NCBI RefSeq assembly: GCF_001280425.1
Contig: NZ_LIUF01000004.1
Span: 124,001-188,000, forward strand
Source of the DNA: Haloarcula rubripromontorii
GTDB lineage: Archaea > Halobacteriota > Halobacteria > Halobacteriales > Haloarculaceae
Direction: 5' to 3'
Length of the DNA stretch: 64,000 nucleotides
Shown: positions 1 through 64,000 of the stretch, in pieces
Numbering within the stretch: the stretch's first letter is position 1
Layout of the letters: every line of letters begins with the position of its first letter
Made by a program: the position numbers and the translations under genes
The notes under the pieces: generated by a model
What the model was told of the DNA's origin: nothing
Database searches by the model: none
The model's input: the letters and a program-made list of their open reading frames with translations, nothing else

Positions 1-1238
1 TAGAACGGCATCTCGTACGGCCGGTTCATGTTCGGTCGTTCCCGGCGGAGCCTGATGACCGCGACGTTGACGATAATGAACGAAAGCAGGAAGAACAGGC
101 TCGACATATTGCCGGCGCTCTGTGTCGGCAGTGCAACTGAGCCAAGCATCACGATGGCACTGGCGAGGATGGCAACGAACGGCGTCCCGTAGCGGTGGTG
201 TATCTGGCCAATCGAAGGGAGTAACTGCCCTTCGCGTCCCATCGAGAACGCGACGCGCGACGACGCGATGACGACGGCGTTGAGGGCGGTCAGCGTCGAG
301 AACACAGCCCCGAAGACGATGAGTGCCCCACCGTTTTGAATGATCGGTAGCCCGGTCGGCATGAACGACGTCGCTGCCGTGGCGATGCCGGCTTCGCCAG
401 CGTCGGCGAGTCCCTCGGCTCCGAGCGTCCCGATAGCGACTGTCACAACTGCCAGATAGACGACGACAGTCACAGCGAGACTGATAAAAATCGCTTTCGG
501 GATGTTTTCCCGCGGGTTCTGTACTTCCTCTGTGACAGTGGTGATGAGGTCGTACCCCTCGAAGGCGATGAAGGTGAGCCCCATCGCCGGCAAGACGGCA
601 GCAGCCCCGCTCCCGTCCGGAAACAGCGGCTGGAATTCGGCCCCCGAAAACATCGGCGACGCGAACCCGAACGCGACGAACACGACCAGTATAGACACTT
701 TGATCATCGTGAAAATCGTCTCGACACTGCCACTGGCGGCCGTCGAGACGGCGTTGAGCGCCACGAGCCCGAGAACTGCGATAAACGCCAACAAGAAGGC
801 CGGCGGGAGCGCTGTATCAATGACCGGAACTACAACGGCGCCGACCTCGTCCGGTGGTGGGACGACGCCGTAGACGTGCAACAGTTCGAGAAAGTTCGGC
901 GCAAATCCCAGTGCGTACAGCGCTCCCGCAATCATGTAGGCGAACCAGAGCATCCAGCCCATAATGAACGAGGCAAAGTCGTCGAATATCTCCCGCACGA
1001 ACGCGTATCCACCGCCGCTCTTTGGAATCGAAGCGGCAAGCTCCGCGTAAGAAAGTCCTGTGAACGCCGTCACGACGCCGTTCAGTGCGAAGACGAGAAT
1101 CGCGGCTGGGCCAGCGATTTCGGCGGCCAGTCCCGTTAACACAAAAATACCGGCCCCTATCATCGCGCCCATCCCGATCATCGTCGCGTCGAGGAGTCCG
1201 AGTTCAGCCTCGGGCGACCGTGTCTGGCTCTTGCTCAT
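1..1238 (-). CDS. APC-family amino-acid permease (C-terminus outside window)
   Basis: Reading the minus strand from the ATG at 1238 gives an open frame to the window edge, about 412 codons without a stop, so the C-terminal end is cut off. The start MSKSQTRSPEAELGL is followed by MIGMGAMIGAGIFVLTG, the glycine-rich first-helix signature of APC-superfamily amino-acid/cation exchangers, and SIPKSGGGYAFV, also typical. About a dozen hydrophobic segments follow. It should import amino acids across the cytoplasmic membrane; the substrate cannot be told. The other permease in this window (2634) has Usp domains at its C-terminus; whether this one does lies outside the window. It is divergent from the TrkA-N gene at 1451. 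Confidence 0.9.
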   Translation of the reverse strand, partial: MSKSQTRSPEAELGLLDATMIGMGAMIGAGIFVLTGLAAEIAGPAAILVFALNGVVTAFTGLSYAELAASIPKSGGGYAFVREIFDDFASFIMGWMLWFAYMIAGALYALGFAPNFLELLHVYGVVPPPDEVGAVVVPVIDTALPPAFLLAFIAVLGLVALNAVSTAASGSVETIFTMIKVSILVVFVAFGFASPMFSGAEFQPLFPDGSGAAAVLPAMGLTFIAFEGYDLITTVTEEVQNPRENIPKAIFISLAVTVVVYLAVVTVAIGTLGAEGLADAGEAGIATAATSFMPTGLPIIQNGGALIVFGAVFSTLTALNAVVIASSRVAFSMGREGQLLPSIGQIHHRYGTPFVAILASAIVMLGSVALPTQSAGNMSSLFFLLSFIIVNVAVIRLRRERPNMNRPYEMPF

Positions 1239-1450
1239 TGCGTTCTGGTTGTAACTGGCGCGCTGTCCATCGTACGCTGTATGTGCTTCGCTCGGTCCAT
1301 TTGAGTACCGGGGGAAGTTCTCCTATTGTAAGAACTGTGATGGGATTTCATTAAGCCTTCTGCCGCGTGACCGCCGATTCGGCCGGTTGTGTTCCCGCTC
1401 CGTTAGAACTGGCGGAGAGTTGAAGATAACACCTCTATAACAGTACAACA

Positions 1451-2104
1451 ATGGCCCGGACAAAGCGATTCGTCATCGCCGGCGGCGGCCGCGTCGGGAA
1501 ACAAACGGCCGAGAACCTCGTTGAACAGGGGCACGAGGTACTACTGATCGAGTCCGATGCGGAGCGCGTCGAGGCGCTATCGGATGCGTATATCGGCCCG
1601 GTCATCCACGGGGACGCCACGCGACCGTCAATTTTGGAACAGGCAGACCTGTCGGAGGCTGACGCTATCGCCGCACTCACCGACGAACCAGGCACGAATC
1701 TCGCCATCTGTATGGAGGCACAGCAGTACGCACCCTCGATTCGGACCATCGCGAGAGCAGAGACGGAGACAGACCAGGAGTACGGCGAAGTTGTCGACGC
1801 AACGCTGCTCCCCGAATATCTCGGTGGGGACTACGCGGCTGATATACTGACCGGTGAGGATATCAGAACGCTCGTCTACCCGACCGCTGACCTCGATATC
1901 ATCGAGGTGAGTGTCGCCCCGTCGGCTCCTGTTGCAGGGCGTCGCCTCGACGAGATCGCGCTTCCGTCCGGCAGTCTCCTGATTTCGACGGGCGACCGAA
2001 CGGAACTCGCAGGCGCTGAAACGGTGCTGGAGCCTGACGAGCGGTATATTCTCGCCGTCGAAACCGATGTCGTCGACGAAGTGTTGAATCTCATGCGCGG
2101 GTAA
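1451..2104 (+). CDS. TrkA-N (RCK-type) NAD-binding regulatory protein
   Basis: The 217-residue protein opens with a Rossmann fold: glycine motif GGGRVG near residues 11-16, and an acidic residue ending the second strand (LLIE, residue about 34), as expected for NAD(H) binding. The later part, about 145-217, looks like the TrkA-C/RCK ligand-sensing domain. Such proteins gate K+ transporters or other carriers from the cytoplasmic side. There is no potassium channel next door; the neighbours are APC permeases and a Usp protein, so it more likely modulates those transporters. The ATG at 1451 gives a complete Rossmann strand. The domain call is firm; the partner is inferred. Confidence 0.88.
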   Translation: MARTKRFVIAGGGRVGKQTAENLVEQGHEVLLIESDAERVEALSDAYIGPVIHGDATRPSILEQADLSEADAIAALTDEPGTNLAICMEAQQYAPSIRTIARAETETDQEYGEVVDATLLPEYLGGDYAADILTGEDIRTLVYPTADLDIIEVSVAPSAPVAGRRLDEIALPSGSLLISTGDRTELAGAETVLEPDERYILAVETDVVDEVLNLMRG

Positions 2105-2205
2105 CAGGCTGAGTTGTCAGCCTGATAATCAGCATCTCGTATTATTTATTCGTCTGCGAGAAAGCGGATACACACGCTTAACAGCGAGTAGGTTCTCCCA
2201 CCACT

Positions 2206-2637
2206 ATGAGCAGTGAGCCCACGGACGAGGGTCTCCTCACCCACGTACTTCTTCCCGTCACTGACGAGAATGACGCGTTGGCGACGGCGGAGGCGCTCGA
2301 ACCGTATGCACCAAGCACCGTGACCGCCTTGCATGTCGTCGAGAAGGGCGGTGGCGTTCCGGACAAGACGCCGGTCGAACAATCCGAGGAACTGGCCGAA
2401 GAGGCGTACGCTGCCGTCCGGACAGTGTTCCCCGACGCCGGCGAACACACCGCGTACGGCCGAGATGTCGCGGAGACGATCTTCGAGGCCGCTGAGGAAG
2501 TAGACGCCAGCGCCATTGCCTATCGGTCCCGTGGCGGGAACCGACTCATGCAGTTTCTCTCCGGTGACGTCTCCCTGAAACTGGTGACAAATTCGGACCG
2601 TCCCGTCATTGCCCTCCCCCGAGAGGGTGGAACATGA
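2206..2637 (+). CDS. Universal stress protein (UspA) domain protein
   Basis: A 143-residue single Usp domain: an N-terminal strand HVLLPVTDENDA, a central ALHVVEKG strand, and a C-terminal region with SDRPVIALP resembling the end of Usp folds. The canonical ATP-binding G-x2-G-x9-G loop is only partly recognisable (SRGGNRLMQFLSGDVS), so nucleotide binding is uncertain. Its stop overlaps the start of the following permease by 4 bp (ATGA), implying translational coupling, and that permease carries Usp domains itself. It probably works as a soluble regulatory partner of the permease. Confidence 0.88.
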   Translation: MSSEPTDEGLLTHVLLPVTDENDALATAEALEPYAPSTVTALHVVEKGGGVPDKTPVEQSEELAEEAYAAVRTVFPDAGEHTAYGRDVAETIFEAAEEVDASAIAYRSRGGNRLMQFLSGDVSLKLVTNSDRPVIALPREGGT

Positions 2638-4871
2638 GCGAGGAGGACCTTGCCAAAGACCTCGGGCCGCTGGCGGCGCTGACTATCGGCGTCGGGACGA
2701 TGATCGGTGCGGGTATCTTCGTCCTCCCGGGCGAGGCCATCCTCAAGGCCGGGTCGCTGGCGTCCGTGGCGTTCATTCTGGGCGGCGTCATCGCCATGTT
2801 CACGGCGTTGTCGGCTAGCGAACTCGGCACGGCGATGCCGCGTTCAGGCGGGGCCTATTACTACGTTAACCACGCGCTCGGGCCGATGTTCGGCTCGGTC
2901 GCCGGCTGGGCCAATTGGCTCGGGCTGGCCTTCGCTAGCGCCTTCTACATGGTCGGGTTCGGCCGGTACATCGCCCGCATCTTCGGCCTCTCCGGCAGCG
3001 TCGGCGTCGGCCCAATATCGCTCACCGTCGTGAAGCTCATCGCACTCGTCGGCGGCGCGTTCTTCGTGTTCATCAACTACGTCGGAGCCAAGGAGACCGG
3101 GCGGCTACAGAACATCATCGTCGTTCTGCTCATCGGCATTCTCACCGTGTTCACACTCCTCGGGACGCTCCGGGCCGAGCCGTCGAACTTGCCGGCCGCT
3201 ACTGACGTGGTTACGACTCTGGAGACCACAGGACTCATCTTCGTCTCCTATCTCGGCTTCGTCCAGATTACGAGCGTGGCCGAAGAGATCAAAGACCCCG
3301 GAAAGAACCTTCCGCGTGCAGTTATCGGCAGCGTCGTCATCGTGACTGTCATCTACGCGCTCGTCCTCGTGATTATGAGCGCGGCCGTTCCGCAGGGGTT
3401 CATCGCGGACATCATCAGCTCCGACGCCGAGAACCCAATCGCCGTCGTCGAGGTCGGGAGCTACATTCAGGGGGCCGTAATGGGGGGTGCGCTCCTGTTC
3501 GGCGGCTTGCTCGCCACAGCGTCCAGCGCGAACGCCTCCATCCTCGCGTCCTCACGCATCAACTTCGCGATGGGCCGTGACCGGATCGTCACGCCGGCCC
3601 TCAACGAGATACATCCCCGCTACGGGACGCCGTACAGGGCAATCGGCATCACCGGCGGCCTGATTCTCCTGTTTATCATCATCGGGGATCTGACGCTCCT
3701 CTCGGGCGCTGCGTCGGGCCTGCATCTCATCATCTACGGATTACTCAACGTCGCACTCATCGTCATGCGGTACGTGAATCCGGAGGAGTACGCGCCGGAT
3801 TTCGTGGTGCCGTTGTATCCGCTACTGCCGATTCTGGGAGTCGTGCTCTCCTTTGCCCTACTGGTGTTCGTCGCCAGCGACGCCCTGTTGCTCTCGTTCG
3901 GCATCGCCGCCGCGGCGATACTGTGGTACGGGTTCTACGCTCGCTCGCGCACGGAAAAACAGGGCATCCTGTCGAAACACATCATCTCGCGGTCCGACGA
4001 GATGCCGGACGCGGCCGTCAGCGCGGCCGCCGGCGTCCAGCCCGATGGCGGGCAGTACCGCGTGATGGTCCCACTGGCCAATCCTGCACACGAACAGGAC
4101 CTCATTACGCTCGCCAGCGCCATCGCCAAACAGCGCGGCGGAACCGTAATCGCGACCCACATCGTCACCGTCCCCGACCAGACGGCGCTTTCGGCTGCCG
4201 CCGACCGATCCGATGAGATCGACAAGAGCTCACAGCAACTGCTCGATCAAGCTCGCGAGGACGCCGAGACGTTCGGCGTCGATGTCGAAACGCACACCAT
4301 CCTCTCGCACAAGTCCTACGAGGCTATCTTCGACGCCGCCCGCACACAGACGGCGGACCTCGTCGTAATGGGATGGGGGCCAGACGCGCACGGCTCGCCC
4401 GGGCGGGCGGAGTCTGCCATGGACGAACTCACAGAGACGGTCCCCTGTGACTTCCTCGTTCTCCGCGACCGCGGGTTCGACCCCTCGCGCATCCTGCTCC
4501 CGACAGCCGGTGGGCCGGACTCCGAGCTGTCAGCCGCCATCGCGAAACTGTTGCAGTCCGAATACGGGTCCGACGTGACGCTGCTCAACGTCGACGACGA
4601 CCGCGAGGCCGGCAAGCAATTCCTGCAGGAATGGGCAGCCGAGCAGGGCCTTGAAGACGCCGAGCGCCTCGTCAAATCCGGCGATGTCGAGACCGCGATC
4701 CGGAACGCTGCCACCGATTCGACGCTGCTCCTCATCGGCGCGACCGAGGAGGGCCTACTTCGCCGGCTCGTCTCCAAGTCGCTCGTGCTGGACGTTGTCG
4801 ACGACGTGGAGTGTTCCGTCCTGCTGGCGGAGAAACGCCGCGAGCGCGGCCTCCTTGAGCGGCTGTTCTGA
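2634..4871 (+). CDS. APC-family amino-acid permease fused to two C-terminal Usp domains
   Basis: At 745 residues this is much longer than a plain APC permease (about 450). Residues 1-440 are the transporter: IGVGTMIGAGIFVLPG near residue 20 is the APC first-helix signature, and RSGGAYYYV follows. Then come two cytoplasmic Usp-like domains, roughly 475-610 (YRVMVPLANPAHEQD to CDFLVLRDRG) and 612-735 (RILLPTAGGPDSE to CSVLLAEK). The first ends with a partly canonical nucleotide-loop region (VVMGWG). The Usp modules presumably sense energy or stress state and tune uptake. It overlaps the upstream usp gene by 4 bp and probably forms an operon with it and the TrkA-N gene. Substrate unknown. Confidence 0.93.
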   Translation: MSEEDLAKDLGPLAALTIGVGTMIGAGIFVLPGEAILKAGSLASVAFILGGVIAMFTALSASELGTAMPRSGGAYYYVNHALGPMFGSVAGWANWLGLAFASAFYMVGFGRYIARIFGLSGSVGVGPISLTVVKLIALVGGAFFVFINYVGAKETGRLQNIIVVLLIGILTVFTLLGTLRAEPSNLPAATDVVTTLETTGLIFVSYLGFVQITSVAEEIKDPGKNLPRAVIGSVVIVTVIYALVLVIMSAAVPQGFIADIISSDAENPIAVVEVGSYIQGAVMGGALLFGGLLATASSANASILASSRINFAMGRDRIVTPALNEIHPRYGTPYRAIGITGGLILLFIIIGDLTLLSGAASGLHLIIYGLLNVALIVMRYVNPEEYAPDFVVPLYPLLPILGVVLSFALLVFVASDALLLSFGIAAAAILWYGFYARSRTEKQGILSKHIISRSDEMPDAAVSAAAGVQPDGGQYRVMVPLANPAHEQDLITLASAIAKQRGGTVIATHIVTVPDQTALSAAADRSDEIDKSSQQLLDQAREDAETFGVDVETHTILSHKSYEAIFDAARTQTADLVVMGWGPDAHGSPGRAESAMDELTETVPCDFLVLRDRGFDPSRILLPTAGGPDSELSAAIAKLLQSEYGSDVTLLNVDDDREAGKQFLQEWAAEQGLEDAERLVKSGDVETAIRNAATDSTLLLIGATEEGLLRRLVSKSLVLDVVDDVECSVLLAEKRRERGLLERLF

Positions 4872-4962
4872 GTAGCTGGTACGTCTTCCCGCTGACTACC
4901 CCGTCTTCTGCCTCACTCGACGAACCCACTAAACCGGCACCGTCGCATACCGTTTCGACACC

Positions 4963-5643
4963 TTACAGTAGTCGCTCGTGAAGGCCGTGGAACGACCCGA
5001 TGGTGAGATCGGGCTCGCCGGCGAACGAGTCCCAGGGGCCGTCATCGCGATTGACCCAGACGCCCTGCATCCCGGCGTGCATCGCCCCGTACACGTCGAA
5101 ATAGCCTGCAGTGACGTGGGCGATCTCCCCGATTTCAGTCGACGTTCGGTCCGCTGCGTGACGGTACAGCTCCGCCGCCGGCTTGAACGTCTCTATTTCG
5201 TCGGCACTGACGGTGTCTTCGAGCAGGCCGCCGATACCGGCGAAATCAACCATGGAGTCGAGCATCTCGGGGTTCCCGTTCGAGACGACATAGAGGTCGT
5301 AGCCGGCGTCGTAGAGTTTGTTCATGCCGTCACGAACGTCGTCGAACACGTCCAGTTCGTGGTAGACGGCGAGAATCTCGTCGCGCTCCTCGGTGGTGAT
5401 GTCGACGCCGTGGACATCGAGGGCGTACTGGAGCGCGTCGCGGTTCATCTCGTAGAACGGTTTGTAGGCGTCGATCTGGTTCGCGAGGAACGTGTACGCC
5501 AGCGAGCGGGAGCGCCAGAGCCGGGACACCGGCCGGGGGTCGTCCACCCGGTCGGCGAGGGCTTTCTGGGCCGCCTCGACGTCGACGATGGTGCTGTACG
5601 AGTCAAACGTAACCGTCGTCACGCGGTCCGGGTCGAACGGCAT
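4963..5643 (-). CDS. HAD-superfamily hydrolase, haloacid dehalogenase type II-like
   Basis: From the ATG at 5643 this is a 226-residue protein (MPFDPDRVTTVTFDSY). A longer in-frame start at 5709 would add a non-conserved arm and is less likely. HAD motif I is FDSYSTIVD, where the second Asp of the usual DxDx(T/V) is replaced by Ser, as in L-2-haloacid dehalogenases. Motif II is VVSNGNPEM and motif III lies near ETFKPAAELY. The sequence (helical cap after motif I, tail ADRTSTEIGEIAHV) is typical of type II 2-haloacid dehalogenases. It should hydrolyse a carbon-halogen bond or a phosphoester; the true substrate is not predictable. It runs convergent to the permease operon. Confidence 0.82.
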   Translation of the reverse strand: MPFDPDRVTTVTFDSYSTIVDVEAAQKALADRVDDPRPVSRLWRSRSLAYTFLANQIDAYKPFYEMNRDALQYALDVHGVDITTEERDEILAVYHELDVFDDVRDGMNKLYDAGYDLYVVSNGNPEMLDSMVDFAGIGGLLEDTVSADEIETFKPAAELYRHAADRTSTEIGEIAHVTAGYFDVYGAMHAGMQGVWVNRDDGPWDSFAGEPDLTIGSFHGLHERLL

Positions 5644-5751
5644 AGGCCCCCGTAGAACCGGCTGCCCCATATAGCCGGCCGCCGAGTCGGGCGCACAGCC
5701 GTCCGGCACGGCTCCACTCGCGACGCTGGGCGTGTCGTGACCGGCTCCCGC

Positions 5752-6084
5752 TCAGTGCGCAGACATCTCCGAGATGACGTTGACACAGTACACGCCGATG
5801 ATGATGAGCAATATCCCGACGGCACCGGGGAGGTCGATAGGCTCGTCGAACACGACAGTCCCGATTGCCGCGACACCGACGATTCCCAGCGCGGCCCAGG
5901 TGCCGTAGACGACGCCGATGGGGAGGTCTTCGAGCGTCAGCGATACCAGATAGAACGCCAGGCCGTAGCCGACGACGACGCCGAGACTGGGGACAGGGCG
6001 TGAGAATCCTTCTGAGAGTTTCAGCGACGTTGTCCCGAGCAGTTCAGACACAATCGCGGCTCCGAGGAGGGCATATGGATTCAC
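5752..6084 (-). CDS. Small multidrug resistance (EmrE/SugE-type) transporter
   Basis: Four hydrophobic helices in about 110 residues. AIVSELLGTTSLKLSEGFSR matches the first helix of SMR proteins, including the membrane-embedded glutamate that binds protons and cationic drug, and YGTWAALGIVG matches the conserved YaxW-like stretch of helix 3. I prefer the GTG at 6084 (VNPYALLGA) over the ATG at 6123: it gives the normal SMR length, and the ATG lies inside a TATA-like element (TATATTAT, 6113-6120) correctly spaced for a short or absent leader before 6084. It likely exports cationic compounds or guanidinium. SMR proteins work as dimers; a single gene suggests a homodimer. Confidence 0.88.
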   Translation of the reverse strand: MNPYALLGAAIVSELLGTTSLKLSEGFSRPVPSLGVVVGYGLAFYLVSLTLEDLPIGVVYGTWAALGIVGVAAIGTVVFDEPIDLPGAVGILLIIIGVYCVNVISEMSAH

Positions 6085-6331
6085 GGGTTCACTCGTCGAG
6101 AATTGTGGACAGATAATATACATTTCGACTGTCGTCGCCTCACCAGTACCCTTTCCGAGACGCCCCCGGCCCCGTCACCGTCCTGCGAATAAACCGCGGA
6201 CAACGGGCGACACTCCCCCTCTCATGTGGCTTTATCTCCCGTGCGGCCGCACTGCGAGCCATGTCTCAGGCAGATACGTTCCAGCCGACAGGAGTCCGGC
6301 CGGTCGCCGCTCGACGCGTGGAGGGTGACAG

Positions 6332-7330
6332 ATGACAGCGCGAGACGTGTATCTCCCGGTCGCAGCCCAGCCGTCGGTCGACACGCTTGTCGGGATGAGC
6401 CAGCAGGCGGAGGACAGCGGCTACGACCGGGTCTGGCTCCCGGAAACGTGGGGGCGGGACGCGGTGACGACGCTGACCAGCATCGCCGAACACACGTCGA
6501 CGGTCGGCCTCGGCTCCTCGATTCTGAACGTGTACTCGCGGTCGCCGGCGTTGCTCGGCCAGACCGCAGCGACACTGCAGGAGGTCTCGGACGGCCGTTT
6601 CCGCGCTGGCGTCGGGCCGTCCGGGCCGATCGTCATCGAAGGCTGGCACGGCCGTGAGTTCGAGAGCCCCCTCAAGTACACGCGGGAGACCGTCGACATC
6701 ATGAAACTGGTACTCTCCGGAGAGACGGTCGAGTACGACGGGGACATCTTTTCGCTGTCCGGGTTCCGACTGCGCTGTGAACCGCCCGAGCCCGCGCCCC
6801 CCGTGGATGCCGGCGGTCTCGGGCCGAAATCAGTCGAACTCGCCGGTCGCTTCGCCGACGGCTGGCACGCGCTCATGCTGACCGCTGACGGCCTGCGGGA
6901 CCGGCTCGAAGACTTCGAGCACGGCGCGGACCTCGGCGACCGCGACCGCGCCGACCAGCGGGTGACGCTGTCGCTGACGTGCTGTGCGATGGACAACCGG
7001 GAGCAGGCCCGCGAACTGGCCCGTCAGCACGTCGCGTTCTACATCGGCGGGATGGGGACGTTCTACCGCGATGCGCTGGCCCGGCAGGGGTACGAGGACA
7101 CCGCCTACGAGATCGCCGAGCAGTGGGGGTCGGGCGACAAAGCGGCCGCCGTCGACGCCATCAGTGACGAACTGCTGGACAGCATCGCCGTCGCTGGCAC
7201 GCCCGATGAATGTCGCGACCGCATCGCACAGTTCGAGGATATCGACGGTGTGGACGCAATCAACATCTCGTTCCCCCGGGCTGCCGAACGGGACACTATC
7301 GACACGACCATCGACGTGTTAGCGCCCTGA
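6332..7330 (+). CDS. LLM-class (luciferase-like) F420-dependent oxidoreductase
   Basis: 332 residues with the bacterial-luciferase-like TIM barrel: an N-terminal strand, GYDRVWLPETWGRDAVT, VGLGSSILNVYSRSP, the GRFRAGVGPSG loop, and the late GGLGPKSVELAGRFADGWH stretch that lines the cofactor site. Archaeal members of this class generally use coenzyme F420 rather than FMN, as in methylenetetrahydromethanopterin reductases. Haloarchaea carry several paralogues of unknown substrate, so the specific reaction is not assignable. It is convergent with mptE, 15 bp between stop codons. Confidence 0.87.
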   Translation: MTARDVYLPVAAQPSVDTLVGMSQQAEDSGYDRVWLPETWGRDAVTTLTSIAEHTSTVGLGSSILNVYSRSPALLGQTAATLQEVSDGRFRAGVGPSGPIVIEGWHGREFESPLKYTRETVDIMKLVLSGETVEYDGDIFSLSGFRLRCEPPEPAPPVDAGGLGPKSVELAGRFADGWHALMLTADGLRDRLEDFEHGADLGDRDRADQRVTLSLTCCAMDNREQARELARQHVAFYIGGMGTFYRDALARQGYEDTAYEIAEQWGSGDKAAAVDAISDELLDSIAVAGTPDECRDRIAQFEDIDGVDAINISFPRAAERDTIDTTIDVLAP

Positions 7331-7345
7331 GCCGGGGCTTCGGTT

Positions 7346-8038
7346 TCAGCCGGAAGCGACTGGCTCGATGGCGTCGCGTCGGCCGTCGAGAACGTCGAAC
7401 CGCTCGCCACGGCGCTGTTCGAGCCAGCGCAGCAGGCGTTCGGCCCAGCGGAGTTTCTGGCGCTTTTCCGCGGTCACGGACGGGTCCTCGAAGTCCCAGC
7501 CGAGGAACACCAGCGAGGCAGCGCCGAAGTGGTCGGCGAGGAACGCGGCGCGGTCGCCGTCGGTGAAGCCGCCGTAGTTGCGGACCGGCGGGGCGGGTGT
7601 CGCCTGTGTCGTCGGTACAACGAACTCACTGTCGTAGGCCGGAATATGTGTCTCCAGTGCGGGGATGTTGTCGCCGTGGGCGTGGGCGACAACCGGCGTC
7701 CCGGCGGCAGTCAGTTCCCGCCCGGTATCGGCGTTCTTGTCGAGGTCCGTGACCATACAGTCGACGGCGACGCCTGCCGCCTGGAGACGGTCGGCGGCCG
7801 TGGACGCCGCGAGGACCACGTCGGCGTCGGCTGCACGGTCGGCCTCAGCTTCCAGTGACGGGCCGGCTCCGGCGATAGCTACCGATGCACCGTCGAGTCC
7901 GAGAGTCGTCGGGTCGTATGTGCTATCGTCGCCGAGCAGTTCGACGAAGCGTTCACAGGCGCGCTCGTCGCCGTCACGAGGGTAGCCGAAGTCATCGAGG
8001 ATATCCTCGTACACTGGTTCCCAGGTGCGAAATTCCAT
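7346..8038 (-). CDS. mptE: 6-hydroxymethyl-7,8-dihydropterin pyrophosphokinase, MptE type
   Basis: A 230-residue protein of the archaeal MptE/DUF115 family, which replaces bacterial FolK by transferring pyrophosphate from ATP to 6-hydroxymethyl-dihydropterin for folate or methanopterin synthesis. Visible motifs are SVAIAGAGPSLE (nucleotide-binding glycine loop, about 49-60), VVLAASTAADRL, MVTDLDKN (metal-binding acidic pair) and LVFLGWDFED near the C-terminus. The length fits the family. The product would feed the dihydropteroate synthase domain of the FolC-FolP fusion at 58207. There is no obvious TATA element right before the ATG at 8038; a good one lies about 205 bp further up (8241-8250), with two strong hairpins between. 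Confidence 0.87.
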   Translation of the reverse strand: MEFRTWEPVYEDILDDFGYPRDGDERACERFVELLGDDSTYDPTTLGLDGASVAIAGAGPSLEAEADRAADADVVLAASTAADRLQAAGVAVDCMVTDLDKNADTGRELTAAGTPVVAHAHGDNIPALETHIPAYDSEFVVPTTQATPAPPVRNYGGFTDGDRAAFLADHFGAASLVFLGWDFEDPSVTAEKRQKLRWAERLLRWLEQRRGERFDVLDGRRDAIEPVASG

Positions 8039-8114
8039 CTCTCGTCAGACACTACGCAGTGGCCGTGTTTCTGTCTTGTTTCCCGTCCAGCCACATTGCA
8101 CTACGCTGCCACTG

Positions 8115-8219
8115 ACCCGGAGCGGTGCTGTCGCTCCCGGGTTCGTGGCCAGATAAACCGAGTTGAGCCGAAATGGCACGTCCGTGTACCCCTACCCGGG
8201 TGCCCTTTCGGCTTTCACT
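8115..8219 (-). ncRNA. Candidate structured leader or small RNA upstream of mptE
   Basis: On the minus strand, downstream of a TATA-like element at 8241-8250, there are two strong hairpins. The first has arms 8166-8173 and 8206-8213 (AGCCGAAA with TTTCGGCT) continued inward by 8175-8179 and 8200-8204 (GGCAC/GTGCC). The second has arms 8115-8124 and 8132-8142 (ACCCGG(G)AGCG with CGCTCCGGGT, 7-base loop). A transcript starting near 8219 would contain both before reaching mptE at 8038. It could be a long structured 5' leader, unusual in haloarchaea, or a separate two-hairpin RNA. I could not match it to SRP RNA, RNase P RNA or a complete H/ACA guide. The rest of this 327-bp gap holds nothing I recognise. 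Confidence 0.4.
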
Positions 8220-8240
8220 CCTTTCTTTCGAGGCCTCCGG

Positions 8241-8250
8241 TATAAGTTTT
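8241..8250 (-). promoter_or_regulatory. TATA-like element driving the structured RNA/mptE leader
   Basis: The minus strand reads AAAACTTATA here. A start point about 26 bp downstream falls near 8219, just before the first hairpin. No comparable element lies 25-30 bp before the mptE ATG. Confidence 0.4.
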
Positions 8251-8365
8251 CTCTTACCGTCAGACACGAATGGCGGGCCTCACGGGCGGCGATGACTAGT
8301 CCTCTCCGTAGCTACGCCAGCAGTCCGCGACAGCCTCAAGACGGGGCAGTCCTTACGAGCGACAA

Positions 8366-9826
8366 ATGGTCCCGGGACTGTCAGTAAATGCGAACGACGG
8401 TGCAGTTCCGGATTCGCTGGTGATCGTCTCGAACCGCGAGCCGTATAGCCACGAGCGGACCGACGACGGCGAGATACGGGTCCAGTCCGCCGCGGGTGGC
8501 TTGACGAGCGCGCTCGACCCGGTGATGCAGTCACGGGGTGGCACCTGGGTCGCCTGGGGCAGCGGCGACGCCGATATGGACGTGGCGACAAACGGCGTCG
8601 TCGAAGTCCCGCCGTCGGACCCGGCCTACGACCTGAAACGCGTCCCGCTCTCCGACGAGGCGGTCCAGGGCTACTACTACGGCTACGCCAACCAGGTGCT
8701 CTGGCCGCTCTGTCACGAGGACACGGGCCGGATGTGGGCCGAGCCAGCCTACTGGGAGCAGTACCGCGCCGTCAACGGGCAGTTCGCCGAGGCCGTCGAT
8801 GCGGTCGCTGACGTGGGCCAGCCGGTCTGGTTCCAGGACTATCATCTGGGGCTCGCTCCCAGACTGCTCCGAGAGAGACGGCCGGAGGCGATGCTGTTGC
8901 AGTTCTGGCACATCCCATGGCCCGCGCCGTCGGTGTTCCGGCACTGTCCCCACAGCGACGCGCTTCTCGACGGACTGCTGGCGTGTGACGTCATCGGGTT
9001 TCACACGGCAGGGTACGCCGAGCAGTTCCTGCACTGCGTCGACAGCGCGTTTTCCGCGGCGACCATCGACACGGACGCCGGGACAGTCACCCGGAACGAC
9101 GAGCGGACGCGAGTCGTCGCGAACCCGCTGGGTATCGATGTCGAGGGAGTTCGGGACCGAGCACGAACTGCCGACGTGGGCAGTATCCGTGATACCGTGC
9201 TGGGCGGCAGTCGCTCGGACACGTCAATCCGCCTCGCGCTCGGCGTCGAACGCCTCGACTACTCGAAGGGCATTCCCGAGCGGATCGAGGCGCTGGCGCA
9301 TCTGTGGGACCGGCGGCCGGACCTGCGAGGGGAGTTCACGTACGTCCAGAAGGCGAGTCGAACGCGGGAGGGGATTGCCGCCTACCGCCGGTATCGAGCG
9401 GACGTCGTCGATGCCGTCGAACGCGTCAACGACCGCTTCGGGACCGACGACTGGCAGCCCATCGTCTACACCGAAGCCACCCTCGACAACGAGACGCTGG
9501 CCGGGCTGTACCGGGCTGCCGAAGTCATGGTAGTGACGCCGCACCGCGACGGGATGAATCTCGTCGCCCACGAGTATCCGGTCGCCTGTGTCGATGGTGA
9601 CGGCGCACTCGTACTGAGTGAGCTGGCCGGTGCGGCGACCCATCTCGACGGCGCGCTGACAGTCAATCCGCACGATATCGAGGCGATCGCGGACACCATC
9701 GAGCGGGCGCTGAAACTGGAGAAATCGGACAGAGCTGACCGGCTGGCGCGCCTGCAGCAAAGCGCCGAGGCGCTCGACAGTTCGCAGTGGGTCGCCAGAC
9801 AGTTCAGCCCCGGACAGTCACCGTAA
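8366..9826 (+). CDS. otsA: Alpha,alpha-trehalose-phosphate synthase (GT20)
   Basis: The 486-residue protein has the GT20/OtsA landmarks in order: LVIVSNREPY at about 18-27, AAGGLTSALDPVM (donor loop), HIPWPAPSVFRHCP, VIGFHTAGYAEQF, GVERLDYSKGIPERIEAL and RDGMNLVAHEY near 393. It makes trehalose-6-phosphate from a nucleotide-activated glucose and glucose-6-phosphate in the cytoplasm. Trehalose is a compatible solute in several haloarchaea. The phosphatase partner (OtsB) is not adjacent and no OtsB-like domain is fused. Members of this fold can also make glucosylglycerol-phosphate; the motifs favour trehalose. The first 15 residues are not conserved-looking, so the exact start is less certain. 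Confidence 0.92.
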   Translation: MVPGLSVNANDGAVPDSLVIVSNREPYSHERTDDGEIRVQSAAGGLTSALDPVMQSRGGTWVAWGSGDADMDVATNGVVEVPPSDPAYDLKRVPLSDEAVQGYYYGYANQVLWPLCHEDTGRMWAEPAYWEQYRAVNGQFAEAVDAVADVGQPVWFQDYHLGLAPRLLRERRPEAMLLQFWHIPWPAPSVFRHCPHSDALLDGLLACDVIGFHTAGYAEQFLHCVDSAFSAATIDTDAGTVTRNDERTRVVANPLGIDVEGVRDRARTADVGSIRDTVLGGSRSDTSIRLALGVERLDYSKGIPERIEALAHLWDRRPDLRGEFTYVQKASRTREGIAAYRRYRADVVDAVERVNDRFGTDDWQPIVYTEATLDNETLAGLYRAAEVMVVTPHRDGMNLVAHEYPVACVDGDGALVLSELAGAATHLDGALTVNPHDIEAIADTIERALKLEKSDRADRLARLQQSAEALDSSQWVARQFSPGQSP

Positions 9827-9845
9827 GGGGCCGTCAGTATCGGCG

Positions 9846-10691
9846 CTACGCGTTCGACAGCCAGTCTGGTTTCGTGACGGTGGTATCGTCGACCTGTGAA
9901 ACGGACAGCGACAGCGTCACTGTCACCGGCCGGCCGTCCCGCTCGGTCGTCATGCTGTACTGGAACGACCGGACGACGCCGTCCTCGTCAACGAGGACGG
10001 TTGCACTGGCCGAGGCCGTCGTCCCGTTAGCCGAGACGTTCGTCGAGACGGCGTCGTCGGCCGCGAAGCCGGTAACGTTGCCCCCGGTCGCTTCGAACCG
10101 CGAGACGCTGTCACCGTCGACCGCCTCCGTACCGGTGTACGTCCAGTTGATGTCCGACCCCAGCGACTGGAGCAGCGAGCGGTCGATGACGCTGCTCTCG
10201 TTGACCGGCTGGACCGGTCCGTCGTACGGTGGTGACGCAGACCGGTACGCCGTCATCTCCTCCTCACCGCGGGCGAGGACACGGCGCTCTGTGGTGGTTC
10301 CGTCGGCGGTGTACGTCGTCGTCGTCAGCGCATCGCCGCTGGCCTGAACCAGTTCGCCCTGCGCCAGCGACCGGTCGTTCTCACGGTCGATAGCAACGGT
10401 TCGATTGATGAACACCGACTGGTTCTCGCCGTCGCGGATTGTCGAGAGCTGGAACGACAGCGACATGGTGAACGACGAGTTCGACAGGCGCTCGAAGTGC
10501 CCGCGCTCAATGGCCGTCGCATCGAAGCCGGACGTTCCCGGTGCGGGGCCGTTGGCGTCAGCCGAGGTCGATGTTGTTTCGGTGTCTGTCCCGCCTGTAC
10601 TCGATTCAGTGCCCAACAGCCCGCTGCAGCCAGCGGACGCTATCAGTAGCACCGCGAGTGCAAGCGAGAGATGGCGGCGTTCGAGGGACAT
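9846..10691 (-). CDS. Haloarchaeal secreted lipoprotein, function unknown
   Basis: 281 residues beginning with a lipoprotein signal: charged MSLERRH, a hydrophobic stretch LSLALAVLLIASA, then lipobox SAGC with the lipidated Cys near residue 22, followed by a Ser/Thr/Asp/Gly-rich spacer. The mature part is a beta-rich domain with regularly spaced polar strands (FTMSLSFQLST, TTERRVLARG, SVSRFEATGG), the pattern of haloarchaeal lipoproteins with LppX/LolA-like folds (the DUF7537-type group). It would sit on the outer face of the membrane. It is convergent with otsA. Confidence 0.83.
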   Translation of the reverse strand: MSLERRHLSLALAVLLIASAGCSGLLGTESSTGGTDTETTSTSADANGPAPGTSGFDATAIERGHFERLSNSSFTMSLSFQLSTIRDGENQSVFINRTVAIDRENDRSLAQGELVQASGDALTTTTYTADGTTTERRVLARGEEEMTAYRSASPPYDGPVQPVNESSVIDRSLLQSLGSDINWTYTGTEAVDGDSVSRFEATGGNVTGFAADDAVSTNVSANGTTASASATVLVDEDGVVRSFQYSMTTERDGRPVTVTLSLSVSQVDDTTVTKPDWLSNA

Positions 10692-10891
10692 ATCAGTGCC
10701 ACCGTATCAGTGGCTTAGTTCGTTATGGCCGTTCAGCTGTCATATCCGTCCGGCTTCGGGGTATACACGGACTCGATGACCGGCCCGCCACCGGTACGAA
10801 ACTGCGGCGATGCCGGTCCCGTCCGACCAGCGTCAGACGCTCGTCATGCACGTCATGAGGGTTTAATACGAACGAAACCGCTATAGGAACC

Positions 10892-11974
10892 GTGCCACTC
10901 GGCTCCGACCCGCTGTCCGAACTCGACATTCCCGACGGAACAACCGTCGAGGAACACGATCTGGTGACCGACGGTGACGTCATCGTCGGCGGCCAGTCGA
11001 CCGTGGAGTTCGGTGTGCGCGGGCGGACAGTCATCGCCGACGAGCGGGTCCGGTTCGGCGGCCACATTGAGGCCGAAGGTGACTGTCGGCTGGACATGTG
11101 GTGTGACGTGGCGGACAACGTGCTGGTCGGCGAGGACGCCTACATCGGCGAACGAGTACATATCGGCGGCGAACTCCGTGTCGCGGGCGATCTGGATATC
11201 GGCGACGACGTGGATATCGAGAACGGGTTCGAGGCGAACGGCTGGATCGTCATCCGCAATCCGATGCCGACCATCGTCTTTCTGTTCGTCTACCTCTCAC
11301 AACTCCTTCGCATCGGCGAGGAAGACGCAGCCGAGGAAGTACTCGACGAGATGCTAGATGACGGCAGTGACGAACACGACCCGGTTCTGATTCCACGCGG
11401 TGCGAGCGTCTCGGACGACGCCTGGCGCGTCTCGACGCCGGCGACGGTCGGCGACGACTGCCGGCTTCACGGCAATATCCGTGCGAAATCACTCGAAGTC
11501 GGCCGTGACACGGTCGTCTTCGGAAGCCTCCGCGCGAAAGACGATATCGTGGTCGGCCGGGGCACGGAGATCAAAGGGGACGTAACGACCCGCAGCGGCA
11601 CCGTCCGCGTCGGCCCGGGCGCAAAGGTCTGGGGCGACATCTCGGGGACGACCGTCGAACTCCACGAGAACGCGACGGTCGACGGGACGATCCGGGCCAG
11701 CGAGGAGATGCGAATGCACACCGAGGCGGTGCTGGACCGGCCGGACGAATCCGCTGCGGCGATGGCTGAAATGGCTGAATCGCTTGAAGCTGAGACTGAC
11801 ACTACGGAGCCAGCCACCGAGGCGAGCGAGTCCGACGATACCGAGCCGGCAGTTGATGCAACAGCCGACGATACCACTGCGGACAGCGCGGCAACCGGCG
11901 GCGGCGATGGGACTGACAGCGATGCTTCAGAAGCCGATCCCGATGTCGAAGAGGCGGCGGAGTCCGCGGAGTAA
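10892..11974 (+). CDS. Bactofilin-like polymer-forming cytoskeletal protein
   Basis: A 360-residue protein starting with GTG at 10892; a TATA-like TTTAATA near 10861-10867 is correctly spaced for a leaderless message. Residues about 20-115 and 155-270 consist of short repeating beta turns (VIVGGQSTVEFGVRG, LRVAGDLDIGDDVDIE, VGRDTVVFGSLRAKDD), the right-handed beta-helix pattern of bactofilins and their archaeal relatives. Between them sits a hydrophobic segment PTIVFLFVYLSQLLRI, and the last 80 residues are an acidic Ser/Thr/Glu/Asp tail. It may polymerise at the membrane and influence cell shape. Haloarchaeal bactofilin relatives (halofilins) exist; I cannot tell whether this is one. A hexapeptide acyltransferase is unlikely because catalytic His motifs are missing. 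Confidence 0.75.
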   Translation: MPLGSDPLSELDIPDGTTVEEHDLVTDGDVIVGGQSTVEFGVRGRTVIADERVRFGGHIEAEGDCRLDMWCDVADNVLVGEDAYIGERVHIGGELRVAGDLDIGDDVDIENGFEANGWIVIRNPMPTIVFLFVYLSQLLRIGEEDAAEEVLDEMLDDGSDEHDPVLIPRGASVSDDAWRVSTPATVGDDCRLHGNIRAKSLEVGRDTVVFGSLRAKDDIVVGRGTEIKGDVTTRSGTVRVGPGAKVWGDISGTTVELHENATVDGTIRASEEMRMHTEAVLDRPDESAAAMAEMAESLEAETDTTEPATEASESDDTEPAVDATADDTTADSAATGGGDGTDSDASEADPDVEEAAESAE

Positions 11975-12017
11975 CCGCTCGGACACTATTTTGCGTGAGA
12001 ACCGTCCCGCTACAGCA

Positions 12018-13097
12018 TCAGTTCTCAGTCGCGTCACGCACAGCCGCTGGCGGCGAAACGCCGTGTCCCGGCCCGTCAATATCGATACGTGGACCGAACG
12101 CCATCGATGGCGGCGTGTCGTCGAGCAACAGGTGGCCATCCAGATCGACGTAGTCGAAGGCACCGAGCCCGGCGGCAAGGTGGGCGCTGGTCGCAATCCC
12201 GGTCGCACCTTCGAGCATACAGCCGAGCATACAATCGAGCGAAGCGGCTTCGGCGACCGTCGCAATTGCCGCTGCCCCGAGGAGCCCAGACTTCCCGAGT
12301 TTGACGTTGATCACGTCGGCTGCCCCGTCGCGAACCACGGCGGTTGCGTCCGCGGGCGTGAATACGGCCTCGTCGGCGGCGACGGGGACCGAGAGTCTGT
12401 CACGGGTCCTCGCAAGACCGCGGATGTCGTCTTTCGGTGTCGGCTGTTCGACCAGAGCGAGGTCAACCCCGGCCGTCGCCACCTCGTCGACAAACTGCTC
12501 TGTGGCCTTCGGCGTCCAGCCCTGATTCGCGTCCACGGTAATCGTTGCGTCGGGTGCGGCGTCTGCGACCGCAACCGTTCGAGCCACGTCGTCGTCGATC
12601 ACGCCGCCGGTTTTGACCTTGATATGGTCGAAGCCCGCGGCCGCGGCGCGCGTGGCCCGCTCGGCTGCCGCGTCGGGCGCGACTATCGGAACGGTGATAT
12701 CCGTCGTAACGGGGGTCGGCGCTCCGCCGAACAGTTCCGAGAGCGGGATTCCCCGGTCGCGACAGTACGCGTCGAGCAGCGCCGTCTCGACGGCGAACAG
12801 TGCCGAAACCGCTCCGGGTACTGCCGCCCGCACCTCACTGACGAGTTCGCGGTAGTCGGCGAGGGACGCCCCCTCAAGCATCGACGTTACCGACCGGGCA
12901 GTCGCCACGGCGGCCGCCTGTGTCTCGCCGGTCACCGGCGGTAACGGGGACCCCTCACCGTGGCCGACGATGCCCGAGTCAGTCTCCACTGCGACGACCA
13001 GATTCCGTGCTTTCTCCCGGGTTCCGAGCGAGATCTCGAACGGCTCGCGGAGTTCGCGGTCGAGCGGTTCGACGGAGACGCGGTCGATACGAGTCAT
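12018..13097 (-). CDS. Enolase-superfamily epimerase, DgcA/dipeptide-epimerase-like
   Basis: 359 residues of the mandelate-racemase/muconate-lactonizing subgroup. The catalytic set is visible: KxK motif HIKVKTGG (second-strand base), metal ligands in TVDANQGW, LVEQP and AADEAVF, and the opposite base lysine in NVKLGKSG. The lid domain is residues 1-120. Close relatives include L-Ala-D/L-Glu epimerase and DgcA, which racemises N-acetyl-glutamate. Its start overlaps the stop of the upstream DUF1611 gene by 4 bp, which favours the DgcA role: N-acetyl-D-Glu to N-acetyl-L-Glu. There is no peptidoglycan in archaea, which argues against a murein-peptide role. Confidence 0.88.
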   Translation of the reverse strand: MTRIDRVSVEPLDRELREPFEISLGTREKARNLVVAVETDSGIVGHGEGSPLPPVTGETQAAAVATARSVTSMLEGASLADYRELVSEVRAAVPGAVSALFAVETALLDAYCRDRGIPLSELFGGAPTPVTTDITVPIVAPDAAAERATRAAAAGFDHIKVKTGGVIDDDVARTVAVADAAPDATITVDANQGWTPKATEQFVDEVATAGVDLALVEQPTPKDDIRGLARTRDRLSVPVAADEAVFTPADATAVVRDGAADVINVKLGKSGLLGAAAIATVAEAASLDCMLGCMLEGATGIATSAHLAAGLGAFDYVDLDGHLLLDDTPPSMAFGPRIDIDGPGHGVSPPAAVRDATEN

Positions 13098-14137
13098 AGC
13101 ACCTCCAGAACGGCCGTAAGGAGTGTCTCCGGCCCGTCATCGTCGTAGATGTTCGCCGCTGGAAGCCCTGTTCTAGCCGTTTCTTCCTCTGGGTCCCCCC
13201 ACGTGGAGAGAGCAGCGACTGTCGTCTCTGTGAGGTCGGTAATCGCGCGGCGTTCGGCCTCGACACCGGCTACAGTGAGGTCGTCGAAGTGGGATCGAGT
13301 CTCCCGAGCGGGGTCGTCGGCCAGCACGACTGCGTCGGGGGCCGCTCCGTGGAGCAGTCCGAGCGTCACCCCGCCGTATGCGGTGTGCGTGAGGGCGGCC
13401 TGCCCTTCGACGAACACGATGTCGTGGTCCGCCGCAACGTCGAGTACCATGTCCTCGACGACGCCAGAGACGAAGTCAGCCGGTACCCGGTCGATAACGA
13501 CGCCGCGGTCCGCGCCGACGAGGATGCCGGTCTGTCCCGTCGCGACCCAGCCGGCATCGAGTCCAGCATCGGTCGCGGCCCGATACAGTTCAAAGGTTGT
13601 CGTTCGCTTCCCGACTGCACAGTCAGTCCCCATCGTCAGGACGACGTCTGCGTCGGCCTCAGCCCCGCGGCCGTCACCAAGCGTCAGATCAGCGACGGCT
13701 GGAGGTTTCCGAACGTCGACGAGGTCGACACCGTGTTGCTGTGCGCGCTCGGTCCAGACCGGGCGCTCACTCAGAAAGACGTGCAAGCCGGAGACGATAT
13801 CACAGCCTCGCTCCATCGCGTGCCTGATTGCCTCGACCCATGACTCCGGGAGGTCACCCCCAGCGGGCGCGACGCCGATGACAAGGACGGCCGCGTCCGG
13901 GGCTCGATCCAGCGCTTCGGTGACGGTCCCGACGACCGGGACGTCGTCGGCAGCAGGCCACTCAAGGGCCGCTCCAGCGTGAGGGCTTGAACACGTCGAG
14001 TCCACGACGGCCTGCGCGTCGAACAGCTCTCCGTGCATAACGATACCGTTGGCCGTCTTGCCTTCCGGCTGGCCGAACTCCCCCTCTGCGAGTACAACGG
14101 CGGGCGTGCCTTCGTCGTATTTTCGCCGCAAGTCCAT
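13094..14137 (-). CDS. DUF1611 protein, DgcN-like D-glutamate N-acetyltransferase candidate
   Basis: 347 residues from the ATG at 14137 (MDLRRKYDEG); the longer reading to 14167 would need TTG. The C-terminal half holds a P-loop-like MGTDCAVGKRTTTFELYRAA (residues about 165-184), followed by GWVATGQTGILVG and HDIVFVEGQAALTHTAYGG, signatures of the DUF1611 family. In bacteria a DUF1611 protein, DgcN, acetylates D-glutamate ahead of the epimerase DgcA. The 4-bp overlap with an enolase-superfamily gene reproduces that pairing. The N-terminal half (about 1-120) is a Rossmann-like domain. Older annotations call such proteins NAD-dependent epimerase-like; the role is inferred from context. Confidence 0.82.
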   Translation of the reverse strand: MDLRRKYDEGTPAVVLAEGEFGQPEGKTANGIVMHGELFDAQAVVDSTCSSPHAGAALEWPAADDVPVVGTVTEALDRAPDAAVLVIGVAPAGGDLPESWVEAIRHAMERGCDIVSGLHVFLSERPVWTERAQQHGVDLVDVRKPPAVADLTLGDGRGAEADADVVLTMGTDCAVGKRTTTFELYRAATDAGLDAGWVATGQTGILVGADRGVVIDRVPADFVSGVVEDMVLDVAADHDIVFVEGQAALTHTAYGGVTLGLLHGAAPDAVVLADDPARETRSHFDDLTVAGVEAERRAITDLTETTVAALSTWGDPEEETARTGLPAANIYDDDGPETLLTAVLEVL

Positions 14138-14272
14138 ACTGAACGACACCGCGGGCGTGACTGACAAACCAGAGCCTTACATGTGTGGCTCCCGGTGAGA
14201 ATACTGGAGGACGACCCGTAATGAAAGCGAGACCAGACGAGCGCTATCGCGCCACAGAACCCGGGGAGAACG

Positions 14273-15019
14273 ATGTCCGCTGACGGCTCTGATATGGCCG
14301 CTGCCTCGGACAGCGACGGTCTTCAGTTGACGCTCGAACTGGAGCATCCCGACTGCTGGATGCGGGAAGTGACGGCGGCCACTGCAGCCAAACTGCTGGT
14401 CAACGCGGCGTATCTGGTCGACGGGAAGGTCAAAGCCCACGTCGTCGCATACGCTGAGTCGGCGGCCGCGGTCGAGGCGCTCGTTGCGGCGACCCGGGCA
14501 TCCGACCACACTCATGCAGTCACAGAAATGGATACTCGTCGTAGCTTCGGCGGGATATCGGCACCGGTAAACAAAGCGACGCGCACGCTCCTCGTCGAGT
14601 ACGGCCCCGAGGAGAGCATCCACGACGCGCTGGTCTCACACGGGTTCATGAATCAGGAGCCGATCCGAATCCGCGACGGGACCGAGTACTGGACGGTTGC
14701 TATCGACGAATCGCGGACGACAATACAGGAGAAACTCGACGCCGTCTGCGCACAGAAAGACGCGACGATCACCGTGACCCAGATTACGTCCGCGACCACC
14801 GGAAGCAGAGAGCGCGACGAACTGGCTGTCCGACAGCTTTCCGACAGGCAGCGGGACGTGTTCGAACTGGCCCGCAAACGCGGCTATTACGACTACCCGA
14901 GAGAGGTAAGCGGGAGCGAGCTAGCCGACGAACTCGGTATCGCGAAGACGACGCTTCACGAACATCTCCGGAAAGTCGAGGCCACGCTTCTCGGTCCGAG
15001 AGACGCCGACCGGGGCTGA
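14273..15019 (+). CDS. HTH-10 (Bat-type) transcriptional regulator
   Basis: 248 residues. The C-terminus is the HTH-10 domain named after the bacterio-opsin activator: LSDRQRDVFELARKRGYY followed by SGSELADELGIAKTTLHEHL, a winged-helix-type DNA reader. The N-terminal 180 residues form the sensing region usual in these regulators, with no recognisable PAS or GAF motif. It is divergent from the DUF1611/epimerase operon with about 135 bp between starts, so it is the natural candidate to control that operon and itself. Whether it activates or represses is not visible. Confidence 0.88.
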   Translation: MSADGSDMAAASDSDGLQLTLELEHPDCWMREVTAATAAKLLVNAAYLVDGKVKAHVVAYAESAAAVEALVAATRASDHTHAVTEMDTRRSFGGISAPVNKATRTLLVEYGPEESIHDALVSHGFMNQEPIRIRDGTEYWTVAIDESRTTIQEKLDAVCAQKDATITVTQITSATTGSRERDELAVRQLSDRQRDVFELARKRGYYDYPREVSGSELADELGIAKTTLHEHLRKVEATLLGPRDADRG

Positions 15020-15118
15020 CGACAACACAGCGTCTCGGCCCACTGCCAGTTGTCGTGTCTGCTGTCGCAGAGCAGGTGGCAGCCGTTCCAAGCTTGCGAC
15101 GACAGACCCGACCGAGCG

Positions 15119-15871
15119 CTACTGGACTCCGAGTTCCGACTCCAGTTCCTCAACGACGTCCTGCAGCATCGATGCGAGTTCGTCGTTCGGCGGCAATCGA
15201 TACAGGGGGCCAGAGATGTCGAGCGCCCCGAGAACACCGCCGTGTGGGGCGGTGACCGGCACGCCGACCGACCGAAGCCCCTCGACTGCCTCCTGATCGT
15301 TCACCGAATAGCCGCGCTCGCTCGTGCGTTCGATGTCTTCCAAGAGGGCGTCGCGGTCGGTGATTGTGTACTCCGTCTCTGCGGGCAGTCCCCACCGGTC
15401 GAGAATCTCGTTGACTCGGGTCTCCGGCAACGCGGCGAGGATTGCCTTGCCAACTGCCGAGTTGTGCAGGTAGTAGTACCGGCCCACCTGGAACCCTTTC
15501 GACGGGACGTTAGCGACGACGTTGAACAGCGTTATGGCACGCCCGTACTCTTCGACGGCGAATGTGACCTCCTCCCCACAGCTGTCGGCGAGTTCGTGCG
15601 TTTTGCGACGGGCGACCTCGTACCACTCGTTCCGGGTCCGAGCGCCCTCTCCGAGGTGGAACAGCTTCATGCCGAGTCGGTACTGCTCGCCTCGCTTGAC
15701 CAGATACTCCTGGTCCAGAAGTGTCTTGAGATGGACGTGGATGGTACTCGTCGAGAGGTCCAGCCGGTCTGCAAGCTCACTCATTCGAGCCTCCCCCAGC
15801 TCGTTTACCGCATCGATGATCGCGAGGGAAGTTTCGGTCGTCTGGAGACGACGACCGCTAGAGCTGTCCAT
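15119..15871 (-). CDS. IclR-family transcriptional regulator
   Basis: 250 residues: an N-terminal winged helix at about 10-70 (TTETSLAIIDAVNELG, MSELADRLDLSTSTIHVHLK) and a C-terminal IclR effector-binding domain (YYYLHNSAVGKAILAALPE, ERGYSVNDQEAVEGLRSVGVPV, GALDISGP). IclR proteins usually bind a small-molecule catabolite and control an adjacent catabolic or transport operon. It is divergent from the NhaC-family transporter. A TATA box (TTTTTTATAC, minus strand, 15894-15903) lies about 27 bp before its ATG, so its transcript is probably leaderless. Confidence 0.92.
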   Translation of the reverse strand: MDSSSGRRLQTTETSLAIIDAVNELGEARMSELADRLDLSTSTIHVHLKTLLDQEYLVKRGEQYRLGMKLFHLGEGARTRNEWYEVARRKTHELADSCGEEVTFAVEEYGRAITLFNVVANVPSKGFQVGRYYYLHNSAVGKAILAALPETRVNEILDRWGLPAETEYTITDRDALLEDIERTSERGYSVNDQEAVEGLRSVGVPVTAPHGGVLGALDISGPLYRLPPNDELASMLQDVVEELESELGVQ

Positions 15872-15893
15872 ATCACAGTGGACTCGACACCAG

Positions 15894-15903
15894 TATAAAA
15901 AAG
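15894..15903 (-). promoter_or_regulatory. TATA box of the IclR regulator gene
   Basis: Minus-strand TTTTTTATAC centred about 27 bp before the IclR ATG at 15871, the normal spacing for a leaderless haloarchaeal message. Confidence 0.65.
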
Positions 15904-15929
15904 TCCGGTCATAGTGGAACAGATTCCGT

Positions 15930-15985
15930 CAGAATTATGTTGGTTTCTGATTCTGATTGGTTTTCTAATTACCCAGAATTATGTT
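15930..15985. promoter_or_regulatory. Direct repeats in the IclR/NhaC divergent promoter region
   Basis: The 12-mer CAGAATTATGTT occurs at 15930-15941 and again at 15974-15985, 44 bp apart (about four helical turns). Between them a second imperfect pair, TTGGTTTCTGATT (15940-15952) and TTGGTTTTCTAATT (15957-15970), is present. The stretch is far more AT-rich than its surroundings. These look like regulator binding sites, most simply for the adjacent IclR protein. Confidence 0.5.
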
Positions 15986-16065
15986 TTTAGAATATATGTC
16001 TGAAATTGGATCGTCTCACTTCAATCCGGACTGTATTCAGGGGTAGTACGCCACTCGAATTCCAA

Positions 16066-16086
16066 TCCACGTGGACTTTTATATAC
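16066..16086 (+). promoter_or_regulatory. Palindrome plus TATA box upstream of the NhaC-family gene
   Basis: TCCACGTGGA (16066-16075) is a perfect 10-bp palindrome abutting TTTTATATAC (16077-16086), a strong TATA box. The palindrome occupies the BRE position, so a protein bound there would block TFB. Transcription would begin near 16110, giving a leader of roughly 55-95 nt before the transporter start. The remainder of this 330-bp gap is AT-rich with no gene. Confidence 0.5.
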
Positions 16087-16201
16087 TAACAGCGACCGAA
16101 ACGGGATGAGGATTTACCAGAGGCGGCTCTGATGATTTGTTACCGCTGAGTTAGCTATTATCATGAACTTTTGCGTGTGTATTTCACGAGGCACAGAATG
16201 C

Positions 16202-17755
16202 ATGTCAGACACGGATAGTGGCGATGGGACTGAGATCGAGGAGATCTCTGGCCCAAATGTCGAAGCAATCGAGTTCTACGGCGGACGGTGGATGAGCGTT
16301 ATTCCCATAGCGCTGTTTATCCTGTGGGCGATTGTCCAGAGTGGCCTGTTCGGTATCGGGGATACGACTGGCCTTGTCGCGGGAATGCTCGTGGCGCTCA
16401 TCGTCGGGATGTTCTTCGCCAAAGGAGACTGGAAGAACTACGCGAACACCATCTTCGATGGGATGACGAAGCGAGTCGCCGCGACGGCAGTCGTCGCATG
16501 GCTCTGGGCAGGGATGTTCTCGAACACGCTCCAGGCAGGCGGCTTCGTCGGTGGACTCGTCTGGGCAGCGAACGCGGCCAACGTCGGGGGCGCACTGTTC
16601 CCAGCCGCCACGTTCATCCTCGCAGCGCTGTTCACGACCGGTATCGGCACCGGTTACGGCGCGGCAGTCGCGTTCTCGGCGCTTTTCTTCCCGGCCGGGA
16701 TCCTGCTCGGGGCGAACCCGGTGTTGCTGTTCGGTGCAATTCTCTCCGGGGCCGTCTTCGGGGACAACCTCGCGCCAGTCAGTGATACGACGATTGTGAG
16801 CGCAGTGACGCAGGACGCCGATATCGGCGGCGTCGTCGCGTCGCGGTTCAAGTACGCTGTTATTGCGGCGGTACTGGCGCTTGCGGCGTACATCTTCGCC
16901 GGAAACGCGATGGCCGGGCTCGACATCTCCCAGCAAGCACAGGACCTGTTCGTCCAGAACAGCGAACCAGCGGGACTGTTGCATCTCATCTCCATGCTCG
17001 TCGTCATCGTGACGGCAGTCATGGGCCGACACATTGTCGAAGCCATTTCGTGGGGACTTATCGTTGCGGTTGTCTTCAACGTCGTTTTCGATCTCGCACC
17101 GCTGAGTGACGTGTTGCTGTTCAAAGTTCCTGAAACGTCAGCAGCCGCGAGCTGGGCCGGTTCGCTCCCCATTGCCGAAGTGGTCGCGCCGCAAAACGCC
17201 GGCGTCACCGGCTCGATCTACAACGGTGCAGCCGGGTTCTTCCCGCTGATCGTTCTCGTATTGCTCATCGTCGCCGGATCGGAGATCATGATCCGCGGCG
17301 GTGGCTTCGAAGCGATACAGGAATGGCTCCTCGAAAATGTCGCAACGGGCGTCCGAAAAGCCGAGACGACGATGGTGGTCGGCACCGCCCTCGTCAACTC
17401 GATGATCACGATCAACACGGCGGCAGAGATCGCGATCGCGCCGTACATCGCCCGCATCGGCCAGCGGTACAACATCAACAGCTACCGCCGGGCGAATATC
17501 CTTGACGCGAACACCTCGGCGCTCGGGTACATCTTCCCGTGGGGCGGCGGCGTCCTCATCGGCTTCGCGACGCTACAGGGTCTCCCGGAGCAGTACGAGT
17601 GGTTCACCAGCGCGATGATTGTCAACCCCGTCCAGGTGTGGCCGTACGTCTTCCACGGCTGGTTCCTGTTCGGTGTGTTCCTCCTCTCCGCGCTGACCGG
17701 CTTTGGGCTTGAGTACACCACTGACCGCAAATCCAAGGATGTGACCCGTCTATGA
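16202..17755 (+). CDS. NhaC-family Na+/H+ antiporter or Na+-coupled amino-acid transporter
   Basis: 517 residues from the ATG at 16202 (MSDTDSGDG); an in-frame start at 16163 would add an unlikely 13-residue arm. About 12 hydrophobic helices. FGDNLAPVSDTTIVSA (residues about 185-200) is the NhaC-family signature with conserved Asp residues in the transport path, and INTAAEIAIAPYIARIG with DANTSALGYIFPWGGG is the second repeat counterpart. Family members exchange Na+ for H+ or take up solutes such as malate/lactate. The IclR regulator and downstream OCD-family enzyme suggest an organic, perhaps amino-acid, substrate. It overlaps the next gene by 4 bp. Confidence 0.9.
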   Translation: MSDTDSGDGTEIEEISGPNVEAIEFYGGRWMSVIPIALFILWAIVQSGLFGIGDTTGLVAGMLVALIVGMFFAKGDWKNYANTIFDGMTKRVAATAVVAWLWAGMFSNTLQAGGFVGGLVWAANAANVGGALFPAATFILAALFTTGIGTGYGAAVAFSALFFPAGILLGANPVLLFGAILSGAVFGDNLAPVSDTTIVSAVTQDADIGGVVASRFKYAVIAAVLALAAYIFAGNAMAGLDISQQAQDLFVQNSEPAGLLHLISMLVVIVTAVMGRHIVEAISWGLIVAVVFNVVFDLAPLSDVLLFKVPETSAAASWAGSLPIAEVVAPQNAGVTGSIYNGAAGFFPLIVLVLLIVAGSEIMIRGGGFEAIQEWLLENVATGVRKAETTMVVGTALVNSMITINTAAEIAIAPYIARIGQRYNINSYRRANILDANTSALGYIFPWGGGVLIGFATLQGLPEQYEWFTSAMIVNPVQVWPYVFHGWFLFGVFLLSALTGFGLEYTTDRKSKDVTRL

Positions 17756-18024
17756 GCATGCTCAGCAAGTTCCTCACCGGGATGTCCTTCCGGTCGACCA
17801 CGCCGACGTTCGAGGCGGGCGAAGAGATAGAAGTGTACGTCACGGAGTTCGACGAGGAATCCGGCGAACTGGTCGCACAGGTCGGCGAGACCCGCCTCTA
17901 CTTCGAAAACGGTGAGGCGGATATCGTCGGCTGTCGCGTGCTCGCAACGGTCGAATCGTTCGACGACGCCGAACACCGCGGCCGCGTCACTCACCGGAAG
18001 ACGCTGTCACAGGGGTCGTTCTAA
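17752..18024 (+). CDS. Small TRAM-like/OB-fold protein (DUF7513-like)
   Basis: 90 residues, translationally coupled to the transporter (ATGA overlap). After an amphipathic start MSMLSKFLTGMSFRST the rest forms one compact beta-rich domain (AGEEIEVYVTEFDEESGEL, QVGETRLYFENGEADIVGCR, VLATVESF) resembling TRAM/OB folds: two Gly-linked strand pairs and a final amphipathic strand. TRAM proteins bind RNA in archaea. Why one would be co-translated with a membrane transporter is unknown; it may be regulatory. The fold is inferred from pattern only. Confidence 0.75.
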   Translation: MSMLSKFLTGMSFRSTTPTFEAGEEIEVYVTEFDEESGELVAQVGETRLYFENGEADIVGCRVLATVESFDDAEHRGRVTHRKTLSQGSF

Positions 18025-18103
18025 CAGTGCCACAGAGAGCCGAACAGGGCAGCGAGTCAGTATAGCGCGACCGACGAAACTGATATAAGAGATTCACAGC
18101 ACT

Positions 18104-19117
18104 ATGAGCAATTCACTATATTCCACAGCACGACAGCACAACCAGACAACTATCGTTCCCAGTACGGACATCGAAGCGACCGTCGAGATGGCAGACCTCG
18201 TCCCGGCCATCGAAGCTGCATTCGCCGCATACGAAAACGACACGGCGCAGATGCCACCGAAGTCCTACATCGACCTGCCACAGCACAACGGGGACTTCCG
18301 GTCGATGCCGGCCTACCTCGAAACGGACGACTGGGAGGCGTCGGGCATCAAGTGGGTGAACGTCCACCCGGACAACCCCGACGAGTTCGACCTGCCGACC
18401 GTGATGGGGACGCTCGTGTACACGGACCCCGAGAGCGGCTTCCCGCTTGCCGTGATGGACGCGACGACGCTGACGATGAAGCGAACCGGTGCGGCCGCCG
18501 CCGTGGCGACGGACCACCTCGCTATCGAGGGGGCATCTTCGCTGGGTATCATCGGTGCCGGCGTCCAGTCCTACACGCAACTGGAGGCCATCTCGCAGGT
18601 GCGGCCGATCGAGTCCGTCGTCGTTAGCGACCTCGACGACGACCGCGTCCAGCGGTTTATCGACACCTTCGGCGACGAGTTCGACGTGCGAGCCGGCACA
18701 ATCTCAGAGGCCGCCCAGTGTGACGTCCTGTCGACGGTCACGCCAGTCGAAGACCCCATCGTCACGCTCGACGATCTCGGGGAGCACACCCACGTCAACG
18801 CCATGGGTGCCGACGCCGAAGGGAAGCAGGAACTCCACACCGAGGTCATCCGCGAGGCGACGCTTGTCATCGACGACTTTGAACAGACGACCCACTCCGG
18901 TGAGATAAACGTCCCCTGGAGTACGGGCGATATCGACGAGTCGGATATCGATGCCGAACTCGGCGAGATAGTCGTCGGGAACGCACCGGGCCGGGAGGAC
19001 CTGTCCGGGATTACCGTCTTCGACTCGACCGGGCTCGCGATTCAGGACATCGCTGCCGCACGCATCGTGTACGAATCGCTCGGAGACGACAGCGGACACC
19101 GCCTCGAAATGGTGTAA
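18104..19117 (+). CDS. Ornithine cyclodeaminase / mu-crystallin family enzyme (alanine-dehydrogenase-like)
   Basis: 337 residues. The substrate-binding part shows MPPKSYIDLP, GIKWVNVHPDNPDEFDLPTV and MKRTGAAAAVATDHLA; the Rossmann core starts with LGIIGAGVQSYTQLEA and VVVSDLDDDR. The end has VNAMGADAEGKQEL and VFDSTGLAIQDIAAA, all typical of OCD/mu-crystallin proteins. Members act as ornithine cyclodeaminase (proline plus ammonia), archaeal alanine dehydrogenase, or imine reductases, all NAD(P)-dependent. Being 79 bp downstream of the coupled transporter and TRAM-like genes, it is probably the metabolic enzyme for the imported compound. Confidence 0.9.
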   Translation: MSNSLYSTARQHNQTTIVPSTDIEATVEMADLVPAIEAAFAAYENDTAQMPPKSYIDLPQHNGDFRSMPAYLETDDWEASGIKWVNVHPDNPDEFDLPTVMGTLVYTDPESGFPLAVMDATTLTMKRTGAAAAVATDHLAIEGASSLGIIGAGVQSYTQLEAISQVRPIESVVVSDLDDDRVQRFIDTFGDEFDVRAGTISEAAQCDVLSTVTPVEDPIVTLDDLGEHTHVNAMGADAEGKQELHTEVIREATLVIDDFEQTTHSGEINVPWSTGDIDESDIDAELGEIVVGNAPGREDLSGITVFDSTGLAIQDIAAARIVYESLGDDSGHRLEMV

Positions 19118-19232
19118 GCACGCTGGTCTACAGCACTGGTAGTCGCTCCACAGTGGGTATCGAGTGACGCAGTGTCGATGTGGCACACAGTTGCGGCCCG
19201 GGACATTTGTATAGGCCCTGCCATGAGCGGGT

Positions 19233-20192
19233 ATGCGACGCGTCATCATCGACACGGATACCGCGGGCGACGACACACAGGCAATCTTGCTTTCCTGTCT
19301 CAGTGACCGGGTTACCGTCGACGCAATCACGGTCGTCGCCGGCAACGTTCCATTCGACAGAGAAGTCGAGAACGCGAAGTATACGCTCGAAATCGCCGAT
19401 TCACTCGACGTGCCCGTCTACGAAGGGGCGAGACAGCCACTTATCAAGGAGTTCGAACATGCGACGTATATCCACGGCGAAGACGGCCTTGGCGGCGACC
19501 TGTTTCCCGAAACCGACATCGAATCAGCGACGGGATTTGGTCCCGACGAAATCGTCGCCCGCTGTCGGGCGGCCCCGGGTGAAATCACGCTGCTCTGTAT
19601 CGGCCCGCTGACCAATCTGGCGCTGGCGTACGCCCGCGAGCCAGACCTGCCAGACCTCGTCGATGAAGTGTGGGTGATGGGCGGGAACGTCAACTGTGAG
19701 GGGAACGTCACCCCCGCCGCGGAGTTCAATCTGTGGGTCGACCCCGATGCTGCCAAGCGCGTGTTCGACGCTTTCGAGGTGACGCTCGTCGACTGGGGCG
19801 TGTGCCTTCGGGACGCGGTGTTTGGTGCCGCTGAGTTCGAGATGGTATCGACGCTCGACACTGAACTGGCGTCGTTCTTCGAGTCAGTAACCGAGCAGGC
19901 CCGAGCGTTCAACAGCGAGGAGTCCGACGACCCCGGATGGACGGCACTCCCGGACAGCGTCACCGCCGCGCTGCTTGCGTATCCGGAACTTCGAGAGGCG
20001 GTGTCGACGTATCACGTCGCGGTGGATGACCGCGAGGGGCTCACCCGCGGGTACACCAGCGTCGACGTCAACGGTGTGACCGACGGCGACCCGAACACCC
20101 ACGTCGTAGAGTCCGTCGACAGTGACGCCTTCCAGTCACTCATGTACTCACTGCTCCAATCTCGGGACCCTGACAGCGGTATCGCCGAGTGA
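19233..20192 (+). CDS. Inosine-uridine-type nucleoside hydrolase
   Basis: 319 residues. DTDTAGDDTQA at residues 8-18 is the Ca2+-binding Asp cluster of nucleoside hydrolases (usual DTDPGxDDA), ITLLCIGPLTNLALA and WVMGGNVNCEGNVTPAAEFNL supply the ribose-binding Asn/Glu/Asn residues, and the late Asp is in the FNLWVDPDAA region. It hydrolyses the N-glycosidic bond of ribonucleosides, releasing base and ribose. The usual second-shell Pro-Gly of DTDPG is Thr-Ala here. A TATA-like TTGTATAG at 19207-19214 suggests its own promoter. Confidence 0.92.
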   Translation: MRRVIIDTDTAGDDTQAILLSCLSDRVTVDAITVVAGNVPFDREVENAKYTLEIADSLDVPVYEGARQPLIKEFEHATYIHGEDGLGGDLFPETDIESATGFGPDEIVARCRAAPGEITLLCIGPLTNLALAYAREPDLPDLVDEVWVMGGNVNCEGNVTPAAEFNLWVDPDAAKRVFDAFEVTLVDWGVCLRDAVFGAAEFEMVSTLDTELASFFESVTEQARAFNSEESDDPGWTALPDSVTAALLAYPELREAVSTYHVAVDDREGLTRGYTSVDVNGVTDGDPNTHVVESVDSDAFQSLMYSLLQSRDPDSGIAE

Positions 20193-20322
20193 GTCAGGAG
20201 CAGAGGCGAATACGAGAGTAACGGACGGTGTGTCGTCGTTGTCGCTGTGTGAGACTGTGGCACCAGTCCCGGTGTCGCGTGTCGTCCATGGTTTTTACTG
20301 GGGGCCGGGGGCATGTCGGGGT

Positions 20323-21405
20323 ATGACGCTTACAGACCGTCTCGACCAGTACCTCCGGACAGCGGGGCTCGAAGCCGTCTGGTTTGCCCGACCGAACTCC
20401 TTCGCGTGGCTCACCGGGGGTGGCGACAACGTCGTTGACCGGGAGGTCGGCGTCGGCGTCGCCGCCGCGGGCTACGACGGCGACGAGATACGGGTCGTCA
20501 CCGACAACATCGAAGCGCCGCGGCTCCGCGACGAGGAACTCGACAGCGACGTGCCCGTCGAGACGTTCGACTGGCACGCGGAGTCGCTGGCCGAAGCCGT
20601 CGCTGAAGCGAGTCCGACCCCAGCGGCGGCTGATTTCGATGTCTCCGGCTTCGAATCAGTTGACGCCACGCAGCTCCGCCAGCCACTGACCGAAGCCCAG
20701 GTTGAACAGTGCCGCGAACTCGCGCGGGACACGGCCGAAGCAGTCGAGGCTGTCGCGCGGAACGTCGAGCCGTCGCACACCGAACTCGATGTGACCGCGG
20801 TGGTCCGACAGAAGCTCGAAGGCCGGGGCATCGCCACACCGGTCGTACTCGTCGGCAGTGCCGAGCGGGCACAATCTTACCGTCATTACACCCCGACTGA
20901 CACTGAACTCGGTGACTATGCGCTCGTGTCGGTGACCGTCGAGCGGAACGGCCTCCACGTCAGCACCACCCGGGCGGTCGCGTTCGACCCGCCGGAGTGG
21001 CTCATGGAGCGCACCCACGAGGCTGCCCGCGTCGAAACCACTGCGCTGGCCGCGACACAGGCGGCTGGCCAGGATGGCGGCACGGCGGGCGACGTGTTCG
21101 AGGCGATTCAGGACGCCTACGCTGAGGTCGGCTGGGAGGGCGAGTGGCAGAATCATCATCAGGGCGGCGCGACAGGCTTCGCGGGCCGCGAATGGATTGC
21201 CACGCCCGGACATGAGGGCGAGGTCGCGCTGCCACACGGGTACGCCTGGAATCCGACTATTGCCGGCACGAAGAGCGAAGACACGTATCTCATCTCTGGT
21301 GACGACATCGAACTGCTGTCCGGGACCGGCGACTGGCCGACTGAGACGGTTTCGGCGGTCGGCTACGACCTCGAACTCCCGCGACACACGGTGCTGGAAC
21401 TGTAG
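20323..21405 (+). CDS. M24/creatinase-fold protein lacking the metal-ligand aspartates
   Basis: I take the ATG at 20323 (MTLTDRLDQYL), giving 360 residues; the longer open frame to 20122 overlaps the nucleoside hydrolase and looks non-coding. Residues 1-125 resemble the N-terminal creatinase/prolidase domain (AVWFARPNSFAWLTGG), and 126-360 the pita-bread domain (LTEAQVEQCRELARDTAEAVEAV, NHHQGGATGF as the GHGIG-like His loop). At the strand where metal M24 peptidases have the first Asp ligand, this protein reads YALVSVTVERNGLHVSTTRA, without the Asp pair. It may be a metal-independent hydrolase like creatinase, or a pseudoenzyme. Confidence 0.8.
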   Translation: MTLTDRLDQYLRTAGLEAVWFARPNSFAWLTGGGDNVVDREVGVGVAAAGYDGDEIRVVTDNIEAPRLRDEELDSDVPVETFDWHAESLAEAVAEASPTPAAADFDVSGFESVDATQLRQPLTEAQVEQCRELARDTAEAVEAVARNVEPSHTELDVTAVVRQKLEGRGIATPVVLVGSAERAQSYRHYTPTDTELGDYALVSVTVERNGLHVSTTRAVAFDPPEWLMERTHEAARVETTALAATQAAGQDGGTAGDVFEAIQDAYAEVGWEGEWQNHHQGGATGFAGREWIATPGHEGEVALPHGYAWNPTIAGTKSEDTYLISGDDIELLSGTGDWPTETVSAVGYDLELPRHTVLEL

Positions 21406-21440
21406 CGGTACCGGGGCCGTTCAGCCCTGACGAGTGGTTT

Positions 21441-21475
21441 ACAACAGGTGTTGTATGAATCCGTGGGTTTAAGGA
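21441..21475 (+). promoter_or_regulatory. Palindromic operator and TATA box of the alpha-glucosidase operon
   Basis: TACAACAGGTGTTGTA (21441-21456) is a perfect 7+2+7 inverted repeat. GGTTTAAGG (21467-21475) is a TATA-like box centred 27 bp before the ATG at 21498. A site just upstream of BRE/TATA usually suits an activator, for example a TrmB-type sugar regulator; the regulator is not encoded nearby. Confidence 0.55.
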
Positions 21476-21497
21476 ACGGCTCAGGCTACCCCTGTGT

Positions 21498-23207
21498 ATG
21501 ACCGCAGCGCGCGCCTGGTGGAAGGAAGCGGTCGTCTACCAGATTTATCCACAGAGCTTCAACGACAGCGACGGCGACGGCGTCGGCGACCTGCAGGGCG
21601 TCATCGAGCGCCTGGATTACGTCGCCGACCTCGGCGTCGACGTCATCTGGCTCAACCCCGTGTACCAGTCGCCACAGGTCGACAACGGCTACGACATCAG
21701 TGACTACCGGGCCATCCACGAGGCGTACGGCACGCTGGAAGACTGGGAGGAACTGCTGGACGAAATTCACGCCCGGGACATGCGGCTCGTCATGGACCTC
21801 GTCGTCAACCACACCTCCGACGACCACGAGTGGTTCCAGCGCTCGCGCCGGGACGAGGAGGGCTACCGCGACTACTACATCTGGCGCGAGGGCGGCACCG
21901 ACGCGGACGTCGACCCCGTGCCCCCGAACAACTGGACCACCGGCTTCGGCGGATCGGCCTGGACCTACGACGAACAGGTCGAGGCTCAGTACCTCCACCT
22001 GTTTCACGAACGCCAGCCCGACCTGAACTGGGAGAACCCCGACGTCCGCTCAGATGTCTACGAGATGATAGAGTGGTGGCTGGCGAAGGGCATCGACGGC
22101 TTCCGGATGGACGTTATCAACCTGATCTCCAAGCCGGAGGGCCTGCCCGACGGCGACCCGGACGAGGGGTGGGTCGGCATCGAGCAGTTCGCTAACGGCC
22201 CTCGGACACAGGAGTTCCTCGAAGAGATGGCCGCCGAGACGTTCGACAACTACGACTCGATGACGGTCGGTGAGTGCGTCGACATCGACGTCGACACCGC
22301 CGGCGACTACGTCAGCGCCGACGGCCCGCTGGACATGGTGTTTCACTTCGAGCACATGCTCCTCGACCAACAGGAAGGGTGGTGGACTATCGAAGACTGG
22401 TCGCTGCCCGAGCTGAAGTCGGTGATGGCCGAGTGGCAGACCGAACTCGACGGCTGGAACACCGTCTACCTGGGCAACCACGACCAGCCCCGAATCGTCT
22501 CCCGCTTCGGCGACGACGGGGCGTACCGCGAGGAGTCGGCCACGCTGCTGGCGACGTTCCTGCTCACGCATCAGGGAACGCCGTTCCTGTTCCAGGGCGA
22601 CGAGATCGGGATGACGAACTGCCCATGGGAATCGGTCGAGGAGATCCGGGACGCAGACGCGTCCAACCGCGTCGAACTCGCCCTTGAGTCGGGCGATATC
22701 GACAGCTACGACGAGGCACGCGACGTTGTCGAGTTCCGCTCGCGGGACAACGCCCGGACGCCGATGCAGTGGGACGACTCCCGGAACGCCGGCTTCACCG
22801 ACGGCGACCCCTGGATAAAGGTCAATCCGAACTACGAGGAGGTGAACGTCGCTGCGGCCGAAGCACGCGAGGACGGGATTCTCTCGTACTACAGGGACCT
22901 CATCGACCTGCGGAGCGATCTAGACGTACTCGTGTACGGCGACTACGAACTATTACTGCCCGACCACGAGACGGTGTACGCCTATCGGCGCACGCTCGAC
23001 GACCCGGCGGCCGATATCGACGACGTGCTGGTCGTTTTGAACGTCTCACCGACGGCCACGCGCATCTCGGTCCCGGTCGAAGCCGAGGCAACACCGCTGT
23101 TCGGGAACGAACTGGACGCGGCGGCCGAATCCGGCAGCCACGACGGCACGGACCTGGAACTGCAGCCGTACGAAGCGCGCCTCTACGAACTTTCAGAACA
23201 ACAATGA
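21498..23207 (+). CDS. GH13 alpha-glucosidase (oligo-1,6-glucosidase-like), copy 1
   Basis: 569 residues. The GH13 (alpha/beta)8 barrel is complete: YQIYPQSFNDSDGDGVGDL, region I DLVVNHTSD, region II GFRMDVINLISK with the nucleophile Asp, region III MTVGECVD with the acid/base Glu, region IV YLGNHDQPR with the transition-state Asp. A C-terminal beta domain ends YEARLYEL. It should release glucose from alpha-1,4/1,6 oligosaccharides; no signal peptide, so it is cytoplasmic. The N-terminus and QPR after HD resemble oligo-1,6-glucosidase, trehalose-6-phosphate hydrolase and halophilic alpha-glucosidases. It overlaps the next gene by 4 bp and a leaderless promoter precedes it. Confidence 0.94.
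   Translation: MTAARAWWKEAVVYQIYPQSFNDSDGDGVGDLQGVIERLDYVADLGVDVIWLNPVYQSPQVDNGYDISDYRAIHEAYGTLEDWEELLDEIHARDMRLVMDLVVNHTSDDHEWFQRSRRDEEGYRDYYIWREGGTDADVDPVPPNNWTTGFGGSAWTYDEQVEAQYLHLFHERQPDLNWENPDVRSDVYEMIEWWLAKGIDGFRMDVINLISKPEGLPDGDPDEGWVGIEQFANGPRTQEFLEEMAAETFDNYDSMTVGECVDIDVDTAGDYVSADGPLDMVFHFEHMLLDQQEGWWTIEDWSLPELKSVMAEWQTELDGWNTVYLGNHDQPRIVSRFGDDGAYREESATLLATFLLTHQGTPFLFQGDEIGMTNCPWESVEEIRDADASNRVELALESGDIDSYDEARDVVEFRSRDNARTPMQWDDSRNAGFTDGDPWIKVNPNYEEVNVAAAEAREDGILSYYRDLIDLRSDLDVLVYGDYELLLPDHETVYAYRRTLDDPAADIDDVLVVLNVSPTATRISVPVEAEATPLFGNELDAAAESGSHDGTDLELQPYEARLYELSEQQ
22746..22831 (+). repeat. 86-bp segment identical to 24488-24573
   Basis: Within the first alpha-glucosidase, 86 consecutive bases match the second gene exactly, including all third codon positions, while flanking regions differ at many synonymous sites. 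Confidence 0.85.
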
Positions 23208-24928
23208 TGTCATCGCAGATGCTTTCCGACGGTGAACTGGACCGCGAATGGTGGAAAGAAGCAGTCGTCTATCAGATTTACCCACGCAGTTTTAGCGATA
23301 GCGACGGCGACGGCGTCGGCGACCTGCAAGGCATTATCGACCGACTGGACCACGTCGCCGACCTCGGCGTCGACGTCATCTGGCTCAACCCGGTCTATGA
23401 CTCTCCACAGGAAGACAACGGCTACGACATCAGCGATTATCAGACTATCTACGATGAGTTCGGAACGATGGCCGACTGGGAAGCGCTGCTCGCGGAAGTC
23501 CACGACCGTGATATGCGGCTCGTCATGGACCTCGTTGTCAATCACACGTCGGACCAACACGAGTGGTTCCAGAAGTCCCGACAGCGCGACCCGGAGTACG
23601 AGGACTACTACATCTGGCGTGAGGGCGGCACTGACGCGGACGGCGAGCCCGTGCCGCCGAACAACTGGGAGTCCTTTTTCGGGGGCTCCGCCTGGGAGTT
23701 CGACGCGGAGCGCGGCGAGTACTACCTCCACCTGTACGACACCTCACAGCCGGACCTGAACTGGCGTACCGACGCCGTTCGACAGGATGTCTTCGACACT
23801 ATCGAGTGGTGGCTGGAGAAGGGCATCGACGGCTTCCGGATGGACGTCATCAACCTCCTGTCGAAAGTCGAGGGCCTGCCCGACGGCGACCCGGACAGCG
23901 AATGGATCGGCTCCGAGCATTTCATCAACGGGCCGGAGCTGTCGTCGTATCTGACGGCACTAGACGAGTCAGTGCTGTCGAACTACGACGTGATGACCGT
24001 CGGCGAGATGCCACAGCTCACCGTCGAATCGGCTCGGGAGTACGCTGGTACAGACGGCCCGCTGGACATGGCGTTTCACTTCCAGCACACGAAACTCGAC
24101 TACGACGACGGCGAGCGGTGGTCGGTCGGCGACTGGAGCCTGCCGGAGCTGAAAACCATCGTCGACCGCTGGCAGGACGGGCTGGCCGAGGACGGCTGGA
24201 ACACGCTGTACTGGGAGAACCACGACCAGCCGCGGAGCGTCTCCCGCTACGGCGACCCCGAGAACTACCGCCGGGAATCCGCGACGCTGCTCGGGACGTT
24301 CGTCCTTACGCTCCGTGGCACGCCCTACATCTACCAGGGGCAAGAACTCGGGATGACCAACGCCGACTGGGAGACGATGGACGACCTCCGAGACGTGGAC
24401 GCCATCAACCACGCGCGGGAACTACTCGAGCGAAACGATGTCGAGGACTACGAGGACGTGAAAGACGTGGTCGGCTACCGGACCCGCGACAACGCCCGGA
24501 CGCCGATGCAGTGGGACGACTCCCGGAACGCCGGCTTCACCGACGGCGACCCCTGGATAAAGGTCAATCCGAATTACAGGGATATCAACGCCGCTGCCCA
24601 GCGAACGGATGTGGACTCCGTCTACAACTACTACCGGCGACTCATCCAGTTGCGCTCCGACAGGGACGTGCTGGTGTACGGAGACTACACCGACTTACTT
24701 CCCGACCACGAAACCGTCTTCGCGTTCACGCGGTCGCTGTCGACGGACGCGGGAACCGAGCGGGTTCTGGTCGTCCTACACTTCGATGACGGGAGGCAAA
24801 CGGTTTCGCTCCCGGTCGAGTTTGCCGATGCGACGCTGCTTGCGGGCAATTACGACCGCGACGACGCGGATCCGGAAACGGTGACGCTTGCGCCGTACGA
24901 GGCTCGCGTCTACGAGCTATTCGACTGA
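23204..24928 (+). CDS. GH13 alpha-glucosidase, copy 2 (tandem paralogue)
   Basis: 574 residues from the ATG at 23204 (or 23207), in an ATGATG that overlaps the first gene's stop; the frame stays open upstream to 22769 but only as an antisense-like artefact of copy 1. Catalytic regions match copy 1: DLVVNHTSD, GFRMDVINLLSK, MTVGEMPQL and YWENHDQPR. Differences at substrate-facing spots (ECVD versus EMPQ, LGNHD versus WENHD) suggest a different linkage or chain-length preference. Cytoplasmic. Translational coupling implies the two enzymes are made together and act on related substrates. Confidence 0.94.
   Translation: MMSSQMLSDGELDREWWKEAVVYQIYPRSFSDSDGDGVGDLQGIIDRLDHVADLGVDVIWLNPVYDSPQEDNGYDISDYQTIYDEFGTMADWEALLAEVHDRDMRLVMDLVVNHTSDQHEWFQKSRQRDPEYEDYYIWREGGTDADGEPVPPNNWESFFGGSAWEFDAERGEYYLHLYDTSQPDLNWRTDAVRQDVFDTIEWWLEKGIDGFRMDVINLLSKVEGLPDGDPDSEWIGSEHFINGPELSSYLTALDESVLSNYDVMTVGEMPQLTVESAREYAGTDGPLDMAFHFQHTKLDYDDGERWSVGDWSLPELKTIVDRWQDGLAEDGWNTLYWENHDQPRSVSRYGDPENYRRESATLLGTFVLTLRGTPYIYQGQELGMTNADWETMDDLRDVDAINHARELLERNDVEDYEDVKDVVGYRTRDNARTPMQWDDSRNAGFTDGDPWIKVNPNYRDINAAAQRTDVDSVYNYYRRLIQLRSDRDVLVYGDYTDLLPDHETVFAFTRSLSTDAGTERVLVVLHFDDGRQTVSLPVEFADATLLAGNYDRDDADPETVTLAPYEARVYELFD
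24488..24573 (+). repeat. 86-bp segment identical to 22746-22831
   Basis: The partner of the identical block in copy 1, separated by 1742 bp in the same orientation; encodes the conserved RDNARTPMQW region. Confidence 0.85.
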
Positions 24929-25008
24929 ACACCGTCGCCCCGGCGCACTCCCACCGCAACGGTCGTCGCGAGGCACAGATTCAAGACGCATCCGTCACCA
25001 GCAGTGGT

Positions 25009-25779
25009 ATGTACCTTGCCGACGAGACCTGGCCGGACCTCGGCGACTATTTCGAGACGGAGTCGCTCGCGCTCGTGCCGCTGGGGTCGACTGAACAACA
25101 CGGGCCGCATCTCCCGCTGGCGACGGACCACCTCATCGGGGAGGCCTTCGCCAGAGAAGCCGCCGACAGGACGGGCTATCTCTGTACTCCGACGATCAAC
25201 GTCGGCGTGAGCCCACATCATAGACAGTTCAACGGGACGATGTGGGTCGACGCGCCGGTGTTTCGCGACTACGTCGAGTCGTTCACCCGGAATCTGGCCT
25301 ACCACGGCATCGACCGGGTCATCTACGTGAACGCCCACGGCGGGAACGTCGAACACCTGCGAGAGGTCGGCCGTCGGCTCCGGGACGACGAAGTCCTGTA
25401 CGCAATCGAGTGGATGTGGGACGAGAGCATCCCGGACCTCGTAGACGACCTGTTCGAACAGAACGGACCACACGGCGGCCCGAAAGAAACGGCCATGATT
25501 CAACACCTGCGCTCCGAACTGGTTCACGACGACCGCCTCGAAGACGCGCGGGACGGCGGGATTCCGAGCGTCGAGGCGGCGGAGACAAAGAAGTACGGCT
25601 CGCGAACCTTCTACGACGCCGCCGACAACACCGCCAATGGCGTGCTGGGCGACCAGACCGACGCCACGGCCGAAAAGGGCGCGGAGATGTTCGAAGCCGC
25701 AACCGAACAGCTCGTCAGGCTCTGTGAGTGGCTGGACTCGCAAGCGTTCGACGACCTGCTGCCTGAGCCACACGTCTGA
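25009..25779 (+). CDS. Creatininase-family amidohydrolase
   Basis: 256 residues. PLGSTEQHGPHLPLATD (about 24-40) has the Glu, His and Asp metal ligands of creatininases; SPHHRQFNGTMW, VNAHGGNVEHL and the later GGPKETAMI supply the rest of the binuclear site. Family members open cyclic amides: creatinine, a flavin/F420 precursor step (ArfB) or mycofactocin precursor trimming (MftE). In haloarchaea ArfB-like roles are plausible because F420 is present, but this copy sits next to sugar enzymes. It lies 80 bp after the alpha-glucosidases and may have its own promoter. Confidence 0.9.
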   Translation: MYLADETWPDLGDYFETESLALVPLGSTEQHGPHLPLATDHLIGEAFAREAADRTGYLCTPTINVGVSPHHRQFNGTMWVDAPVFRDYVESFTRNLAYHGIDRVIYVNAHGGNVEHLREVGRRLRDDEVLYAIEWMWDESIPDLVDDLFEQNGPHGGPKETAMIQHLRSELVHDDRLEDARDGGIPSVEAAETKKYGSRTFYDAADNTANGVLGDQTDATAEKGAEMFEAATEQLVRLCEWLDSQAFDDLLPEPHV

Positions 25780-25854
25780 GCCTGCTACCACAGGAGCGAC
25801 CGGCGGCGCTCACGTTGCAGGTGGATTTTTGCGACAGCCGGATGTACGGGGCGT

Positions 25855-26019
25855 ATGGTCCCTCTCCTGTTTCCCGGTATGCCCGGAGCTGTCGAACTGG
25901 TCATCCTCCTCATCATGATGGGGCTGTTCCTCGTCGTTCCCCTCGCACTCATCGTGGCCGCGTACCTGTTCGGCAAGCGCCGCGGCAAAGCCGAGATGGG
26001 CGACTCAGGCGATTCGTAA
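25855..26019 (+). CDS. Small single-helix membrane protein (TatA-like length)
   Basis: Translating from the ATG at 25855 gives 54 residues: MVPLLFPGMPGAVELV, a long hydrophobic helix (residues about 11-40), then a basic patch FGKRRGKAE and an acidic tail. The organisation (short N-terminus, one helix, charged cytosolic tail) resembles TatA-type peptides often annotated in haloarchaea, but no amphipathic helix follows, so a Tat role is doubtful. It is too short for most gene callers. No function is assigned. Confidence 0.68.
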   Translation: MVPLLFPGMPGAVELVILLIMMGLFLVVPLALIVAAYLFGKRRGKAEMGDSGDS

Positions 26020-26108
26020 CCAATCGCCAGACGGCGGCCAATCGGCGCGTTACGGCCCTCTCGACGCGAATCGACTCGTTTATCGGTCCCTCCCTATGAG
26101 GGCAATGT

Positions 26109-26273
26109 GTGTCCCCACCGAGTCCCCATTCGGAGTCGCTTCGTAGCCGAGCGTTCGAAATAACGGTCGATGACGGACGAGAGACCTTCAACGCGCTCAG
26201 TATCGAGCACGCCGACTGTGAGACGGAATGGATTATCTCCGACACGGTGTGTGCGCTCGAAAATATGCGGTAA
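26109..26273 (+). CDS. Small conserved haloarchaeal protein (DUF7511-like)
   Basis: A 54-residue frame from GTG at 26109 to TAA at 26271-26273. The sequence includes FEITVDDGRETFNALSIEHA, CETEWIISDTVCALENMR. The ending W-(I/x)-S/A-x(n)-LENMR recalls small DUF7511-type haloarchaeal proteins. A TATA-like GTTTATCG at 26078-26085 lies 27 bp ahead, just right for a leaderless GTG start, which is the main support. Function unknown. Confidence 0.62.
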   Translation: MSPPSPHSESLRSRAFEITVDDGRETFNALSIEHADCETEWIISDTVCALENMR

Positions 26274-26366
26274 CAGGTAGCAAGCTGTTGTGCTGTGACA
26301 TAACAGCCAGTCGCACTGCGTCGAAACGGTGACGCCGTTGTGTCTGTAGAGGCGTTTCCTCCTGTG

Positions 26367-26567
26367 TCACTCCGCTGAGAACCGCCGCCAGACTGGCATG
26401 AACACGCCGTAGAACGAGCCAAAGAACAGGACAACGGCCACGATAGCTAATTCGCGCCCCGCCACGCCGAATACATCGTACAGGGTCCGGAGAACGATGA
26501 TGACCCCGAGTCCCCAGATAGCGAATGCGGCTCCCTCTTTCCAAGACAGCCCCCTCCTACGGAACAT
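26367..26567 (-). CDS. Small two-helix membrane protein
   Basis: From the ATG at 26567 the product is 66 residues (MFRRRGLSWKEGAAFAIW), with two hydrophobic helices (about 11-30 and 40-60) and a basic end VWRRFSAE. A TATA-like TTTGATAC on the minus strand at 26590-26597 supports this start; a TTG at 26585 would be the only upstream option. No recognisable family or function. Confidence 0.65.
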   Translation of the reverse strand: MFRRRGLSWKEGAAFAIWGLGVIIVLRTLYDVFGVAGRELAIVAVVLFFGSFYGVFMPVWRRFSAE

Positions 26568-26644
26568 ACGCTGTCTCCACAACAAACGGTATCAAACCCT
26601 GTGGTTCAAACACGGTAGCGGATTGCCTCGTGGACAGGGGGTAC

Positions 26645-26690
26645 ACACTGGTCACGTGGTCAGCCGGGCCGCTGCCTGACCAGCTAGTGT
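26645..26690. other. Imperfect hairpin between two minus-strand genes
   Basis: ACACT (26645-26649) pairs with AGTGT (26686-26690), GGTCA with TGACC inside it, and CAGC with GCTG around a short CGGGCC loop. It follows the stop of the 26727 gene, so it may be a terminator or processing site; there is no following T-run on the minus strand. Confidence 0.3.
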
Positions 26691-26726
26691 GGACATGCCT
26701 GGCCAGACAGAGATTCGCGATCCAGC

Positions 26727-27014
26727 TTACTCGGTCGGGACAGGGCCAGTCCCGATGACATCTCGGACCGCGTTCTCGAACTCCTGGCGGTCGGCGAAAT
26801 ACGGCACGTCGACATCTTCGAGTACCGTTGCGAGCTCCTGCGGGCCGTCCGGCGTCCGGATCGCCGTGTCGCCCTCGCGGTCGACGATGGTGCTGTGTTC
26901 GATGCCCCAGGTGAGCCGGGCCGAGACACGGGCCAGTGGCGCACCGGCAACGTCTGGTCCGTCGCCGAGTTCGACAGCCGGCTCCTCCGCGTCCTCGCTT
27001 TCGTCGTCGCTCAT
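26727..27014 (-). CDS. Conserved haloarchaeal protein (DUF5789-like)
   Basis: 95 residues from the ATG at 27014 (MSDDESEDAEEP); the longer reading to 27104 adds a non-acidic, low-complexity arm. An acidic start is followed by a compact domain: LARVSARLTWGI, TPDGPQELATVLEDVDVPYF and RQEFENAVRDVIG. That pattern resembles the small DUF5789 proteins common in haloarchaea. No catalytic motif is seen, and the function is unknown. Confidence 0.72.
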   Translation of the reverse strand: MSDDESEDAEEPAVELGDGPDVAGAPLARVSARLTWGIEHSTIVDREGDTAIRTPDGPQELATVLEDVDVPYFADRQEFENAVRDVIGTGPVPTE

Positions 27015-27148
27015 ACCCGAACAGTGCCCGTGGGTCCGATTAGTGCTTTCGGAACGGCTCGCGTGTCCGTTGGGGGTGCGTACGCGCGTGCCCGCGTCAT
27101 GCATCTGTCTGACGGGTAGTTTTATCGGATGTAGCAGTAGTGTACTGC

Positions 27149-28228
27149 ATGACTAGTCTCACCGACGTGTACGAAGGGGAGGTAGGGCGCGTCGCGTCGC
27201 GCCGCCAGCAACTCGTCGGGACAGCCCTGTTTCTCGTTGGTGTTGCCGGACTCGTCGGGGCAATCGCACTCGCAACGACCGCCGTCGGCAACAGATACGG
27301 GCTGGACGCCTACGCAGCTAGACAAATCGCCGGCATCATCGCCGGTCTCGGGCTCCCGTCGGTTATCCTCGGCGTGTTCGCAGTGTTGCCGGCCAGTCGA
27401 CGAATCCGGCTGACTGCTCTTGGCGGGACAGGCGTCGCTGCGGTCGGCGTCTGGCTGTTCCAGTCGCTGTATCCCTACAGCTGGACCAGCAGCGACCCGC
27501 TGCTGGCACTACTCACCGGCGTTGTCTACTTCGCTGGTATCGTGACGACGTTCTGGAGTCTGTTCGCGGCGCTTGCGACGTTCAAGACGCGAAACGACCC
27601 CGGTGGGACGGCACGGATGGAAGTGACCGAGGAAGGGACGATTCGCCTCGTCGAGGAAGCCCGAACGCTCCCGGGGCTTGGCGGCATCGGGTTTTTCGGG
27701 CAGGACCCGGACGGCACAGTCGAGACGCAGACGAACCGGCCGGGAGCGAGCGGCGAGGGCGCTGTCAGCGACGGCGGGACCGGACAGCACTCGGGTAACA
27801 CGCACACGGCCAATAGCCGCCATCGCCAACCGACGGGCGACACGGAGTCGGACCGCAGCAGGCGGTCCACAGGACAGTCGGACGGCGGTACAGCGACGGA
27901 GCGACAGTCGGGCCGTCAGGCAAACGCTCGCTCGAACACCGCGTCGCGTCGAAGGGACCAGAGTGGCCCCTCTGAGAACGCGCTCGATCCGAGAATAGCT
28001 GAGGCCGGCCCGGAAGCCTCGCCGTCGACCGACGGCGGCACGGCGACGACAGGGCACGACACGATTACCGAGACGGCGGTCCATCAGGGCGAACCGGACA
28101 CCTACTGCGGGAACTGCCGGCACTTCGAGTACGTGATGCAGGACGGCGACATCGAGCCGTACTGTTCGTTCCACGGTGAAGTCATGGATGACATGGAACC
28201 CTGCTCGGCGTGGGTCCGCAACGACTGA
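27149..28228 (+). CDS. Membrane protein with C-terminal zinc-binding domain (DUF7139-like)
   Basis: 359 residues. A TATA box (TTTATCGG, 27120-27127) fits a leaderless ATG at 27149. Residues about 20-155 hold four to five hydrophobic helices (LFLVGVAGLVGAIALA, IIAGLGLPSVILGVFAVLPA, LLALLTGVVYFAGIV). Then comes a long hydrophilic, Gly/Ser/Thr/Arg-rich linker of about 150 residues, and a four-cysteine module at the end: YCGNCRHFEYV with C-x2-C, then PYCSFHGEVMDDMEPCSAW. The zinc knuckle likely binds a partner at the cytoplasmic face. Function unknown; the architecture is conserved in haloarchaea as far as I recognise. Confidence 0.8.
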   Translation: MTSLTDVYEGEVGRVASRRQQLVGTALFLVGVAGLVGAIALATTAVGNRYGLDAYAARQIAGIIAGLGLPSVILGVFAVLPASRRIRLTALGGTGVAAVGVWLFQSLYPYSWTSSDPLLALLTGVVYFAGIVTTFWSLFAALATFKTRNDPGGTARMEVTEEGTIRLVEEARTLPGLGGIGFFGQDPDGTVETQTNRPGASGEGAVSDGGTGQHSGNTHTANSRHRQPTGDTESDRSRRSTGQSDGGTATERQSGRQANARSNTASRRRDQSGPSENALDPRIAEAGPEASPSTDGGTATTGHDTITETAVHQGEPDTYCGNCRHFEYVMQDGDIEPYCSFHGEVMDDMEPCSAWVRND

Positions 28229-28346
28229 GACGGTCGCCGGTCCGATTTTGCTGTTCGCCTCAGAGTCTCCGACGACACGGAGAGACAGAGTGGTCCGGTC
28301 GAAACCGGGTATTTAACACGGCCGGCAAGCAAACGATGGTACTACA

Positions 28347-28673
28347 ATGGAGTTTTGCGACGAATGCGGTTCGATGATGAAAACGGACGACGAGCGCTGG
28401 GTCTGCGGTAGCTGCGGCTACGAGAAGGCGCGAAACGCCGAGACCGAACAGGAAATGGCCGTCACCACGCAGGGCCAGGAGGAGTCGGAAGTCGTCGACA
28501 CCTCCGAGGTCGATGCCGAAGACATGGGGCCGACGACGGGTGCCCGCTGTCCGGAGTGTGGCAACGAGCGAGCGTTCTACGAGATGAAGCAGATACGCGC
28601 GGCCGACGAGTCCGAGACACGCTTTTTCACCTGCACCGAGTGCGAACACAAGTGGCGAGAGGACGACCACTGA
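28347..28673 (+). CDS. tfs: Transcription factor S (RNA polymerase cleavage factor)
   Basis: 108 residues with two zinc ribbons: N-terminal FCDECGSMMK ... WVCGSCGY and C-terminal ARCPECGNERAFYEMKQIR ... FFTCTECEHKWRE. The acidic pair in AADESETRFF at the tip of the second ribbon is the TFIIS-like catalytic motif that stimulates cleavage of backtracked RNA by RNA polymerase, so this is an active TFS rather than an inactive paralogue. Length and layout match archaeal TFS/RpoM. TATA-like TATTTAAC near 28310 suggests a short leader. The next gene follows after 9 bp. Confidence 0.96.
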   Translation: MEFCDECGSMMKTDDERWVCGSCGYEKARNAETEQEMAVTTQGQEESEVVDTSEVDAEDMGPTTGARCPECGNERAFYEMKQIRAADESETRFFTCTECEHKWREDDH

Positions 28674-28682
28674 GGCAAGCCC

Positions 28683-29294
28683 GTGCCCACTGACCCCGCG
28701 TTCCCGGATGTGCCCGCCGCCCAGTTACGCGACGGCGGCTGGGAGCTCGTCGACGAGAGCGTCGAAACGGTCTTTCAGCTACCGACGGCTCGCGTCGAAG
28801 GGGCGACGAAGGTGTACGACGCTGCCGAGACGCGCGAGGCCGTTCGGGATGCAATCGGGCTCGACCACCAGTGGCGGTTCTTCTTCGCGACCGCGCTGTC
28901 GTTCACGCCGCCGCTTGCGCCGGGTATCGGCCCGGCGATGATTCTCCCGACGGTCCGTTCTGAGGCCCAGTCGGCCTTCGCCAACGAACTGGCTGACAGG
29001 GGGTTCAAATCGGTCGAGCGCGGACGAAGAGAGCGCGTCCGCGTCGACAGCGGCGACCGGGCGCGGCTCCGGACCTACAGTGCTGAACTCGACCTCGAAC
29101 CGGTCGATGCGACACTGTCGATTACTGGCTGGGTCGGCGTCTGGCACGGCGACGGGTTTCGCATCGCCGCCGGCGCATACCCCGACCGATCGCTGGCGAC
29201 ACTGTTGAACGTGGAAAACCCGCCGGAACCACTCCGGCGGTCGCCATCGGACTACCGGGCCGAACTGCTTACCCTCATCCGCGCCGTGGCGTAA
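28683..29294 (+). CDS. Conserved haloarchaeal protein of unknown function
   Basis: 203 residues starting with GTG 9 bp after tfs, so probably co-transcribed with it. Features: an N-terminal region VPAAQLRDGGWELVDESVET, a moderately hydrophobic FFFATALSFTPPLAPGIGPA, and a C-terminal beta-rich half (RTYSAELDLEPVDATLSIT, GWVGVWHGDGFRIAAGAYP). I cannot assign a family. There is no signal peptide, so it is probably cytoplasmic. It overlaps the convergent gene at 29275 by 20 bp at the 3' end. Confidence 0.75.
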   Translation: MPTDPAFPDVPAAQLRDGGWELVDESVETVFQLPTARVEGATKVYDAAETREAVRDAIGLDHQWRFFFATALSFTPPLAPGIGPAMILPTVRSEAQSAFANELADRGFKSVERGRRERVRVDSGDRARLRTYSAELDLEPVDATLSITGWVGVWHGDGFRIAAGAYPDRSLATLLNVENPPEPLRRSPSDYRAELLTLIRAVA

Positions 29295-29655
29295 CCGCCA
29301 GGAGCGCGCCGTCGAGGAACAGTTGGATCGGCCCGAGACCGAGTCGCTTCGCGAGCGAACTCGGTACGGCGTCCGTACCGAGGCGGGCGACGGGCGCGCC
29401 GCGAACGCGGATTTCGGCCGTCAGTCCGGCAGCAGCCAGCGCCGCGGCGGCGTCCGGTCCTCCGACCATCCGGTCCCGCCAGAGGGCAAACGCCGCTCCG
29501 AACGACGGCAGGTCGACGGCGACGAGGTCGTCGTATCCCCGGACGGTGAACGCGACTCCGTCCCGCTCGACGGTCAAGTCGGCGTCGACGAGGAGGTCCG
29601 GCTTTCGCTCGATCAGGTCGAACAGATCGCCGACCGCCTTCGTCGTCGTGGCCAC
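29275..29655 (-). CDS. Hypothetical haloarchaeal protein
   Basis: 126 residues: MATTTKAVGDLFDLIERKPDLL, then a strand pair VERDGVAFTVRGYDDLVAVD, an Ala-rich helix PDAAAALAAAGLTAEI, and IRVRGAPVARLGTD. It lies 2 bp downstream of the 29658 gene on the same strand, so the two are probably an operon. Its last 20 bp overlap the end of the convergent 28683 gene. Composition is normal for the window. No function recognised. Confidence 0.65.
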   Translation of the reverse strand: MATTTKAVGDLFDLIERKPDLLVDADLTVERDGVAFTVRGYDDLVAVDLPSFGAAFALWRDRMVGGPDAAAALAAAGLTAEIRVRGAPVARLGTDAVPSSLAKRLGLGPIQLFLDGALLAVTPRRG

Positions 29656-29657
29656 TG

Positions 29658-29867
29658 TCAGTCGTTATCGCGTGTCGTGATGGTCAGCGTGCCGTCAACC
29701 CGCCAGCGAGCGTGCTCGGCATCTTCGCCGGCCTTGCTCGGGACATCGACTTCCATGTCGTCGAAGTCGTACGTTATTTCGGCATTACGACCAGTCAGGC
29801 GGTCGTAGAGCCCGATTGCGAGGTCTGGCCAGGTTGTCGTCTCCATCGGCGTCTCTGATTCGCTCAT
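29658..29867 (-). CDS. Small acidic haloarchaeal protein
   Basis: 69 residues from the ATG at 29867 (MSESETPMETTTWPDL); the ATG at 29879 is closer to the TATA-like TTTAAA at 29895-29900 than the usual spacing allows. The core DLAIGLYDRLTGRNAEITYDF and RVDGTLTITT suggest a small alpha-beta fold. It appears to lead a two-gene operon with 29275. Function unknown. Confidence 0.62.
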   Translation of the reverse strand: MSESETPMETTTWPDLAIGLYDRLTGRNAEITYDFDDMEVDVPSKAGEDAEHARWRVDGTLTITTRDND

Positions 29868-29943
29868 GCAGTATCCCATACGTACTCATACATGTTTAAA
29901 GTCGACCCCAACAACAGGGGTTCGGCAGAACTGACAGGTGCAG

Positions 29944-30666
29944 TCAAGGACGCCGCGCGAACGTCAGATAGCCGGTGTGGCCGACACCGCCGGTCGACGG
30001 TCGGGAGCCGCGGTCGTCGAAGTCCATCTCCCGCTGGATGGTGTCAAGCGTCTCGACGCCGTCGAGGCCGACCTCAGTGGCTGTTGCCACAACCTCGCGC
30101 GTGTTCTCCACGAACGGGGAGTACACCGCCAGCGACCCGCCCCGTTCCAGCAGCGTGGGCGTTCGCTCGACCACAGTCGGTGCGTCCTCGGTATCAAGCG
30201 TCAGCACGTCAAAGCCCGAGAGGTCATCGAGGTCATCGGTGATGTCGCCGGTCCGGACCTCAACGGTGTCCGCGACGCCAGCGATCTCCATGTTCTGGCG
30301 CGCGACCTCTGCGAACTCGGGGTCCTGCTCATAGGTAACCACGTCAGCGCCAATGCGGCCCATGTATGCGCTGAGGATGCCGGTCCCGGTCCCGGCATCG
30401 AGGACGCGATCTGCCGCTGCCACGCCGGTCTTGCCGACGACCAGCCCAACGTCGCGGGGCATCATCGGCGCGCCGGTGCGTTCGAGGTGGGTGAACAGGT
30501 CCGGGCCGCGCAGTCGGCGGACGGTGAAGCCAGTCCCCAGATGGGTCTCAACGACGTCGCCCGGTTCCACGTCCTCGGGCACCTCTAAAATACCGAGGTC
30601 GGATTCGAACCGCTCGCCGGGGTCCAGCAGGTACTCGCGGTCTTCGTGGACGAAGAGGTACGCCAC
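29944..30666 (-). CDS. trmI: tRNA (adenine-N1)-methyltransferase, TrmI type
   Basis: 240 residues from a GTG at 30666 (VAYLFVHEDREYLLD); an earlier in-frame reading to 30840 is antisense-like Arg/Thr/Ser-rich and overlaps the NAC gene. N-terminal beta-barrel (GDVVETHLGTGFTVRRL), then a class I SAM fold with LDAGTGTGILSAYMGRIGADV as motif I, YEQDPEF, and LTLDTEDAPTVVERTPTLL. Archaeal TrmI methylates A57/A58 in the T-loop of tRNA and needs a tetramer. It follows the NAC gene after 1 nt, suggesting tight coupling; such NAC-TrmI pairing links nascent-chain handling and tRNA maturation. Confidence 0.9.
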   Translation of the reverse strand: MAYLFVHEDREYLLDPGERFESDLGILEVPEDVEPGDVVETHLGTGFTVRRLRGPDLFTHLERTGAPMMPRDVGLVVGKTGVAAADRVLDAGTGTGILSAYMGRIGADVVTYEQDPEFAEVARQNMEIAGVADTVEVRTGDITDDLDDLSGFDVLTLDTEDAPTVVERTPTLLERGGSLAVYSPFVENTREVVATATEVGLDGVETLDTIQREMDFDDRGSRPSTGGVGHTGYLTFARRP

Positions 30667-30667
30667 G

Positions 30668-31057
30668 TTACTCCAGTTCGTCGACCGCGTCCGCGAGGTC
30701 GCCGTCGTTGGCCTCGAGGGCCTCTCGCGCGGTGTCTTCGTCGACGCCGGCTCGCATCGCAACGAGTTCGACGTCGTCCTCGTCGACGCCGGAGTCGCTG
30801 GCGGTTTCGTCGGCGTCGTCGGCCGCCGCCGACTCCTCACCGGAGCCGAGTTCCCGGCTTTCGGGCTCGCCGACGACCTGATACGTTTTCTGGCCCTGAG
30901 CTTCCATGAGCTGGACCTCCGCGTCGTCGAAGACGAGTTCCTCGTCCGGCGTGCGGATAATCACTTCCTGCGCATCGATGTCCTCCATGTCGATGCCCAT
31001 CTGTTCCATCATCTGTTTCATCTTGCGCGGGTTCATCCCGCCGCCTCCGCCAAACAT
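30668..31057 (-). CDS. nac: Nascent polypeptide-associated complex protein (archaeal NAC)
   Basis: 129 residues: [20 protein letters not shown] at the N-terminus is the ribosome-binding part, then the NAC domain ([31 protein letters not shown]), an acidic linker with runs of Asp/Glu/Ala, and a C-terminal UBA domain ([20 protein letters not shown]). Archaeal NAC is a homodimer at the ribosomal exit tunnel. The acidic linker is longer than in non-halophiles, as expected for salt adaptation. It heads a two-gene unit with trmI. Confidence 0.96.
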
Positions 31058-31203
31058 ACGTAGGACTGGCGGGGCAGGGCAGAAAAGCGTAGCGACCCGG
31101 ACCCGGACAGGTGTTCGTCGCGGGACAGGCCTGCTGACCGGACAAAACCGGCACGCGCCTACGGCTTCGTAACGGTTCTAAGGCTCGCCCGTGCACTCCC
31201 GCC

Positions 31204-32154
31204 GTGTCACTGCTGTCTATCTTCGCCACAGCGATCCTCCCGGTCGTCGCCGTCGCTGGGGCCGGCTTCGCGCTCGGCCGGCTGAAAGGCACTGACCCCG
31301 ACGCGCTCAACACCATCACGGTGTACGTCCTCGCGCCGGCGCTGGTGGTCCACAGTCTGGCCACGTCCTCGCTGGCCGGCAACACGATCCTGAGCGTCGT
31401 CCTCGCCGTCGTGCTGTTTACCACCGCGATGCTCCTCCTCGCGGAGGGCGTCGGCCGCCTGACCGGCCACTCGGAACCGCTTCTGGGTGCGTTCGTCCTT
31501 GTCTCTATCTTCCCCAACACCGGGAACTACGGCATTCCCCTGGCAGATTTCGCCTTCGGTGCGACAGGGCGCAGTACGGCCGTTCTCGTGACCGCGTTGC
31601 AGGGCGTGTTGCTCTACACCGTCGGCATTTACATCGCTGCGCGGGGCAGCGGCGGCAGCCCGCTGGCGGATATGCGTCGCGTGTTCGGTGTGCCGCTCAT
31701 CTACGCTGTTGTCGTTGCGCTTGCACTCCGATGGGTCGGCGCGGTGCCGCCGACGGAGTCGACGGCGATGCAGACGCTGGAACTGCTGGGCAACGCCTCG
31801 ATTCCGGTGATGTTGCTCATCCTCGGGATTCAGCTATCGAACGTCGACGGCGACAGCGATTTCCGGTCGGTCAGTATCGCCAGCGCGATGAAGCTCCTGT
31901 TGGCTCCGGTGCTCGCGTTCGCCGCAGTACTTGCCGTCGGATTCCAGAATCAGACGGTCGCGCGGGTAGTCGTGCTGCTGTTGGCGACGCCGACCGGCGT
32001 GACGACCATCATCCTCGTCGGTGCGTTCAGTCACCAGAGTACGGACCGTTCGCCGGGTGAATTCGTCAGCGCGACGGTGTTCCTGACGACCGTCACCAGC
32101 GCGGTGACAGTCACGCTGCTGGTGTGGCTGCTGCAGTCCGGACTGGTGCTGTGA
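31204..32154 (+). CDS. AEC-family (auxin efflux carrier-like) transporter
   Basis: 316 residues starting with GTG at 31204, with about ten hydrophobic helices. VSIFPNTGNYGIPLADFAFG is the conserved AEC motif (Asn-x-Gly-Asn-x-Gly in helix 4), and helix 9-10 has TPTGVTTIILVGAF. AEC proteins transport organic anions or metabolites such as malate; the substrate is not predictable here. Its stop codon abuts that of the convergent lipoprotein gene. Confidence 0.9.
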   Translation: MSLLSIFATAILPVVAVAGAGFALGRLKGTDPDALNTITVYVLAPALVVHSLATSSLAGNTILSVVLAVVLFTTAMLLLAEGVGRLTGHSEPLLGAFVLVSIFPNTGNYGIPLADFAFGATGRSTAVLVTALQGVLLYTVGIYIAARGSGGSPLADMRRVFGVPLIYAVVVALALRWVGAVPPTESTAMQTLELLGNASIPVMLLILGIQLSNVDGDSDFRSVSIASAMKLLLAPVLAFAAVLAVGFQNQTVARVVVLLLATPTGVTTIILVGAFSHQSTDRSPGEFVSATVFLTTVTSAVTVTLLVWLLQSGLVL

Positions 32155-32640
32155 CTACTCCTCCCAGTATATCCTGATCTCGTCAGCAGTGATGTCGACG
32201 AAGTGGTTCGAGCCGCTGCTGAGCGCAAACCGGCCGATAGTCCGTTCGATAGTCCGGCTGGGACCGCCAGCAACCGCGACGGTGATCGTGTATGCACCGG
32301 TCGTGCCGATCATCGGGTCGTACTCGACCGATTCGTCGGCGGCCAGCGTCGCTGTCTCGTCAAGTACAGTCGTTTCGTCTCTCGTGATAGTGAGCGTAAC
32401 AGTCTGCTCACTGTCCGTGTCGTTGTCGACGACAAACAGGATCGGGTCGTCGGGGGCGGGCGTTACTGTCGGTGTCGGTGAGTCCTGTGACGTTCCAGTC
32501 GCCAGTGCTGTCGACTGTTCTGCTGGCGTCGCTGTGGCTGTCGATGGCGCCGGGCCGTTCGTCGTCGTGTCGTCACCGGGCGCAATACAGCCGGCGACTG
32601 GGGAGAGCGCGAGCGCGGCGAGGAGCGTGCGGCGGCGCAT
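32155..32640 (-). CDS. Small secreted lipoprotein
   Basis: 161 residues from the ATG at 32640 (MRRRTLLAALALSPVAGC), with a three-Arg start, short hydrophobic helix and lipobox SPVAGC (Cys about residue 18). A Thr/Ala/Pro-rich spacer follows, then one Ig-like beta domain (ILFVVDNDTDSEQTVTLTIT, AYTITVAVAGGPSRTIE). The domain resembles haloarchaeal secreted beta-sandwich domains that bind no obvious ligand. Function unknown. Confidence 0.8.
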   Translation of the reverse strand: MRRRTLLAALALSPVAGCIAPGDDTTTNGPAPSTATATPAEQSTALATGTSQDSPTPTVTPAPDDPILFVVDNDTDSEQTVTLTITRDETTVLDETATLAADESVEYDPMIGTTGAYTITVAVAGGPSRTIERTIGRFALSSGSNHFVDITADEIRIYWEE

Positions 32641-32757
32641 ATCGCTCGTCACGACGGGAGCAGCAAATGCTTTCTGTCATACGAGGTGGTGTCGAGTAGA
32701 GCCAGAGGATGCCAACTCCAAGGTCGGCACGTACCGGGAGGCGCTACGGACTCCGTC

Positions 32758-33225
32758 TCAGTCCTCAGCGCCCTGTCGGACCTTCACGGCCATGCCCGTC
32801 TCGAAGTCGTCCATACCGCTGCCGGGCAGTTCCGCGCGGCCGACGGCGAGCAGATAGCCGTCCTCGTGGACGACGAGGGCTTCGTCGCCCGGGCGGAGTT
32901 CGCTGTCGGCGGACTGGACGAACTTCGCGAAGGCGTTGCGGCCCTCGCGGATGAACGGCTCGCTCTCGTCGCCGACGACCACGCGGTGTCGCGGGGCGTC
33001 GAACGCATCGAGAAGCCGGTTCCCGCCGGCAAGCCCGAGCCGAAAGCGCCCGTCGGCGCCGTACGTGGCGATGCGACCATCCGTGGCATGGACCTGTCGC
33101 GGACGGCCGGAGCTTGTGTGTGTTACGTCAAGGGCATCAGGGCCTGCGAACAGCGCCATTCCGCCGCCACCGCCGAACTGGTAGTCGGCCGCACGCCGGA
33201 GCCCGCGGAACTCATCGTCACTCAT
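32758..33225 (-). CDS. PUA-domain RNA-binding protein
   Basis: 155 residues from the ATG at 33225 (MSDDEFRGLRRAADYQFG); the longer reading to 33432 is not protein-like. The C-terminal half is a PUA domain (VVVGDESEPFIREGRNAFAKFV, ELRPGDEALVVHEDGYLLAVGRAEL), preceded by an alpha-beta module of the kind found before PUA in archaeosine tRNA-ribosyltransferases. Stand-alone archaeal PUA proteins like this likely bind tRNA or rRNA. The exact role is unknown. Confidence 0.87.
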   Translation of the reverse strand: MSDDEFRGLRRAADYQFGGGGGMALFAGPDALDVTHTSSGRPRQVHATDGRIATYGADGRFRLGLAGGNRLLDAFDAPRHRVVVGDESEPFIREGRNAFAKFVQSADSELRPGDEALVVHEDGYLLAVGRAELPGSGMDDFETGMAVKVRQGAED

Positions 33226-33813
33226 TGCCCGTGTTCGATGCCGGGTCATAAACCGCCTTTCGGTTCTGTCCGTCCCACTGTCCGGCGCAGTCCGAAATGA
33301 GATGTGTGTCCGACCGTGGCTGCCCGGACCACGGCCGGCCAAATCGTGTGGCGATGAGAATGCCACTCCCCCCGATCCGTTCCGAATCAACGGTCCAGCC
33401 CGATGGGTGACGGACCCGAACCGGAATGCCATTGGTTCGCTCCGTCAGTCGCCCCGGCCCGAGTACACGGGGCGCGTGCCTCTGTATCCAATCCGTGGTC
33501 GGAGGACCGACTACGATGCCTGGAACTGCAGTGGGTCTCCGTCTCGCGCCTGGCCCGTGACGAGCAGCCGCGAGGTGTCCCGACTATCCTCAGCGCGTGG
33601 CAACGTGCCGTCTCTGTGACCCAACTGGTCGAGGGCACTACGTGGGGATGTGTTTGCTGCTTCAGTTATGAAGGTGGGCCGAAAATACCATGCTCCCGGG
33701 CCAGCGCGGCGGCGGTCGCTCAAGAAAAAGATGTGCATTGCTGTCTTGTAACATACTTTTCTCCGTCGGTTTTGGGGAAATTTATACCGGATGACTTCTT
33801 AGAAACGGATGAT
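33226..33813. other. 588-bp gap without recognisable gene
   Basis: Both strands have open frames here but their translations are Arg/Ser/Cys-rich and not protein-like. GC content stays high until about 33740, then falls. No tRNA, repeats or transposase remnants are recognised. A TATA-like AAATTTATACC near 33777-33787 belongs to the next gene. Confidence 0.6.
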
Positions 33814-33996
33814 ATGGCTACCGACACGCGAAAAGTAATGCTGGGTGCTGCACTGCTGGTGATCAGCACTGTGCTCATCCTTGGTACAGGGGCGATCGAC
33901 ATCGGCATCCCGGCCGCCGCCGGAGCGCTTGCTGCACTGGGACTGGCCGCCGGTGCCCTCCTCGTTGGAACGTCAGAAGACGGTCGCCCGGTCTAA
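33814..33996 (+). CDS. Small two-helix membrane protein
   Basis: 60 residues from the ATG at 33814 (MATDTRKVMLGAALLVISTV) with a TATA box (TTTATACC, 33780-33787) about 30 bp ahead. Two hydrophobic helices (about 8-27 and 31-52) are separated by a short turn with Asp, ending EDGRPV. The open frame extends to 33403, but only the TATA-supported part looks like protein. Function unknown. Confidence 0.7.
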   Translation: MATDTRKVMLGAALLVISTVLILGTGAIDIGIPAAAGALAALGLAAGALLVGTSEDGRPV

Positions 33997-34000
33997 CCGC

Positions 34001-34016
34001 CGAAAAAGCCTTTTTC
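34001..34016 (+). terminator. Possible terminator after the 33814 gene
   Basis: GAAAAAGCCTTTTTC is a perfect short inverted repeat ending in a T-run, directly following the stop codon; T-runs end archaeal transcripts. Confidence 0.4.
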
Positions 34017-34133
34017 AATCGATAACAACCCAAACACCGCAGCTGTGTGTCCGTCGAGCCGCAGGAAGCGGCGGGAGGGCCTGTCGCTCGTGAGTGAACC
34101 AGCAGAGGACACAGCGGCCGCCCACACGCTGGT

Positions 34134-34631
34134 TTATAACAGGAACCTGTCTGAATCGGCGCTCATGTCGATAAACCCATCAACGGCCGCTTTGAGGTCT
34201 TCGGAGGACGACTCCTCGAAGCCCATTGCTTCGACGCGACAGCCTTCGTGGCGGAGATACCGACAGACACGGGCGAAGTCACCGTCACCGGTACAGAGCA
34301 CTACCGTATCGACGTGGTTCGCCAACGAGACCGCGTCGAGGCTCATTCCGACATCCCAGTCTGCCTTCTTCGACCCGTCCTGAAATGTTTTGATGTCTTT
34401 GATGCGCGTCTCGAAGCCAATGTCGACGAGCGCTTCGAAAAAGGTCTCTTCTTCGGGCGAGTCTGCCCGGATGACGTAGGCGATAGCACGAGTCAGTTCG
34501 CGGCCGTCAACGGCCTCTTCCAGTAGTGCCTCGTAGTCGATGTTCCGCGAGTAAAGACTCCGGGCAGTGTGGTAGAGGTTTTGCGCGTCGGCCAGTACGG
34601 CCACGCGCTGTCCTGGCTGGGAAACTGTCAT
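34134..34631 (-). CDS. NYN-domain (LabA/PIN-like) nuclease
   Basis: 165 residues of the NYN/LabA family. Acidic active-site positions are visible: VLADAQNLYHTA (first Asp and the Asn), the central KADWDVGMSLDAV, and CTGDGDFARVCRYL (the last Asp cluster), followed by VEAMGFEESSSEDL. NYN proteins are metal-dependent ribonucleases with a PIN-like fold. No operon partner is evident. Possible roles include RNA processing; no toxin-antitoxin partner is seen. Confidence 0.86.
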   Translation of the reverse strand: MTVSQPGQRVAVLADAQNLYHTARSLYSRNIDYEALLEEAVDGRELTRAIAYVIRADSPEEETFFEALVDIGFETRIKDIKTFQDGSKKADWDVGMSLDAVSLANHVDTVVLCTGDGDFARVCRYLRHEGCRVEAMGFEESSSEDLKAAVDGFIDMSADSDRFLL

Positions 34632-34821
34632 ATCAGGTATTGGCTATCGGCTCGAATATGCTTTCGGGATACAAACGTGAAACAGCGGCGCAATTATGCC
34701 CCAACTAACCAGTTGTTGTAGATCAGGCACTTATATTCGTGGCCCGGATGTATCAATACAGGGACTTGATATTCGGTAGTGCAGCCGAACGGTTTATTTG
34801 GTCAACCGTCTGTCAGTACGT

Positions 34822-35112
34822 ATGGTGACAATTCAACGGCTGGTATTTCGTGAGCCAGATGGGCGGCAGAAGGGCTTCCTCTTCTTACTCTTCTCGTTCA
34901 TCTGCATCCTTGGGTGGGTGTATTTCGGGCTTGTACTCGATGGCCCTCACAACATGCTCTTTTTAGGCATCGCGTTCGGACTCTCTGGCTTCGCTGAGTT
35001 CCTGCCTCCGGACCGACGACGTGCAGCAGGAGTGCTGCGAATCCTCGGCCTCGGTACCCTCGTCCTCTTCGTGATTCTCCTCGTCTCTGTTCCAGAACTA
35101 ATCTGGGGCTGA
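34822..35112 (+). CDS. Small three-helix membrane protein
   Basis: 96 residues from the ATG at 34822 (MVTIQRLVFREPDGRQKG); a TATA-like GGTTTATTTG at 34790-34799 is correctly spaced. Hydrophobic segments: FLFLLFSFICILGWVYFG, MLFLGIAFGLSGFAEFL and ILGLGTLVLFVILLV. No cofactor motif. Unknown function. Confidence 0.7.
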   Translation: MVTIQRLVFREPDGRQKGFLFLLFSFICILGWVYFGLVLDGPHNMLFLGIAFGLSGFAEFLPPDRRRAAGVLRILGLGTLVLFVILLVSVPELIWG

Positions 35113-35500
35113 GCGCGAGTAATCGGGTTTCAGTAATGTGTATCCCGAATGACTGGTTGTTGCAGGCAGCAGTCAGATGACTAAGCTGTAGTCGCTCCGT
35201 CAAGCCTCGATAGCACTTCAGTTACCCCGTGAACGGCGGCAGCGAGAACACAAAAGCTAAGTCGGTCACACGCAGTTACTCGACCATGCGACAACGCCTT
35301 CAGTCCGGAACCGCCTCGTGGCTCCCCGGTGAGGGCGTCGTCCGCGCAAAGCGCAAGCCAACGTTTTAGTGACTCGTGGCGGACGTGGCGACTCCGTCTC
35401 GGGTCGGGTCGTTTGACAACCAACAGCCGGCCGTCTCTGCCGGCCATCGCACCGTTTCCGACCGGACAACCGAACCCACAGCGACACTGGACACACAGCA
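35113..35500. other. Gap upstream of dapA with a short hairpin
   Basis: Nothing here codes convincingly. A 27-residue frame (35286-35369) is present but not credible by itself. Two copies of the self-complementary hexamer GCCGGC (35426-35431 and 35439-35444) can pair around a short loop within the likely dapA leader. CGTTTTAG near 35362 is a weak TATA candidate. Confidence 0.4.
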
Positions 35501-36421
35501 ATGACAGCTATCGACTTCCGCGGCGTGTTCCCGGCGATGTGCACGCCGTTTCACCAGGACGGCAGTATTGACTTCGAAACACTCAGACAGGACGCTCAGC
35601 GGCTCGAATCCGCTGGCGTCGACGGCCTCGTTCCCGTCGGCTCGACCGGCGAGTCGGCGACGCTCTCACACGACGAACACATCGAGGTCGTCGAGGCGGT
35701 CATCGACGCTGTCGACGACGTGCCGGTTATCGCCGGCTCAGGGTCGAACAACACCAAGGAAGCACTGGAGCTCTCCCGGCGCTCCGCCGACGCCGGCGCT
35801 GACGCCCTGTTGCTCATCTCGCCGTACTACAACAAGCCCGAACAGCAGGGGTTCATCGACCACTACACGACGCTGGCTGACGCCGTCGACCTGCCACAGA
35901 TAGTGTACAACGTCCCTTCACGGACGGGCCAGAACATCGAACCCGAAACGGCGGTCGAGCTCGCTTCGCACCCGAACATCCGGGCGTACAAGGCCGCGAG
36001 CGGCGACATGAACCAGATCTCAGAGATCATCGAGCGCACCCGGGACGAGGACTTCGCAGTGCTGTCCGGCGACGACGGGATGACGCTGCCGATGCTGTCG
36101 GTCGGCGGGACCGGCTGTATCTCCGTCTCGGCCAACATCGAACCGGAGCGCACCTGTGCCATGGTCGGTGCGGCACTGTCCGGCGACTTCGAGCGCGCCC
36201 GCCAGATTCACCACGAACTCGGCCCGCTGTTCCGCGCGATGTTCGTCGAAACCAACCCCATCCCGGTCAAGGAGGCCATGCGAATCCGCGGGTACGGCCC
36301 GGCGTACCTCCGCTCGCCGCTGACCCGACTCTCGGACGAACACCTCGACCACCTGCGCGACGTGCTGGCGACGCTGGAAACCGAGGACCTCGAAGACGAG
36401 TACGCGGAGGCCGAGCGATGA
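35501..36421 (+). CDS. dapA: 4-hydroxy-tetrahydrodipicolinate synthase
   Basis: 306 residues of the NAL/DapA family: MCTPFHQDGSIDFETLR, GSTGESATLSHDEH, VYNVPSRTGQN with the catalytic Tyr, and YKAASGD with the Schiff-base Lys at about 165. It condenses pyruvate with aspartate semialdehyde in the committed lysine (DAP) step. It overlaps dapB by 4 bp. Some haloarchaeal DapA paralogues act as KDG aldolases; the dapB neighbour settles the assignment here. Confidence 0.95.
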   Translation: MTAIDFRGVFPAMCTPFHQDGSIDFETLRQDAQRLESAGVDGLVPVGSTGESATLSHDEHIEVVEAVIDAVDDVPVIAGSGSNNTKEALELSRRSADAGADALLLISPYYNKPEQQGFIDHYTTLADAVDLPQIVYNVPSRTGQNIEPETAVELASHPNIRAYKAASGDMNQISEIIERTRDEDFAVLSGDDGMTLPMLSVGGTGCISVSANIEPERTCAMVGAALSGDFERARQIHHELGPLFRAMFVETNPIPVKEAMRIRGYGPAYLRSPLTRLSDEHLDHLRDVLATLETEDLEDEYAEAER

Positions 36422-37167
36422 CGCGGGTGGCGGTCAACGGCGTCACCGGCCAGATGGGCGGGGCCGTCATCGAGGCCGCCACCGACAGCGAGGTCGTGGT
36501 CGGCTTCGCGACGAGCGACGTGGACGCAGTCGACGGCGTCCCGGTCGTCCACCCGGCCGAGGCTGTCGAGGCGCTGCAGGAGTACGACGTGGACGTTGTC
36601 GTCGACTTCGCCGTCCCCGAGGGCGCGCTGACCGTCGCCGAGGCCTGCGTCGAGGCGGGCGTCCCGATGGTCGTCGGGACCACCGGTTTCGACGAGGACG
36701 GGCTGACTCGCCTGCAAGACGCAAGCGAGGAGATCCCGCTGCTGAAGGCCACGAATTTCTCGCAGGGGATTCAGGTCCTCCAGCGCCTCGTCAGCGAGGC
36801 AGTCGGCACGCTCGATGACTACGACCTCGAACTCATGGAGACCCACCACAACCGTAAAGTCGACGCGCCGTCGGGAACTGCCAGCAGCATCCTCGACGTG
36901 ATTCAGGACGAGCGCGACGTGGAGCCGGTGTACGGTCGGGAAGGCCACGCCCCGCGTGAAGACGACGAGATCGGTGTGTTCGCCCGCCGGGCTGGCGACA
37001 TTCGCGGAGAGCACGAACTCGTGCTGGCCGGCAACGACGAAGTCCTCTCACTCTCGCATCGGGCCGAGGACCGCGGTGTGTTCGCCGCCGGCGCACTCGA
37101 TGCGGCAACGTGGCTCGTCGGCCGTGACGCGGGCTGGTACGAGTTTGGCGATGTTGTAGACGCGTAA
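36418..37167 (+). CDS. dapB: 4-hydroxy-tetrahydrodipicolinate reductase
   Basis: 249 residues: N-terminal NAD(P) loop VNGVTGQMGGAVIEA, then VGTTGFDED, KATNFSQGI, and the C-terminal HHNRKVDAPSGTA motif with the substrate-binding Lys of DapB. It reduces the DapA product. ATGA overlap with dapA shows translational coupling. The lysine pathway then continues with dapD at 40932 after an interruption. Confidence 0.96.
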   Translation: MTRVAVNGVTGQMGGAVIEAATDSEVVVGFATSDVDAVDGVPVVHPAEAVEALQEYDVDVVVDFAVPEGALTVAEACVEAGVPMVVGTTGFDEDGLTRLQDASEEIPLLKATNFSQGIQVLQRLVSEAVGTLDDYDLELMETHHNRKVDAPSGTASSILDVIQDERDVEPVYGREGHAPREDDEIGVFARRAGDIRGEHELVLAGNDEVLSLSHRAEDRGVFAAGALDAATWLVGRDAGWYEFGDVVDA

Positions 37168-37267
37168 CACGGTCGGCGCTGCGGCGTACATATCCAATTA
37201 TATGGACTAGTACACTGCGATAAATATTAGAAGTAGCCTTATACGTTGGTCTGTGCGACAGCCTCGT

Positions 37268-37399
37268 ATGGCTACGAACCAATCCGTTCGACTCCCCGCG
37301 TCTGACTGTCCACGATGTGCAACCTCGTTCGAAGTAACGGCCCCGCGAATCAGTATGTGCCCAGAGTGTGGCTACATTCCCGGCCACGGGGCCGACTGA
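37268..37399 (+). CDS. Small zinc-ribbon protein
   Basis: 43 residues: MATNQSVRLPASDCPRCATS ... ISMCPECGYIPGHGAD, two CxxC pairs 17 residues apart forming one zinc ribbon. It is too short for most gene callers. A TATA box CTTATACG at 37238-37245 lies 27 bp before the ATG, ideal for a leaderless message, so I consider it real. Tiny zinc-finger proteins of this kind (micro-proteins) are common in haloarchaea. Function unknown. Confidence 0.72.
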   Translation: MATNQSVRLPASDCPRCATSFEVTAPRISMCPECGYIPGHGAD

Positions 37400-37530
37400 A
37401 GCGGTAGTAGCTGCCGCCGGGGCACTGGTATCTGACCGCGAACCGGTTCGGTTGCACTGTTCGCGGTCGACCGCATCGAAACAGAACTGCGAACAGGACG
37501 ATTACGTGTCGACGGACGGCGATACGAGGG

Positions 37531-40500
37531 TTACAGCTGTTCGAACGTCCACTTCTGGTTGTCGCCTCCGACGTAGCTGTACTGCTGAACGTTCGCGCCG
37601 TCAGTCGTTGCGCCTGCCTCGACATCCAGCGCCTTTCCGCTGTGGCGTGCCAGGAGTCGGTAGGTGCCGTCGGCGTTCTCCCTGATGGCCCACTGCTGAT
37701 TCTCGCCGCCGCTGTACTCGTACTGATGGACGTTCGCGCCATCGCCGGTCGCAGCCGCCTCGACGTCCAGCGCCTTCCCGCTGTGGACGGCTTCCAGTTT
37801 GTAGTAGCCGGTGCCGAGGTCAGTGACGACCCACTGCTGGTTCTCGCCGCCGCTGTACTCGTACTGGTGGACGTTCGTGCCGTCACTGGTCGAAGCGAAC
37901 TCGACATCCAGCGCTTTCCCGCTGTTCTCGTTCCGGAGGACGTACGCTTCACCGGAGACGATGTCGTTCGTGTCACTGCCGTCGGACGGGACGATTCGCA
38001 TCGCGGTCCCGCCGCTTGCGCCCATCGAGAGGGTCACGCTGTCACCTGCGGTCACGTCGTAGTCGCTGATGACGACCGCTGTCGGGTTGTTGTCAACGCC
38101 AGCCTCGGCAGCGTCGGCGTACTCGGTGACGGTCCAGCCGTCAGTCTGACTCGACAGGAAATCGAGTGAGACGGTCACGTCGCGGGCGGTTCCGTCGGTC
38201 ATCGCGCCGAGATACCACTCGCTACCGCTTCGCTTGGCCGTGACAGCGTAGTCCCCGATCTGGCCGTCGACAGCGACCGTCTCGTCCCAGCTCACGGGGA
38301 CGGCCTCGATGTAGTCGAACTCCGGTTCGGTGTCGTAGTTCTCGGCGGCGGCGACGCTGTCGGTGAAGTCGGTGTAGGCGGCCGGGAACGGTGCGCCGGC
38401 ACCCTGCTCGGTGACGCCGACGGTGTTGAGGTTGAAGCCGCCGACGTCGTTCGGCCCGAGTGTGATAGCGAGCCTGTTCGTGCCCGCGTCGAGTTGGACC
38501 GAAACAGTGTGGATGTCCCACGTATCCCAGTACGTGGTGAACGACGGCGCAAGCGTCTGCTCCGTACCGTTGACGACGAGAGTTGCTTCGGGACTCCCGT
38601 TGTTCTGGACCGCTGTCGAATTGTCTTCCTGGTCGGCGGCATAGCGCAAGTGGAGGTCGTACGTCCCGCTACTGGGGACATCCGTCACAGTGAAACGCAC
38701 CGCCGCGCCCTCTGGCTCGCGGTTCGGGTCGACCGGAACGTAGTGCGCGCCGAAGGCGTTGCGCCAGCGGTCGGCAGTAATCATGCCGTTCAGTGTGCCT
38801 GACTGGGCCTGGATGAACTCACCGACGCCGAACGACTCGTCGATATAGGCCTCCATACGGTCGGCAGCCATCTGGATACCGCCCAGATAGTTCGGGTACA
38901 TCGCGAGCTGTTTGGCGCGCGTAGTCTGGATCTGGTCGCCTTCGCTGTCGTTGAACGTGATGTCGAAGATGCCGGGCTGGTAGCTCGTCGGCCCGGCAAG
39001 CATCCGGGTGAACGGAAGAAGGACGTGGTGGTCGCGGCCGACGTTCGCGCCCAGCGAGTCGAAGCCGTCGTACTCCTGGGCCTTGACCACTTCGCGGGCC
39101 GCGACGTTCGGGTACGTCCGGATTTCTCCCGTTGGCTTGAGACCCTCGTGAATCTCCAGCATCTGCCGGTTCGCGGCGGCCTGCTGGATGACGAATCGAT
39201 GGTGGTTGACCGAAATCTGACAGTGTTGGTTGTGCGAGGGGGTCGAGCCGTCGCCGTCAAAGCCCAGTCCGGGGTCCGAGACGTAGCCGTTCTTGATAGA
39301 CCGAATACCGGCGTTCTCGTAGCCGGAAAAGATGTTGTCGGTGTTGATTTCGTCCTCGTAGGTGACGATGTTTCCGGCCGTCTCGTTGTGCATCGTCATC
39401 TTGACGGGGTTCGAGCGGCTTGCACCGTAGTCGGTGACCGCCTGAACGTCGAAATCCGGATAGGATTCGTCGACGGCCATCTCTAACCCAGTGCCGTCCC
39501 CGGGGTAGGTGTCCCAGCCCTGATTCCATCCTTCGGCGAGCACACTGTCGATACTGTGCTCGGCGGCGAATTTCATGTACCGCTTCATCCGCTCGGTCCG
39601 CGCTCCGTGGACGTACTCGGCGGGGTTGTTGCCGTTGCTCTCGATCTCGCTGTCGCTCTTGTACTCCCAGTTCGCGCTGCCCGCGATCATCGTCCACCAG
39701 ATACCGGTGTACTTCCGGCCGCTTTCCAGCCAACTGGTGTCGGCGGAACCATCGGAATTCGTCGGGAACGCACTCTCATCCAGCGGGTCAGCGAGCAGTG
39801 GCACCAGCTGTGATTCGACGAGATCACCGGGCGAGGTCCCGATCTGGACAGTCCGCCAGGGCGTGACGTGCGGTGCCGACGCCGCCACCTTGTTTCCGTC
39901 CGGGAGCGGCGCCAGGTCGACGGCCATCTCCCTACTCCCGCTGTCGGACTGGGCAGCGAGTGCCATCGACGCGTAGTCGTCGAGGTTCGACTCGTGAACG
40001 CTGAGATACGTGCCGTCGCCGGCCGCCATCGTCAGCGGGGTGTGTGCACCGGCGCGAACGACGTTGTCGTTGGGACGAATCGTCTTATTCCCGGCCGGAA
40101 TGTCGCTGAGCGAGCTCTCGGTGTACTCCTGTTCGAAGCGGGGATTGACGTACTCGTTCTCAATCCACCACGCGGTGTAATCGCCGCTGAAGTTGAACTC
40201 CGTCGTCTCGCTGCTGATGGTGAAATCGCCGAAGTCGTCGTCGAACGCGACGCGGAAGCCGAGGCCGTCGTTGAACACGCGCACTTCGATGTTCGCTGAC
40301 CGGCCGGGACTCACCGTTTCTTCGAGGCCGACCCGGAGATAGCTGTACTCCTCGGAGACTGTCGCGAAATCACCCCATTCCGGCTCCCACGTCTCTGTGG
40401 TGGTTCCGCTCTCGCTTCCCGTGACAGTGATGTCCGGTCCGGACCCGCTGACGGCTGTGCCAAAGGCCGCCTGATCCGCGAACTCGAACCCGATCGGCGA

Positions 40501-40752
40501 CGGAGCGATGTAGGTCGTCCCGCCGAACGCAACCTCGTACTGCGGGACGCCCGAGGAGACATCGACAGTGACTGCAATGGTGCCATCCGGAGATGTCACC
40601 TGCTGGGTATCGGAGCTGTCACCGGCAGTTACCTGTGCTGCCACCGCATCGGGGACCTCCTTGGAGTACGCTGCGGCTGCCACCAGCCCTGAGAGGCCGC
40701 TGAGGAAGTCACGCCGATTCACCGAACGATCGTGCCAATCGTCGTCAGTCAT
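37531..40752 (-). CDS. Secreted GH97 glycoside hydrolase with CBM and ricin-type lectin domain
   Basis: 1073 residues. NRRDFLSGLSGLVAAAAYS at about 12-30 is a Tat export signal. Residues about 50-320 form the GH97 N-domain; 330-640 the catalytic barrel, with MHNETAGN (Glu about 457) and HEGLKPTG...AREVVKAQE (Glu about 560), resembling the inverting GH97 alpha-glucosidase SusB. A CBM6/35-like jelly roll (about 645-785) is inserted before the GH97 C-domain (800-920). The end (930-1073) has three trefoil repeats, each with SGKALDVE and a Q-x-W motif. It probably acts outside the cell on starch-like alpha-glucans. It runs opposite to the surrounding lysine genes. Confidence 0.9.
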   Translation of the reverse strand: MTDDDWHDRSVNRRDFLSGLSGLVAAAAYSKEVPDAVAAQVTAGDSSDTQQVTSPDGTIAVTVDVSSGVPQYEVAFGGTTYIAPSPIGFEFADQAAFGTAVSGSGPDITVTGSESGTTTETWEPEWGDFATVSEEYSYLRVGLEETVSPGRSANIEVRVFNDGLGFRVAFDDDFGDFTISSETTEFNFSGDYTAWWIENEYVNPRFEQEYTESSLSDIPAGNKTIRPNDNVVRAGAHTPLTMAAGDGTYLSVHESNLDDYASMALAAQSDSGSREMAVDLAPLPDGNKVAASAPHVTPWRTVQIGTSPGDLVESQLVPLLADPLDESAFPTNSDGSADTSWLESGRKYTGIWWTMIAGSANWEYKSDSEIESNGNNPAEYVHGARTERMKRYMKFAAEHSIDSVLAEGWNQGWDTYPGDGTGLEMAVDESYPDFDVQAVTDYGASRSNPVKMTMHNETAGNIVTYEDEINTDNIFSGYENAGIRSIKNGYVSDPGLGFDGDGSTPSHNQHCQISVNHHRFVIQQAAANRQMLEIHEGLKPTGEIRTYPNVAAREVVKAQEYDGFDSLGANVGRDHHVLLPFTRMLAGPTSYQPGIFDITFNDSEGDQIQTTRAKQLAMYPNYLGGIQMAADRMEAYIDESFGVGEFIQAQSGTLNGMITADRWRNAFGAHYVPVDPNREPEGAAVRFTVTDVPSSGTYDLHLRYAADQEDNSTAVQNNGSPEATLVVNGTEQTLAPSFTTYWDTWDIHTVSVQLDAGTNRLAITLGPNDVGGFNLNTVGVTEQGAGAPFPAAYTDFTDSVAAAENYDTEPEFDYIEAVPVSWDETVAVDGQIGDYAVTAKRSGSEWYLGAMTDGTARDVTVSLDFLSSQTDGWTVTEYADAAEAGVDNNPTAVVISDYDVTAGDSVTLSMGASGGTAMRIVPSDGSDTNDIVSGEAYVLRNENSGKALDVEFASTSDGTNVHQYEYSGGENQQWVVTDLGTGYYKLEAVHSGKALDVEAAATGDGANVHQYEYSGGENQQWAIRENADGTYRLLARHSGKALDVEAGATTDGANVQQYSYVGGDNQKWTFEQL
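37540..37965 (-). repeat. Three tandem ricin-type repeats
   Basis: About 141 bp per unit, three units within the GH97 gene. Each encodes SGKALDVE, a Tyr-rich strand (HQYEYSGG) and a Q-x-W ending. Units 1 and 2 are most alike at DNA level, suggesting recent duplication. Confidence 0.75.
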
Positions 40753-40757
40753 CCGTG

Positions 40758-40785
40758 TTGTAAATTTACAATAATCTTAATAAAC
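40758..40785 (-). promoter_or_regulatory. Palindrome and TATA box of the GH97 gene
   Basis: TTGTAAATTTACAA (40758-40771) is a perfect 14-bp palindrome located between the minus-strand TATA-like GTTTATTAAG (40776-40785) and the ATG at 40752. A protein bound there would overlap the transcription start, so repression is the likely mode. Confidence 0.55.
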
Positions 40786-40931
40786 TTTTCTTTATATCAG
40801 CTGACAGTCGTGTGGTCCGGCGATTACATCATCGCACAAACTATTTTCCGCTCTCCGTAGTGACTACGCAAAAGCGGTCGCCCCAATTCGAAACCCCGAC
40901 AAGTAATACCATCCGAGAAATAGTGACTCTC

Positions 40932-41762
40932 ATGAGCCTCAAAGCCGATATCGACGACCTCTGGCAACGGAAACAGGACGGCCTGTCAGCGACCGACGCG
41001 ACGGACGACCACCTCGCCGTACTCGACGAGTTCCTCGCGGCGCTGGAAGCCGGCGAGGTCCGCGCCGCGGAGAAGGCAGGCGGCGAGTGGGACGCAAACG
41101 CCTGGGTCAAACAGGGAATTCTGCTGAACTTCGGCCTCCGCGAGACGGTGGCCCGCGAGTACGGCGGCGTCGACTACCACGACGTACTGCCGCTGCGCCA
41201 GACGAGCGACCTCGGCGAGCGCGGGACCCGCAACACGCCGGACGGCACGACCATCCGCCGGGGCGCGTACCTCGGCGAGGACTGCATCATGATGTCGCCC
41301 TCCTTCGTCAACATCGGGGCCTACGTCGGCGACGGCACGCTCGTCGACTCCTGTGACACCGTCGGCTCCTGCGCGCAGATCGGCGAGAACGTCAAGCTCG
41401 GGGCGAACACGCTCATCGGCGGCGTCCTCGAACCGGTCGAGAACGCGCCGGTCATCGTCGAGGACGAGGTCTCGCTGGGCGCTGGCTGTCGCGTCACCAG
41501 CGGCTTTGTCGTCGGCGAGGGCTCGATTGTCGGCGAGAACACGCTCCTGACCCCGCGGATTCCCGTCTACGACCTCGTCGAAGACGAAGTGCTGTACGGC
41601 GAACTCCCGCCGGAGCGCCGCGCCTTCCAGCGCTTCGTCGACTCCTCCGTCGGCGAGAACGACCTCATCCCCGGCGGGGCGTACAAGCCCGCCGTCGTGG
41701 CGACTGATGTGGAAGAGGAGACGCTGGAAGCGACGGAGCGGGAAGACGCGCTTCGGGAGTAG
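40932..41762 (+). CDS. dapD: Tetrahydrodipicolinate N-succinyltransferase
   Basis: 276 residues from the ATG at 40932 (MSLKADIDDLWQRK), with a TATA-like AAGTAATACC at 40901-40910 spaced 26 bp ahead. N-terminal helical domain, then a left-handed beta-helix of hexapeptide repeats (RRGAYLGEDCIMMSPSFVNI, GTLVDSCDTVGSCAQIGE), and a C-terminal tail. It uses succinyl-CoA (or acetyl-CoA in some relatives) to open the tetrahydrodipicolinate ring. Its stop codon forms the start of a duplicated 127-bp unit. Confidence 0.93.
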   Translation: MSLKADIDDLWQRKQDGLSATDATDDHLAVLDEFLAALEAGEVRAAEKAGGEWDANAWVKQGILLNFGLRETVAREYGGVDYHDVLPLRQTSDLGERGTRNTPDGTTIRRGAYLGEDCIMMSPSFVNIGAYVGDGTLVDSCDTVGSCAQIGENVKLGANTLIGGVLEPVENAPVIVEDEVSLGAGCRVTSGFVVGEGSIVGENTLLTPRIPVYDLVEDEVLYGELPPERRAFQRFVDSSVGENDLIPGGAYKPAVVATDVEEETLEATEREDALRE

Positions 41763-42010
41763 CGAGGGTCTGAGCGCAGCGAAGACCCTCGATAGCGAGC
41801 GGGGAGCGGAGTGACCCGCGAGCAGTGACAGGCGCGACCGTGGTGAGCGGGCCTCGACGGAACGGCAAACGTCGTGAGCCGTGGAGTAGCGAGGGTCTGA
41901 GCGCAGCGAAGACCCTCGATAGCGAGCGGGGAACGGAGTGACCCGCGAGTAGCGAGAGGCGCGACCGTAGTGAGCGGGCCTCGACGGAACGGCGAACGTC
42001 GTGAGCGGAG
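41756..42010. repeat. Two tandem 127-bp units made of small hairpins
   Basis: Unit 1 spans about 41756-41882, unit 2 about 41883-42010, nearly identical. Each holds successive stem-loops: GAGGGTCT/AGACCCTC around GAGCGCAGCGA, a CGAGCGGGG/ACCCGCGAG-type pair around AGCGGAGTG, and (G)AGGC/GCCT(C) around CGACCGTAGTGAGCGG. The loops share a GAGCG-AGTGA-like core. The first unit begins inside the dapD stop codon. It looks like a REP-type intergenic hairpin cluster; the rest of the gap to 42136 has a TATA-like GTTATTTGG near 42104-42112. Confidence 0.75.
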
Positions 42011-42136
42011 CGCGAAACCGAGCCCCGCCGACAGCCCTTGAACCTGATTCGTACGGGAAACTGACCCCAGCAGACCTGTAAGGCCACGGGCTGTACTATC
42101 GCCTGTTATTTGGTACCACTCAACACACTATTGCAC

Positions 42137-42663
42137 ATGAGTCAGCAACACACCGATACTCGCCTCGGGAACCTGATACGGTTCAGGTGGGTCGCCGGGG
42201 CCGCGAGCGGGCTGGTCGCCGGTATCGGCATGGGCGTCGTCTTCCACGCGGGGGCGAACCTCATGCCGTTCGTCGGAGCGCTGTAGGGTGGCCGACAGTC
42301 GTCGGCGGGTGGGTCGTCCACCTGGTGAACAGCGCCGTCGCCGGGCTGGTGTTTGCGGTCATCGTCTCCCGGCCAGTGTTTCACAGCCAGATCGAGTCTG
42401 TCGGGGAGAGCGTCGCGGCTGGCGTGGGCTTCGCGGCCGCGATCGGACTGCTCTCGACGGGCTTCTTGCTCCCGGTCTCGATGAGCGCGCTGGAGGTACA
42501 ATCGTTCCCGGAGCCGCTGGTCCCGCTGCCGGGCATGCTCGGGAGCTTCCTCGTCGTGGCGTCGGTGGGCGTCGCCCACCTCGTGTACGGCCTGCTCCTC
42601 GGCTGGACCTACGCCGCGGCTAGGGGCCGCAAAGCTCCCGACAGCGTGACGAGCGAGGCATGA
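42137..42663 (+). pseudogene. Frameshifted four-helix membrane protein gene
   Basis: From the ATG at 42137 the frame reads MSQQHTDTRLGNLIRFRWVA ... LMPFVGAL and stops at TAG (42284-42286). The next frame continues at once with GWPTVVGGWVVHLVNSAVAG and runs to 42663, giving about 175 residues in all, with four hydrophobic segments. Restoring one C (CTGTACGGGTGG instead of CTGTAGGGTGG) joins both parts as ALYGW. So this is a one-base deletion in a once intact membrane protein gene, or a sequencing error. It has a TATA-like box 29 bp ahead. Family not identified. Confidence 0.78.
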
Positions 42664-42682
42664 TGGGCGTCGCCAGTCGCTC

Positions 42683-42925
42683 TCACGCCGCTGGCATGTC
42701 GGCGCTCTCGTCGAGTGTTGTCTGCCGGCCGCCTAGAGCCTTCTTCCGACTCCGGTAGGACTCTCGGAGTGTGAGCGCCAGTACACCGAGGCCGAGCAGG
42801 AACGCAACCAGTTCAAGCAGGCTGCCAAGGACTGGAATCACGCCGTGGAGAGCGAAGCCGACGAGGCCGACGACAAGCGCGAGCGTAGCGACCCGGAGGT
42901 CGTCGCTGGGGAGTCTGGAAGGCAT
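42683..42925 (-). CDS. Small two-helix membrane protein
   Basis: 80 residues with two hydrophobic helices (LRVATLALVVGLVGFALHGV and LLELVAFLLGLGVLALTL) and a basic loop RESYRSRKKALGG. A strong TATA box ATTTATAATATT on the minus strand (42948-42957) precedes the ATG at 42925 by 27 bp, so the start is well supported. It runs convergent to the frameshifted gene. Unknown function. Confidence 0.75.
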   Translation of the reverse strand: MPSRLPSDDLRVATLALVVGLVGFALHGVIPVLGSLLELVAFLLGLGVLALTLRESYRSRKKALGGRQTTLDESADMPAA

Positions 42926-43402
42926 GCGATTTGATTGTGTTAGTAATATTATAAATGTGTGCTGATGATATCAGGCAGCGAGAACGCCACCCGAACAGTG
43001 TGAATCGAGCCGCACGCGTCCAGACCGAGCGGTCTGTCCGCGACGCGGCGTTGTCATCGCTGATGGAGAGGAGACACCGAAAACAATGGAGCCAGAAAAC
43101 GCACTCAGGGAGAAGTGAGTGCGCAGAGTACCGGCCTCAAAACGTGGACATCGGCCTCTGAGGCTGGACTGAAGCGAGTATTTCTGTGTCGCTATCTAAG
43201 GTAGTGATAGATCGGCAGCAGTTTCTGACGATGCTCTCCAGCGGTCTCACAGACGACATGTCGACCGTATTTTAGGACTGTATTGGGAAGGGTGTAACCT
43301 AAAATAGTTTCTATCTGCCCGATATTTTGATTTTTGTAATCTCTACTGGCTACATTACCCTGAAACCTTAAGTGTTGGTGGCATGAAAGATTTGTCGTAG
43401 AT
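42926..43402. other. AT-richer gap upstream of the aldehyde dehydrogenase
   Basis: No convincing gene. A short hairpin GCACTCA/TGAGTGC sits at 43101-43122. From about 43160 onward the sequence is clearly AT-richer than the window average and holds only a weak TATA candidate (CCTTAAG near 43366-43372) for the gene at 43403. Confidence 0.5.
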
Positions 43403-44929
43403 ATGTCTAGTGACAGCAAGCAACAGAGCGTCACCGAGCGGAAGTCAGCGATAAAGAAGCGTCACACACAGGCGGCAAACGAGGTGCTGCCGGATCGGCG
43501 GGAACTGTACATCGGTGGGGAATGGGTCCAGAGCAGCGCCGGGGAGACATTCGAAACCATAGACCCGACAACCGGTGAAACGCTTGCGGAAGTACAAGCC
43601 GGCACTGCGGAGGACATTGACAGTGCGGTTGCGGCCGCATGGGACGCATACGACGAGACGTATAGCGAGATGTCGACAGGCGCACGCCAGGCAATGCTGG
43701 ACAGTATCGCAGATGCCATTGCGGAGCGCAGCGAGGAGTTCGCGAAGCTCGAAAGTTTAGATAACGGGAAACCGATTAGCGAGGCTCGGATCGATATTGA
43801 CCTCGTTATCGACCACTTCCGGTATTTCGCAGGTCTCGCTCGGTCGGGCGAGGGACGGACCATCGAAACTGACGACAGCCGGCACGTCCAGACACTCCGG
43901 GAGCCGTATGGGGTTGTTGGACAGATAATCCCGTGGAACTTCCCGCTGCTGATGGCGGCCTGGAAGCTCGCCCCGGCGCTGTCGGCTGGTAACACCGTCG
44001 TACTGAAGCCTGCCGAGGAGACGCCGCTGAGTATTCTCAAACTGATGGAAATTACGGAAGATGTGATTCCTGACGGCGTCGTTAACGTCGTCACCGGGTT
44101 CGGTCCGGAGGCGGGGGAGCCGCTCTCGAAACATCCTGACATCCGGAAACTAGCGTTCACTGGATCGACAGAAATTGGGAGTGAAGTGATGCAAAGCGCC
44201 GCCGAAACCATAACCGACGTGACGCTGGAGCTGGGCGGAAAGAGTCCGCTCATTGTGTTCCCCGATGCGGACCTGGAACAGGCTGTCCAGACGACGATTA
44301 CGGCAATCTTCTTTAATACTGGTGAGTGCTGCTGTGCCGGGTCACGGTTGTTCGTCCATGAAGACATCAAAGACGAGTTCCTGAATGAGCTTGCGGCTGC
44401 AGCCGAGGACCTAACTGTCGATGACCCACTGCTGGAGGCGACAGACCTCGGCCCGAAAGTGACCGCGGAGCAGGTCGAGCGGACGCTGGGCTACATAGAG
44501 GAGGCAGAACAGGAAGGAGCCGCTTTCGTCACCGGAGGGAGTCAGCCGGATGACGAAGCCCTTTCCGATGGATGCTTCGTCGCGCCGACACTCATTGACG
44601 AGATTGACCACGACAGCAAACCGGTTCAGGAAGAAATCTTCGGCCCGGTCCAGGAAGTGTTCAGCTGGAGCGAGTACGATGAGATGATGGAACTGGCCAA
44701 CGATGTCGACTACGGTCTCGCAGCAGGAGTCCTCACAGAAGACCTCTCGAAGGCCCACCAGTGTGCAAAAGACATCGAAGCGGGGAACATCTGGGTTAAC
44801 ACCTACAACGACTTCCCGGCAGGCCAGCCGTTCGGCGGATACAAGCAGTCGGGAATCGGTCGAGAGATCGGCGAGGAAACAATCGAACATTACACGCAGA
44901 CGAAGACGGTGAATATTTCACTCGATTGA
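43403..44929 (+). CDS. NAD(P)-dependent aldehyde dehydrogenase
   Basis: 508 residues of the ALDH superfamily. GEWVQSSAGETFETIDP, QIIPWNFPLLMAAWKLAPAL, LAFTGSTEIG, LELGGKSPLIVFPDADLE (general-base Glu) and FFNTGECCCAGSRLFV (catalytic Cys in the C-C-C stretch), then EEIFGPVQEVFSW and PFGGYKQSGIGRE. All active-site elements are present. Substrate unclear: the betaine-aldehyde/broad ALDH branch fits best. Codon use is less GC-biased than in neighbouring dap genes, hinting at acquisition. The next frame begins 1 nt after its stop. Confidence 0.95.
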   Translation: MSSDSKQQSVTERKSAIKKRHTQAANEVLPDRRELYIGGEWVQSSAGETFETIDPTTGETLAEVQAGTAEDIDSAVAAAWDAYDETYSEMSTGARQAMLDSIADAIAERSEEFAKLESLDNGKPISEARIDIDLVIDHFRYFAGLARSGEGRTIETDDSRHVQTLREPYGVVGQIIPWNFPLLMAAWKLAPALSAGNTVVLKPAEETPLSILKLMEITEDVIPDGVVNVVTGFGPEAGEPLSKHPDIRKLAFTGSTEIGSEVMQSAAETITDVTLELGGKSPLIVFPDADLEQAVQTTITAIFFNTGECCCAGSRLFVHEDIKDEFLNELAAAAEDLTVDDPLLEATDLGPKVTAEQVERTLGYIEEAEQEGAAFVTGGSQPDDEALSDGCFVAPTLIDEIDHDSKPVQEEIFGPVQEVFSWSEYDEMMELANDVDYGLAAGVLTEDLSKAHQCAKDIEAGNIWVNTYNDFPAGQPFGGYKQSGIGREIGEETIEHYTQTKTVNISLD

Positions 44930-44930
44930 T

Positions 44931-45302
44931 GTGAGCGTCCCGTTCCAGCAAGTCTCTCCCGGACAGATTGAAGCCGCCAACGTGTCCATCGCCCCCGACG
45001 GGACGGAATACGCCGTCCCGTCAGGGATGCACGAGCGGCTGTTCCGGGCAGTGGTGCCCGACGCGGCTGCGGGGACACGAGACCCCAAAACCGAACTGGC
45101 GCTGGCCGGATGGGTGTCACTGCACACCGATGGGCTGACCAGACGCGTGTACATCGATGCCCCGGATGACTTCACCGAAACGGCCATCCTAAAGCGGTTC
45201 GCCCGGTCACACGACGCCGAGTCGATTGTCATGGCACGCCACCCAAGCGGCAACGTGACCCGCTGGCAGTCGCCAAGCACTGTGTCCGTTACCGAACAGT
45301 GA
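44931..45302 (+). CDS. Hypothetical protein following the aldehyde dehydrogenase
   Basis: 123 residues from GTG at 44931, one base after the ALDH stop, so likely co-transcribed. Sequence features: GQIEAANVSIAPDGTEYAVP, DPKTELALAGWVSLHTDGL and SHDAESIVMARHPSGNVTRW. It seems a small soluble alpha-beta protein, not membrane-bound, without metal motifs. No family recognised. Confidence 0.65.
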   Translation: MSVPFQQVSPGQIEAANVSIAPDGTEYAVPSGMHERLFRAVVPDAAAGTRDPKTELALAGWVSLHTDGLTRRVYIDAPDDFTETAILKRFARSHDAESIVMARHPSGNVTRWQSPSTVSVTEQ

Positions 45303-45414
45303 ACTCACCAGTGAGCAGCCTGTCTCTCAGGGTCGGTCCACCCTAGTACAATCAGGGATGCTGGCTCGCGGCTGGCAACAACGTTATTTTCACTCCGGCT
45401 GCCGACCTGTGGCT

Positions 45415-45894
45415 ATGGATGAGCGAATCGACCCGGACGAACTGCTCGCTGCTGTCGGCTTTGATACAGACGAGAGCGTGCTAACGCGCCGGCAAGCGGA
45501 GGTCCTTGCGCTCCGGGAAAACGATGTCCGTCAGAGCGATATCGGGGAGTTACTCGGCACGTCACGCGCGAATATTTCGAGCATAGAGCGGAATGCGAGA
45601 GAGAACGTCGAGAAGGCACGCCAGACAGTCGCCTTTGCGAACACCCTGACTGCACCAGTTCGTGTCGACATTGCAGTCGGGACCGACATCTACGATGTTC
45701 CGCAAACGGTGTACGCCGCCTGTGATGAGGCCGGTGTCGAAGTCAATTACGGCTCCTCGAATCTGTTGCAACTCGTCGATGACGCCGTCGATGGTGCGAT
45801 TCAGCAGGACACGGTGCAGGTGCCACTCCGAATTGATGTGACAAACGACGGTGTCGTACACGTTCGAGAACGGGCGGCAGAACGAACGGAGTGA
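45415..45894 (+). CDS. Tfx-type HTH transcriptional regulator
   Basis: 159 residues from the ATG at 45415 (MDERIDPDELLAAVGF), with a TATA-like GTTATTTTC at 45383-45391. The N-terminal HTH is LTRRQAEVLALRENDVRQSD followed by IGELLGTSRANISSIERNA, matching Tfx DNA-binding proteins, first described in methanogens as regulators of a molybdenum formylmethanofuran dehydrogenase. The C-terminal part (VDIAVGTDIYDVPQTVYA, VPLRIDVTNDGVV) is the Tfx ligand domain. It may control the upstream ALDH or the downstream lysA; the target is not shown by the sequence. Confidence 0.87.
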   Translation: MDERIDPDELLAAVGFDTDESVLTRRQAEVLALRENDVRQSDIGELLGTSRANISSIERNARENVEKARQTVAFANTLTAPVRVDIAVGTDIYDVPQTVYAACDEAGVEVNYGSSNLLQLVDDAVDGAIQQDTVQVPLRIDVTNDGVVHVRERAAERTE

Positions 45895-45984
45895 CCGGGA
45901 ACAGTACCGCTGGCTCGAATCGGCAGGCAGGGCTCACATATCGAAGCGGAACCCTTGTTAGCCGCCGACACCGTTGTTTCCCCA

Positions 45985-47220
45985 ATGAGCCACGACTCGC
46001 CGCCGGTCCGCCGCCTCGCGGACTGGGATCACGAGCGTCTGGAGGCGGTGGCTGCCGAACACGGCACGCCGCTGTACGTCGTCGACCTCGACCGCGTCGC
46101 CGAGAACTACGAGCGGTTCACCGCGGCGTTCCCCGACGCCCACGTCATGTACGCCGCGAAGGCCCACACCGGGCAGGCCGTCCTCTCGAAACTGCTTGAG
46201 ACAGGCGCTGACATCGAGTGTGCCGCCTGGGGAGAGCTCCAGCGGGCTATCAATGCCGGGGCAGACCCGAACACGCTCCAGTACACGGCCGTCAATCCGC
46301 CGGATCGCGACCTCGACCGTGCCGTCGAGCTGGCCGCCGAGAACCCCGGGCTGACGATTACAGGAGGTGCGCGGGACACCTTCGACCGCCTCGAAGAGCG
46401 CGGCTACGATGGCCGGGTCGCCATCCGCATCAACCCCGGCATCGGCACGGGCCACCACGAGAAGGTCGCCACCGGCAAGGACGCCAAGTTCGGCATCCCC
46501 TACGACGAGGTGCCCGAGGTCGCCGCAGACGTGCGCGAGCGGTTCGACCTCGTCGGTCTGCATGCCCACGCCGGTAGCGGCGTCCTCCACGATGACCTGG
46601 ACGACCACTGTCGGGCCATCGGGAAGGTCGCCGACATGGGCCGGGAGGTCATCGCCGACGGCGCGGAGCTGGACTTTGTCGACTTCGGCGGCGGCTTCGG
46701 TGTGCCGTACCGCGAGACGACCGAGCCACTGGACATGGACGTGGTCGGCGAGAAGGTCCGCGAGGCCGTCGGCGACCTCGACGCGCAGGTCAAGCTCGAA
46801 CCCGGCCGCTACGTCGTCGCCGACGCCGAACTGATTCTGAGCGAGGTCAACACGATCAAAGAAACGCCCGCGGCGACGGTCGTCGGCGTCGACGCCTCGC
46901 TGGCGACGCTCATCCGGCCGGCGATGTTCGGCTCCTACCACCCGATTCGGAACGTCACCGCGCCGGACCGGGAGGCCGAGCCGGTGTCGGTCGGCGGCCC
47001 CTGCTGTACGAGCGCCGACGTGTTCTGCACTGACCGCCCCGTCGCTCGACCCGAGCGAACTGACCTGCTGGCAATCGGCAACGCCGGCGCATACGGGTAC
47101 GAACTGGCGAACCAGTTCCACTCCCAGCCCCGTCCCGCGGAAATTGCCTTCGAGGGCGGCGAGACGCGAGTTGTCAGGGAGCGCGAGACGCTGACGGACG
47201 TGACCCGCATGGAACAGTAA
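45985..47220 (+). CDS. lysA: Diaminopimelate decarboxylase
   Basis: 411 residues from the ATG at 45985. The PLP Lys is in MYAAKAHTGQAVLSKL; GLHAHAGSGV and the FGGGFGVPY loop bind PLP phosphate; GPCCTSADVFC carries the substrate-binding Cys of the second subunit; GNAGAYGYELANQF ends the fold. It makes L-lysine from meso-DAP. It overlaps dapE by one base (TAATG), suggesting coupling. Archaeal lysine synthesis via DAP is thereby confirmed for this organism. Confidence 0.95.
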   Translation: MSHDSPPVRRLADWDHERLEAVAAEHGTPLYVVDLDRVAENYERFTAAFPDAHVMYAAKAHTGQAVLSKLLETGADIECAAWGELQRAINAGADPNTLQYTAVNPPDRDLDRAVELAAENPGLTITGGARDTFDRLEERGYDGRVAIRINPGIGTGHHEKVATGKDAKFGIPYDEVPEVAADVRERFDLVGLHAHAGSGVLHDDLDDHCRAIGKVADMGREVIADGAELDFVDFGGGFGVPYRETTEPLDMDVVGEKVREAVGDLDAQVKLEPGRYVVADAELILSEVNTIKETPAATVVGVDASLATLIRPAMFGSYHPIRNVTAPDREAEPVSVGGPCCTSADVFCTDRPVARPERTDLLAIGNAGAYGYELANQFHSQPRPAEIAFEGGETRVVRERETLTDVTRMEQ

Positions 47221-48347
47221 TGTCGTTCGACATCCCCTCATTCCACCGGCGGGCCGTCGAAACGCCGTCACACGAGCGCGTCGACGAGATGCGCTCACTG
47301 CTGGTCGACACGCTGGAGGACGCCGGCGAGTACCCGGAGGTAGACGGCCTCGGCAACGTCGTCGTCTCACGAGGCGATCCCGACGGGACCCACATCCTCC
47401 TCAACACGCACATCGACACCGTGCCGCCACATCTGCCCTACGAGCGGCGGACGGAGCCGCCGGGACTGGACGAGACCGTCGATGGCACCGGCGGCGACGG
47501 AGACGGCGACATCGTCTGTGGTCGCGGGGCCTGTGACGCGAAAGGGCCACTCGTGGCGCTCCTTGATGCCTTCCTCACTGTGACGCCCGACGACGGCCGG
47601 GTGACACTGGCGATTTCCACCGACGAGGAGACCACACAGACCGGCGGCGCACACCTCGCGGACACCATCGACGCCGACGGCTACATCGTCGGCGAGCCAA
47701 CCGGCTTCGACGTGTGTACGGCCGCCCGCGGGCAGTTCGAGGGGACAGTCACCATCCACGGCGAGAGCGCCCACGCCGCCGACCCCGGCAGCGGCCACAA
47801 CGCGATTCGGGCCGCTGCGCCGATACTGCAGGCGATGGAGAGCTACGAGGACAAGAAAGGCCCGGGGGAACACGAAACGCTTGGCTACCCCATTCTCACG
47901 CCGTCGATGGTGGAGGGCGGCGAGGCGACCAATCAGGTCCCGGCAGAGTGTACCATCACCTTCGACCGGCGGAGCGTCCCGCCGGAAACGAGCGAGTCCT
48001 TCTGTGCCGACCTGCAGGCCCACCTCGAACAGTGGCTCCCGGAGTCGATGGGCGTCACCGTGGACCTCATCCGCCCGGACACGCCGTTCCCCGAGGCGTT
48101 CGCCACCGACGCCGACGCGGAGCTGGTCCGGACGCTACAGGAAGCCAGCGGCGGCGCAGTCCGGCAGTTCGGGGCCGCGACAGAGGCCTCGTATTTTGCA
48201 AGCAACGGGCCGACTGTGGTGTTCGGCCCCGGTGACCTGAGCGACGAAACAGGAGCGGTCGCTCACTCGAAACGCGAGTACGTCCGCCTCTCAGAAGTGC
48301 GAACCGCCGCGCGAGCCGTACGGGAGACGGTTGAACGGCTGATCTGA
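47220..48347 (+). CDS. dapE: Succinyl-diaminopimelate desuccinylase (M20)
   Basis: 375 residues of the M20 metallopeptidase family. LLNTHIDTVPPHLPY and RGACDAKGPLVALLDAF hold the zinc ligands and the bridging Asp, STDEETTQTGGAHLAD supplies the catalytic Glu pair, and VVFGPGDLSDETGAVAHSKREY ends with the last His ligand. The dimerisation lid is the middle part (about 170-280). Placed behind lysA and matching the DapD succinyl route, it removes succinate from N-succinyl-DAP. Related M20 enzymes (ArgE, LysK) are the alternative. Confidence 0.9.
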   Translation: MSFDIPSFHRRAVETPSHERVDEMRSLLVDTLEDAGEYPEVDGLGNVVVSRGDPDGTHILLNTHIDTVPPHLPYERRTEPPGLDETVDGTGGDGDGDIVCGRGACDAKGPLVALLDAFLTVTPDDGRVTLAISTDEETTQTGGAHLADTIDADGYIVGEPTGFDVCTAARGQFEGTVTIHGESAHAADPGSGHNAIRAAAPILQAMESYEDKKGPGEHETLGYPILTPSMVEGGEATNQVPAECTITFDRRSVPPETSESFCADLQAHLEQWLPESMGVTVDLIRPDTPFPEAFATDADAELVRTLQEASGGAVRQFGAATEASYFASNGPTVVFGPGDLSDETGAVAHSKREYVRLSEVRTAARAVRETVERLI

Positions 48348-48372
48348 GTGGCGGCCTCGCCGACGGACTGGC

Positions 48373-49017
48373 CTACGCCGACCGTCGCTGGACGAGATCT
48401 GAGAGCGCCGTCGTCGCGTCTTCGTCCGTTATGCTGTCGAACTCCTCGTAGTAGTCCGCGGTGGCCTGAAACGCCGCCGGTTTTAGCGGGACGACAACGT
48501 CGTCCGCCCACCGTTGCACCTCCTCAAGCACGTCCGGCGGCGCGACGGGGGCGGCGGCGAGAACCTCGTTTGCGCCTGCCTTCCGGAGACGCTGTATCGC
48601 GACGCGCATCGCCGCACCCGTCGGAATCCCATCATCGACCAGCAGAACCCGTTTGCCGGCCACGTCAAGCGGCCCCCACGTCTCGCCGTAGTCGACCGCT
48701 CGCGACTCGACAGTGTCACTCGCGTGAATCTTCGCCTCTTGAATGTACTCCCAGTTCACGTCCAGAAACCGCATCATCGGGCTGTTGATCCACGAGAAAC
48801 CGCCGGGGGCGACGGCCCCAATAGTCAGCTCTGGGTGGTTTGGGGCCTGTATGCGCTGTATTACAATGACATCCATCGGGAGCCCAGTCGCGTCAGCGAC
48901 CACGGTTCCGACGGGGACACCGTCCGGTGCAAGCGTGACGACGATATCGGCGACGGCATCCCGCCGGCGCAGCGCGGTCACGAGCTGTTGCGCCGCATCC
49001 GAGCGGTCTGTGAACAT
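48373..49017 (-). CDS. Phosphoribosyltransferase-domain protein
   Basis: 214 residues. VLLVDDGIPTGAAMRVAI (about 123-140) is the PRPP-binding motif of type I phosphoribosyltransferases. The longer hood SWINSPMMRFLDVNWEYIQE and tail ATADYYEEFDSI are typical of the stand-alone family often annotated as PRTase-like dienelactone-hydrolase-associated proteins. The substrate base is not predictable; it might act on a purine or be regulatory. It faces dapE convergently. Confidence 0.86.
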   Translation of the reverse strand: MFTDRSDAAQQLVTALRRRDAVADIVVTLAPDGVPVGTVVADATGLPMDVIVIQRIQAPNHPELTIGAVAPGGFSWINSPMMRFLDVNWEYIQEAKIHASDTVESRAVDYGETWGPLDVAGKRVLLVDDGIPTGAAMRVAIQRLRKAGANEVLAAAPVAPPDVLEEVQRWADDVVVPLKPAAFQATADYYEEFDSITDEDATTALSDLVQRRSA

Positions 49018-49105
49018 ACCACATTATATGGAATCGTGCATCCTAACCATTCCGGTCAGTAGTCACCGTGGCTGGCGGACGAGCAGTCAGGTGGCGTTCT
49101 CGCGC

Positions 49106-50413
49106 TCAGTCCTGCGGTGCCGGCTGGTCTGACTCCGGCCCGAGGTCCAGCGTCTCCTCGACCTGTGTGTACGTCAGGACGAGTCCGACAAACGCGAGCG
49201 CGGCCCCGGCGGTGAAGGGCGTGCTGAACGAGCCGGCGTTGTACAGCAGGCCCGACGCCAGCGGCCCGATAGCGACGCCGAGGCCGAACGCCATCGTCAG
49301 GACCGACAGCGTCGTTCCGGACCCGCGTGCGCCGGCCAGATCACCGGCAAGAGCAAGCGACGGGGCGAACACGAGCGCGACGGCGATGCCCTGAACGAAC
49401 CGCGCCAGGAGCATGCTCCACGGCCCTGTCACGACACCCTGTGCAAACACCGACGGAACAAGGATGACGAACCCGGCGACGATGAACGGTCGCCGGCCGA
49501 ATCGGTCGCTCGCTCGACCGATGGGTACCTGAAAGACGACGTTCGCGATAACGACGGCGGCGAACTGAACGCTGAAAAACAGCGTCGACTCGTCCAGTCG
49601 CATCCGAATCGGGCCTTCGAGGGTGGCAAACAGCGCGATGGTGGACGCCATCATGAACGTGCCGACGCCGAGGACGAACACCGAATCCAGCCCCTCACCC
49701 TCCCGGTCGAAGACGGCTATCGAGAGGTCCTTGCCCGCGTCGGCCTCGAACGGCGGGTCCTGAATCAGCGCCCAGACGAGGGCAAAGCTCACAACAGCGC
49801 CCAGTACGGCGATGGCGAAGGCGGCGGTGAAGCCAGATATCGCAGTGCCGGCGACCCAGTAGGTCACCACATCGGTCGCCGCGAGTCCGCCGGTGATGAC
49901 GACACCGGCGATAATCGGTCCGAAGCCAAAGCCGATGAGCCGGAAGGTGTTGAACACGCCGAAGTTCCCGCCACGCTCGGCGTCACTCGCCGCGTAGTCG
50001 TTGACCAGTGCGACCGTCGCCGGAATCGTAAAGGCCGCACCGAGACCCTGAAACGCCCGGGCAGCGAGGACCGTCCAGTACGAGGAGAGGAACGGATAGG
50101 CCGCGCTGCCGATAGCGAACAGCACCAGCCCGGTGAGGACGAACACCCGGCGCTTGCCGGTCCGGTCCGAGAGCCGCCCGGTGACGGGCTGGCCGAAACT
50201 GTTCAGCAGGCCGAACAGGGACAACACCAGCCCGATAAGCGTCTCCGTCTGGAGTGTGAACCCGAGTATCTGTTGGCCGGCGATACCGGCCAGCGACACC
50301 TGCCCGCTGGCGATGTACAGGGGGAGGACGATGATGAGAAACGAGTTGCCGAGCGCGTCCGCCATCCGGGCGAACGCCAGCGTCAGAACTCGCGTGTCAG
50401 TGCCGAGAACCAT
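49106..50413 (-). CDS. MFS transporter
   Basis: 435 residues with about 12 hydrophobic helices. The loop 2-3 motif GQPVTGRLSDRTGKRRVFV and its repeat VPIGRASDRFGRRPFIVAG in the second half are the MFS A-motif signatures. A central cytoplasmic loop (about 205-240) is charged. It could be a drug or metabolite exporter; no specificity motif is visible. It shares the strand with purB upstream. Confidence 0.93.
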   Translation of the reverse strand: MVLGTDTRVLTLAFARMADALGNSFLIIVLPLYIASGQVSLAGIAGQQILGFTLQTETLIGLVLSLFGLLNSFGQPVTGRLSDRTGKRRVFVLTGLVLFAIGSAAYPFLSSYWTVLAARAFQGLGAAFTIPATVALVNDYAASDAERGGNFGVFNTFRLIGFGFGPIIAGVVITGGLAATDVVTYWVAGTAISGFTAAFAIAVLGAVVSFALVWALIQDPPFEADAGKDLSIAVFDREGEGLDSVFVLGVGTFMMASTIALFATLEGPIRMRLDESTLFFSVQFAAVVIANVVFQVPIGRASDRFGRRPFIVAGFVILVPSVFAQGVVTGPWSMLLARFVQGIAVALVFAPSLALAGDLAGARGSGTTLSVLTMAFGLGVAIGPLASGLLYNAGSFSTPFTAGAALAFVGLVLTYTQVEETLDLGPESDQPAPQD

Positions 50414-50503
50414 CTATCACTGATGAAGGCGGCCACACTCGTGATAGTTGCGTTCGCCGCGGTGGCGCGTAGCAACCTGAAAACAGCGGTGAAGTAGCGA
50501 TTC

Positions 50504-51886
50504 TCAGCTGTCGTCGGCCTGCTGTTCGGCAATACCAGTGTAGTCGGTCGGCGTCAGCGCCTCCAGTTCTGCCCGCACGTCGTCGCTCACGTCGAGGTCC
50601 GCGAACATGTCGTGGAAGTCCTCGATGGTGACCTCGCGGCCCCGCGTCGCCTTCTTGACCTGCTCGTAGGCGTCGGCGTACCCCTCGCGCCGGAGGATGG
50701 TCTGGACGGCCTCGCCGATGATTTCCGGCGTGTCCGCGAGGTCGTCGGCCATCACCTGCTCGTTGGGGACGACCTTCGCCAGCCCGTTCTGGCACTTGCC
50801 GTAGCCGATGAGGCAGTGCGCGAAGGCGGCCCCGATGTTGCGCTTGACCGTCGAGTCTGAGAGGTCCCGCTGGAGCCGGGAGTTCGTCACGTAGTCCCCG
50901 AGGAAGACGAGGTCGGAGTTGGCCTTCGAGAGGTTCCCCTCGCTGTTCTCGAAGTCGATGGGATTGACCTTGTGGGGCATCGTCGAGGACCCGGTCTCGC
51001 CCTCGACGGCCTCCTGGCCGAGGTAGCGGTCCGAGACGTACAGCCACACGTCCAGGTCGAGGTCGAGCAGGACGTTGTTCGCGCCACGAAGCGCGTCGAA
51101 CAGGACCGCGAGGTCGTCACAGGGGTTGACCTGTGTCGTCAGCGGTTCGTGTTCGAGGCCGAGGTCGTTGACGAAGGACTCGGCGAACGCCGGCCAGTCC
51201 ACGTCGGGGTAAGCGGCGATGTGGGCCGCGTAGGTCCCCGACGCGCCGGCCAGTTTGCCCGACAGGCTCTCGGCGGCGCGCTCCACCCGCGTGATGGCCC
51301 GGCCCAGCCGGGAGGCGTAGACGGCCATCTCCTTGCCGAAGGTCGTCGGCGTCGCGGGCTGGCCGTGGGTGCGGGCGAGCATCGGCACGTCGGCGTAGGT
51401 GTGGGCCATCTCGACCAGCGCGTCCCGTATCTCGCGGAGTTCGGGCACCAGCACCGTCTCGGCGGCGGGCTTGACGAGCAGCCGCTGAGCGAGGTTGTTC
51501 ACGTCCTCGCTGGTCAGCCCGAAGTGAATCCAGTTGGCGGCGTCGAGGCCCTCGGGCATACCCAGTCGGATGAAGTACTCGATGGCCTTTACGTCGTGGT
51601 TGGTCGCCGCGTACTCGCCGTAGCCCTCGGTTTCGAGCTGTTTGACGACGCTCGCGTCCTCGTCGTCGAACTCCTCGTACAGCGCCCGGAGCGTCGCGCG
51701 CTGGTCGTCGTCGATGGACAGCGGCGTGGCGTCGAGGTCCGCGAGCGCGATGAGATACTCGACTTCGACTTCCACGCGGGCGCGCATCAGCGCCCGCTCG
51801 CTGGCGTACGGGACGAGCGGTTCGGTGTAGCGGGCGTATCGGCCGTCGAGCGGCGAGACGGCGGCCAGTGGCCCTCTCTCGGTCAT
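50504..51886 (-). CDS. purB: Adenylosuccinate lyase
   Basis: 460 residues from the ATG at 51886 (MTERGPLAAVSPLDGRYARY); an in-frame extension to 52045 is not protein-like. SPLDGRY at the N-terminus, LARTHGQPATPTTFGKEMAV, and GSSTMPHKVNPIDFENSEGN (fumarase/aspartase-superfamily signature loop) identify PurB. It catalyses two fumarate-releasing steps of purine synthesis. The same pathway is represented by purN-purH at 54010. Confidence 0.96.
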   Translation of the reverse strand: MTERGPLAAVSPLDGRYARYTEPLVPYASERALMRARVEVEVEYLIALADLDATPLSIDDDQRATLRALYEEFDDEDASVVKQLETEGYGEYAATNHDVKAIEYFIRLGMPEGLDAANWIHFGLTSEDVNNLAQRLLVKPAAETVLVPELREIRDALVEMAHTYADVPMLARTHGQPATPTTFGKEMAVYASRLGRAITRVERAAESLSGKLAGASGTYAAHIAAYPDVDWPAFAESFVNDLGLEHEPLTTQVNPCDDLAVLFDALRGANNVLLDLDLDVWLYVSDRYLGQEAVEGETGSSTMPHKVNPIDFENSEGNLSKANSDLVFLGDYVTNSRLQRDLSDSTVKRNIGAAFAHCLIGYGKCQNGLAKVVPNEQVMADDLADTPEIIGEAVQTILRREGYADAYEQVKKATRGREVTIEDFHDMFADLDVSDDVRAELEALTPTDYTGIAEQQADDS

Positions 51887-51995
51887 ACCCGAGTGTGCGC
51901 GGGAGGCGCGAAAAAGCGTGTCGTTCTCCCGCAACTGTGGCGCGGTGGAGCGGCCCGAAGGCGCGGCGACGGGGACGGACTGGAGGAAGAGACCG

Positions 51996-53063
51996 TCAGT
52001 TGCTGAACTCGTTGCAGACTGGAATACCGACCGTGTTGTAGTCACTCATCGCGGCCAGTTCGTCGGGTACCTGATGGATGTCGACCGTCTCCTCGACCAG
52101 TGCAGTCGGGTCGAGTTTGCTCGACTCCACCATATCAAGCATCTCGCTGTAGCGCGACGGCTGGAGGCCGAGCGACCCTTTGAAATCGATTTCTTTGGCG
52201 ACGAACTCGTCGGTCGGGAGCGGCACCATCCCCTCCTCCTCGCTGGTGGTGAGTCCGATCTGGACGTGCGTCCCGCCCTTGCGTAGCGAGTTCACCGCGT
52301 TCTGGCAGGTCGTCGCGATGCCGAGGGCATCTGCAGATACATCGGCCCCGCCGTCAGTGATGTCTCTGACCTCTTTAGCGGGGTCATCGACCTCCTGTGC
52401 GTTGACGGTAGCGACAGCACCGAGGTCTTCAGCCCGCTCCAGTTTCTCGTCCATCAGGTCCACCCCGATGACGTTGCCGCCAAGGGCGTTCGCGATGTGG
52501 ACCGCCGAGAGGCCGATGCCACCGCAGCCGTGGATGACCACGTCGTCGCCGGCGCTGACCGGTGCTCGGTGGGCCATCGCGTGGAACGAGGTCATGAACC
52601 GACAGCCCATCCCAGCGGCCGATTCGGCGTCAATGTCGTCCGGAAGCGGAACGGCGTTGAGGTCGGCGTTGGGAATGTGGACCTCCTCCGCGAACGCGCC
52701 GGGCGCCTGATTCATGAACCCGAGCCCGATGTGGTTCTCACAGATGTTTTCGCGTCCGTTCCGACAGAGGTCACAGCTCCCGCAGGCAAAGTTGAACGGA
52801 ATCGCGACCTCCTGCCCTTCCTCGACGTTTTCGACGTTCTCGCCGACAGAGACGATTCGGCCTGTCGGCTCGTGACCGAGGACGTGTGGCGGGTCAGGGC
52901 GGTAGCCGAACCAGTCCCAGTCTCCCTGCCAGCAGTGCCAGTCGGACCGACAGATACCACAGCCGATGACCTCGGCGACAGCCCCGTCCGGCTCCGGCTC
53001 GGGCCGTTCGACATCCTGTACTGTTAGCGGTTCCTGAAACTCTTCTAGTAGTACTGCCTGCAT
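51996..53063 (-). CDS. Zinc-dependent alcohol dehydrogenase (MDR family)
   Basis: 355 residues from the ATG at 53063 (MQAVLLEEFQEPLTVQDVE). The catalytic zinc site is GCGICRSDWH (Cys about 38) and GHEPTG (His 64, Glu 65); the structural zinc loop is CGSCDLCRNGRENIC. The Rossmann loop is VIHGCGGIGLSAVHIANALG with VIGVDLMDEKL, favouring NAD(H). The substrate is unknown; the family includes alcohol and sorbitol-type dehydrogenases. An inverted repeat before it suggests regulation. Confidence 0.93.
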   Translation of the reverse strand: MQAVLLEEFQEPLTVQDVERPEPEPDGAVAEVIGCGICRSDWHCWQGDWDWFGYRPDPPHVLGHEPTGRIVSVGENVENVEEGQEVAIPFNFACGSCDLCRNGRENICENHIGLGFMNQAPGAFAEEVHIPNADLNAVPLPDDIDAESAAGMGCRFMTSFHAMAHRAPVSAGDDVVIHGCGGIGLSAVHIANALGGNVIGVDLMDEKLERAEDLGAVATVNAQEVDDPAKEVRDITDGGADVSADALGIATTCQNAVNSLRKGGTHVQIGLTTSEEEGMVPLPTDEFVAKEIDFKGSLGLQPSRYSEMLDMVESSKLDPTALVEETVDIHQVPDELAAMSDYNTVGIPVCNEFSN

Positions 53064-53099
53064 TACAGTATTAACATTGCATATCTTACTAATGAACAT

Positions 53100-53120
53100 T
53101 ATGGTTTTCAAACTACCATA
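53100..53120. promoter_or_regulatory. Inverted repeat upstream of the alcohol dehydrogenase
   Basis: TATGGT (53100-53105) and ACCATA (53115-53120) are perfect mirror arms with a 9-base spacer, about 37 bp before the ADH start and at the expected BRE/TATA-proximal position. Candidate operator. Confidence 0.4.
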
Positions 53121-53129
53121 CTGTCGGGG

Positions 53130-53178
53130 TCCAGAGACATCAATGCGCTAGTTTTATCATATAATGATGTTCTCTGGA
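53130..53178. other. Long-armed AT-rich inverted repeat
   Basis: TCCAGAGACATCA (53130-53142) and TGATGTTCTCTGGA (53165-53178) are complementary except for one extra T, with 22 bases between. It may be a terminator hairpin for the 53310 gene, or the ends of a tiny mobile remnant. Confidence 0.45.
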
Positions 53179-53309
53179 TAAGTCTACACTCTCTTTAAAT
53201 TCTCAGCTACAGCAGCCAAATCCAGCACAACGTGTCAGAAATATCTATACCCACCCGCACCGGAATGCCTTCGAAAGAGAGTGACGATCTGGTCCCCAGC
53301 GGACACGCC

Positions 53310-53864
53310 TCAGCCCAGCCAGCCGTAGTCGCCATCGGCATCGCCAAAGCGGCCGTCCGGCGGGTCAAAGCGGTAGAGGTCCTGTCCGAGTGCGACCCAC
53401 GCGAGGCCGTATGCGGTTGCCGTCGCAGGCTGGACCTCGAATCCGAGGAACGCGATAGTCCCGAGGCCGAGTACCACGCCAAGCCACGGCGGCTGGATAC
53501 GCGTCCTGACGAGACCGACAGCGACCAGCAGTGACCCGCTGACCAGTACGAGTACGCCGACCGCGATGATTGCCTCGCCGCCGCCGGAGAGGAGACGGAC
53601 CAGTTGCCCGGCAGCGAAGACGAGACCGCCGAGGCCGCCGGCCCACGCGCCGACGGTCCCGGGTCGTTTCATCCGTGCACCGTAGAAATCCTCGATGGCA
53701 TAGTGGCCGGCCACGACGCCGAGTGCGGAAACGATGGTTCCAGCGATAATCGGCAGGCTCGTGGCTGTCTGGCCGGTCGCGGACAGCGCCGCGGCCCAGC
53801 CGATCCAGACGATACCGCCAACGGCAGCGACCGCGCCAGCGCGCTGACACCGAAGCTTCGCCAT
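53310..53864 (-). CDS. Six-helix membrane protein of unknown function
   Basis: 184 residues from the ATG at 53864 (MAKLRCQRAGAVAAVGGIVW). About six hydrophobic segments in evenly spaced pairs (IVWIGWAAALSATG, LPIIAGTIVSALGVVAGHYA, VGAWAGGLGGLVFAAGQLV, IIAVGVLVLVSGSLLVAV, PWLGVVLGLGTIAFLGF, TAYGLAWVALG) and a hydrophilic end FDPPDGRFGDADGDY. The longer open frame to 54152 is antisense to purN. Function unknown. Confidence 0.75.
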   Translation of the reverse strand: MAKLRCQRAGAVAAVGGIVWIGWAAALSATGQTATSLPIIAGTIVSALGVVAGHYAIEDFYGARMKRPGTVGAWAGGLGGLVFAAGQLVRLLSGGGEAIIAVGVLVLVSGSLLVAVGLVRTRIQPPWLGVVLGLGTIAFLGFEVQPATATAYGLAWVALGQDLYRFDPPDGRFGDADGDYGWLG

Positions 53865-54009
53865 ACGGGCGAGTTGGTGGCGGGCTACAAATGCACACCG
53901 GACCGACAGACGTCGACACCACGGAGGATAATCATGTATCGTGATCGCATACGACAAGCTTCTCGGGGGTTTCGCAACAACTTTGCACGGGCCGGTCCGT
54001 CGGTCGCAC

Positions 54010-55626
54010 ATGAAACTCGCCGGTATGGCCAGCAACCGCGGCCGAAACCTCATGAACATCGCGGACCGCGCCCCGGGCGGGGCGTCCTTCGCTGTCGTTC
54101 TGACGAACGACGCGGACGCGCCAGTACTGGAAGCAGCAGCCGAGCGCGGCATCCCGACCGAAGTCGTCGAGCGCGACGACGACGAGGCCCGGGGGGCTCA
54201 CGAGGAGCGCGTCCTCGATGCTCTCTCGGAGTACGACTTCGACCTCGTCACGCTGGACGGCTACATGCGCGTCCTCAGCGAGACGTTCCTGGACGAGACA
54301 CCGACTGCGCTGAACGTTCACCCGAGTCTCCTGCCGAACTTCACCGGAGCGAACGCACACGAGCAGGTCCTCGACGCCGGTGTGAAGGTCACCGGCTGTA
54401 CCGTCCACGTCCTCGACGAGAGCGTCGACGGCGGCCCCATCGTCACGCAGGAGCCGATCCCCGTCTTCGAGGACGACGACGAGGACAGCCTCAAGGAGCG
54501 CGTCCTCTACGAGAGCGAATTCACCGCCTACCCCCGCGTCGTCGAGTGGTTCGCCGAAGACCGCGTCACAATCGACTGGGACGAAGGCACCGTCTCGGTC
54601 GAAGGTGACGACGGCGGCGACTTCCCCGCCCGCCGCATCGTCTCAGACGACCTCGCGTCGAATCTGCGCTACGGGGAGAACCCGCATCAGGACGCCGCGC
54701 TGTACACTGACACGACCGTTTCAGAGGCCAGCGTCGTCCATGCCGACCAGCTCAACGAGGGCGCGAAGGCGCTGTCGTACAACAACTACAACGACGCCGA
54801 CGGCGCGTTGAACCTCATCAAAGAGTTCGAAGAGCCCGCCGCCGCGGTCATCAAACACACCAACCCTGCGGGCTGTGCGACCGCCGACTCCGTCGCCGAG
54901 GCCTACGAGCGGGCCCTCTCGACGGACCCGATGAGCGCCTTCGGCGGCATCGTCGCGCTGAACCGCGAATGTGACGCCGCCACCGCCGAGCAGATCATCG
55001 ACTCGTTCAAGGAGGTCGTCGTCGCGCCCGGCTACACCGACGCCGCCCTGGACGTGCTCTTCGAGAAGGAGAACCTCCGCGTGCTGGACGTGAACCGCGG
55101 GGACGGCCGGCCGGGCGAGGCCGGCCGGTCCGACAACTTCGAGGTCACGGACACGCTGACCGAGAAGCCGCTGGTCGGTGGCCGACTCGTGCAGGAGCGG
55201 GACACCCAGCACCTCTCGGCCGACGATCTGGAGGTCGTTACCGAGCGCGAGCCGACCGACGAGCAGGTCGAGTCGATGCTGTTCGCCTGGCACACGCTCA
55301 AACACGTCAAGTCCAACGGCATCCTCCTTGCCGACGGAACGGAGACGGTCGGCATCGGCATGGGGCAAGTCTCCCGTGTCGACGCCGTCCGGCTCGCCGC
55401 AATGAAAGCCGACGAACACGCCGAAGGGAAAGACGCCGCGGGCGCGGTGATGGCCTCGGACGCCTTCTTCCCGTTCCCGGACGGTATCGAGGAGGCCGCC
55501 GACGCCGGCATCGAGGCCGTCATCCAGCCCGGCGGCTCGAAGAACGACGACAGCGTCATCGAGGCCGCGGACGAACACGACATGGCGATGGTGTTCACCG
55601 GCCAGCGCAGTTTCCGCCACGACTGA
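54010..55626 (+). CDS. purNH: PurN-AICAR transformylase fusion (GAR and AICAR formyltransferase)
   Basis: 538 residues. Residues about 1-180 are PurN-like: MASNRGRNLMNI, LDGYMRVLSE, NVHPSLLPNFTGANAHEQVL (catalytic Asn-His) and ESVDGGPIV. Residues about 205-538 are the AICAR formyltransferase part of PurH (LRYGENPHQDAALY, IKHTNPAGCATAD, MSAFGGIVALN, SDAFFPFPDGIEEA). The IMP-cyclohydrolase (MGS-like) domain of bacterial PurH is absent; archaea use PurO for that step. Both domains use 10-formyltetrahydrofolate. The following gene, 64 bp away, is a formate/nitrite-type transporter. This fusion is known in haloarchaea. Confidence 0.93.
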   Translation: MKLAGMASNRGRNLMNIADRAPGGASFAVVLTNDADAPVLEAAAERGIPTEVVERDDDEARGAHEERVLDALSEYDFDLVTLDGYMRVLSETFLDETPTALNVHPSLLPNFTGANAHEQVLDAGVKVTGCTVHVLDESVDGGPIVTQEPIPVFEDDDEDSLKERVLYESEFTAYPRVVEWFAEDRVTIDWDEGTVSVEGDDGGDFPARRIVSDDLASNLRYGENPHQDAALYTDTTVSEASVVHADQLNEGAKALSYNNYNDADGALNLIKEFEEPAAAVIKHTNPAGCATADSVAEAYERALSTDPMSAFGGIVALNRECDAATAEQIIDSFKEVVVAPGYTDAALDVLFEKENLRVLDVNRGDGRPGEAGRSDNFEVTDTLTEKPLVGGRLVQERDTQHLSADDLEVVTEREPTDEQVESMLFAWHTLKHVKSNGILLADGTETVGIGMGQVSRVDAVRLAAMKADEHAEGKDAAGAVMASDAFFPFPDGIEEAADAGIEAVIQPGGSKNDDSVIEAADEHDMAMVFTGQRSFRHD

Positions 55627-55690
55627 GCGGGCCGCGCGGTCGGGACCGGCAACGAAAGAGGTTTTTCGGAGGGTTCTGAACCCGCTCCCG

Positions 55691-56677
55691 ATGGCAAACG
55701 ACAACGACAGGGAGGAGGCGGTCCGCGACGCGGTGGACGTGTCCCGGAGCGGCGCGCCGGCGGGTGGCAGCGTCATCCGTGACCGGTTCTCCGCCGACGA
55801 GATTTTCCAGCGTATCATCGTCGCGGCCGACGAGGAGGTGACGTCCGGAACCCGGGAGCTCTTTTTCAGCGGACTCGCCGGCGGCTTCGCTATCACAGTG
55901 ACGTTCCTGCTGTACGCGTCGCTGTATGGCACGACCGGTGGCGACCCGATACTGAGTGCGCTGCTGTATCCACTCGGGTTCATATTTATCATTCTCGGGG
56001 ATTACCAGCTGTACACCGAGAACACGCTCCCGCCGGTCGCGCTCGTCCTCGAACGGCTATCGAGCCTCCCGTCGCTGCTTCGCATCTGGGGCGTCGTCCT
56101 CGTGTCAAACGTCTTCGGCGGGATGCTGGGGGCGGCGGCGCTGGCGTTCACTGACGTACTCTCGACCGACGCATCTGTCGCTGCCGCTGGCTTCGCACAG
56201 AAAGCCATCGAGACTTCACAGATAACACTGTTCTCGAAAGCGGTGTTCGCCGGCCTCATCGTCGCTGGCGTCGTCTGGGTCGACTACTCGCTACGGGACA
56301 GCATCTCGCGGCTCGTGTTGATCTACATCTCGTTCCTGGCGATCCCGTTTGGAAATCTCTATCACGTTGTCGTCTCTGCGACGGAGATGTTCTACCTAGT
56401 TTTCATCGGCGAGCTGGCACTTTCCGTCGGTCTCTGGCAGTTCGTTCTGCCGGTACTCATCGGTAACTCCGTCGGTGGCGTCGTCCTCGTCACCGTCGTC
56501 AACTACTTCCATACGACCGAGCGACGGCTCGAAACAGCGCGGGATGAAGGGTCCAAGCGCCAGCTCACTATCCGGGAGTGGATCTGGGGCGGATGGTCCG
56601 CCTCGGGCCGCTCGTACGTGCCGGCGACTGACGAGATTCCCCGAAGCGATCCGGAGTCGCGAGAGAACGAGCGCTGA
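55691..56677 (+). CDS. Formate/nitrite transporter (FNT) family channel
   Basis: 328 residues: a hydrophilic N-terminal arm of about 45, six helices with the FNT hallmark broken-helix motifs VSNVFGGMLGAA and LIGNSVGGVVLVTVVNYF, and a basic cytoplasmic end. FNT pentamers conduct formate, nitrite, hydrosulfide or short organic anions. The neighbouring purN-purH fusion makes formate a plausible cargo, because formate feeds 10-formyl-THF, but that is inference. The long acidic N-terminus is unusual for the family. Confidence 0.9.
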   Translation: MANDNDREEAVRDAVDVSRSGAPAGGSVIRDRFSADEIFQRIIVAADEEVTSGTRELFFSGLAGGFAITVTFLLYASLYGTTGGDPILSALLYPLGFIFIILGDYQLYTENTLPPVALVLERLSSLPSLLRIWGVVLVSNVFGGMLGAAALAFTDVLSTDASVAAAGFAQKAIETSQITLFSKAVFAGLIVAGVVWVDYSLRDSISRLVLIYISFLAIPFGNLYHVVVSATEMFYLVFIGELALSVGLWQFVLPVLIGNSVGGVVLVTVVNYFHTTERRLETARDEGSKRQLTIREWIWGGWSASGRSYVPATDEIPRSDPESRENER

Positions 56678-56713
56678 CACAAACCATTTCAACGCCCTCC
56701 GGTTATCGTATGT

Positions 56714-57253
56714 GTGAACTGGGTGAGAGATAACCGGCTATTGCTTCTGTTTGCCGCTGTCGTTCTGACGACACTGGGCGCTGTCGGGCTGGGGATCGTC
56801 GGTGTCGTCGCGACAGTCGGGGCACTTCTGGGTGGCGGCGCGGTTGTCCAGACCTTCGCCGGATTTCTGCTTGGCACGCTGTTGCTTGTGGGCGTCGACA
56901 TCGTCTTCTCGGTCGCGCTGGTCCGTGCGCTGGCCCGGCGGGCGTCGGTGCCGAAGAGCCAGCGCGTCGCTGGTGGACTCGCCCGTCTCGAAGCCGTCGT
57001 CCCACCGCTCGCGTCGCTCGGTCTCTCGGACGTGTTCGCGCCGCCGGAGCCGACAGTCGAGGAGCGACACGAGGCGTTGACGCGCCGGTACGTTGAGGGG
57101 GAACTCTCCGAGGTCGAATACGAGCGGGAACTGCGGGCGCTTCTCGACGAAGACGAGGACAGGGGGATAGAACCGCAAGACGCCGCCGATATCGAGTCCG
57201 AGCTATCGCGGACCACGGCGACCGATGCCGAGTACGAACCGGCCCGGGAATAA
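56714..57253 (+). CDS. Membrane protein with SHOCT-like C-terminus
   Basis: 179 residues starting with GTG at 56714. Two hydrophobic helices (LLLLFAAVVLTTLGAVGLGI, FAGFLLGTLLLVGVDIVFSV) are followed by a cytoplasmic part that ends in EALTRRYVEGELSEVEYERE, a SHOCT motif (short C-terminal oligomerisation helix hairpin). The SHOCT segment often promotes assembly of membrane or secreted proteins. It is 36 bp downstream of the FNT gene and may share its transcript. Function unknown. Confidence 0.8.
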   Translation: MNWVRDNRLLLLFAAVVLTTLGAVGLGIVGVVATVGALLGGGAVVQTFAGFLLGTLLLVGVDIVFSVALVRALARRASVPKSQRVAGGLARLEAVVPPLASLGLSDVFAPPEPTVEERHEALTRRYVEGELSEVEYERELRALLDEDEDRGIEPQDAADIESELSRTTATDAEYEPARE

Positions 57254-57295
57254 TACTGAGCGGGTTTTACATGCTCGCCCGACGACGGGTCGAAT

Positions 57296-58012
57296 ATGGA
57301 CACACCTACGTTTCTCGAAGTCGAGGTGGAGCGGGACGCCGTCGCCTCGGTGCTTGACGCCGTCCCCGGCGTCGCTGTTGTCGACGACGCCACTGCTGTC
57401 CCCGCATCTGGACTGGAAGGGCCGGATGGAGCCGAGGATTCCGGTCCCGGTCTCGCGGACCGTCTCGGCTCGCTATGGCGACAATGGGGGCTGCTCGGCA
57501 CTGGGGTGTCGCTTATCGCGCTCGGCGCAGCGACGGCCGGCCTCTGGTGGTACCGCCGCCGCACTGCCGACGAAACCCATGTCGAGAGCCCCGACGAGGA
57601 CACGTCGGAATGGGCCACGGAGCGTGCAAGCGAGACGCCACCACCGGCTGAACAGACCGTCGATACGCCATCCCCGACCGACACGGAGTTCGAGCCGAAA
57701 CCAGCGGTCGCAGAAGCCGAGGACACGCCGACTCCAGAGGCACAGGAAACTGCGCTGGCCGGAGAGGAGCCACAGACTGCGTCCGAGTCCCGGCGGCAGG
57801 ACACTGGGATTGACACGGAGCTATCTGGCGCTCCCGAGTCAGAGACCGAGACGGACACTCCGGAGCAAGAGGAAACAGAGTCCGCTGGGACAGACACGGA
57901 AGACCGACCGGGAGCGAAGATCGACCCGGCACCGCTGCTGGGTGCCGCGTTCCTGATTCTGTCGAGCGCGCTCGGTCGGTGGGCCACGCGCGAACAGAGT
58001 GAGCGGACGTAA
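57296..58012 (+). CDS. Single-pass acidic membrane-anchored protein
   Basis: 238 residues. An N-terminal small alpha-beta stretch (FLEVEVERDAVASVLDAVPG), one strong helix LLGTGVSLIALGAATAGLWW (about 64-83) and a stop-transfer WYRRR, then about 120 residues of Thr/Glu/Asp/Pro-rich disordered tail, and a short final helix LLGAAFLILSSALGRWA. A TATA-like GTTTTACATG at 57262-57271 fits a leaderless start. The final hydrophobic helix may re-enter the membrane. No known family. Confidence 0.72.
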   Translation: MDTPTFLEVEVERDAVASVLDAVPGVAVVDDATAVPASGLEGPDGAEDSGPGLADRLGSLWRQWGLLGTGVSLIALGAATAGLWWYRRRTADETHVESPDEDTSEWATERASETPPPAEQTVDTPSPTDTEFEPKPAVAEAEDTPTPEAQETALAGEEPQTASESRRQDTGIDTELSGAPESETETDTPEQEETESAGTDTEDRPGAKIDPAPLLGAAFLILSSALGRWATREQSERT

Positions 58013-58206
58013 CTGTCGCTTCGAGGTCGGTGGCGATATAGTAACAATTGAAACAATTCACACACCAATCGCACTGCAGCCGTGCGATCGGATATATTGA
58101 TTTTCAATGACTACTGTAGTCTGGGGCGCGGGCGCTCGGGGCGTCTTCGGGCCGGAGACACACAACAGTCCGACAGGCTAAAGCGAACGGCTCCGATAGC
58201 CCGACC

Positions 58207-60651
58207 ATGGAGTTCCACGAGGCCGCGAACTTCCTCTTCGAGTTGCGCCGGTTCGCCCCACGACCCGGTACTGATGCCACGCAGGACCTGCTCTCGTCGC
58301 TCGGTGACCCACAGGAGGGACTTCGCTGCGTCCAGATTGCGGGGTCCAACGGGAAGGGGTCCACCGCGCGGATGGTCGAACGAACGTTGCGGGAAGCCGG
58401 CCTCGATGTCGGGCTGTACACCTCGCCGCATCTCGACGACGTGCGCGAGCGGATTCGTATCAACGGCCGGAAGCTCTCCGAGGCCGCCCTCGTCGAGTTC
58501 GTCGAATCGGTCCAGACATACGTGACCGAACAGGGCGCGGCCAGCGACTCGCCCACCTTCTTCGAGACGATGACCGCGATGGCGCTGTGGGAATTCGACC
58601 GTCAGGACGTAGATATCGCGGTGCTGGAAGTCGGTATCGGCGGCCGATACGACGCTACGAGCGTGGTCGACCCGGACGCCAGCGCTGTCACGTCGGTGAC
58701 GCTCGAACACACCCATATTCTCGGCGATACCGTCGCGGAGATCGCCCACGACAAGGCCCACGTCGCTCCCGAGGACACCCCGCTGGTAACCGGGACGACC
58801 GGCGACGCGCTGGCTGCCGTCCGCGAGGTCGCCGACGATGTTGTGACTGTCGGCGAGGGCAGCGACGCCGACGTGACGGCCACGTATGCCGGTCGCGAGG
58901 GACTGGAGGGGTCGGTCTCGGTTGACGGTCCCGACTGGAGCGTCGACACCTACCTCCCGCTGCTGGGTGCACACCAGGCACAGAACGCCGGAATCGCAGC
59001 CACGCTGTGCCAGCAAGTCGCGGACATCTCACAGACAGACCTCGAACGCGGCCTGCGAAACGCCCACTGGCCCGGTCGGTTCGAGGTCATGAACGAGTCG
59101 CCGCTGGTCGTCCTCGACGGGGCACACAACCCCGGAAGCATCGAGCGCACCGCCGAAACGCTGTCCTCGTTCGACTACGACGCCCTCCACGTCGTCATCG
59201 GCGCGATGGTCGACAAGGACCACGAGCGCATCGCCGCGGCGCTGCCGGACCCGGACCACGTCGTCGCTTGCCAGCCCAACGTCGACCGGGCTGAGTCCCA
59301 CCATGTCGTCGCGACCGCAGTGGAAAACGCGACCGACGCGACGGTCGAGACGCGCAGCGACGTTGCGGGGGCGCTCGATATCGCACTCGACGCTGCGGCT
59401 TCCAGCGATGCGGTCCTCGTGGTCGGGTCGCTGTACGCTGTGCGGGAGGCCCGGACCAACTGGTCGCGCTCGCTGGTCCCCAAACAGGTCGACTCGCTGG
59501 CCGAGGCCCGCGAGACAATGGAGAGCGCCCACGTTACCGCGGCCGGGACCCAGCGGATGCGAGGCAAGGGCGTCCACCGCGTCCTTCGCACCCGCGTCCA
59601 GCCGCGACAGGCCCAGTATCTCAAGGAAGAACTGCTGTCACTGGGCGGCGAATGTGCGGTTTCCGGCCTGAGCGGTCAGGACGAGGAGGCCATCGATGTG
59701 GTCATGATGGCGACGATGGCCCAGTACAGACGCCTCGCGGAGAAGTTGGACGGTCAGTCCGACGGGCTCGCGTCGTTCACCGACGAACTACGGGCGGCGC
59801 TCTCTCTCCAGCAGCCCGAGCCAGGCACGTCGACAGCGTATCCGTGGGACGACGGGACAGCCGTGATGGGCATCTGCAACATCACGCCGGACTCGTTCCA
59901 CGACGGCGGCGAGTACAACGCCGTTGAAGACGCCGTCGCTCGCGCCGAGCGGATGGTCGAAGCCGGCGCGGACATCCTCGATATCGGCGGGGAGTCGACT
60001 CGGCCCGGTGCTGAGCCGGTCCCGGTCGAGGAGGAGATCGACCGCGTGGTGCCCGTTATCGAGGCGCTGTCAGAGCTGGACGTCGCTATCTCGGTCGACA
60101 CGCGGAAGGCCCCTGTCGCGCGAGCCGCGCTCGATGCCGGTGCAGACATTCTGAACGACGTGTCCGGACTCGAAGACCCGGAGATGCGCCTCGTCGCCGC
60201 CGAGTACGACGTCCCGGTTGTCGTGATGCACTCCATCGAGACGCCGGTTGACCCGGATAGCGACATCCACTACGACGACGTGGTCGAGGACTGTATCGAC
60301 CAGTTGACCGAGCGCGTCTTGCTCGCCGAAAAGGCCGGGCTCGACCGCGACCAGATTATCGTCGACCCGGGCATCGGCTTCGGAAAGTCGGCCACAGAGA
60401 GCTTCGAACTGCTCGACCGACTGCCGGAGTTCGAGGCGCTCGGCTGCCCTATTCTGGTCGGACACTCTCACAAGTCGCTGTTCAGGCTGGCCGGACAGGA
60501 AGCGGGCGACTGCCTGGAGGCGACCATCGCCGGGACGACGCTGGCGGCCGAGAGAGGGGCCGACATCGTTCGTGTCCACGATGTTCCGGAGAACGTTGCT
60601 GCCGTTCGCGTCGCCGAGGCGGCCCGTGACCCACAGAAGTTCACGGACTGA
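58207..60651 (+). CDS. folCP: FolC-FolP fusion: folylpolyglutamate synthase plus dihydropteroate synthase
   Basis: 814 residues. Residues about 1-430 are FolC: P-loop IAGSNGKGSTARMVE (46-53), YTSPHLDDVRERI, EVGIGGRYDATSVVDP, and VVLDGAHNPGS. About 440-545 is a linker domain (RMRGKGVHRVLRTRVQPRQA). About 553-814 is FolP: VMGICNITPDSFHDGG, DIGGESTRPGAEPV, ISVDTRKAPVARAALDAG and IIVDPGIGFGKS, then VGHSHKSLF. FolP joins pterin pyrophosphate (from MptE, 7346) with p-aminobenzoate; FolC then adds glutamates. The fused protein has been described in Haloferax, so it is known in haloarchaea. Confidence 0.96.
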   Translation: MEFHEAANFLFELRRFAPRPGTDATQDLLSSLGDPQEGLRCVQIAGSNGKGSTARMVERTLREAGLDVGLYTSPHLDDVRERIRINGRKLSEAALVEFVESVQTYVTEQGAASDSPTFFETMTAMALWEFDRQDVDIAVLEVGIGGRYDATSVVDPDASAVTSVTLEHTHILGDTVAEIAHDKAHVAPEDTPLVTGTTGDALAAVREVADDVVTVGEGSDADVTATYAGREGLEGSVSVDGPDWSVDTYLPLLGAHQAQNAGIAATLCQQVADISQTDLERGLRNAHWPGRFEVMNESPLVVLDGAHNPGSIERTAETLSSFDYDALHVVIGAMVDKDHERIAAALPDPDHVVACQPNVDRAESHHVVATAVENATDATVETRSDVAGALDIALDAAASSDAVLVVGSLYAVREARTNWSRSLVPKQVDSLAEARETMESAHVTAAGTQRMRGKGVHRVLRTRVQPRQAQYLKEELLSLGGECAVSGLSGQDEEAIDVVMMATMAQYRRLAEKLDGQSDGLASFTDELRAALSLQQPEPGTSTAYPWDDGTAVMGICNITPDSFHDGGEYNAVEDAVARAERMVEAGADILDIGGESTRPGAEPVPVEEEIDRVVPVIEALSELDVAISVDTRKAPVARAALDAGADILNDVSGLEDPEMRLVAAEYDVPVVVMHSIETPVDPDSDIHYDDVVEDCIDQLTERVLLAEKAGLDRDQIIVDPGIGFGKSATESFELLDRLPEFEALGCPILVGHSHKSLFRLAGQEAGDCLEATIAGTTLAAERGADIVRVHDVPENVAAVRVAEAARDPQKFTD

Positions 60652-60788
60652 GTCGACCAACCAAACAGACAGTCGGACAACTGCCAGACGGGACCGTCAA
60701 ACCCAAACGTTACCTCTGGTTATTTATGTTTCTCAATGATGAGAATCAGGGGCGAACATATAACCCCTGTGTCGGTTGACTCCCCGCC

Positions 60789-62282
60789 ATGGCATTCCAG
60801 AGCGAGAGTCCAAGCTCTCGAAAACGTATCACTAAATCTGATAGGGCTGGCGTCGATGGCGGGACGCTGACCGACCGTATCGGACTGGACGCCGGGGAGA
60901 TACGCTGGCGAAAGGAGTTCACTGGATTCGACGAGTCGGATGTCGACAATCTCACCGCGATGGCAGACGAGACGAACGCCCGGGCCGAATCTGTCGTCGA
61001 CGATTTCTACGATCATCTCCAGTCGTTCGATGAAACCGTCGAGATTTTTGGGCGATCAACCAAGTCAGTCGACCAACTCAAAAACACGCAGACGCAGTAC
61101 CTCCGGGACCTCGTCGCCGGGAGCTACGACAAACAGTACTTCGAGAATCGGGCCCGTATCGGGAAGATACACGATATGCTCGACCTCGGGCCGAAGATCT
61201 ATCTCGGGGCTTACAGCATCTATTTCGAACACTTCTTGCGGACAATTGTCGAGGACCTGCAATCGGGTGACGCTGCCCGGGACGAGGCGCTCGAAGAAAT
61301 GCAGTCGCGGGCGCTCTCCGTGTTCAAACTCCTCAACCTCGACCAGCAGGTCGCGATGGATACCTACATCGACTCGTACAGCCAGCGGCTCGAATCAGCA
61401 ATCGATGACCAGCAGGCGCTGATGGAGGAGGTCGAGAGCGGATTGCAGGAGCCTATCGACGAACTGAGTACCTCCGCCGAGGCGGTCGCGGAGACGAACA
61501 AGCAGATCACTGCGACAGCCGAAACCCAATCCCAGTCGATGGACGAGGTAGCAGGCGAGGTCGCGGATATGAGCGCGACCATCGAGGAGATTGCGTCGAC
61601 CGCCGAGGAAGTCGCGAGTACCAGCACGTCAGCCGAACAAAAAGCTGCACGCGGAAACGAAGCCGCACAGCAGGCCGCGGCCATGATGAACGACGTCGAC
61701 GACGCCGTCGATACGGTTTCGGAAGATATCGCGGGCTTACAGGAGCAGGCCGACGAAATCGATGACATCGTCGAAGTGATAAACGACATCGCGGACCAGA
61801 CCAATATGCTCGCGCTGAACGCCTCCATCGAAGCCGCACGCGCCGGCGAGGCGGGCGACGGGTTCGCCGTCGTCGCCGACGAAATCAAGACGCTCGCCGG
61901 GGATTCACAGGAACACGCGAACCGGATCGAAGACACCGTCACGGAGATTCAGGACGAGACTGTCGACGCCGTCGAGAGCCTCGAAACCGTGACCGAACAG
62001 GTAACGGAGGGCATCGATCAAGTCGAGACAGCAGCTGAGCGACTCGAAGAGATTGTTTCGGCGGTCAACGAGGCGTCACAGGGCATTCAGGAGGTTTCTG
62101 CGGCGACCGACGACCAGGCGGCGTCGACAGAAGAAGTCGCCAGCATGATCGACGAGCTGTCGAGCGGAATCGACGACATGACCGCACAGCTCGACGACCT
62201 TGCAGCGACGAACGAACGGCAGACAGAGAAGATTCAGGACGTGGCCGAGACCGCGCGCCGCCTCGATACAGATACGGCGTAA
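60789..62282 (+). CDS. hemAT: Soluble globin-coupled aerotaxis transducer HemAT
   Basis: 497 residues with no membrane segment. The N-terminal globin domain (about 35-190) contains [12 protein letters not shown] with His 128 as the likely heme iron ligand, and the surrounding GCS pattern [11 protein letters not shown]. The rest is an MCP signalling coiled coil with the highly conserved tip [20 protein letters not shown] (about 336-355) and [12 protein letters not shown]. It binds O2 and signals CheA, causing oxygen avoidance in the Halobacterium homologue. A TATA-like CATATAACC at 60756-60764 fits a leaderless start. Confidence 0.95.
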
Positions 62283-62381
62283 CTTCGATTCCCACTCAGC
62301 CACGTATGCTGGTGGATACCCGGGTGGTACCCGCTCACACGCCCCCCAAAGAGCTATTCCGGACCGTCGAGAGCACTGCGT

Positions 62382-62990
62382 ATGACTCGACGCGACATCG
62401 TCCGCGAGGGCTACGACGATATCGCCGCGACCTATGCGGCCGAGCGTGACGGTGAGGGTCACGAGCGCGATCTGGTCGCGCGCCTCGCGGATCGTCTGCC
62501 TGCCGAGAGCCGGATTCTCGATGCCGGCTGTGGCGCTGGGACGCCTGCGATGGACGTTCTCGCAACCGATCACACCGTCACGGGACTGGATCTCTCTCGT
62601 GAACAGCTACGAACGGCGCGCGAGCGGGTCCCCGGACCGCGGCTCTGTCAGGGGGACCTGGCAGCGCTGCCGTTCCCGGAAGACACGTTCGATGCGGTCG
62701 TCTCACTGCACGCGGTCATCCACGTCCCGCGAGCGGAACACGCCGCCGTCTTCGCGGAGTTCGAGCGCGTTCTCGAACCGGGCGGTCGACTACTGGCCGC
62801 GCTGGGCGACGACCAGTGGGAGGGCACCAACGAGAACTGGCTGGGGACCGATACCGAGATGGCCTGGAGCTTCCACGGCCGCGAACGTAATCGCGAGCTA
62901 CTAACCGAGGCCGGCTTCTCCATCACCGGCGTCGAAACCGTCGACGACGAACTCGGTGGGGTGTTCGCGTTTTTCGAGGCGCGAGCGTAG
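62382..62990 (+). CDS. Class I SAM-dependent methyltransferase
   Basis: 202 residues of the UbiE/Methyltransf_11 type: RILDAGCGAGTPAMDVLA (motif I), VTGLDLSREQL, CQGDLAALPFPEDTFDAVVS, and VLEPGGRLLAALGDDQWEG. Acceptor substrate unknown. The N-terminal YDDIAATYAAERDGEG is typical of small-molecule methyltransferases. It lies between hemAT and the helicase gene, with no clear link to either. Confidence 0.9.
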   Translation: MTRRDIVREGYDDIAATYAAERDGEGHERDLVARLADRLPAESRILDAGCGAGTPAMDVLATDHTVTGLDLSREQLRTARERVPGPRLCQGDLAALPFPEDTFDAVVSLHAVIHVPRAEHAAVFAEFERVLEPGGRLLAALGDDQWEGTNENWLGTDTEMAWSFHGRERNRELLTEAGFSITGVETVDDELGGVFAFFEARA

Positions 62991-63002
62991 CCCCCTCCCT
63001 GC

Positions 63003-64000
63003 TCACTCCGTCTCGGCCGGCGGCTCGACGGCCTCGGCCTCCGTCTCGGTGACGCGGATGCCCTTCGAAGCGAGGTGGCGCATCTGTCGGCGGACGAAGT
63101 CCTCTTCGGTCGTCCCTCGCGTCGCGAGAATGACCATCCGGGCGTTGCCGGCGGGGCGCATCGTCCGCCCGGCCCGCTGTGCGCCCTGGCGGCGGGACCC
63201 GCCAAGTCCGGAGGCGACGATAGCGAGTTCGGCGTCCGGCAGGTCGATGCCCTCGTCGCCGACCCGGGAGACGACCAGCGTGTCCAGTTCGCCCCGGCGG
63301 AACTCGTCGAACAGCTTCTCTCGGCGAGCGTGTGGCGTCTCGCCGCTGATGAAGGGTGCGCCGATGGCCTCGCTGATGGCCTCTCCCTGATCGAGGTACT
63401 CGATGAACACCAGGGCCTTCGCCGCGGGGTTCTCGGCCAGGGCGTAGCGTATCTCGTCGATCTTCCCGGTGTTGCTTGCGGCGGCCTGCCGTCGGTCGTG
63501 GCCCGACGTGGAACTGTACTCGGACTGCTCGGTCTCGTCGCCCCACGGCACGAGGCGGATTTCGACCTCCGGCTCGGCGACGTAACCCTCGTCGAACAGT
63601 TTGCCCCAGTCGGTCCCGATTGGCGGGCCGACAAGCGTGAATATCTCCTCCTCGTCGTCGCTCTCTCTGGTCGGCGTGGCGGTCAGCCCCAGGCGGTGTT
63701 TAGTCTGGAGGTCCGCGCTCCGGCGGTGAATCGGCGACGGGACGTGGTGGACCTCGTCGTAGACGATGAGGCCCCACTTGCGCTGGTCGAACAGTTTCCG
63801 GTGGCGGTCCATCCCAGCGGTGCGGTAGGTGGCGATGGTGACCGGGCGGATGGACTTCTCGCCGCCGTGGTACTCGCCGATGTCGTCGTCAGTGAGCGAG
63901 GTATGGCGAACCAGTTCGTCGCGCCACTGGGAGGCAAGTTCGCGCGAGGGGACGAGAATCAGCGTCTCGCCGCCGATGGCGGCCATCGCCCCCATCGCGG
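63003..64000 (-). CDS. XPB/Rad25-type DNA helicase, N-terminal part outside window
   Basis: The minus-strand frame is open from the stop at 63003 past the right edge. Seen here, from N to C: TLILVPSRELASQWRDEL (Ia), VTIATYRTAGM, YDEVHHVPSP (motif II, DEVHH), LGLTATPTRESDDEE (III), then helicase domain 2 with ALVFIEYLDQG, VVSRVGDEGIDLP (V) and QRAGRTMRPAGNARMVIL (VI). These match archaeal XPB helicases used in nucleotide-excision repair or transcription. The Walker A motif and damage-recognition domain would lie beyond 64000. Superfamily-2 assignment is firm; XPB is preferred over other SF2 types. Confidence 0.88.
   Translation of the reverse strand, partial: AMGAMAAIGGETLILVPSRELASQWRDELVRHTSLTDDDIGEYHGGEKSIRPVTIATYRTAGMDRHRKLFDQRKWGLIVYDEVHHVPSPIHRRSADLQTKHRLGLTATPTRESDDEEEIFTLVGPPIGTDWGKLFDEGYVAEPEVEIRLVPWGDETEQSEYSSTSGHDRRQAAASNTGKIDEIRYALAENPAAKALVFIEYLDQGEAISEAIGAPFISGETPHARREKLFDEFRRGELDTLVVSRVGDEGIDLPDAELAIVASGLGGSRRQGAQRAGRTMRPAGNARMVILATRGTTEEDFVRRQMRHLASKGIRVTETEAEAVEPPAETE

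Follow-up and report, generated by a model that had tools for sequence, protein, structure and literature searches.

A conserved structured leader upstream of mptE in haloarchaea and its probable pairing with the start of the S-layer glycoprotein message

Introduction

Tetrahydrofolate riboswitches are structured leaders of folate-pathway genes, and FasX-type sRNAs pair with the extreme 5' end of their target mRNA. A further relevant case is that of the cyanobacterial sRNAs Yfr1 and Yfr2, which are described as nearly universal in cyanobacteria, with conserved motifs nearly complementary to another conserved RNA (PMC6778093). Among the haloarchaea, intergenic sRNAs of Haloferax such as sRNA132 are presented in PMC6560208 as regulatory RNAs acting on mRNA. 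Babski et al. 2016 (PMC4983044) found 72% leaderless transcripts in Haloferax and judged control by structured leaders not typical of haloarchaea.

We have analysed a window of 64,000 nucleotides (G000:C4:124001-188000) from a Haloarcula-type genome, in which a first-pass annotation had proposed a structured long leader or a two-hairpin sRNA upstream of the pterin gene mptE. On the basis of genome comparison, we consider it probable that the mptE leader starts with a stem-loop whose loop GGGUAGGGGUAC pairs in trans with NUACCCCUACCC, the first nucleotides of the S-layer glycoprotein message. Our literature search (S-layer, sRNA, riboswitch, conserved RNA in archaea) found no description of this element or of the S-layer link; subscription journals and supplements lay largely outside the search, and earlier transcript reports are possible.

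Results

The interval between mptE and a trehalose-phosphate-synthase-like gene (Glyco_transf_20), which starts at 8366 on the plus strand, is 327 bp long and contains the leader feature (Table 1). A repeat or mobile element was rejected, as a search of the same genome with this intergenic region gave a single match over the full length, and the rest were short and weak.

Table 1. Features of the mptE locus, in window positions
Feature	Position	Strand	Remarks
mptE	7346-8038	minus	Pfam MptE-like, 2.1e-16; 6-hydroxymethylpterin diphosphokinase-like; its mRNA would carry the element
Second (distal) hairpin	8115-8142	minus	confined to the long-leader Haloarcula clade, 14 loci
AGCGACAGC motif	8127-8135	minus	immediately precedes ATG in most short-leader Haloarcula loci
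A/T-containing tail CGGUUUAUC	8152-8160	minus	just 3' of the stem; read by eye
Conserved RNA element (two-tiered hairpin)	8163-8218	minus	P1a (UGR/YCA), 2-nt bulge, P1b (GCCG..), G.A mismatch or small internal loop, P2, apical loop
Apical loop GGGUAGGGGUAC	8186-8197	minus	nearly invariant; complementary to the S-layer glycoprotein mRNA 5' end (G000:C5:151170-151181)
BRE/TATA promoter TAAGAGAAAACTTATACC of the element	8239-8256	minus	kept in 30 loci of the genus; small changes across genera

The TATA box that had been noticed far upstream of mptE was recovered as the BRE/TATA promoter of the element, about 200 bp upstream of the gene. In 70 listed loci, for which CTTAT was required within a 40-nt stretch, the CTTAT of this promoter lies 49-51 nt before the loop, so that transcription is predicted to begin close to the element's first base. 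In the window, the start predicted at about 8218 makes the leader about 180 nt long, and the two-tiered hairpin forms its outermost 5' part. In the 30 Haloarcula loci that were read, the element immediately precedes mptE, and the leader measures 180-195 nt in 14 and 92-95 nt, from element start to mptE start, in 16.

When the minus strand of 8039-8225 was folded, it reached -80.3 kcal/mol (z = -4.3), and none of 200 shuffles was as stable. The plus strand of the same region folds about equally well (z = -4.5), and therefore the folding energy gives no strand, which was instead settled by comparison. Across all 15 pairs of 94 distinct homologues, read on the mptE strand, G-U cells exceeded A-C cells by 58 to 22, and by 53 to 9 when two poorly aligned pairs were set aside. 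Within the full 180-nt leader, the loop is predicted to be just 45% unpaired. We also considered by eye whether CGGGU of the loop might form a pseudoknot with the 3' tail, which reads A-C-Y-C-G in Haloarcula and ACACGG in Natrialba types; this looked good in Haloarcula and failed in other lineages, so that it is not claimed. In Halorubrum types (L177-L205), UACC directly after the stem may pair with the GGUA in the loop. Such a pseudoknot might compete and would depend on the lineage.

The element is conserved across the haloarchaeal class. It was matched in all 32 genomes of the genus, blastn located it in 302 of 391 class genomes (66 of 86 genera), and a covariance model (R1) raised this to 347 of 391 at E<=0.1. 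With a broader model (R2), 115 of 126 haloarchaeal genomes gave a match at E<=0.01; mptE is present in all 126, and in every one of the 115 element-bearing genomes the element stands directly upstream of mptE on the same strand, at a distance of -7 to 220 nt (median 50). A sample of 196 genomes from the phylum yielded 31 matches, all from the haloarchaeal class.

The stem also covaries. In 98 aligned sequences (94 distinct), an alignment fitted to the covariance model, which favours the modelled structure, 94.3% of cells are paired and 12 of 15 pairs show two-sided changes; none of 500 shuffles reached the observed values, and slid controls dropped to 27-60%. When RNAalifold was given free choice of structure on that alignment, it returned 10 pairs, every one with compensatory changes. 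Absence of covariation would have spoken against an RNA, and the first hairpin instead showed strong compensatory changes. The distal hairpin also exists, as the first-pass annotation had it, and is limited to its clade: 8 of its 10 pairs each persist in 13 or more of the 14 loci, mostly via G-U, and the remaining two in just 1 and 4 of the 14. Of the two hairpins proposed, the first alone is conserved beyond the clade. Considering the fixed upstream promoter, the class-wide conservation, the covariation and the constant place before mptE, the comparison strongly supports the earlier view of a structured long leader.

It might be argued that the element is a stand-alone sRNA gene merely upstream of mptE, which would then use an internal leaderless promoter (TTTATC). 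Such a TTTATC does lie about 31 nt before the ATG in short-leader Haloarcula loci, and stand-alone relatives of the element exist. However, the distance of TTTATC/TTATTG is kept to the element and not to the ATG, from which it stands about 115 nt away in the window, and element and mptE occur together in 115 of 115 genomes. The tail CGGUUUAUC likewise holds, by eye, a fixed distance to the element and not to the start codon. We regard the stand-alone gene as unlikely, and a leaderless internal mptE promoter is itself unlikely.

The genes are usually arranged as folP - element - mptE: among 71 named loci, 59 bear the element, and 50 of these have folP upstream on the same strand; a folP-like gene also lies upstream of mptE on the same strand in 9 of the 11 element-less genomes (of 126). 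In the ten measurable element-less loci, the stop codon of the folP-side ORF ranges from 54 nt ahead of the mptE start to 4 nt inside the gene, indicating that there is no room for the element. A search for the 12-mer of the loop found it in 77 of 87 genomes, and it was absent in 8 of the 9 element-less genomes of that set (G033, G051, G074, G080, G083, G097, G101, G103, G107).

The S-layer glycoprotein mRNA has the perfect complement of the loop, GUACCCCUACCC, at its predicted 5' end, and the complementarity extends over 10-12 bp. Out of 60 12-mer sites that were fetched away from mptE, 25 are the reverse complement GTACCCCTACCC and stand 83-211 nt upstream of genes with the haloarchaeal surface-glycoprotein signal. 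All five downstream proteins that were scanned match TIGR04207 halo_sig_pep. One of these proteins, from a Haloferax-like genome, matches the model for ArtA-dependent S-layer glycoproteins at 5e-75, under the full-length cut-off because the N-terminal part alone was scanned. Other sites fall inside ORFs that resemble aminoacyl-tRNA synthetases by sequence, and we take them as chance. At L313(+) (G108:C1:817432), a TATA-spaced GTACCCCTACCC stands 51 nt before a gltX-like (glutamyl-tRNA synthetase) gene, which is either a lineage-specific second target or chance.

Where the AAAG of the TATA region could be recognised, it starts 30-36 nt ahead of the site with few exceptions, so that the site lies at or next to the predicted transcription start. 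Across 87 genomes, a pattern of TATA and ten-base core (TTTA, 20-32 nt, ACCCCTACCC) gave 50 occurrences and the reversed control gave 3. Of these 50 cores, 46, in 40 genomes, are followed on the same strand by a TIGR04207 match at a distance of 40-300 nt. The window's own genome has such a core before each of its two tandem S-layer genes (G000:C5:151142 and 154484). Natrialba-type genomes have the site variant [ATC]TACCCCTACCC, and Halorubrum types have weaker variants. The duplex of loop and site from the window's own genome is calculated at -25.4 kcal/mol. Across 18 S-layer UTRs, the predicted unpaired fraction is 0.64 for the site and 0.38 for the remaining 12-mers of each UTR, with the order reversed in two of them (G054, G078). 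In many S-layer UTRs, ATGGTGRCAGTA..GAGTA is common downstream of the site; it may represent an upstream reading frame or a second structural element.

These sites bear on the proposal that the leader senses pterin or folate, as had been suggested. A metabolite-sensing riboswitch in the mptE leader, with the S-layer complementarity as a secondary matter, would agree with what was found in cis, where a conserved structured leader precedes a metabolic gene, here one for pterins, in most of the class. However, Rfam 15, which includes the folate/THF riboswitches, gave 0 matches in the window; the Rfam search that had been called for returned over 7990-8370, at E<=10, solely BtsR1 (13.5 bits, cut-off 66) and RAGATH-32 (12.2 bits, cut-off 41.8), both chance matches far below their cut-offs. 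Moreover, the most conserved part of the element is the apical loop, which complementarity in trans explains, separate copies occur away from pterin genes, and none of six extra model matches was seen upstream of a folate gene. The riboswitch-only reading was dropped once the reverse complement of the loop had been found at S-layer 5' ends; pterin or folate sensing gained no support, and we give it hardly any weight. As for a box H/ACA guide RNA, Haloarcula has no ACA directly after the stem, where CUCAACUCGG stands (by eye). CACA was seen by eye in Natrialba-type sequences.

We then consider how element and site are distributed relative to each other. By the criterion applied, the site is present in 67 of 75 element-bearing genomes examined. 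Because 24 of the 70 genomes in the pairing set had been chosen for an exact site, the co-absence test was restricted to the others: the site occurs in 43 of 51 unselected element-bearing genomes and in 0 of 7 element-less ones (Fisher 2e-5), each of which has one to three S-layer-type genes. No accepted site was obtained in 8 of the 75 (G041, G089, G124, G039, G377, G068, G100, G140), for which some S-layer paralogues were covered; G140 has a near-match by eye with one core pair off and was counted as lacking the site. Three of the sites (G037, G042, G140) were judged by eye.

Loop and site also change together. Variant-loop genomes were sought on purpose for this comparison. A U4-to-C change of the loop in two genera is matched by A-to-G in the target (G201, G315, G218, G285); U10-to-C is likewise matched by A-to-G (G285, G125), the congeners of G125 being canonical on both sides; and G3-to-A is matched by C-to-U (G047). 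With one representative per genus, or per distinct loop within a genus, 36 loop/site pairs were compared. Watson-Crick pairing holds at 350 of the 360 core positions, where permutation gives 339.7 on average and 0 of 20000 permutations reach 350. The ten core pairs hold 20 changes: 7 are compensatory, 11 affect the target alone and leave a G-U pair, and 2 break the pair (G047, G119). Extended complementarity that is conserved and coevolution of seed with target, two marks of a trans-acting base-pairing RNA, were both found.

A coevolving regulator would also fit this concerted change. In this case, the 12-mer would be a DNA element for a regulator shared by both promoters and would stand in a hairpin by chance, and both sites are indeed near predicted transcription starts. 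Against this, the stem covariation needs an RNA, and the sites differ in place and have opposite orientation relative to the two starts. A DNA site should also vary alike at both loci, whereas 11 of the 12 changes confined to the target are G-U compatible and the loop alone changed once. Such an asymmetry is allowed by RNA pairing and would not be favoured by a shared DNA motif, which speaks against such a regulator, with the caveat that most possible target-side transitions are G-U compatible. We consider a shared DNA regulator highly improbable.

Hairpins with the same loop also occur apart from mptE. The six extra R2 matches in the 126 genomes are weak, and each is a hairpin with the exact 12-mer as its loop. 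Four belong to a single genus (L229(-) near 1535, L230(-) near 1501, L231(+) near 1550 and L232(+) near 1493) and have by eye their own TATA-like sequence ACACAAGAYTTTTA and a U5 tract TGGACATTTTTCG after the stem; an opposite-strand ORF faces them, and no obvious same-strand gene follows. These separate hairpins are candidate trans-acting copies, as judged from their sequence. The two-hairpin sRNA of the first-pass annotation thus survives in part: the conserved unit is one hairpin and not two, and hairpins with the same loop stand as separate candidate sRNAs in some lineages.

Other non-mptE loop sites (L273(+), L274(-), L290-L296, L307(+), L316(-), L317(-)) have TATA-like sequences upstream (CACAAAGTATATTT, GACAAGACATTTACC and similar), and several are clear hairpins (a 9-bp stem in L273) followed by T-rich tails. 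A second element copy, L233(-) near 1495, has an mptE-like promoter CACGGGAAAACTTATGCC and lies upstream of a small membrane-protein-like ORF, possibly in a mobile or proviral region.

Discussion

The pairing of the mptE leader with the S-layer message is indicated by comparative evidence, in which a covarying hairpin, a 5'-end site, co-occurrence, co-absence and compensatory change all point to a contact between loop and site. The 5' ends of both the mptE leader and the S-layer mRNA are predictions from TATA spacing. We infer transcription of both RNAs from these starts, formation of the duplex in cells, and control of the S-layer message rather than of mptE.

In terms of mechanism, the mptE leader would be, or would release, a trans-acting RNA: the hairpin could act while still in the leader, or on a short RNA that arises from it by termination or cleavage. 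The loop of the hairpin would then cover the 5' end of the S-layer mRNA, and this would most likely alter the stability of this mRNA against 5'-end decay or its translation. The tail of the element at the mptE locus shows no obvious terminator, and a free sRNA from this locus is therefore no more than a possibility.

The direction of control could also be the reverse, with the abundant S-layer mRNA acting on the mptE leader in an mRNA-to-mRNA switch that links folate synthesis to growth or envelope synthesis. An effect in cis on mptE would explain why the element precedes this gene in 115 of 115 genomes, and csg, which has the highest transcript level named in the Haloferax data of PMC10448506, could titrate a leader. 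On the other hand, hairpins with the same loop, their own promoters and U-tracts stand separately with no obvious downstream gene, and the spacing between element and mptE varies between -7 and 220 nt. Judging by the separate hairpins, the S-layer message is the likelier of the two to be controlled; the constant place before mptE leaves room for the reverse direction, which we consider rather unlikely.

More broadly, we tentatively propose, with somewhat more doubt than confidence, a class-wide archaeal mRNA-to-mRNA circuit. In this circuit, the pterin/one-carbon leader and the S-layer 5' terminus would be coevolved kissing partners with lineage-specific duplicate sRNAs, and envelope synthesis would be tied to folate metabolism. 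If this is true, a class-wide leader with a coevolving S-layer partner would be an archaeal regulatory RNA of the first rank, against the view that haloarchaea make little use of structured leaders. The pairing with the leader could also explain the long 5' UTR that S-layer genes keep.

In summary, the putative contact of the mptE leader has likenesses in several known systems. Like the tetrahydrofolate riboswitches, the element is a structured leader of a folate-pathway gene; unlike them, it has no match in Rfam. With FasX-type sRNAs it shares a short antisense contact at the very 5' end of the mRNA of a secreted or surface protein, whereas it is archaeal, would make the contact by a hairpin loop, lies in the leader of a metabolic gene and is class-wide, and no homology is claimed. 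With Yfr1/Yfr2, a conserved motif complementary or nearly so to another conserved RNA is common to both cases; both partners are sRNAs there, and one partner is the 5' end of the S-layer mRNA here. Finally, sRNA132-like RNAs resemble the element as haloarchaeal regulatory RNA that would act on mRNA, and to these the element adds class-wide conservation and a target that covaries in trans.

Follow-up and report, generated by a model that had tools for sequence, protein, structure and literature searches.

DgcN and DgcA, together with DgcR, reportedly form a D-glutamate catabolic pathway. The system comprises adjacent genes for a DUF1611 protein and an enolase-superfamily racemase, which carry out N-acylation and racemisation ahead of deacylation, and in Klebsiella and Vibrio a LysR regulator gene lies beside dgcN. 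In its title, as cited in PMC12363236, the paper on DgcN and DgcA (Yu et al. 2023, ISME J 17:537-548) names 'halophilic archaea', and on the evidence of that title an archaeal DgcN/DgcA pathway is not new. More distant relatives include Thermotoga maritima TM0796 (2g0t), a solved DUF1611-type structure to which no function is itself assigned, TM0006 (2zad, modelled as an L-Ala-D/L-Glu epimerase), and plasmid-borne pairs of Vibrio and Phaeobacter. A search of the literature for DUF1611 by name returned nothing relevant.

Here we describe the gene anatomy, conservation, phylogenetic placement, active-site differences and neighbour associations of a DUF1611/epimerase pair in a 64,000-nucleotide stretch of the Haloarcula rubripromontorii genome (the window). 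The pair resembles the DgcN-DgcA system in the adjacency of its two genes and, as we infer, in its chemistry, but it scores below both equivalog cut-offs, falls in another clade, lacks an arginine in the 20s loop of the epimerase and is accompanied by an HTH-10 rather than a LysR regulator. It is thus a sister of the pathway known for D-glutamate and most likely acts on a different amino acid.

Results

Both genes are encoded on the minus strand, with the DUF1611 gene (designated DUF1611_B, 13094-14167) first and the gene for an enolase-superfamily (MR/MLE) epimerase/racemase (EPI_B, 12018-13097) downstream of it, and the two overlap by 4 bp (13094-13097). DUF1611_B, a member of the DgcN/TM0796 family, consists of a Rossmann-like N-domain followed by a P-loop domain; both domains (PF07755/PF17396) score above the gathering threshold (DUF1611_N and DUF1611_C, Pfam 2e-29 and 2e-62). 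The P-loop MGTDCAVGKRTT occupies residues 179-190 and contains GTDCAVGKRTT (180-190), in agreement with the family motif GTDxxxGK. The listed open reading frame begins with TTG at 14167, while the family alignment suggests that the true start is an ATG 10 codons further down, at about 14137. EPI_B contains MR_MLE_N and MR_MLE_C domains (Pfam 2e-17 and 7e-42) and carries the KxK motif, the D/E/D metal ligands and the second lysine of the MLE-subgroup racemases/epimerases; these residues (K160/K162, D189, E217, D242 and K266) are invariant in 33/33 aligned B-type epimerases. An earlier note on this DNA had described a P-loop DUF1611 gene overlapping an epimerase with a complete active site by 4 bp, and this description was confirmed in full. 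The closest named loci are those of other Haloarcula species, with a protein identity of 92-94%.

When DUF1611_B was used as a query against 391 Halobacteria genomes, a gap in the scores separated two types. Type B, to which the window protein belongs, comprises 58 matches of 371-772 bits in 54 of the 391 genomes, and type A begins below the gap at 246 bits. DUF1611 is present in 271/292 haloarchaeal genomes, mostly as type A. The B pair is located on plasmids in several species. Conservation of the gene overlap, which the earlier note had proposed to survey, was assessed in 42 B loci from outside Haloarcula and in 18 A loci. An EPI_B gene lies directly downstream of DUF1611_B in 32 of the 42 B loci, and the exact 4-bp overlap is kept in 27 of these 32 and in 12 of the 18 A loci; because the overlap recurs across both types, chance adjacency of the two genes was dropped as an explanation. 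The epimerase is not adjacent to DUF1611_B in the other 10 B loci, and four of the genomes concerned (G092, G084, G324 and G121) have an A-type epimerase only, so DUF1611_B may not always require EPI_B.

A second pair, identified by a PF07755 match on contig C1 of the same genome (C1:164413-166571, corresponding to L034:5914-8072), represents the near-universal haloarchaeal type and was designated pair A. It has the same two protein families, gene order and 4-bp overlap as the window pair (DUF1611_A, L034:6960-8072; EPI_A, L034:5914-6963). A different HTH-10 gene (L034:9010-9675) and an NhaC transporter gene (L034:13556-15001) are found near pair A. A pairs are usually preceded by a conserved VLRF1/baeRF gene of the release-factor-like kind (L144:6934-7884 and 11 other A loci), and the HTH-10 subfamily of the window is not found near 17 of the 18 A loci.

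The earlier note had proposed that the window pair is a DgcN-DgcA-like module for D-glutamate, that is, one which converts N-acetyl-D-Glu to N-acetyl-L-Glu. The proposal was right as to protein families, since DUF1611_B and EPI_B belong to those of DgcN and DgcA and have homologues among D-amino-acid and N-acyl-amino-acid genes, and the title of the pathway paper, with its mention of halophilic archaea, also favours it. Equivalence to DgcN and DgcA was not supported. Against the DgcN model (NF041892, equivalog cut-off 480 bits) DUF1611_B scored 191 bits and DUF1611_A 257 bits, and against the DgcA model (NF042940, cut-off 400 bits) EPI_B scored 168 bits and EPI_A 248 bits; all four are below the cut-offs, as is a Parahaliea protein (456 bits to NF041892), but pair A is in each case the higher scoring of the two. 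In the DUF1611 tree type A groups with annotated DgcN, while type B groups with TM0796 and the Vibrio/Phaeobacter plasmid proteins (support 95/96), and among the epimerases EPI_B clusters with TM0006, 3s5s and 3u9i (98/95) and is separate from EPI_A and DgcA/YcjG. Because several reference branches are long, the exact joins, including those to TM0796 and TM0006, are uncertain. The A/B split is identical for both partners, and EPI_A and DgcA/YcjG have indels and Y55 in common which EPI_B does not have.

The Vibrio and Phaeobacter plasmid pairs (Vibrio parahaemolyticus, L160:8899-11213; Phaeobacter porticola, L161:8965-11216) likewise consist of a B-side DUF1611 gene overlapping a racemase gene, but the partner is a PLP alanine/ornithine racemase and not an enolase-superfamily protein.

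The two types also differ at active-site positions. In the 20s loop of the epimerase, 32/33 EPI_B sequences have L24-G25, whereas 19/19 EPI_A sequences have arginine, as do E. coli YcjG and two of three DgcA-type sequences (the annotated DgcA proteins of Klebsiella and Vibrio); the third, a DgcA-like protein from Parahaliea, is without the arginine, like EPI_B. Arg24 of B. subtilis AEE falls one alignment column over from the YcjG/EPI_A arginine; in the liganded AEE structure this residue presumably touches the Glu side-chain carboxylate, and we take the loop position to be a proposed Glu-binding position. Nothing on the AEE specificity residue was found in PMC3605383. DUF1611_B in turn has three near-fixed changes (H284D, N321S and D339N) at positions where H284, N321 and D339 are near-universal elsewhere, including in pair A. 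The missing arginine and the three changes in the partner protein point to a different substrate which, judged from these residues, is probably uncharged. Together with the model scores and the trees, they make D-glutamate an unlikely substrate of the window pair.

A structure model of DUF1611_B (pLDDT 91.8) matched TM0796, the closest solved relative (TM 0.87, 40% identity), as well as 2obn (TM 0.82-0.85) and 7xrj (TM 0.76), the last of which is titled 'N-acetyltransferase DgcN-25328'. Weaker matches were obtained to MurD/MurC, dethiobiotin synthetase and cyclic 2,3-diphosphoglycerate synthetase, which would suit an ATP-using mechanism. Such a mechanism forms part of an alternative reading in which EPI_B would epimerise L-Ala-D-Xaa or similar dipeptides delivered by Dpp transporters and DUF1611_B would be a P-loop enzyme that consumes ATP, such as a ligase or kinase, instead of an acetyltransferase. 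The best NCBIfam model for EPI_B is indeed the T. maritima L-Ala-D/L-Glu epimerase (NF041118; 266 bits, under the cut-off of 500), and its nearest relatives of solved structure include dipeptide epimerases. EPI_B also retains a DxD motif (D318xD320, 33/33 sequences) in the last barrel strand, which we take to be the binder of the dipeptide ammonium group in dipeptide epimerases; this motif does not discriminate between the two kinds of enzyme, however, because annotated DgcA carries it too.

The genes found near the pairs, counted on the basis of tblastn, bear on the same question. Dpp/Opp ABC permease genes (near 9-12/42 B loci vs 1/18 A loci) and S9 peptidase genes (6/42 vs 0/18) would suit a dipeptide route, but M20 ArgE/DapE-type deacylases (7-9/42 vs 1/18) and APC amino-acid permeases (8/42 vs 1/18) suit N-acyl amino acids better and, with the fold shared with a protein named as an N-acetyltransferase, leave a dipeptide substrate improbable. 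Amidohydro_3 genes are near 9/42 B loci and 0/18 A loci, and on plasmids of Natrinema and Haladaptatus the B pair lies directly downstream of a gene with the annotation 'D-aminoacylase'; an N-acylating enzyme next to such an activity could give a futile cycle, which is a possible difficulty for an N-acylation route. A single A locus (L150) has the permease/deacylase/HTH-10 cassette, which suggests that the A and B modules perform related chemistry.

On the Haladaptatus plasmid a further epimerase gene lies between the annotated D-aminoacylase and the B pair. This arrangement, in which Amidohydro_3/D-aminoacylase and two enolase-superfamily genes flank DUF1611_B, was observed in Haladaptatus pallidirubidus (plasmid, L164:6229-11108) and at L122, L126, L128, L130 and L132, and the DxD positions of the upstream epimerase are not Asp in these gene rows. 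In Halobellus salinus a proline racemase family gene (L043:6112-7182) is located upstream of the B pair.

Within the window, four further genes beyond the regulator have counterparts near DUF1611/epimerase pairs elsewhere. The first encodes an IclR-family protein (15119-15871, minus strand), possibly a second regulator; in another genus (L104/L051) its 62% identical homologue adjoins the pair. The IclR gene is followed on the plus strand by an NhaC-family Na+/H+-type transporter gene (16163-17755), a candidate for uptake of the substrate, and in L104 a 73% homologue of this gene comes immediately after the pair; a small DUF7513 protein gene (17752-18024, plus strand) overlaps the NhaC gene by 4 bp and accompanies NhaC in L104. 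The fourth gene encodes an OCD/mu-crystallin family dehydrogenase (18104-19117, plus strand), with archaeal alanine dehydrogenase as best model (346 bits, cut-off 409); its homologues lie near the pair in L044, L121 and L129, and it is a candidate downstream enzyme. No M20 gene adjoins the pair at this locus. The window does contain an M20 ArgE/DapE-type hydrolase gene at 47220-48347 (612 bits to PRK08651.1-5), possibly an N-acyl amino acid deacylase, though a biosynthetic role may apply. Two adjacent GH13 alpha-amylase genes (21498-24928), each with a full catalytic domain, have the look of a tandem duplication.

Transporters, deacylases, dehydrogenases and peptidases as neighbours argue against a flux in the opposite direction, in which the pair would produce D-amino acids, free or N-acylated, that are destined for the cell envelope or serve as osmolytes. 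Racemisation is in principle reversible, and since haloarchaea are without murein, D-amino acids for catabolism have to come from outside the cell; both points favour synthesis. The patchy, accessory distribution of type B and its occurrence on plasmids nevertheless suit catabolism, and a biosynthetic role appears very improbable.

The regulator gene HTH10_B (14273-15019, plus strand) is divergent from the pair, and its product has a C-terminal HTH_10 domain which exceeds the gathering score (PF04967, 6e-20; 71.3 bits vs a cut-off of 23.1). A structure model (pLDDT 75.6) places two beta-alpha-beta-beta-alpha-beta units in an ACT-like order before the HTH, and gave no confident match in the PDB. 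HTH10_B and the HTH-10 genes close to B pairs at six other loci form one clade (support 100/100), and this subfamily is near 28/42 B loci vs 1/18 A loci (Fisher p = 1e-5, with the related genomes not independent), so that proximity as mere background was dropped. The conserved partnership bears out the earlier suggestion that the divergent HTH-10 protein is the natural controller of the pair. It had also been stated that no archaeal version with an HTH-10 regulator is described: given the title of Yu et al. (2023) this does not extend to the archaeal pathway as such, but for the pairing of DUF1611/epimerase genes with an HTH-10 regulator no description was found in the literature searched.

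The two closest HTH10_B paralogues in this genome also adjoin genes of amino acid metabolism: the first (C7, L167:5814-10150) lies beside proline racemase, proline dehydrogenase and aldehyde dehydrogenase genes, and the second (C3, L168:196-7872) beside arginase, aminotransferase, glutamate dehydrogenase and Arg-type ABC transporter genes. The subfamily may be a family of local amino-acid catabolism regulators. Between the divergent genes of the window, a 30-bp block, GACTGACAAACCAGAGCCTTACATGTGTGG (14160-14189), is nearly unchanged across six Haloarcula species and is a candidate promoter/operator.

Discussion

The pair, which has its own regulator, probably converts D-amino acids to usable L-amino acids in this haloarchaeon. 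The reading that we favour, to which we would assign a probability of about one half, is that pair B is the second of two parallel modules for racemisation of N-acyl-D-amino acids in this genome, switched by the HTH-10 protein and with a neutral D-amino acid as the likeliest substrate. DUF1611_B would use an acyl-CoA to acylate, and probably acetylate, an imported D-amino acid at its amino group, and EPI_B would convert the N-acyl-D-amino acid to its L-form, with KxK and K266 as bases and D189, E217 and D242 as the metal triad. An M20 deacylase encoded elsewhere in the genome would then release the free L-amino acid, which a dehydrogenase or aminotransferase would oxidise. D-alanine, rather than D-glutamate, would be a natural candidate substrate because of the alanine-dehydrogenase-like neighbour gene. 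HTH10_B may sense the amino acid through its tandem ACT-like domains and switch the operon. The acyl donor, substrate, direction of flux and regulator ligand given here are those which we infer for the pair from sequence and predicted structure.

More tentatively, the haloarchaea may possess two diverged DUF1611-racemase modules, a near-universal one for acidic D-amino acids and an accessory, HTH-10-controlled one in which the remodelled DUF1611 protein serves another D-amino acid, with the regulator belonging to an undescribed archaeal family of amino-acid sensors found at separate catabolic operons. The novelty lies in a second module of different specialisation, together with its conserved HTH-10 regulator, and not in a first archaeal DgcN/DgcA. 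It follows as a warning that not every haloarchaeal DUF1611 gene should be annotated as dgcN.

The presence in one genome of two parallel modules with opposite states at the proposed specificity residue makes the question of substrate directly testable. In archaea without murein of their own, a dedicated inducible route for D-amino acids implies feeding on bacterial remains or on dissolved D-amino acids in brines, and the linked HTH-10 subfamily would suggest what class of ligand is likely to be recognised by a large group of archaeal regulators, few of whose signals are known.
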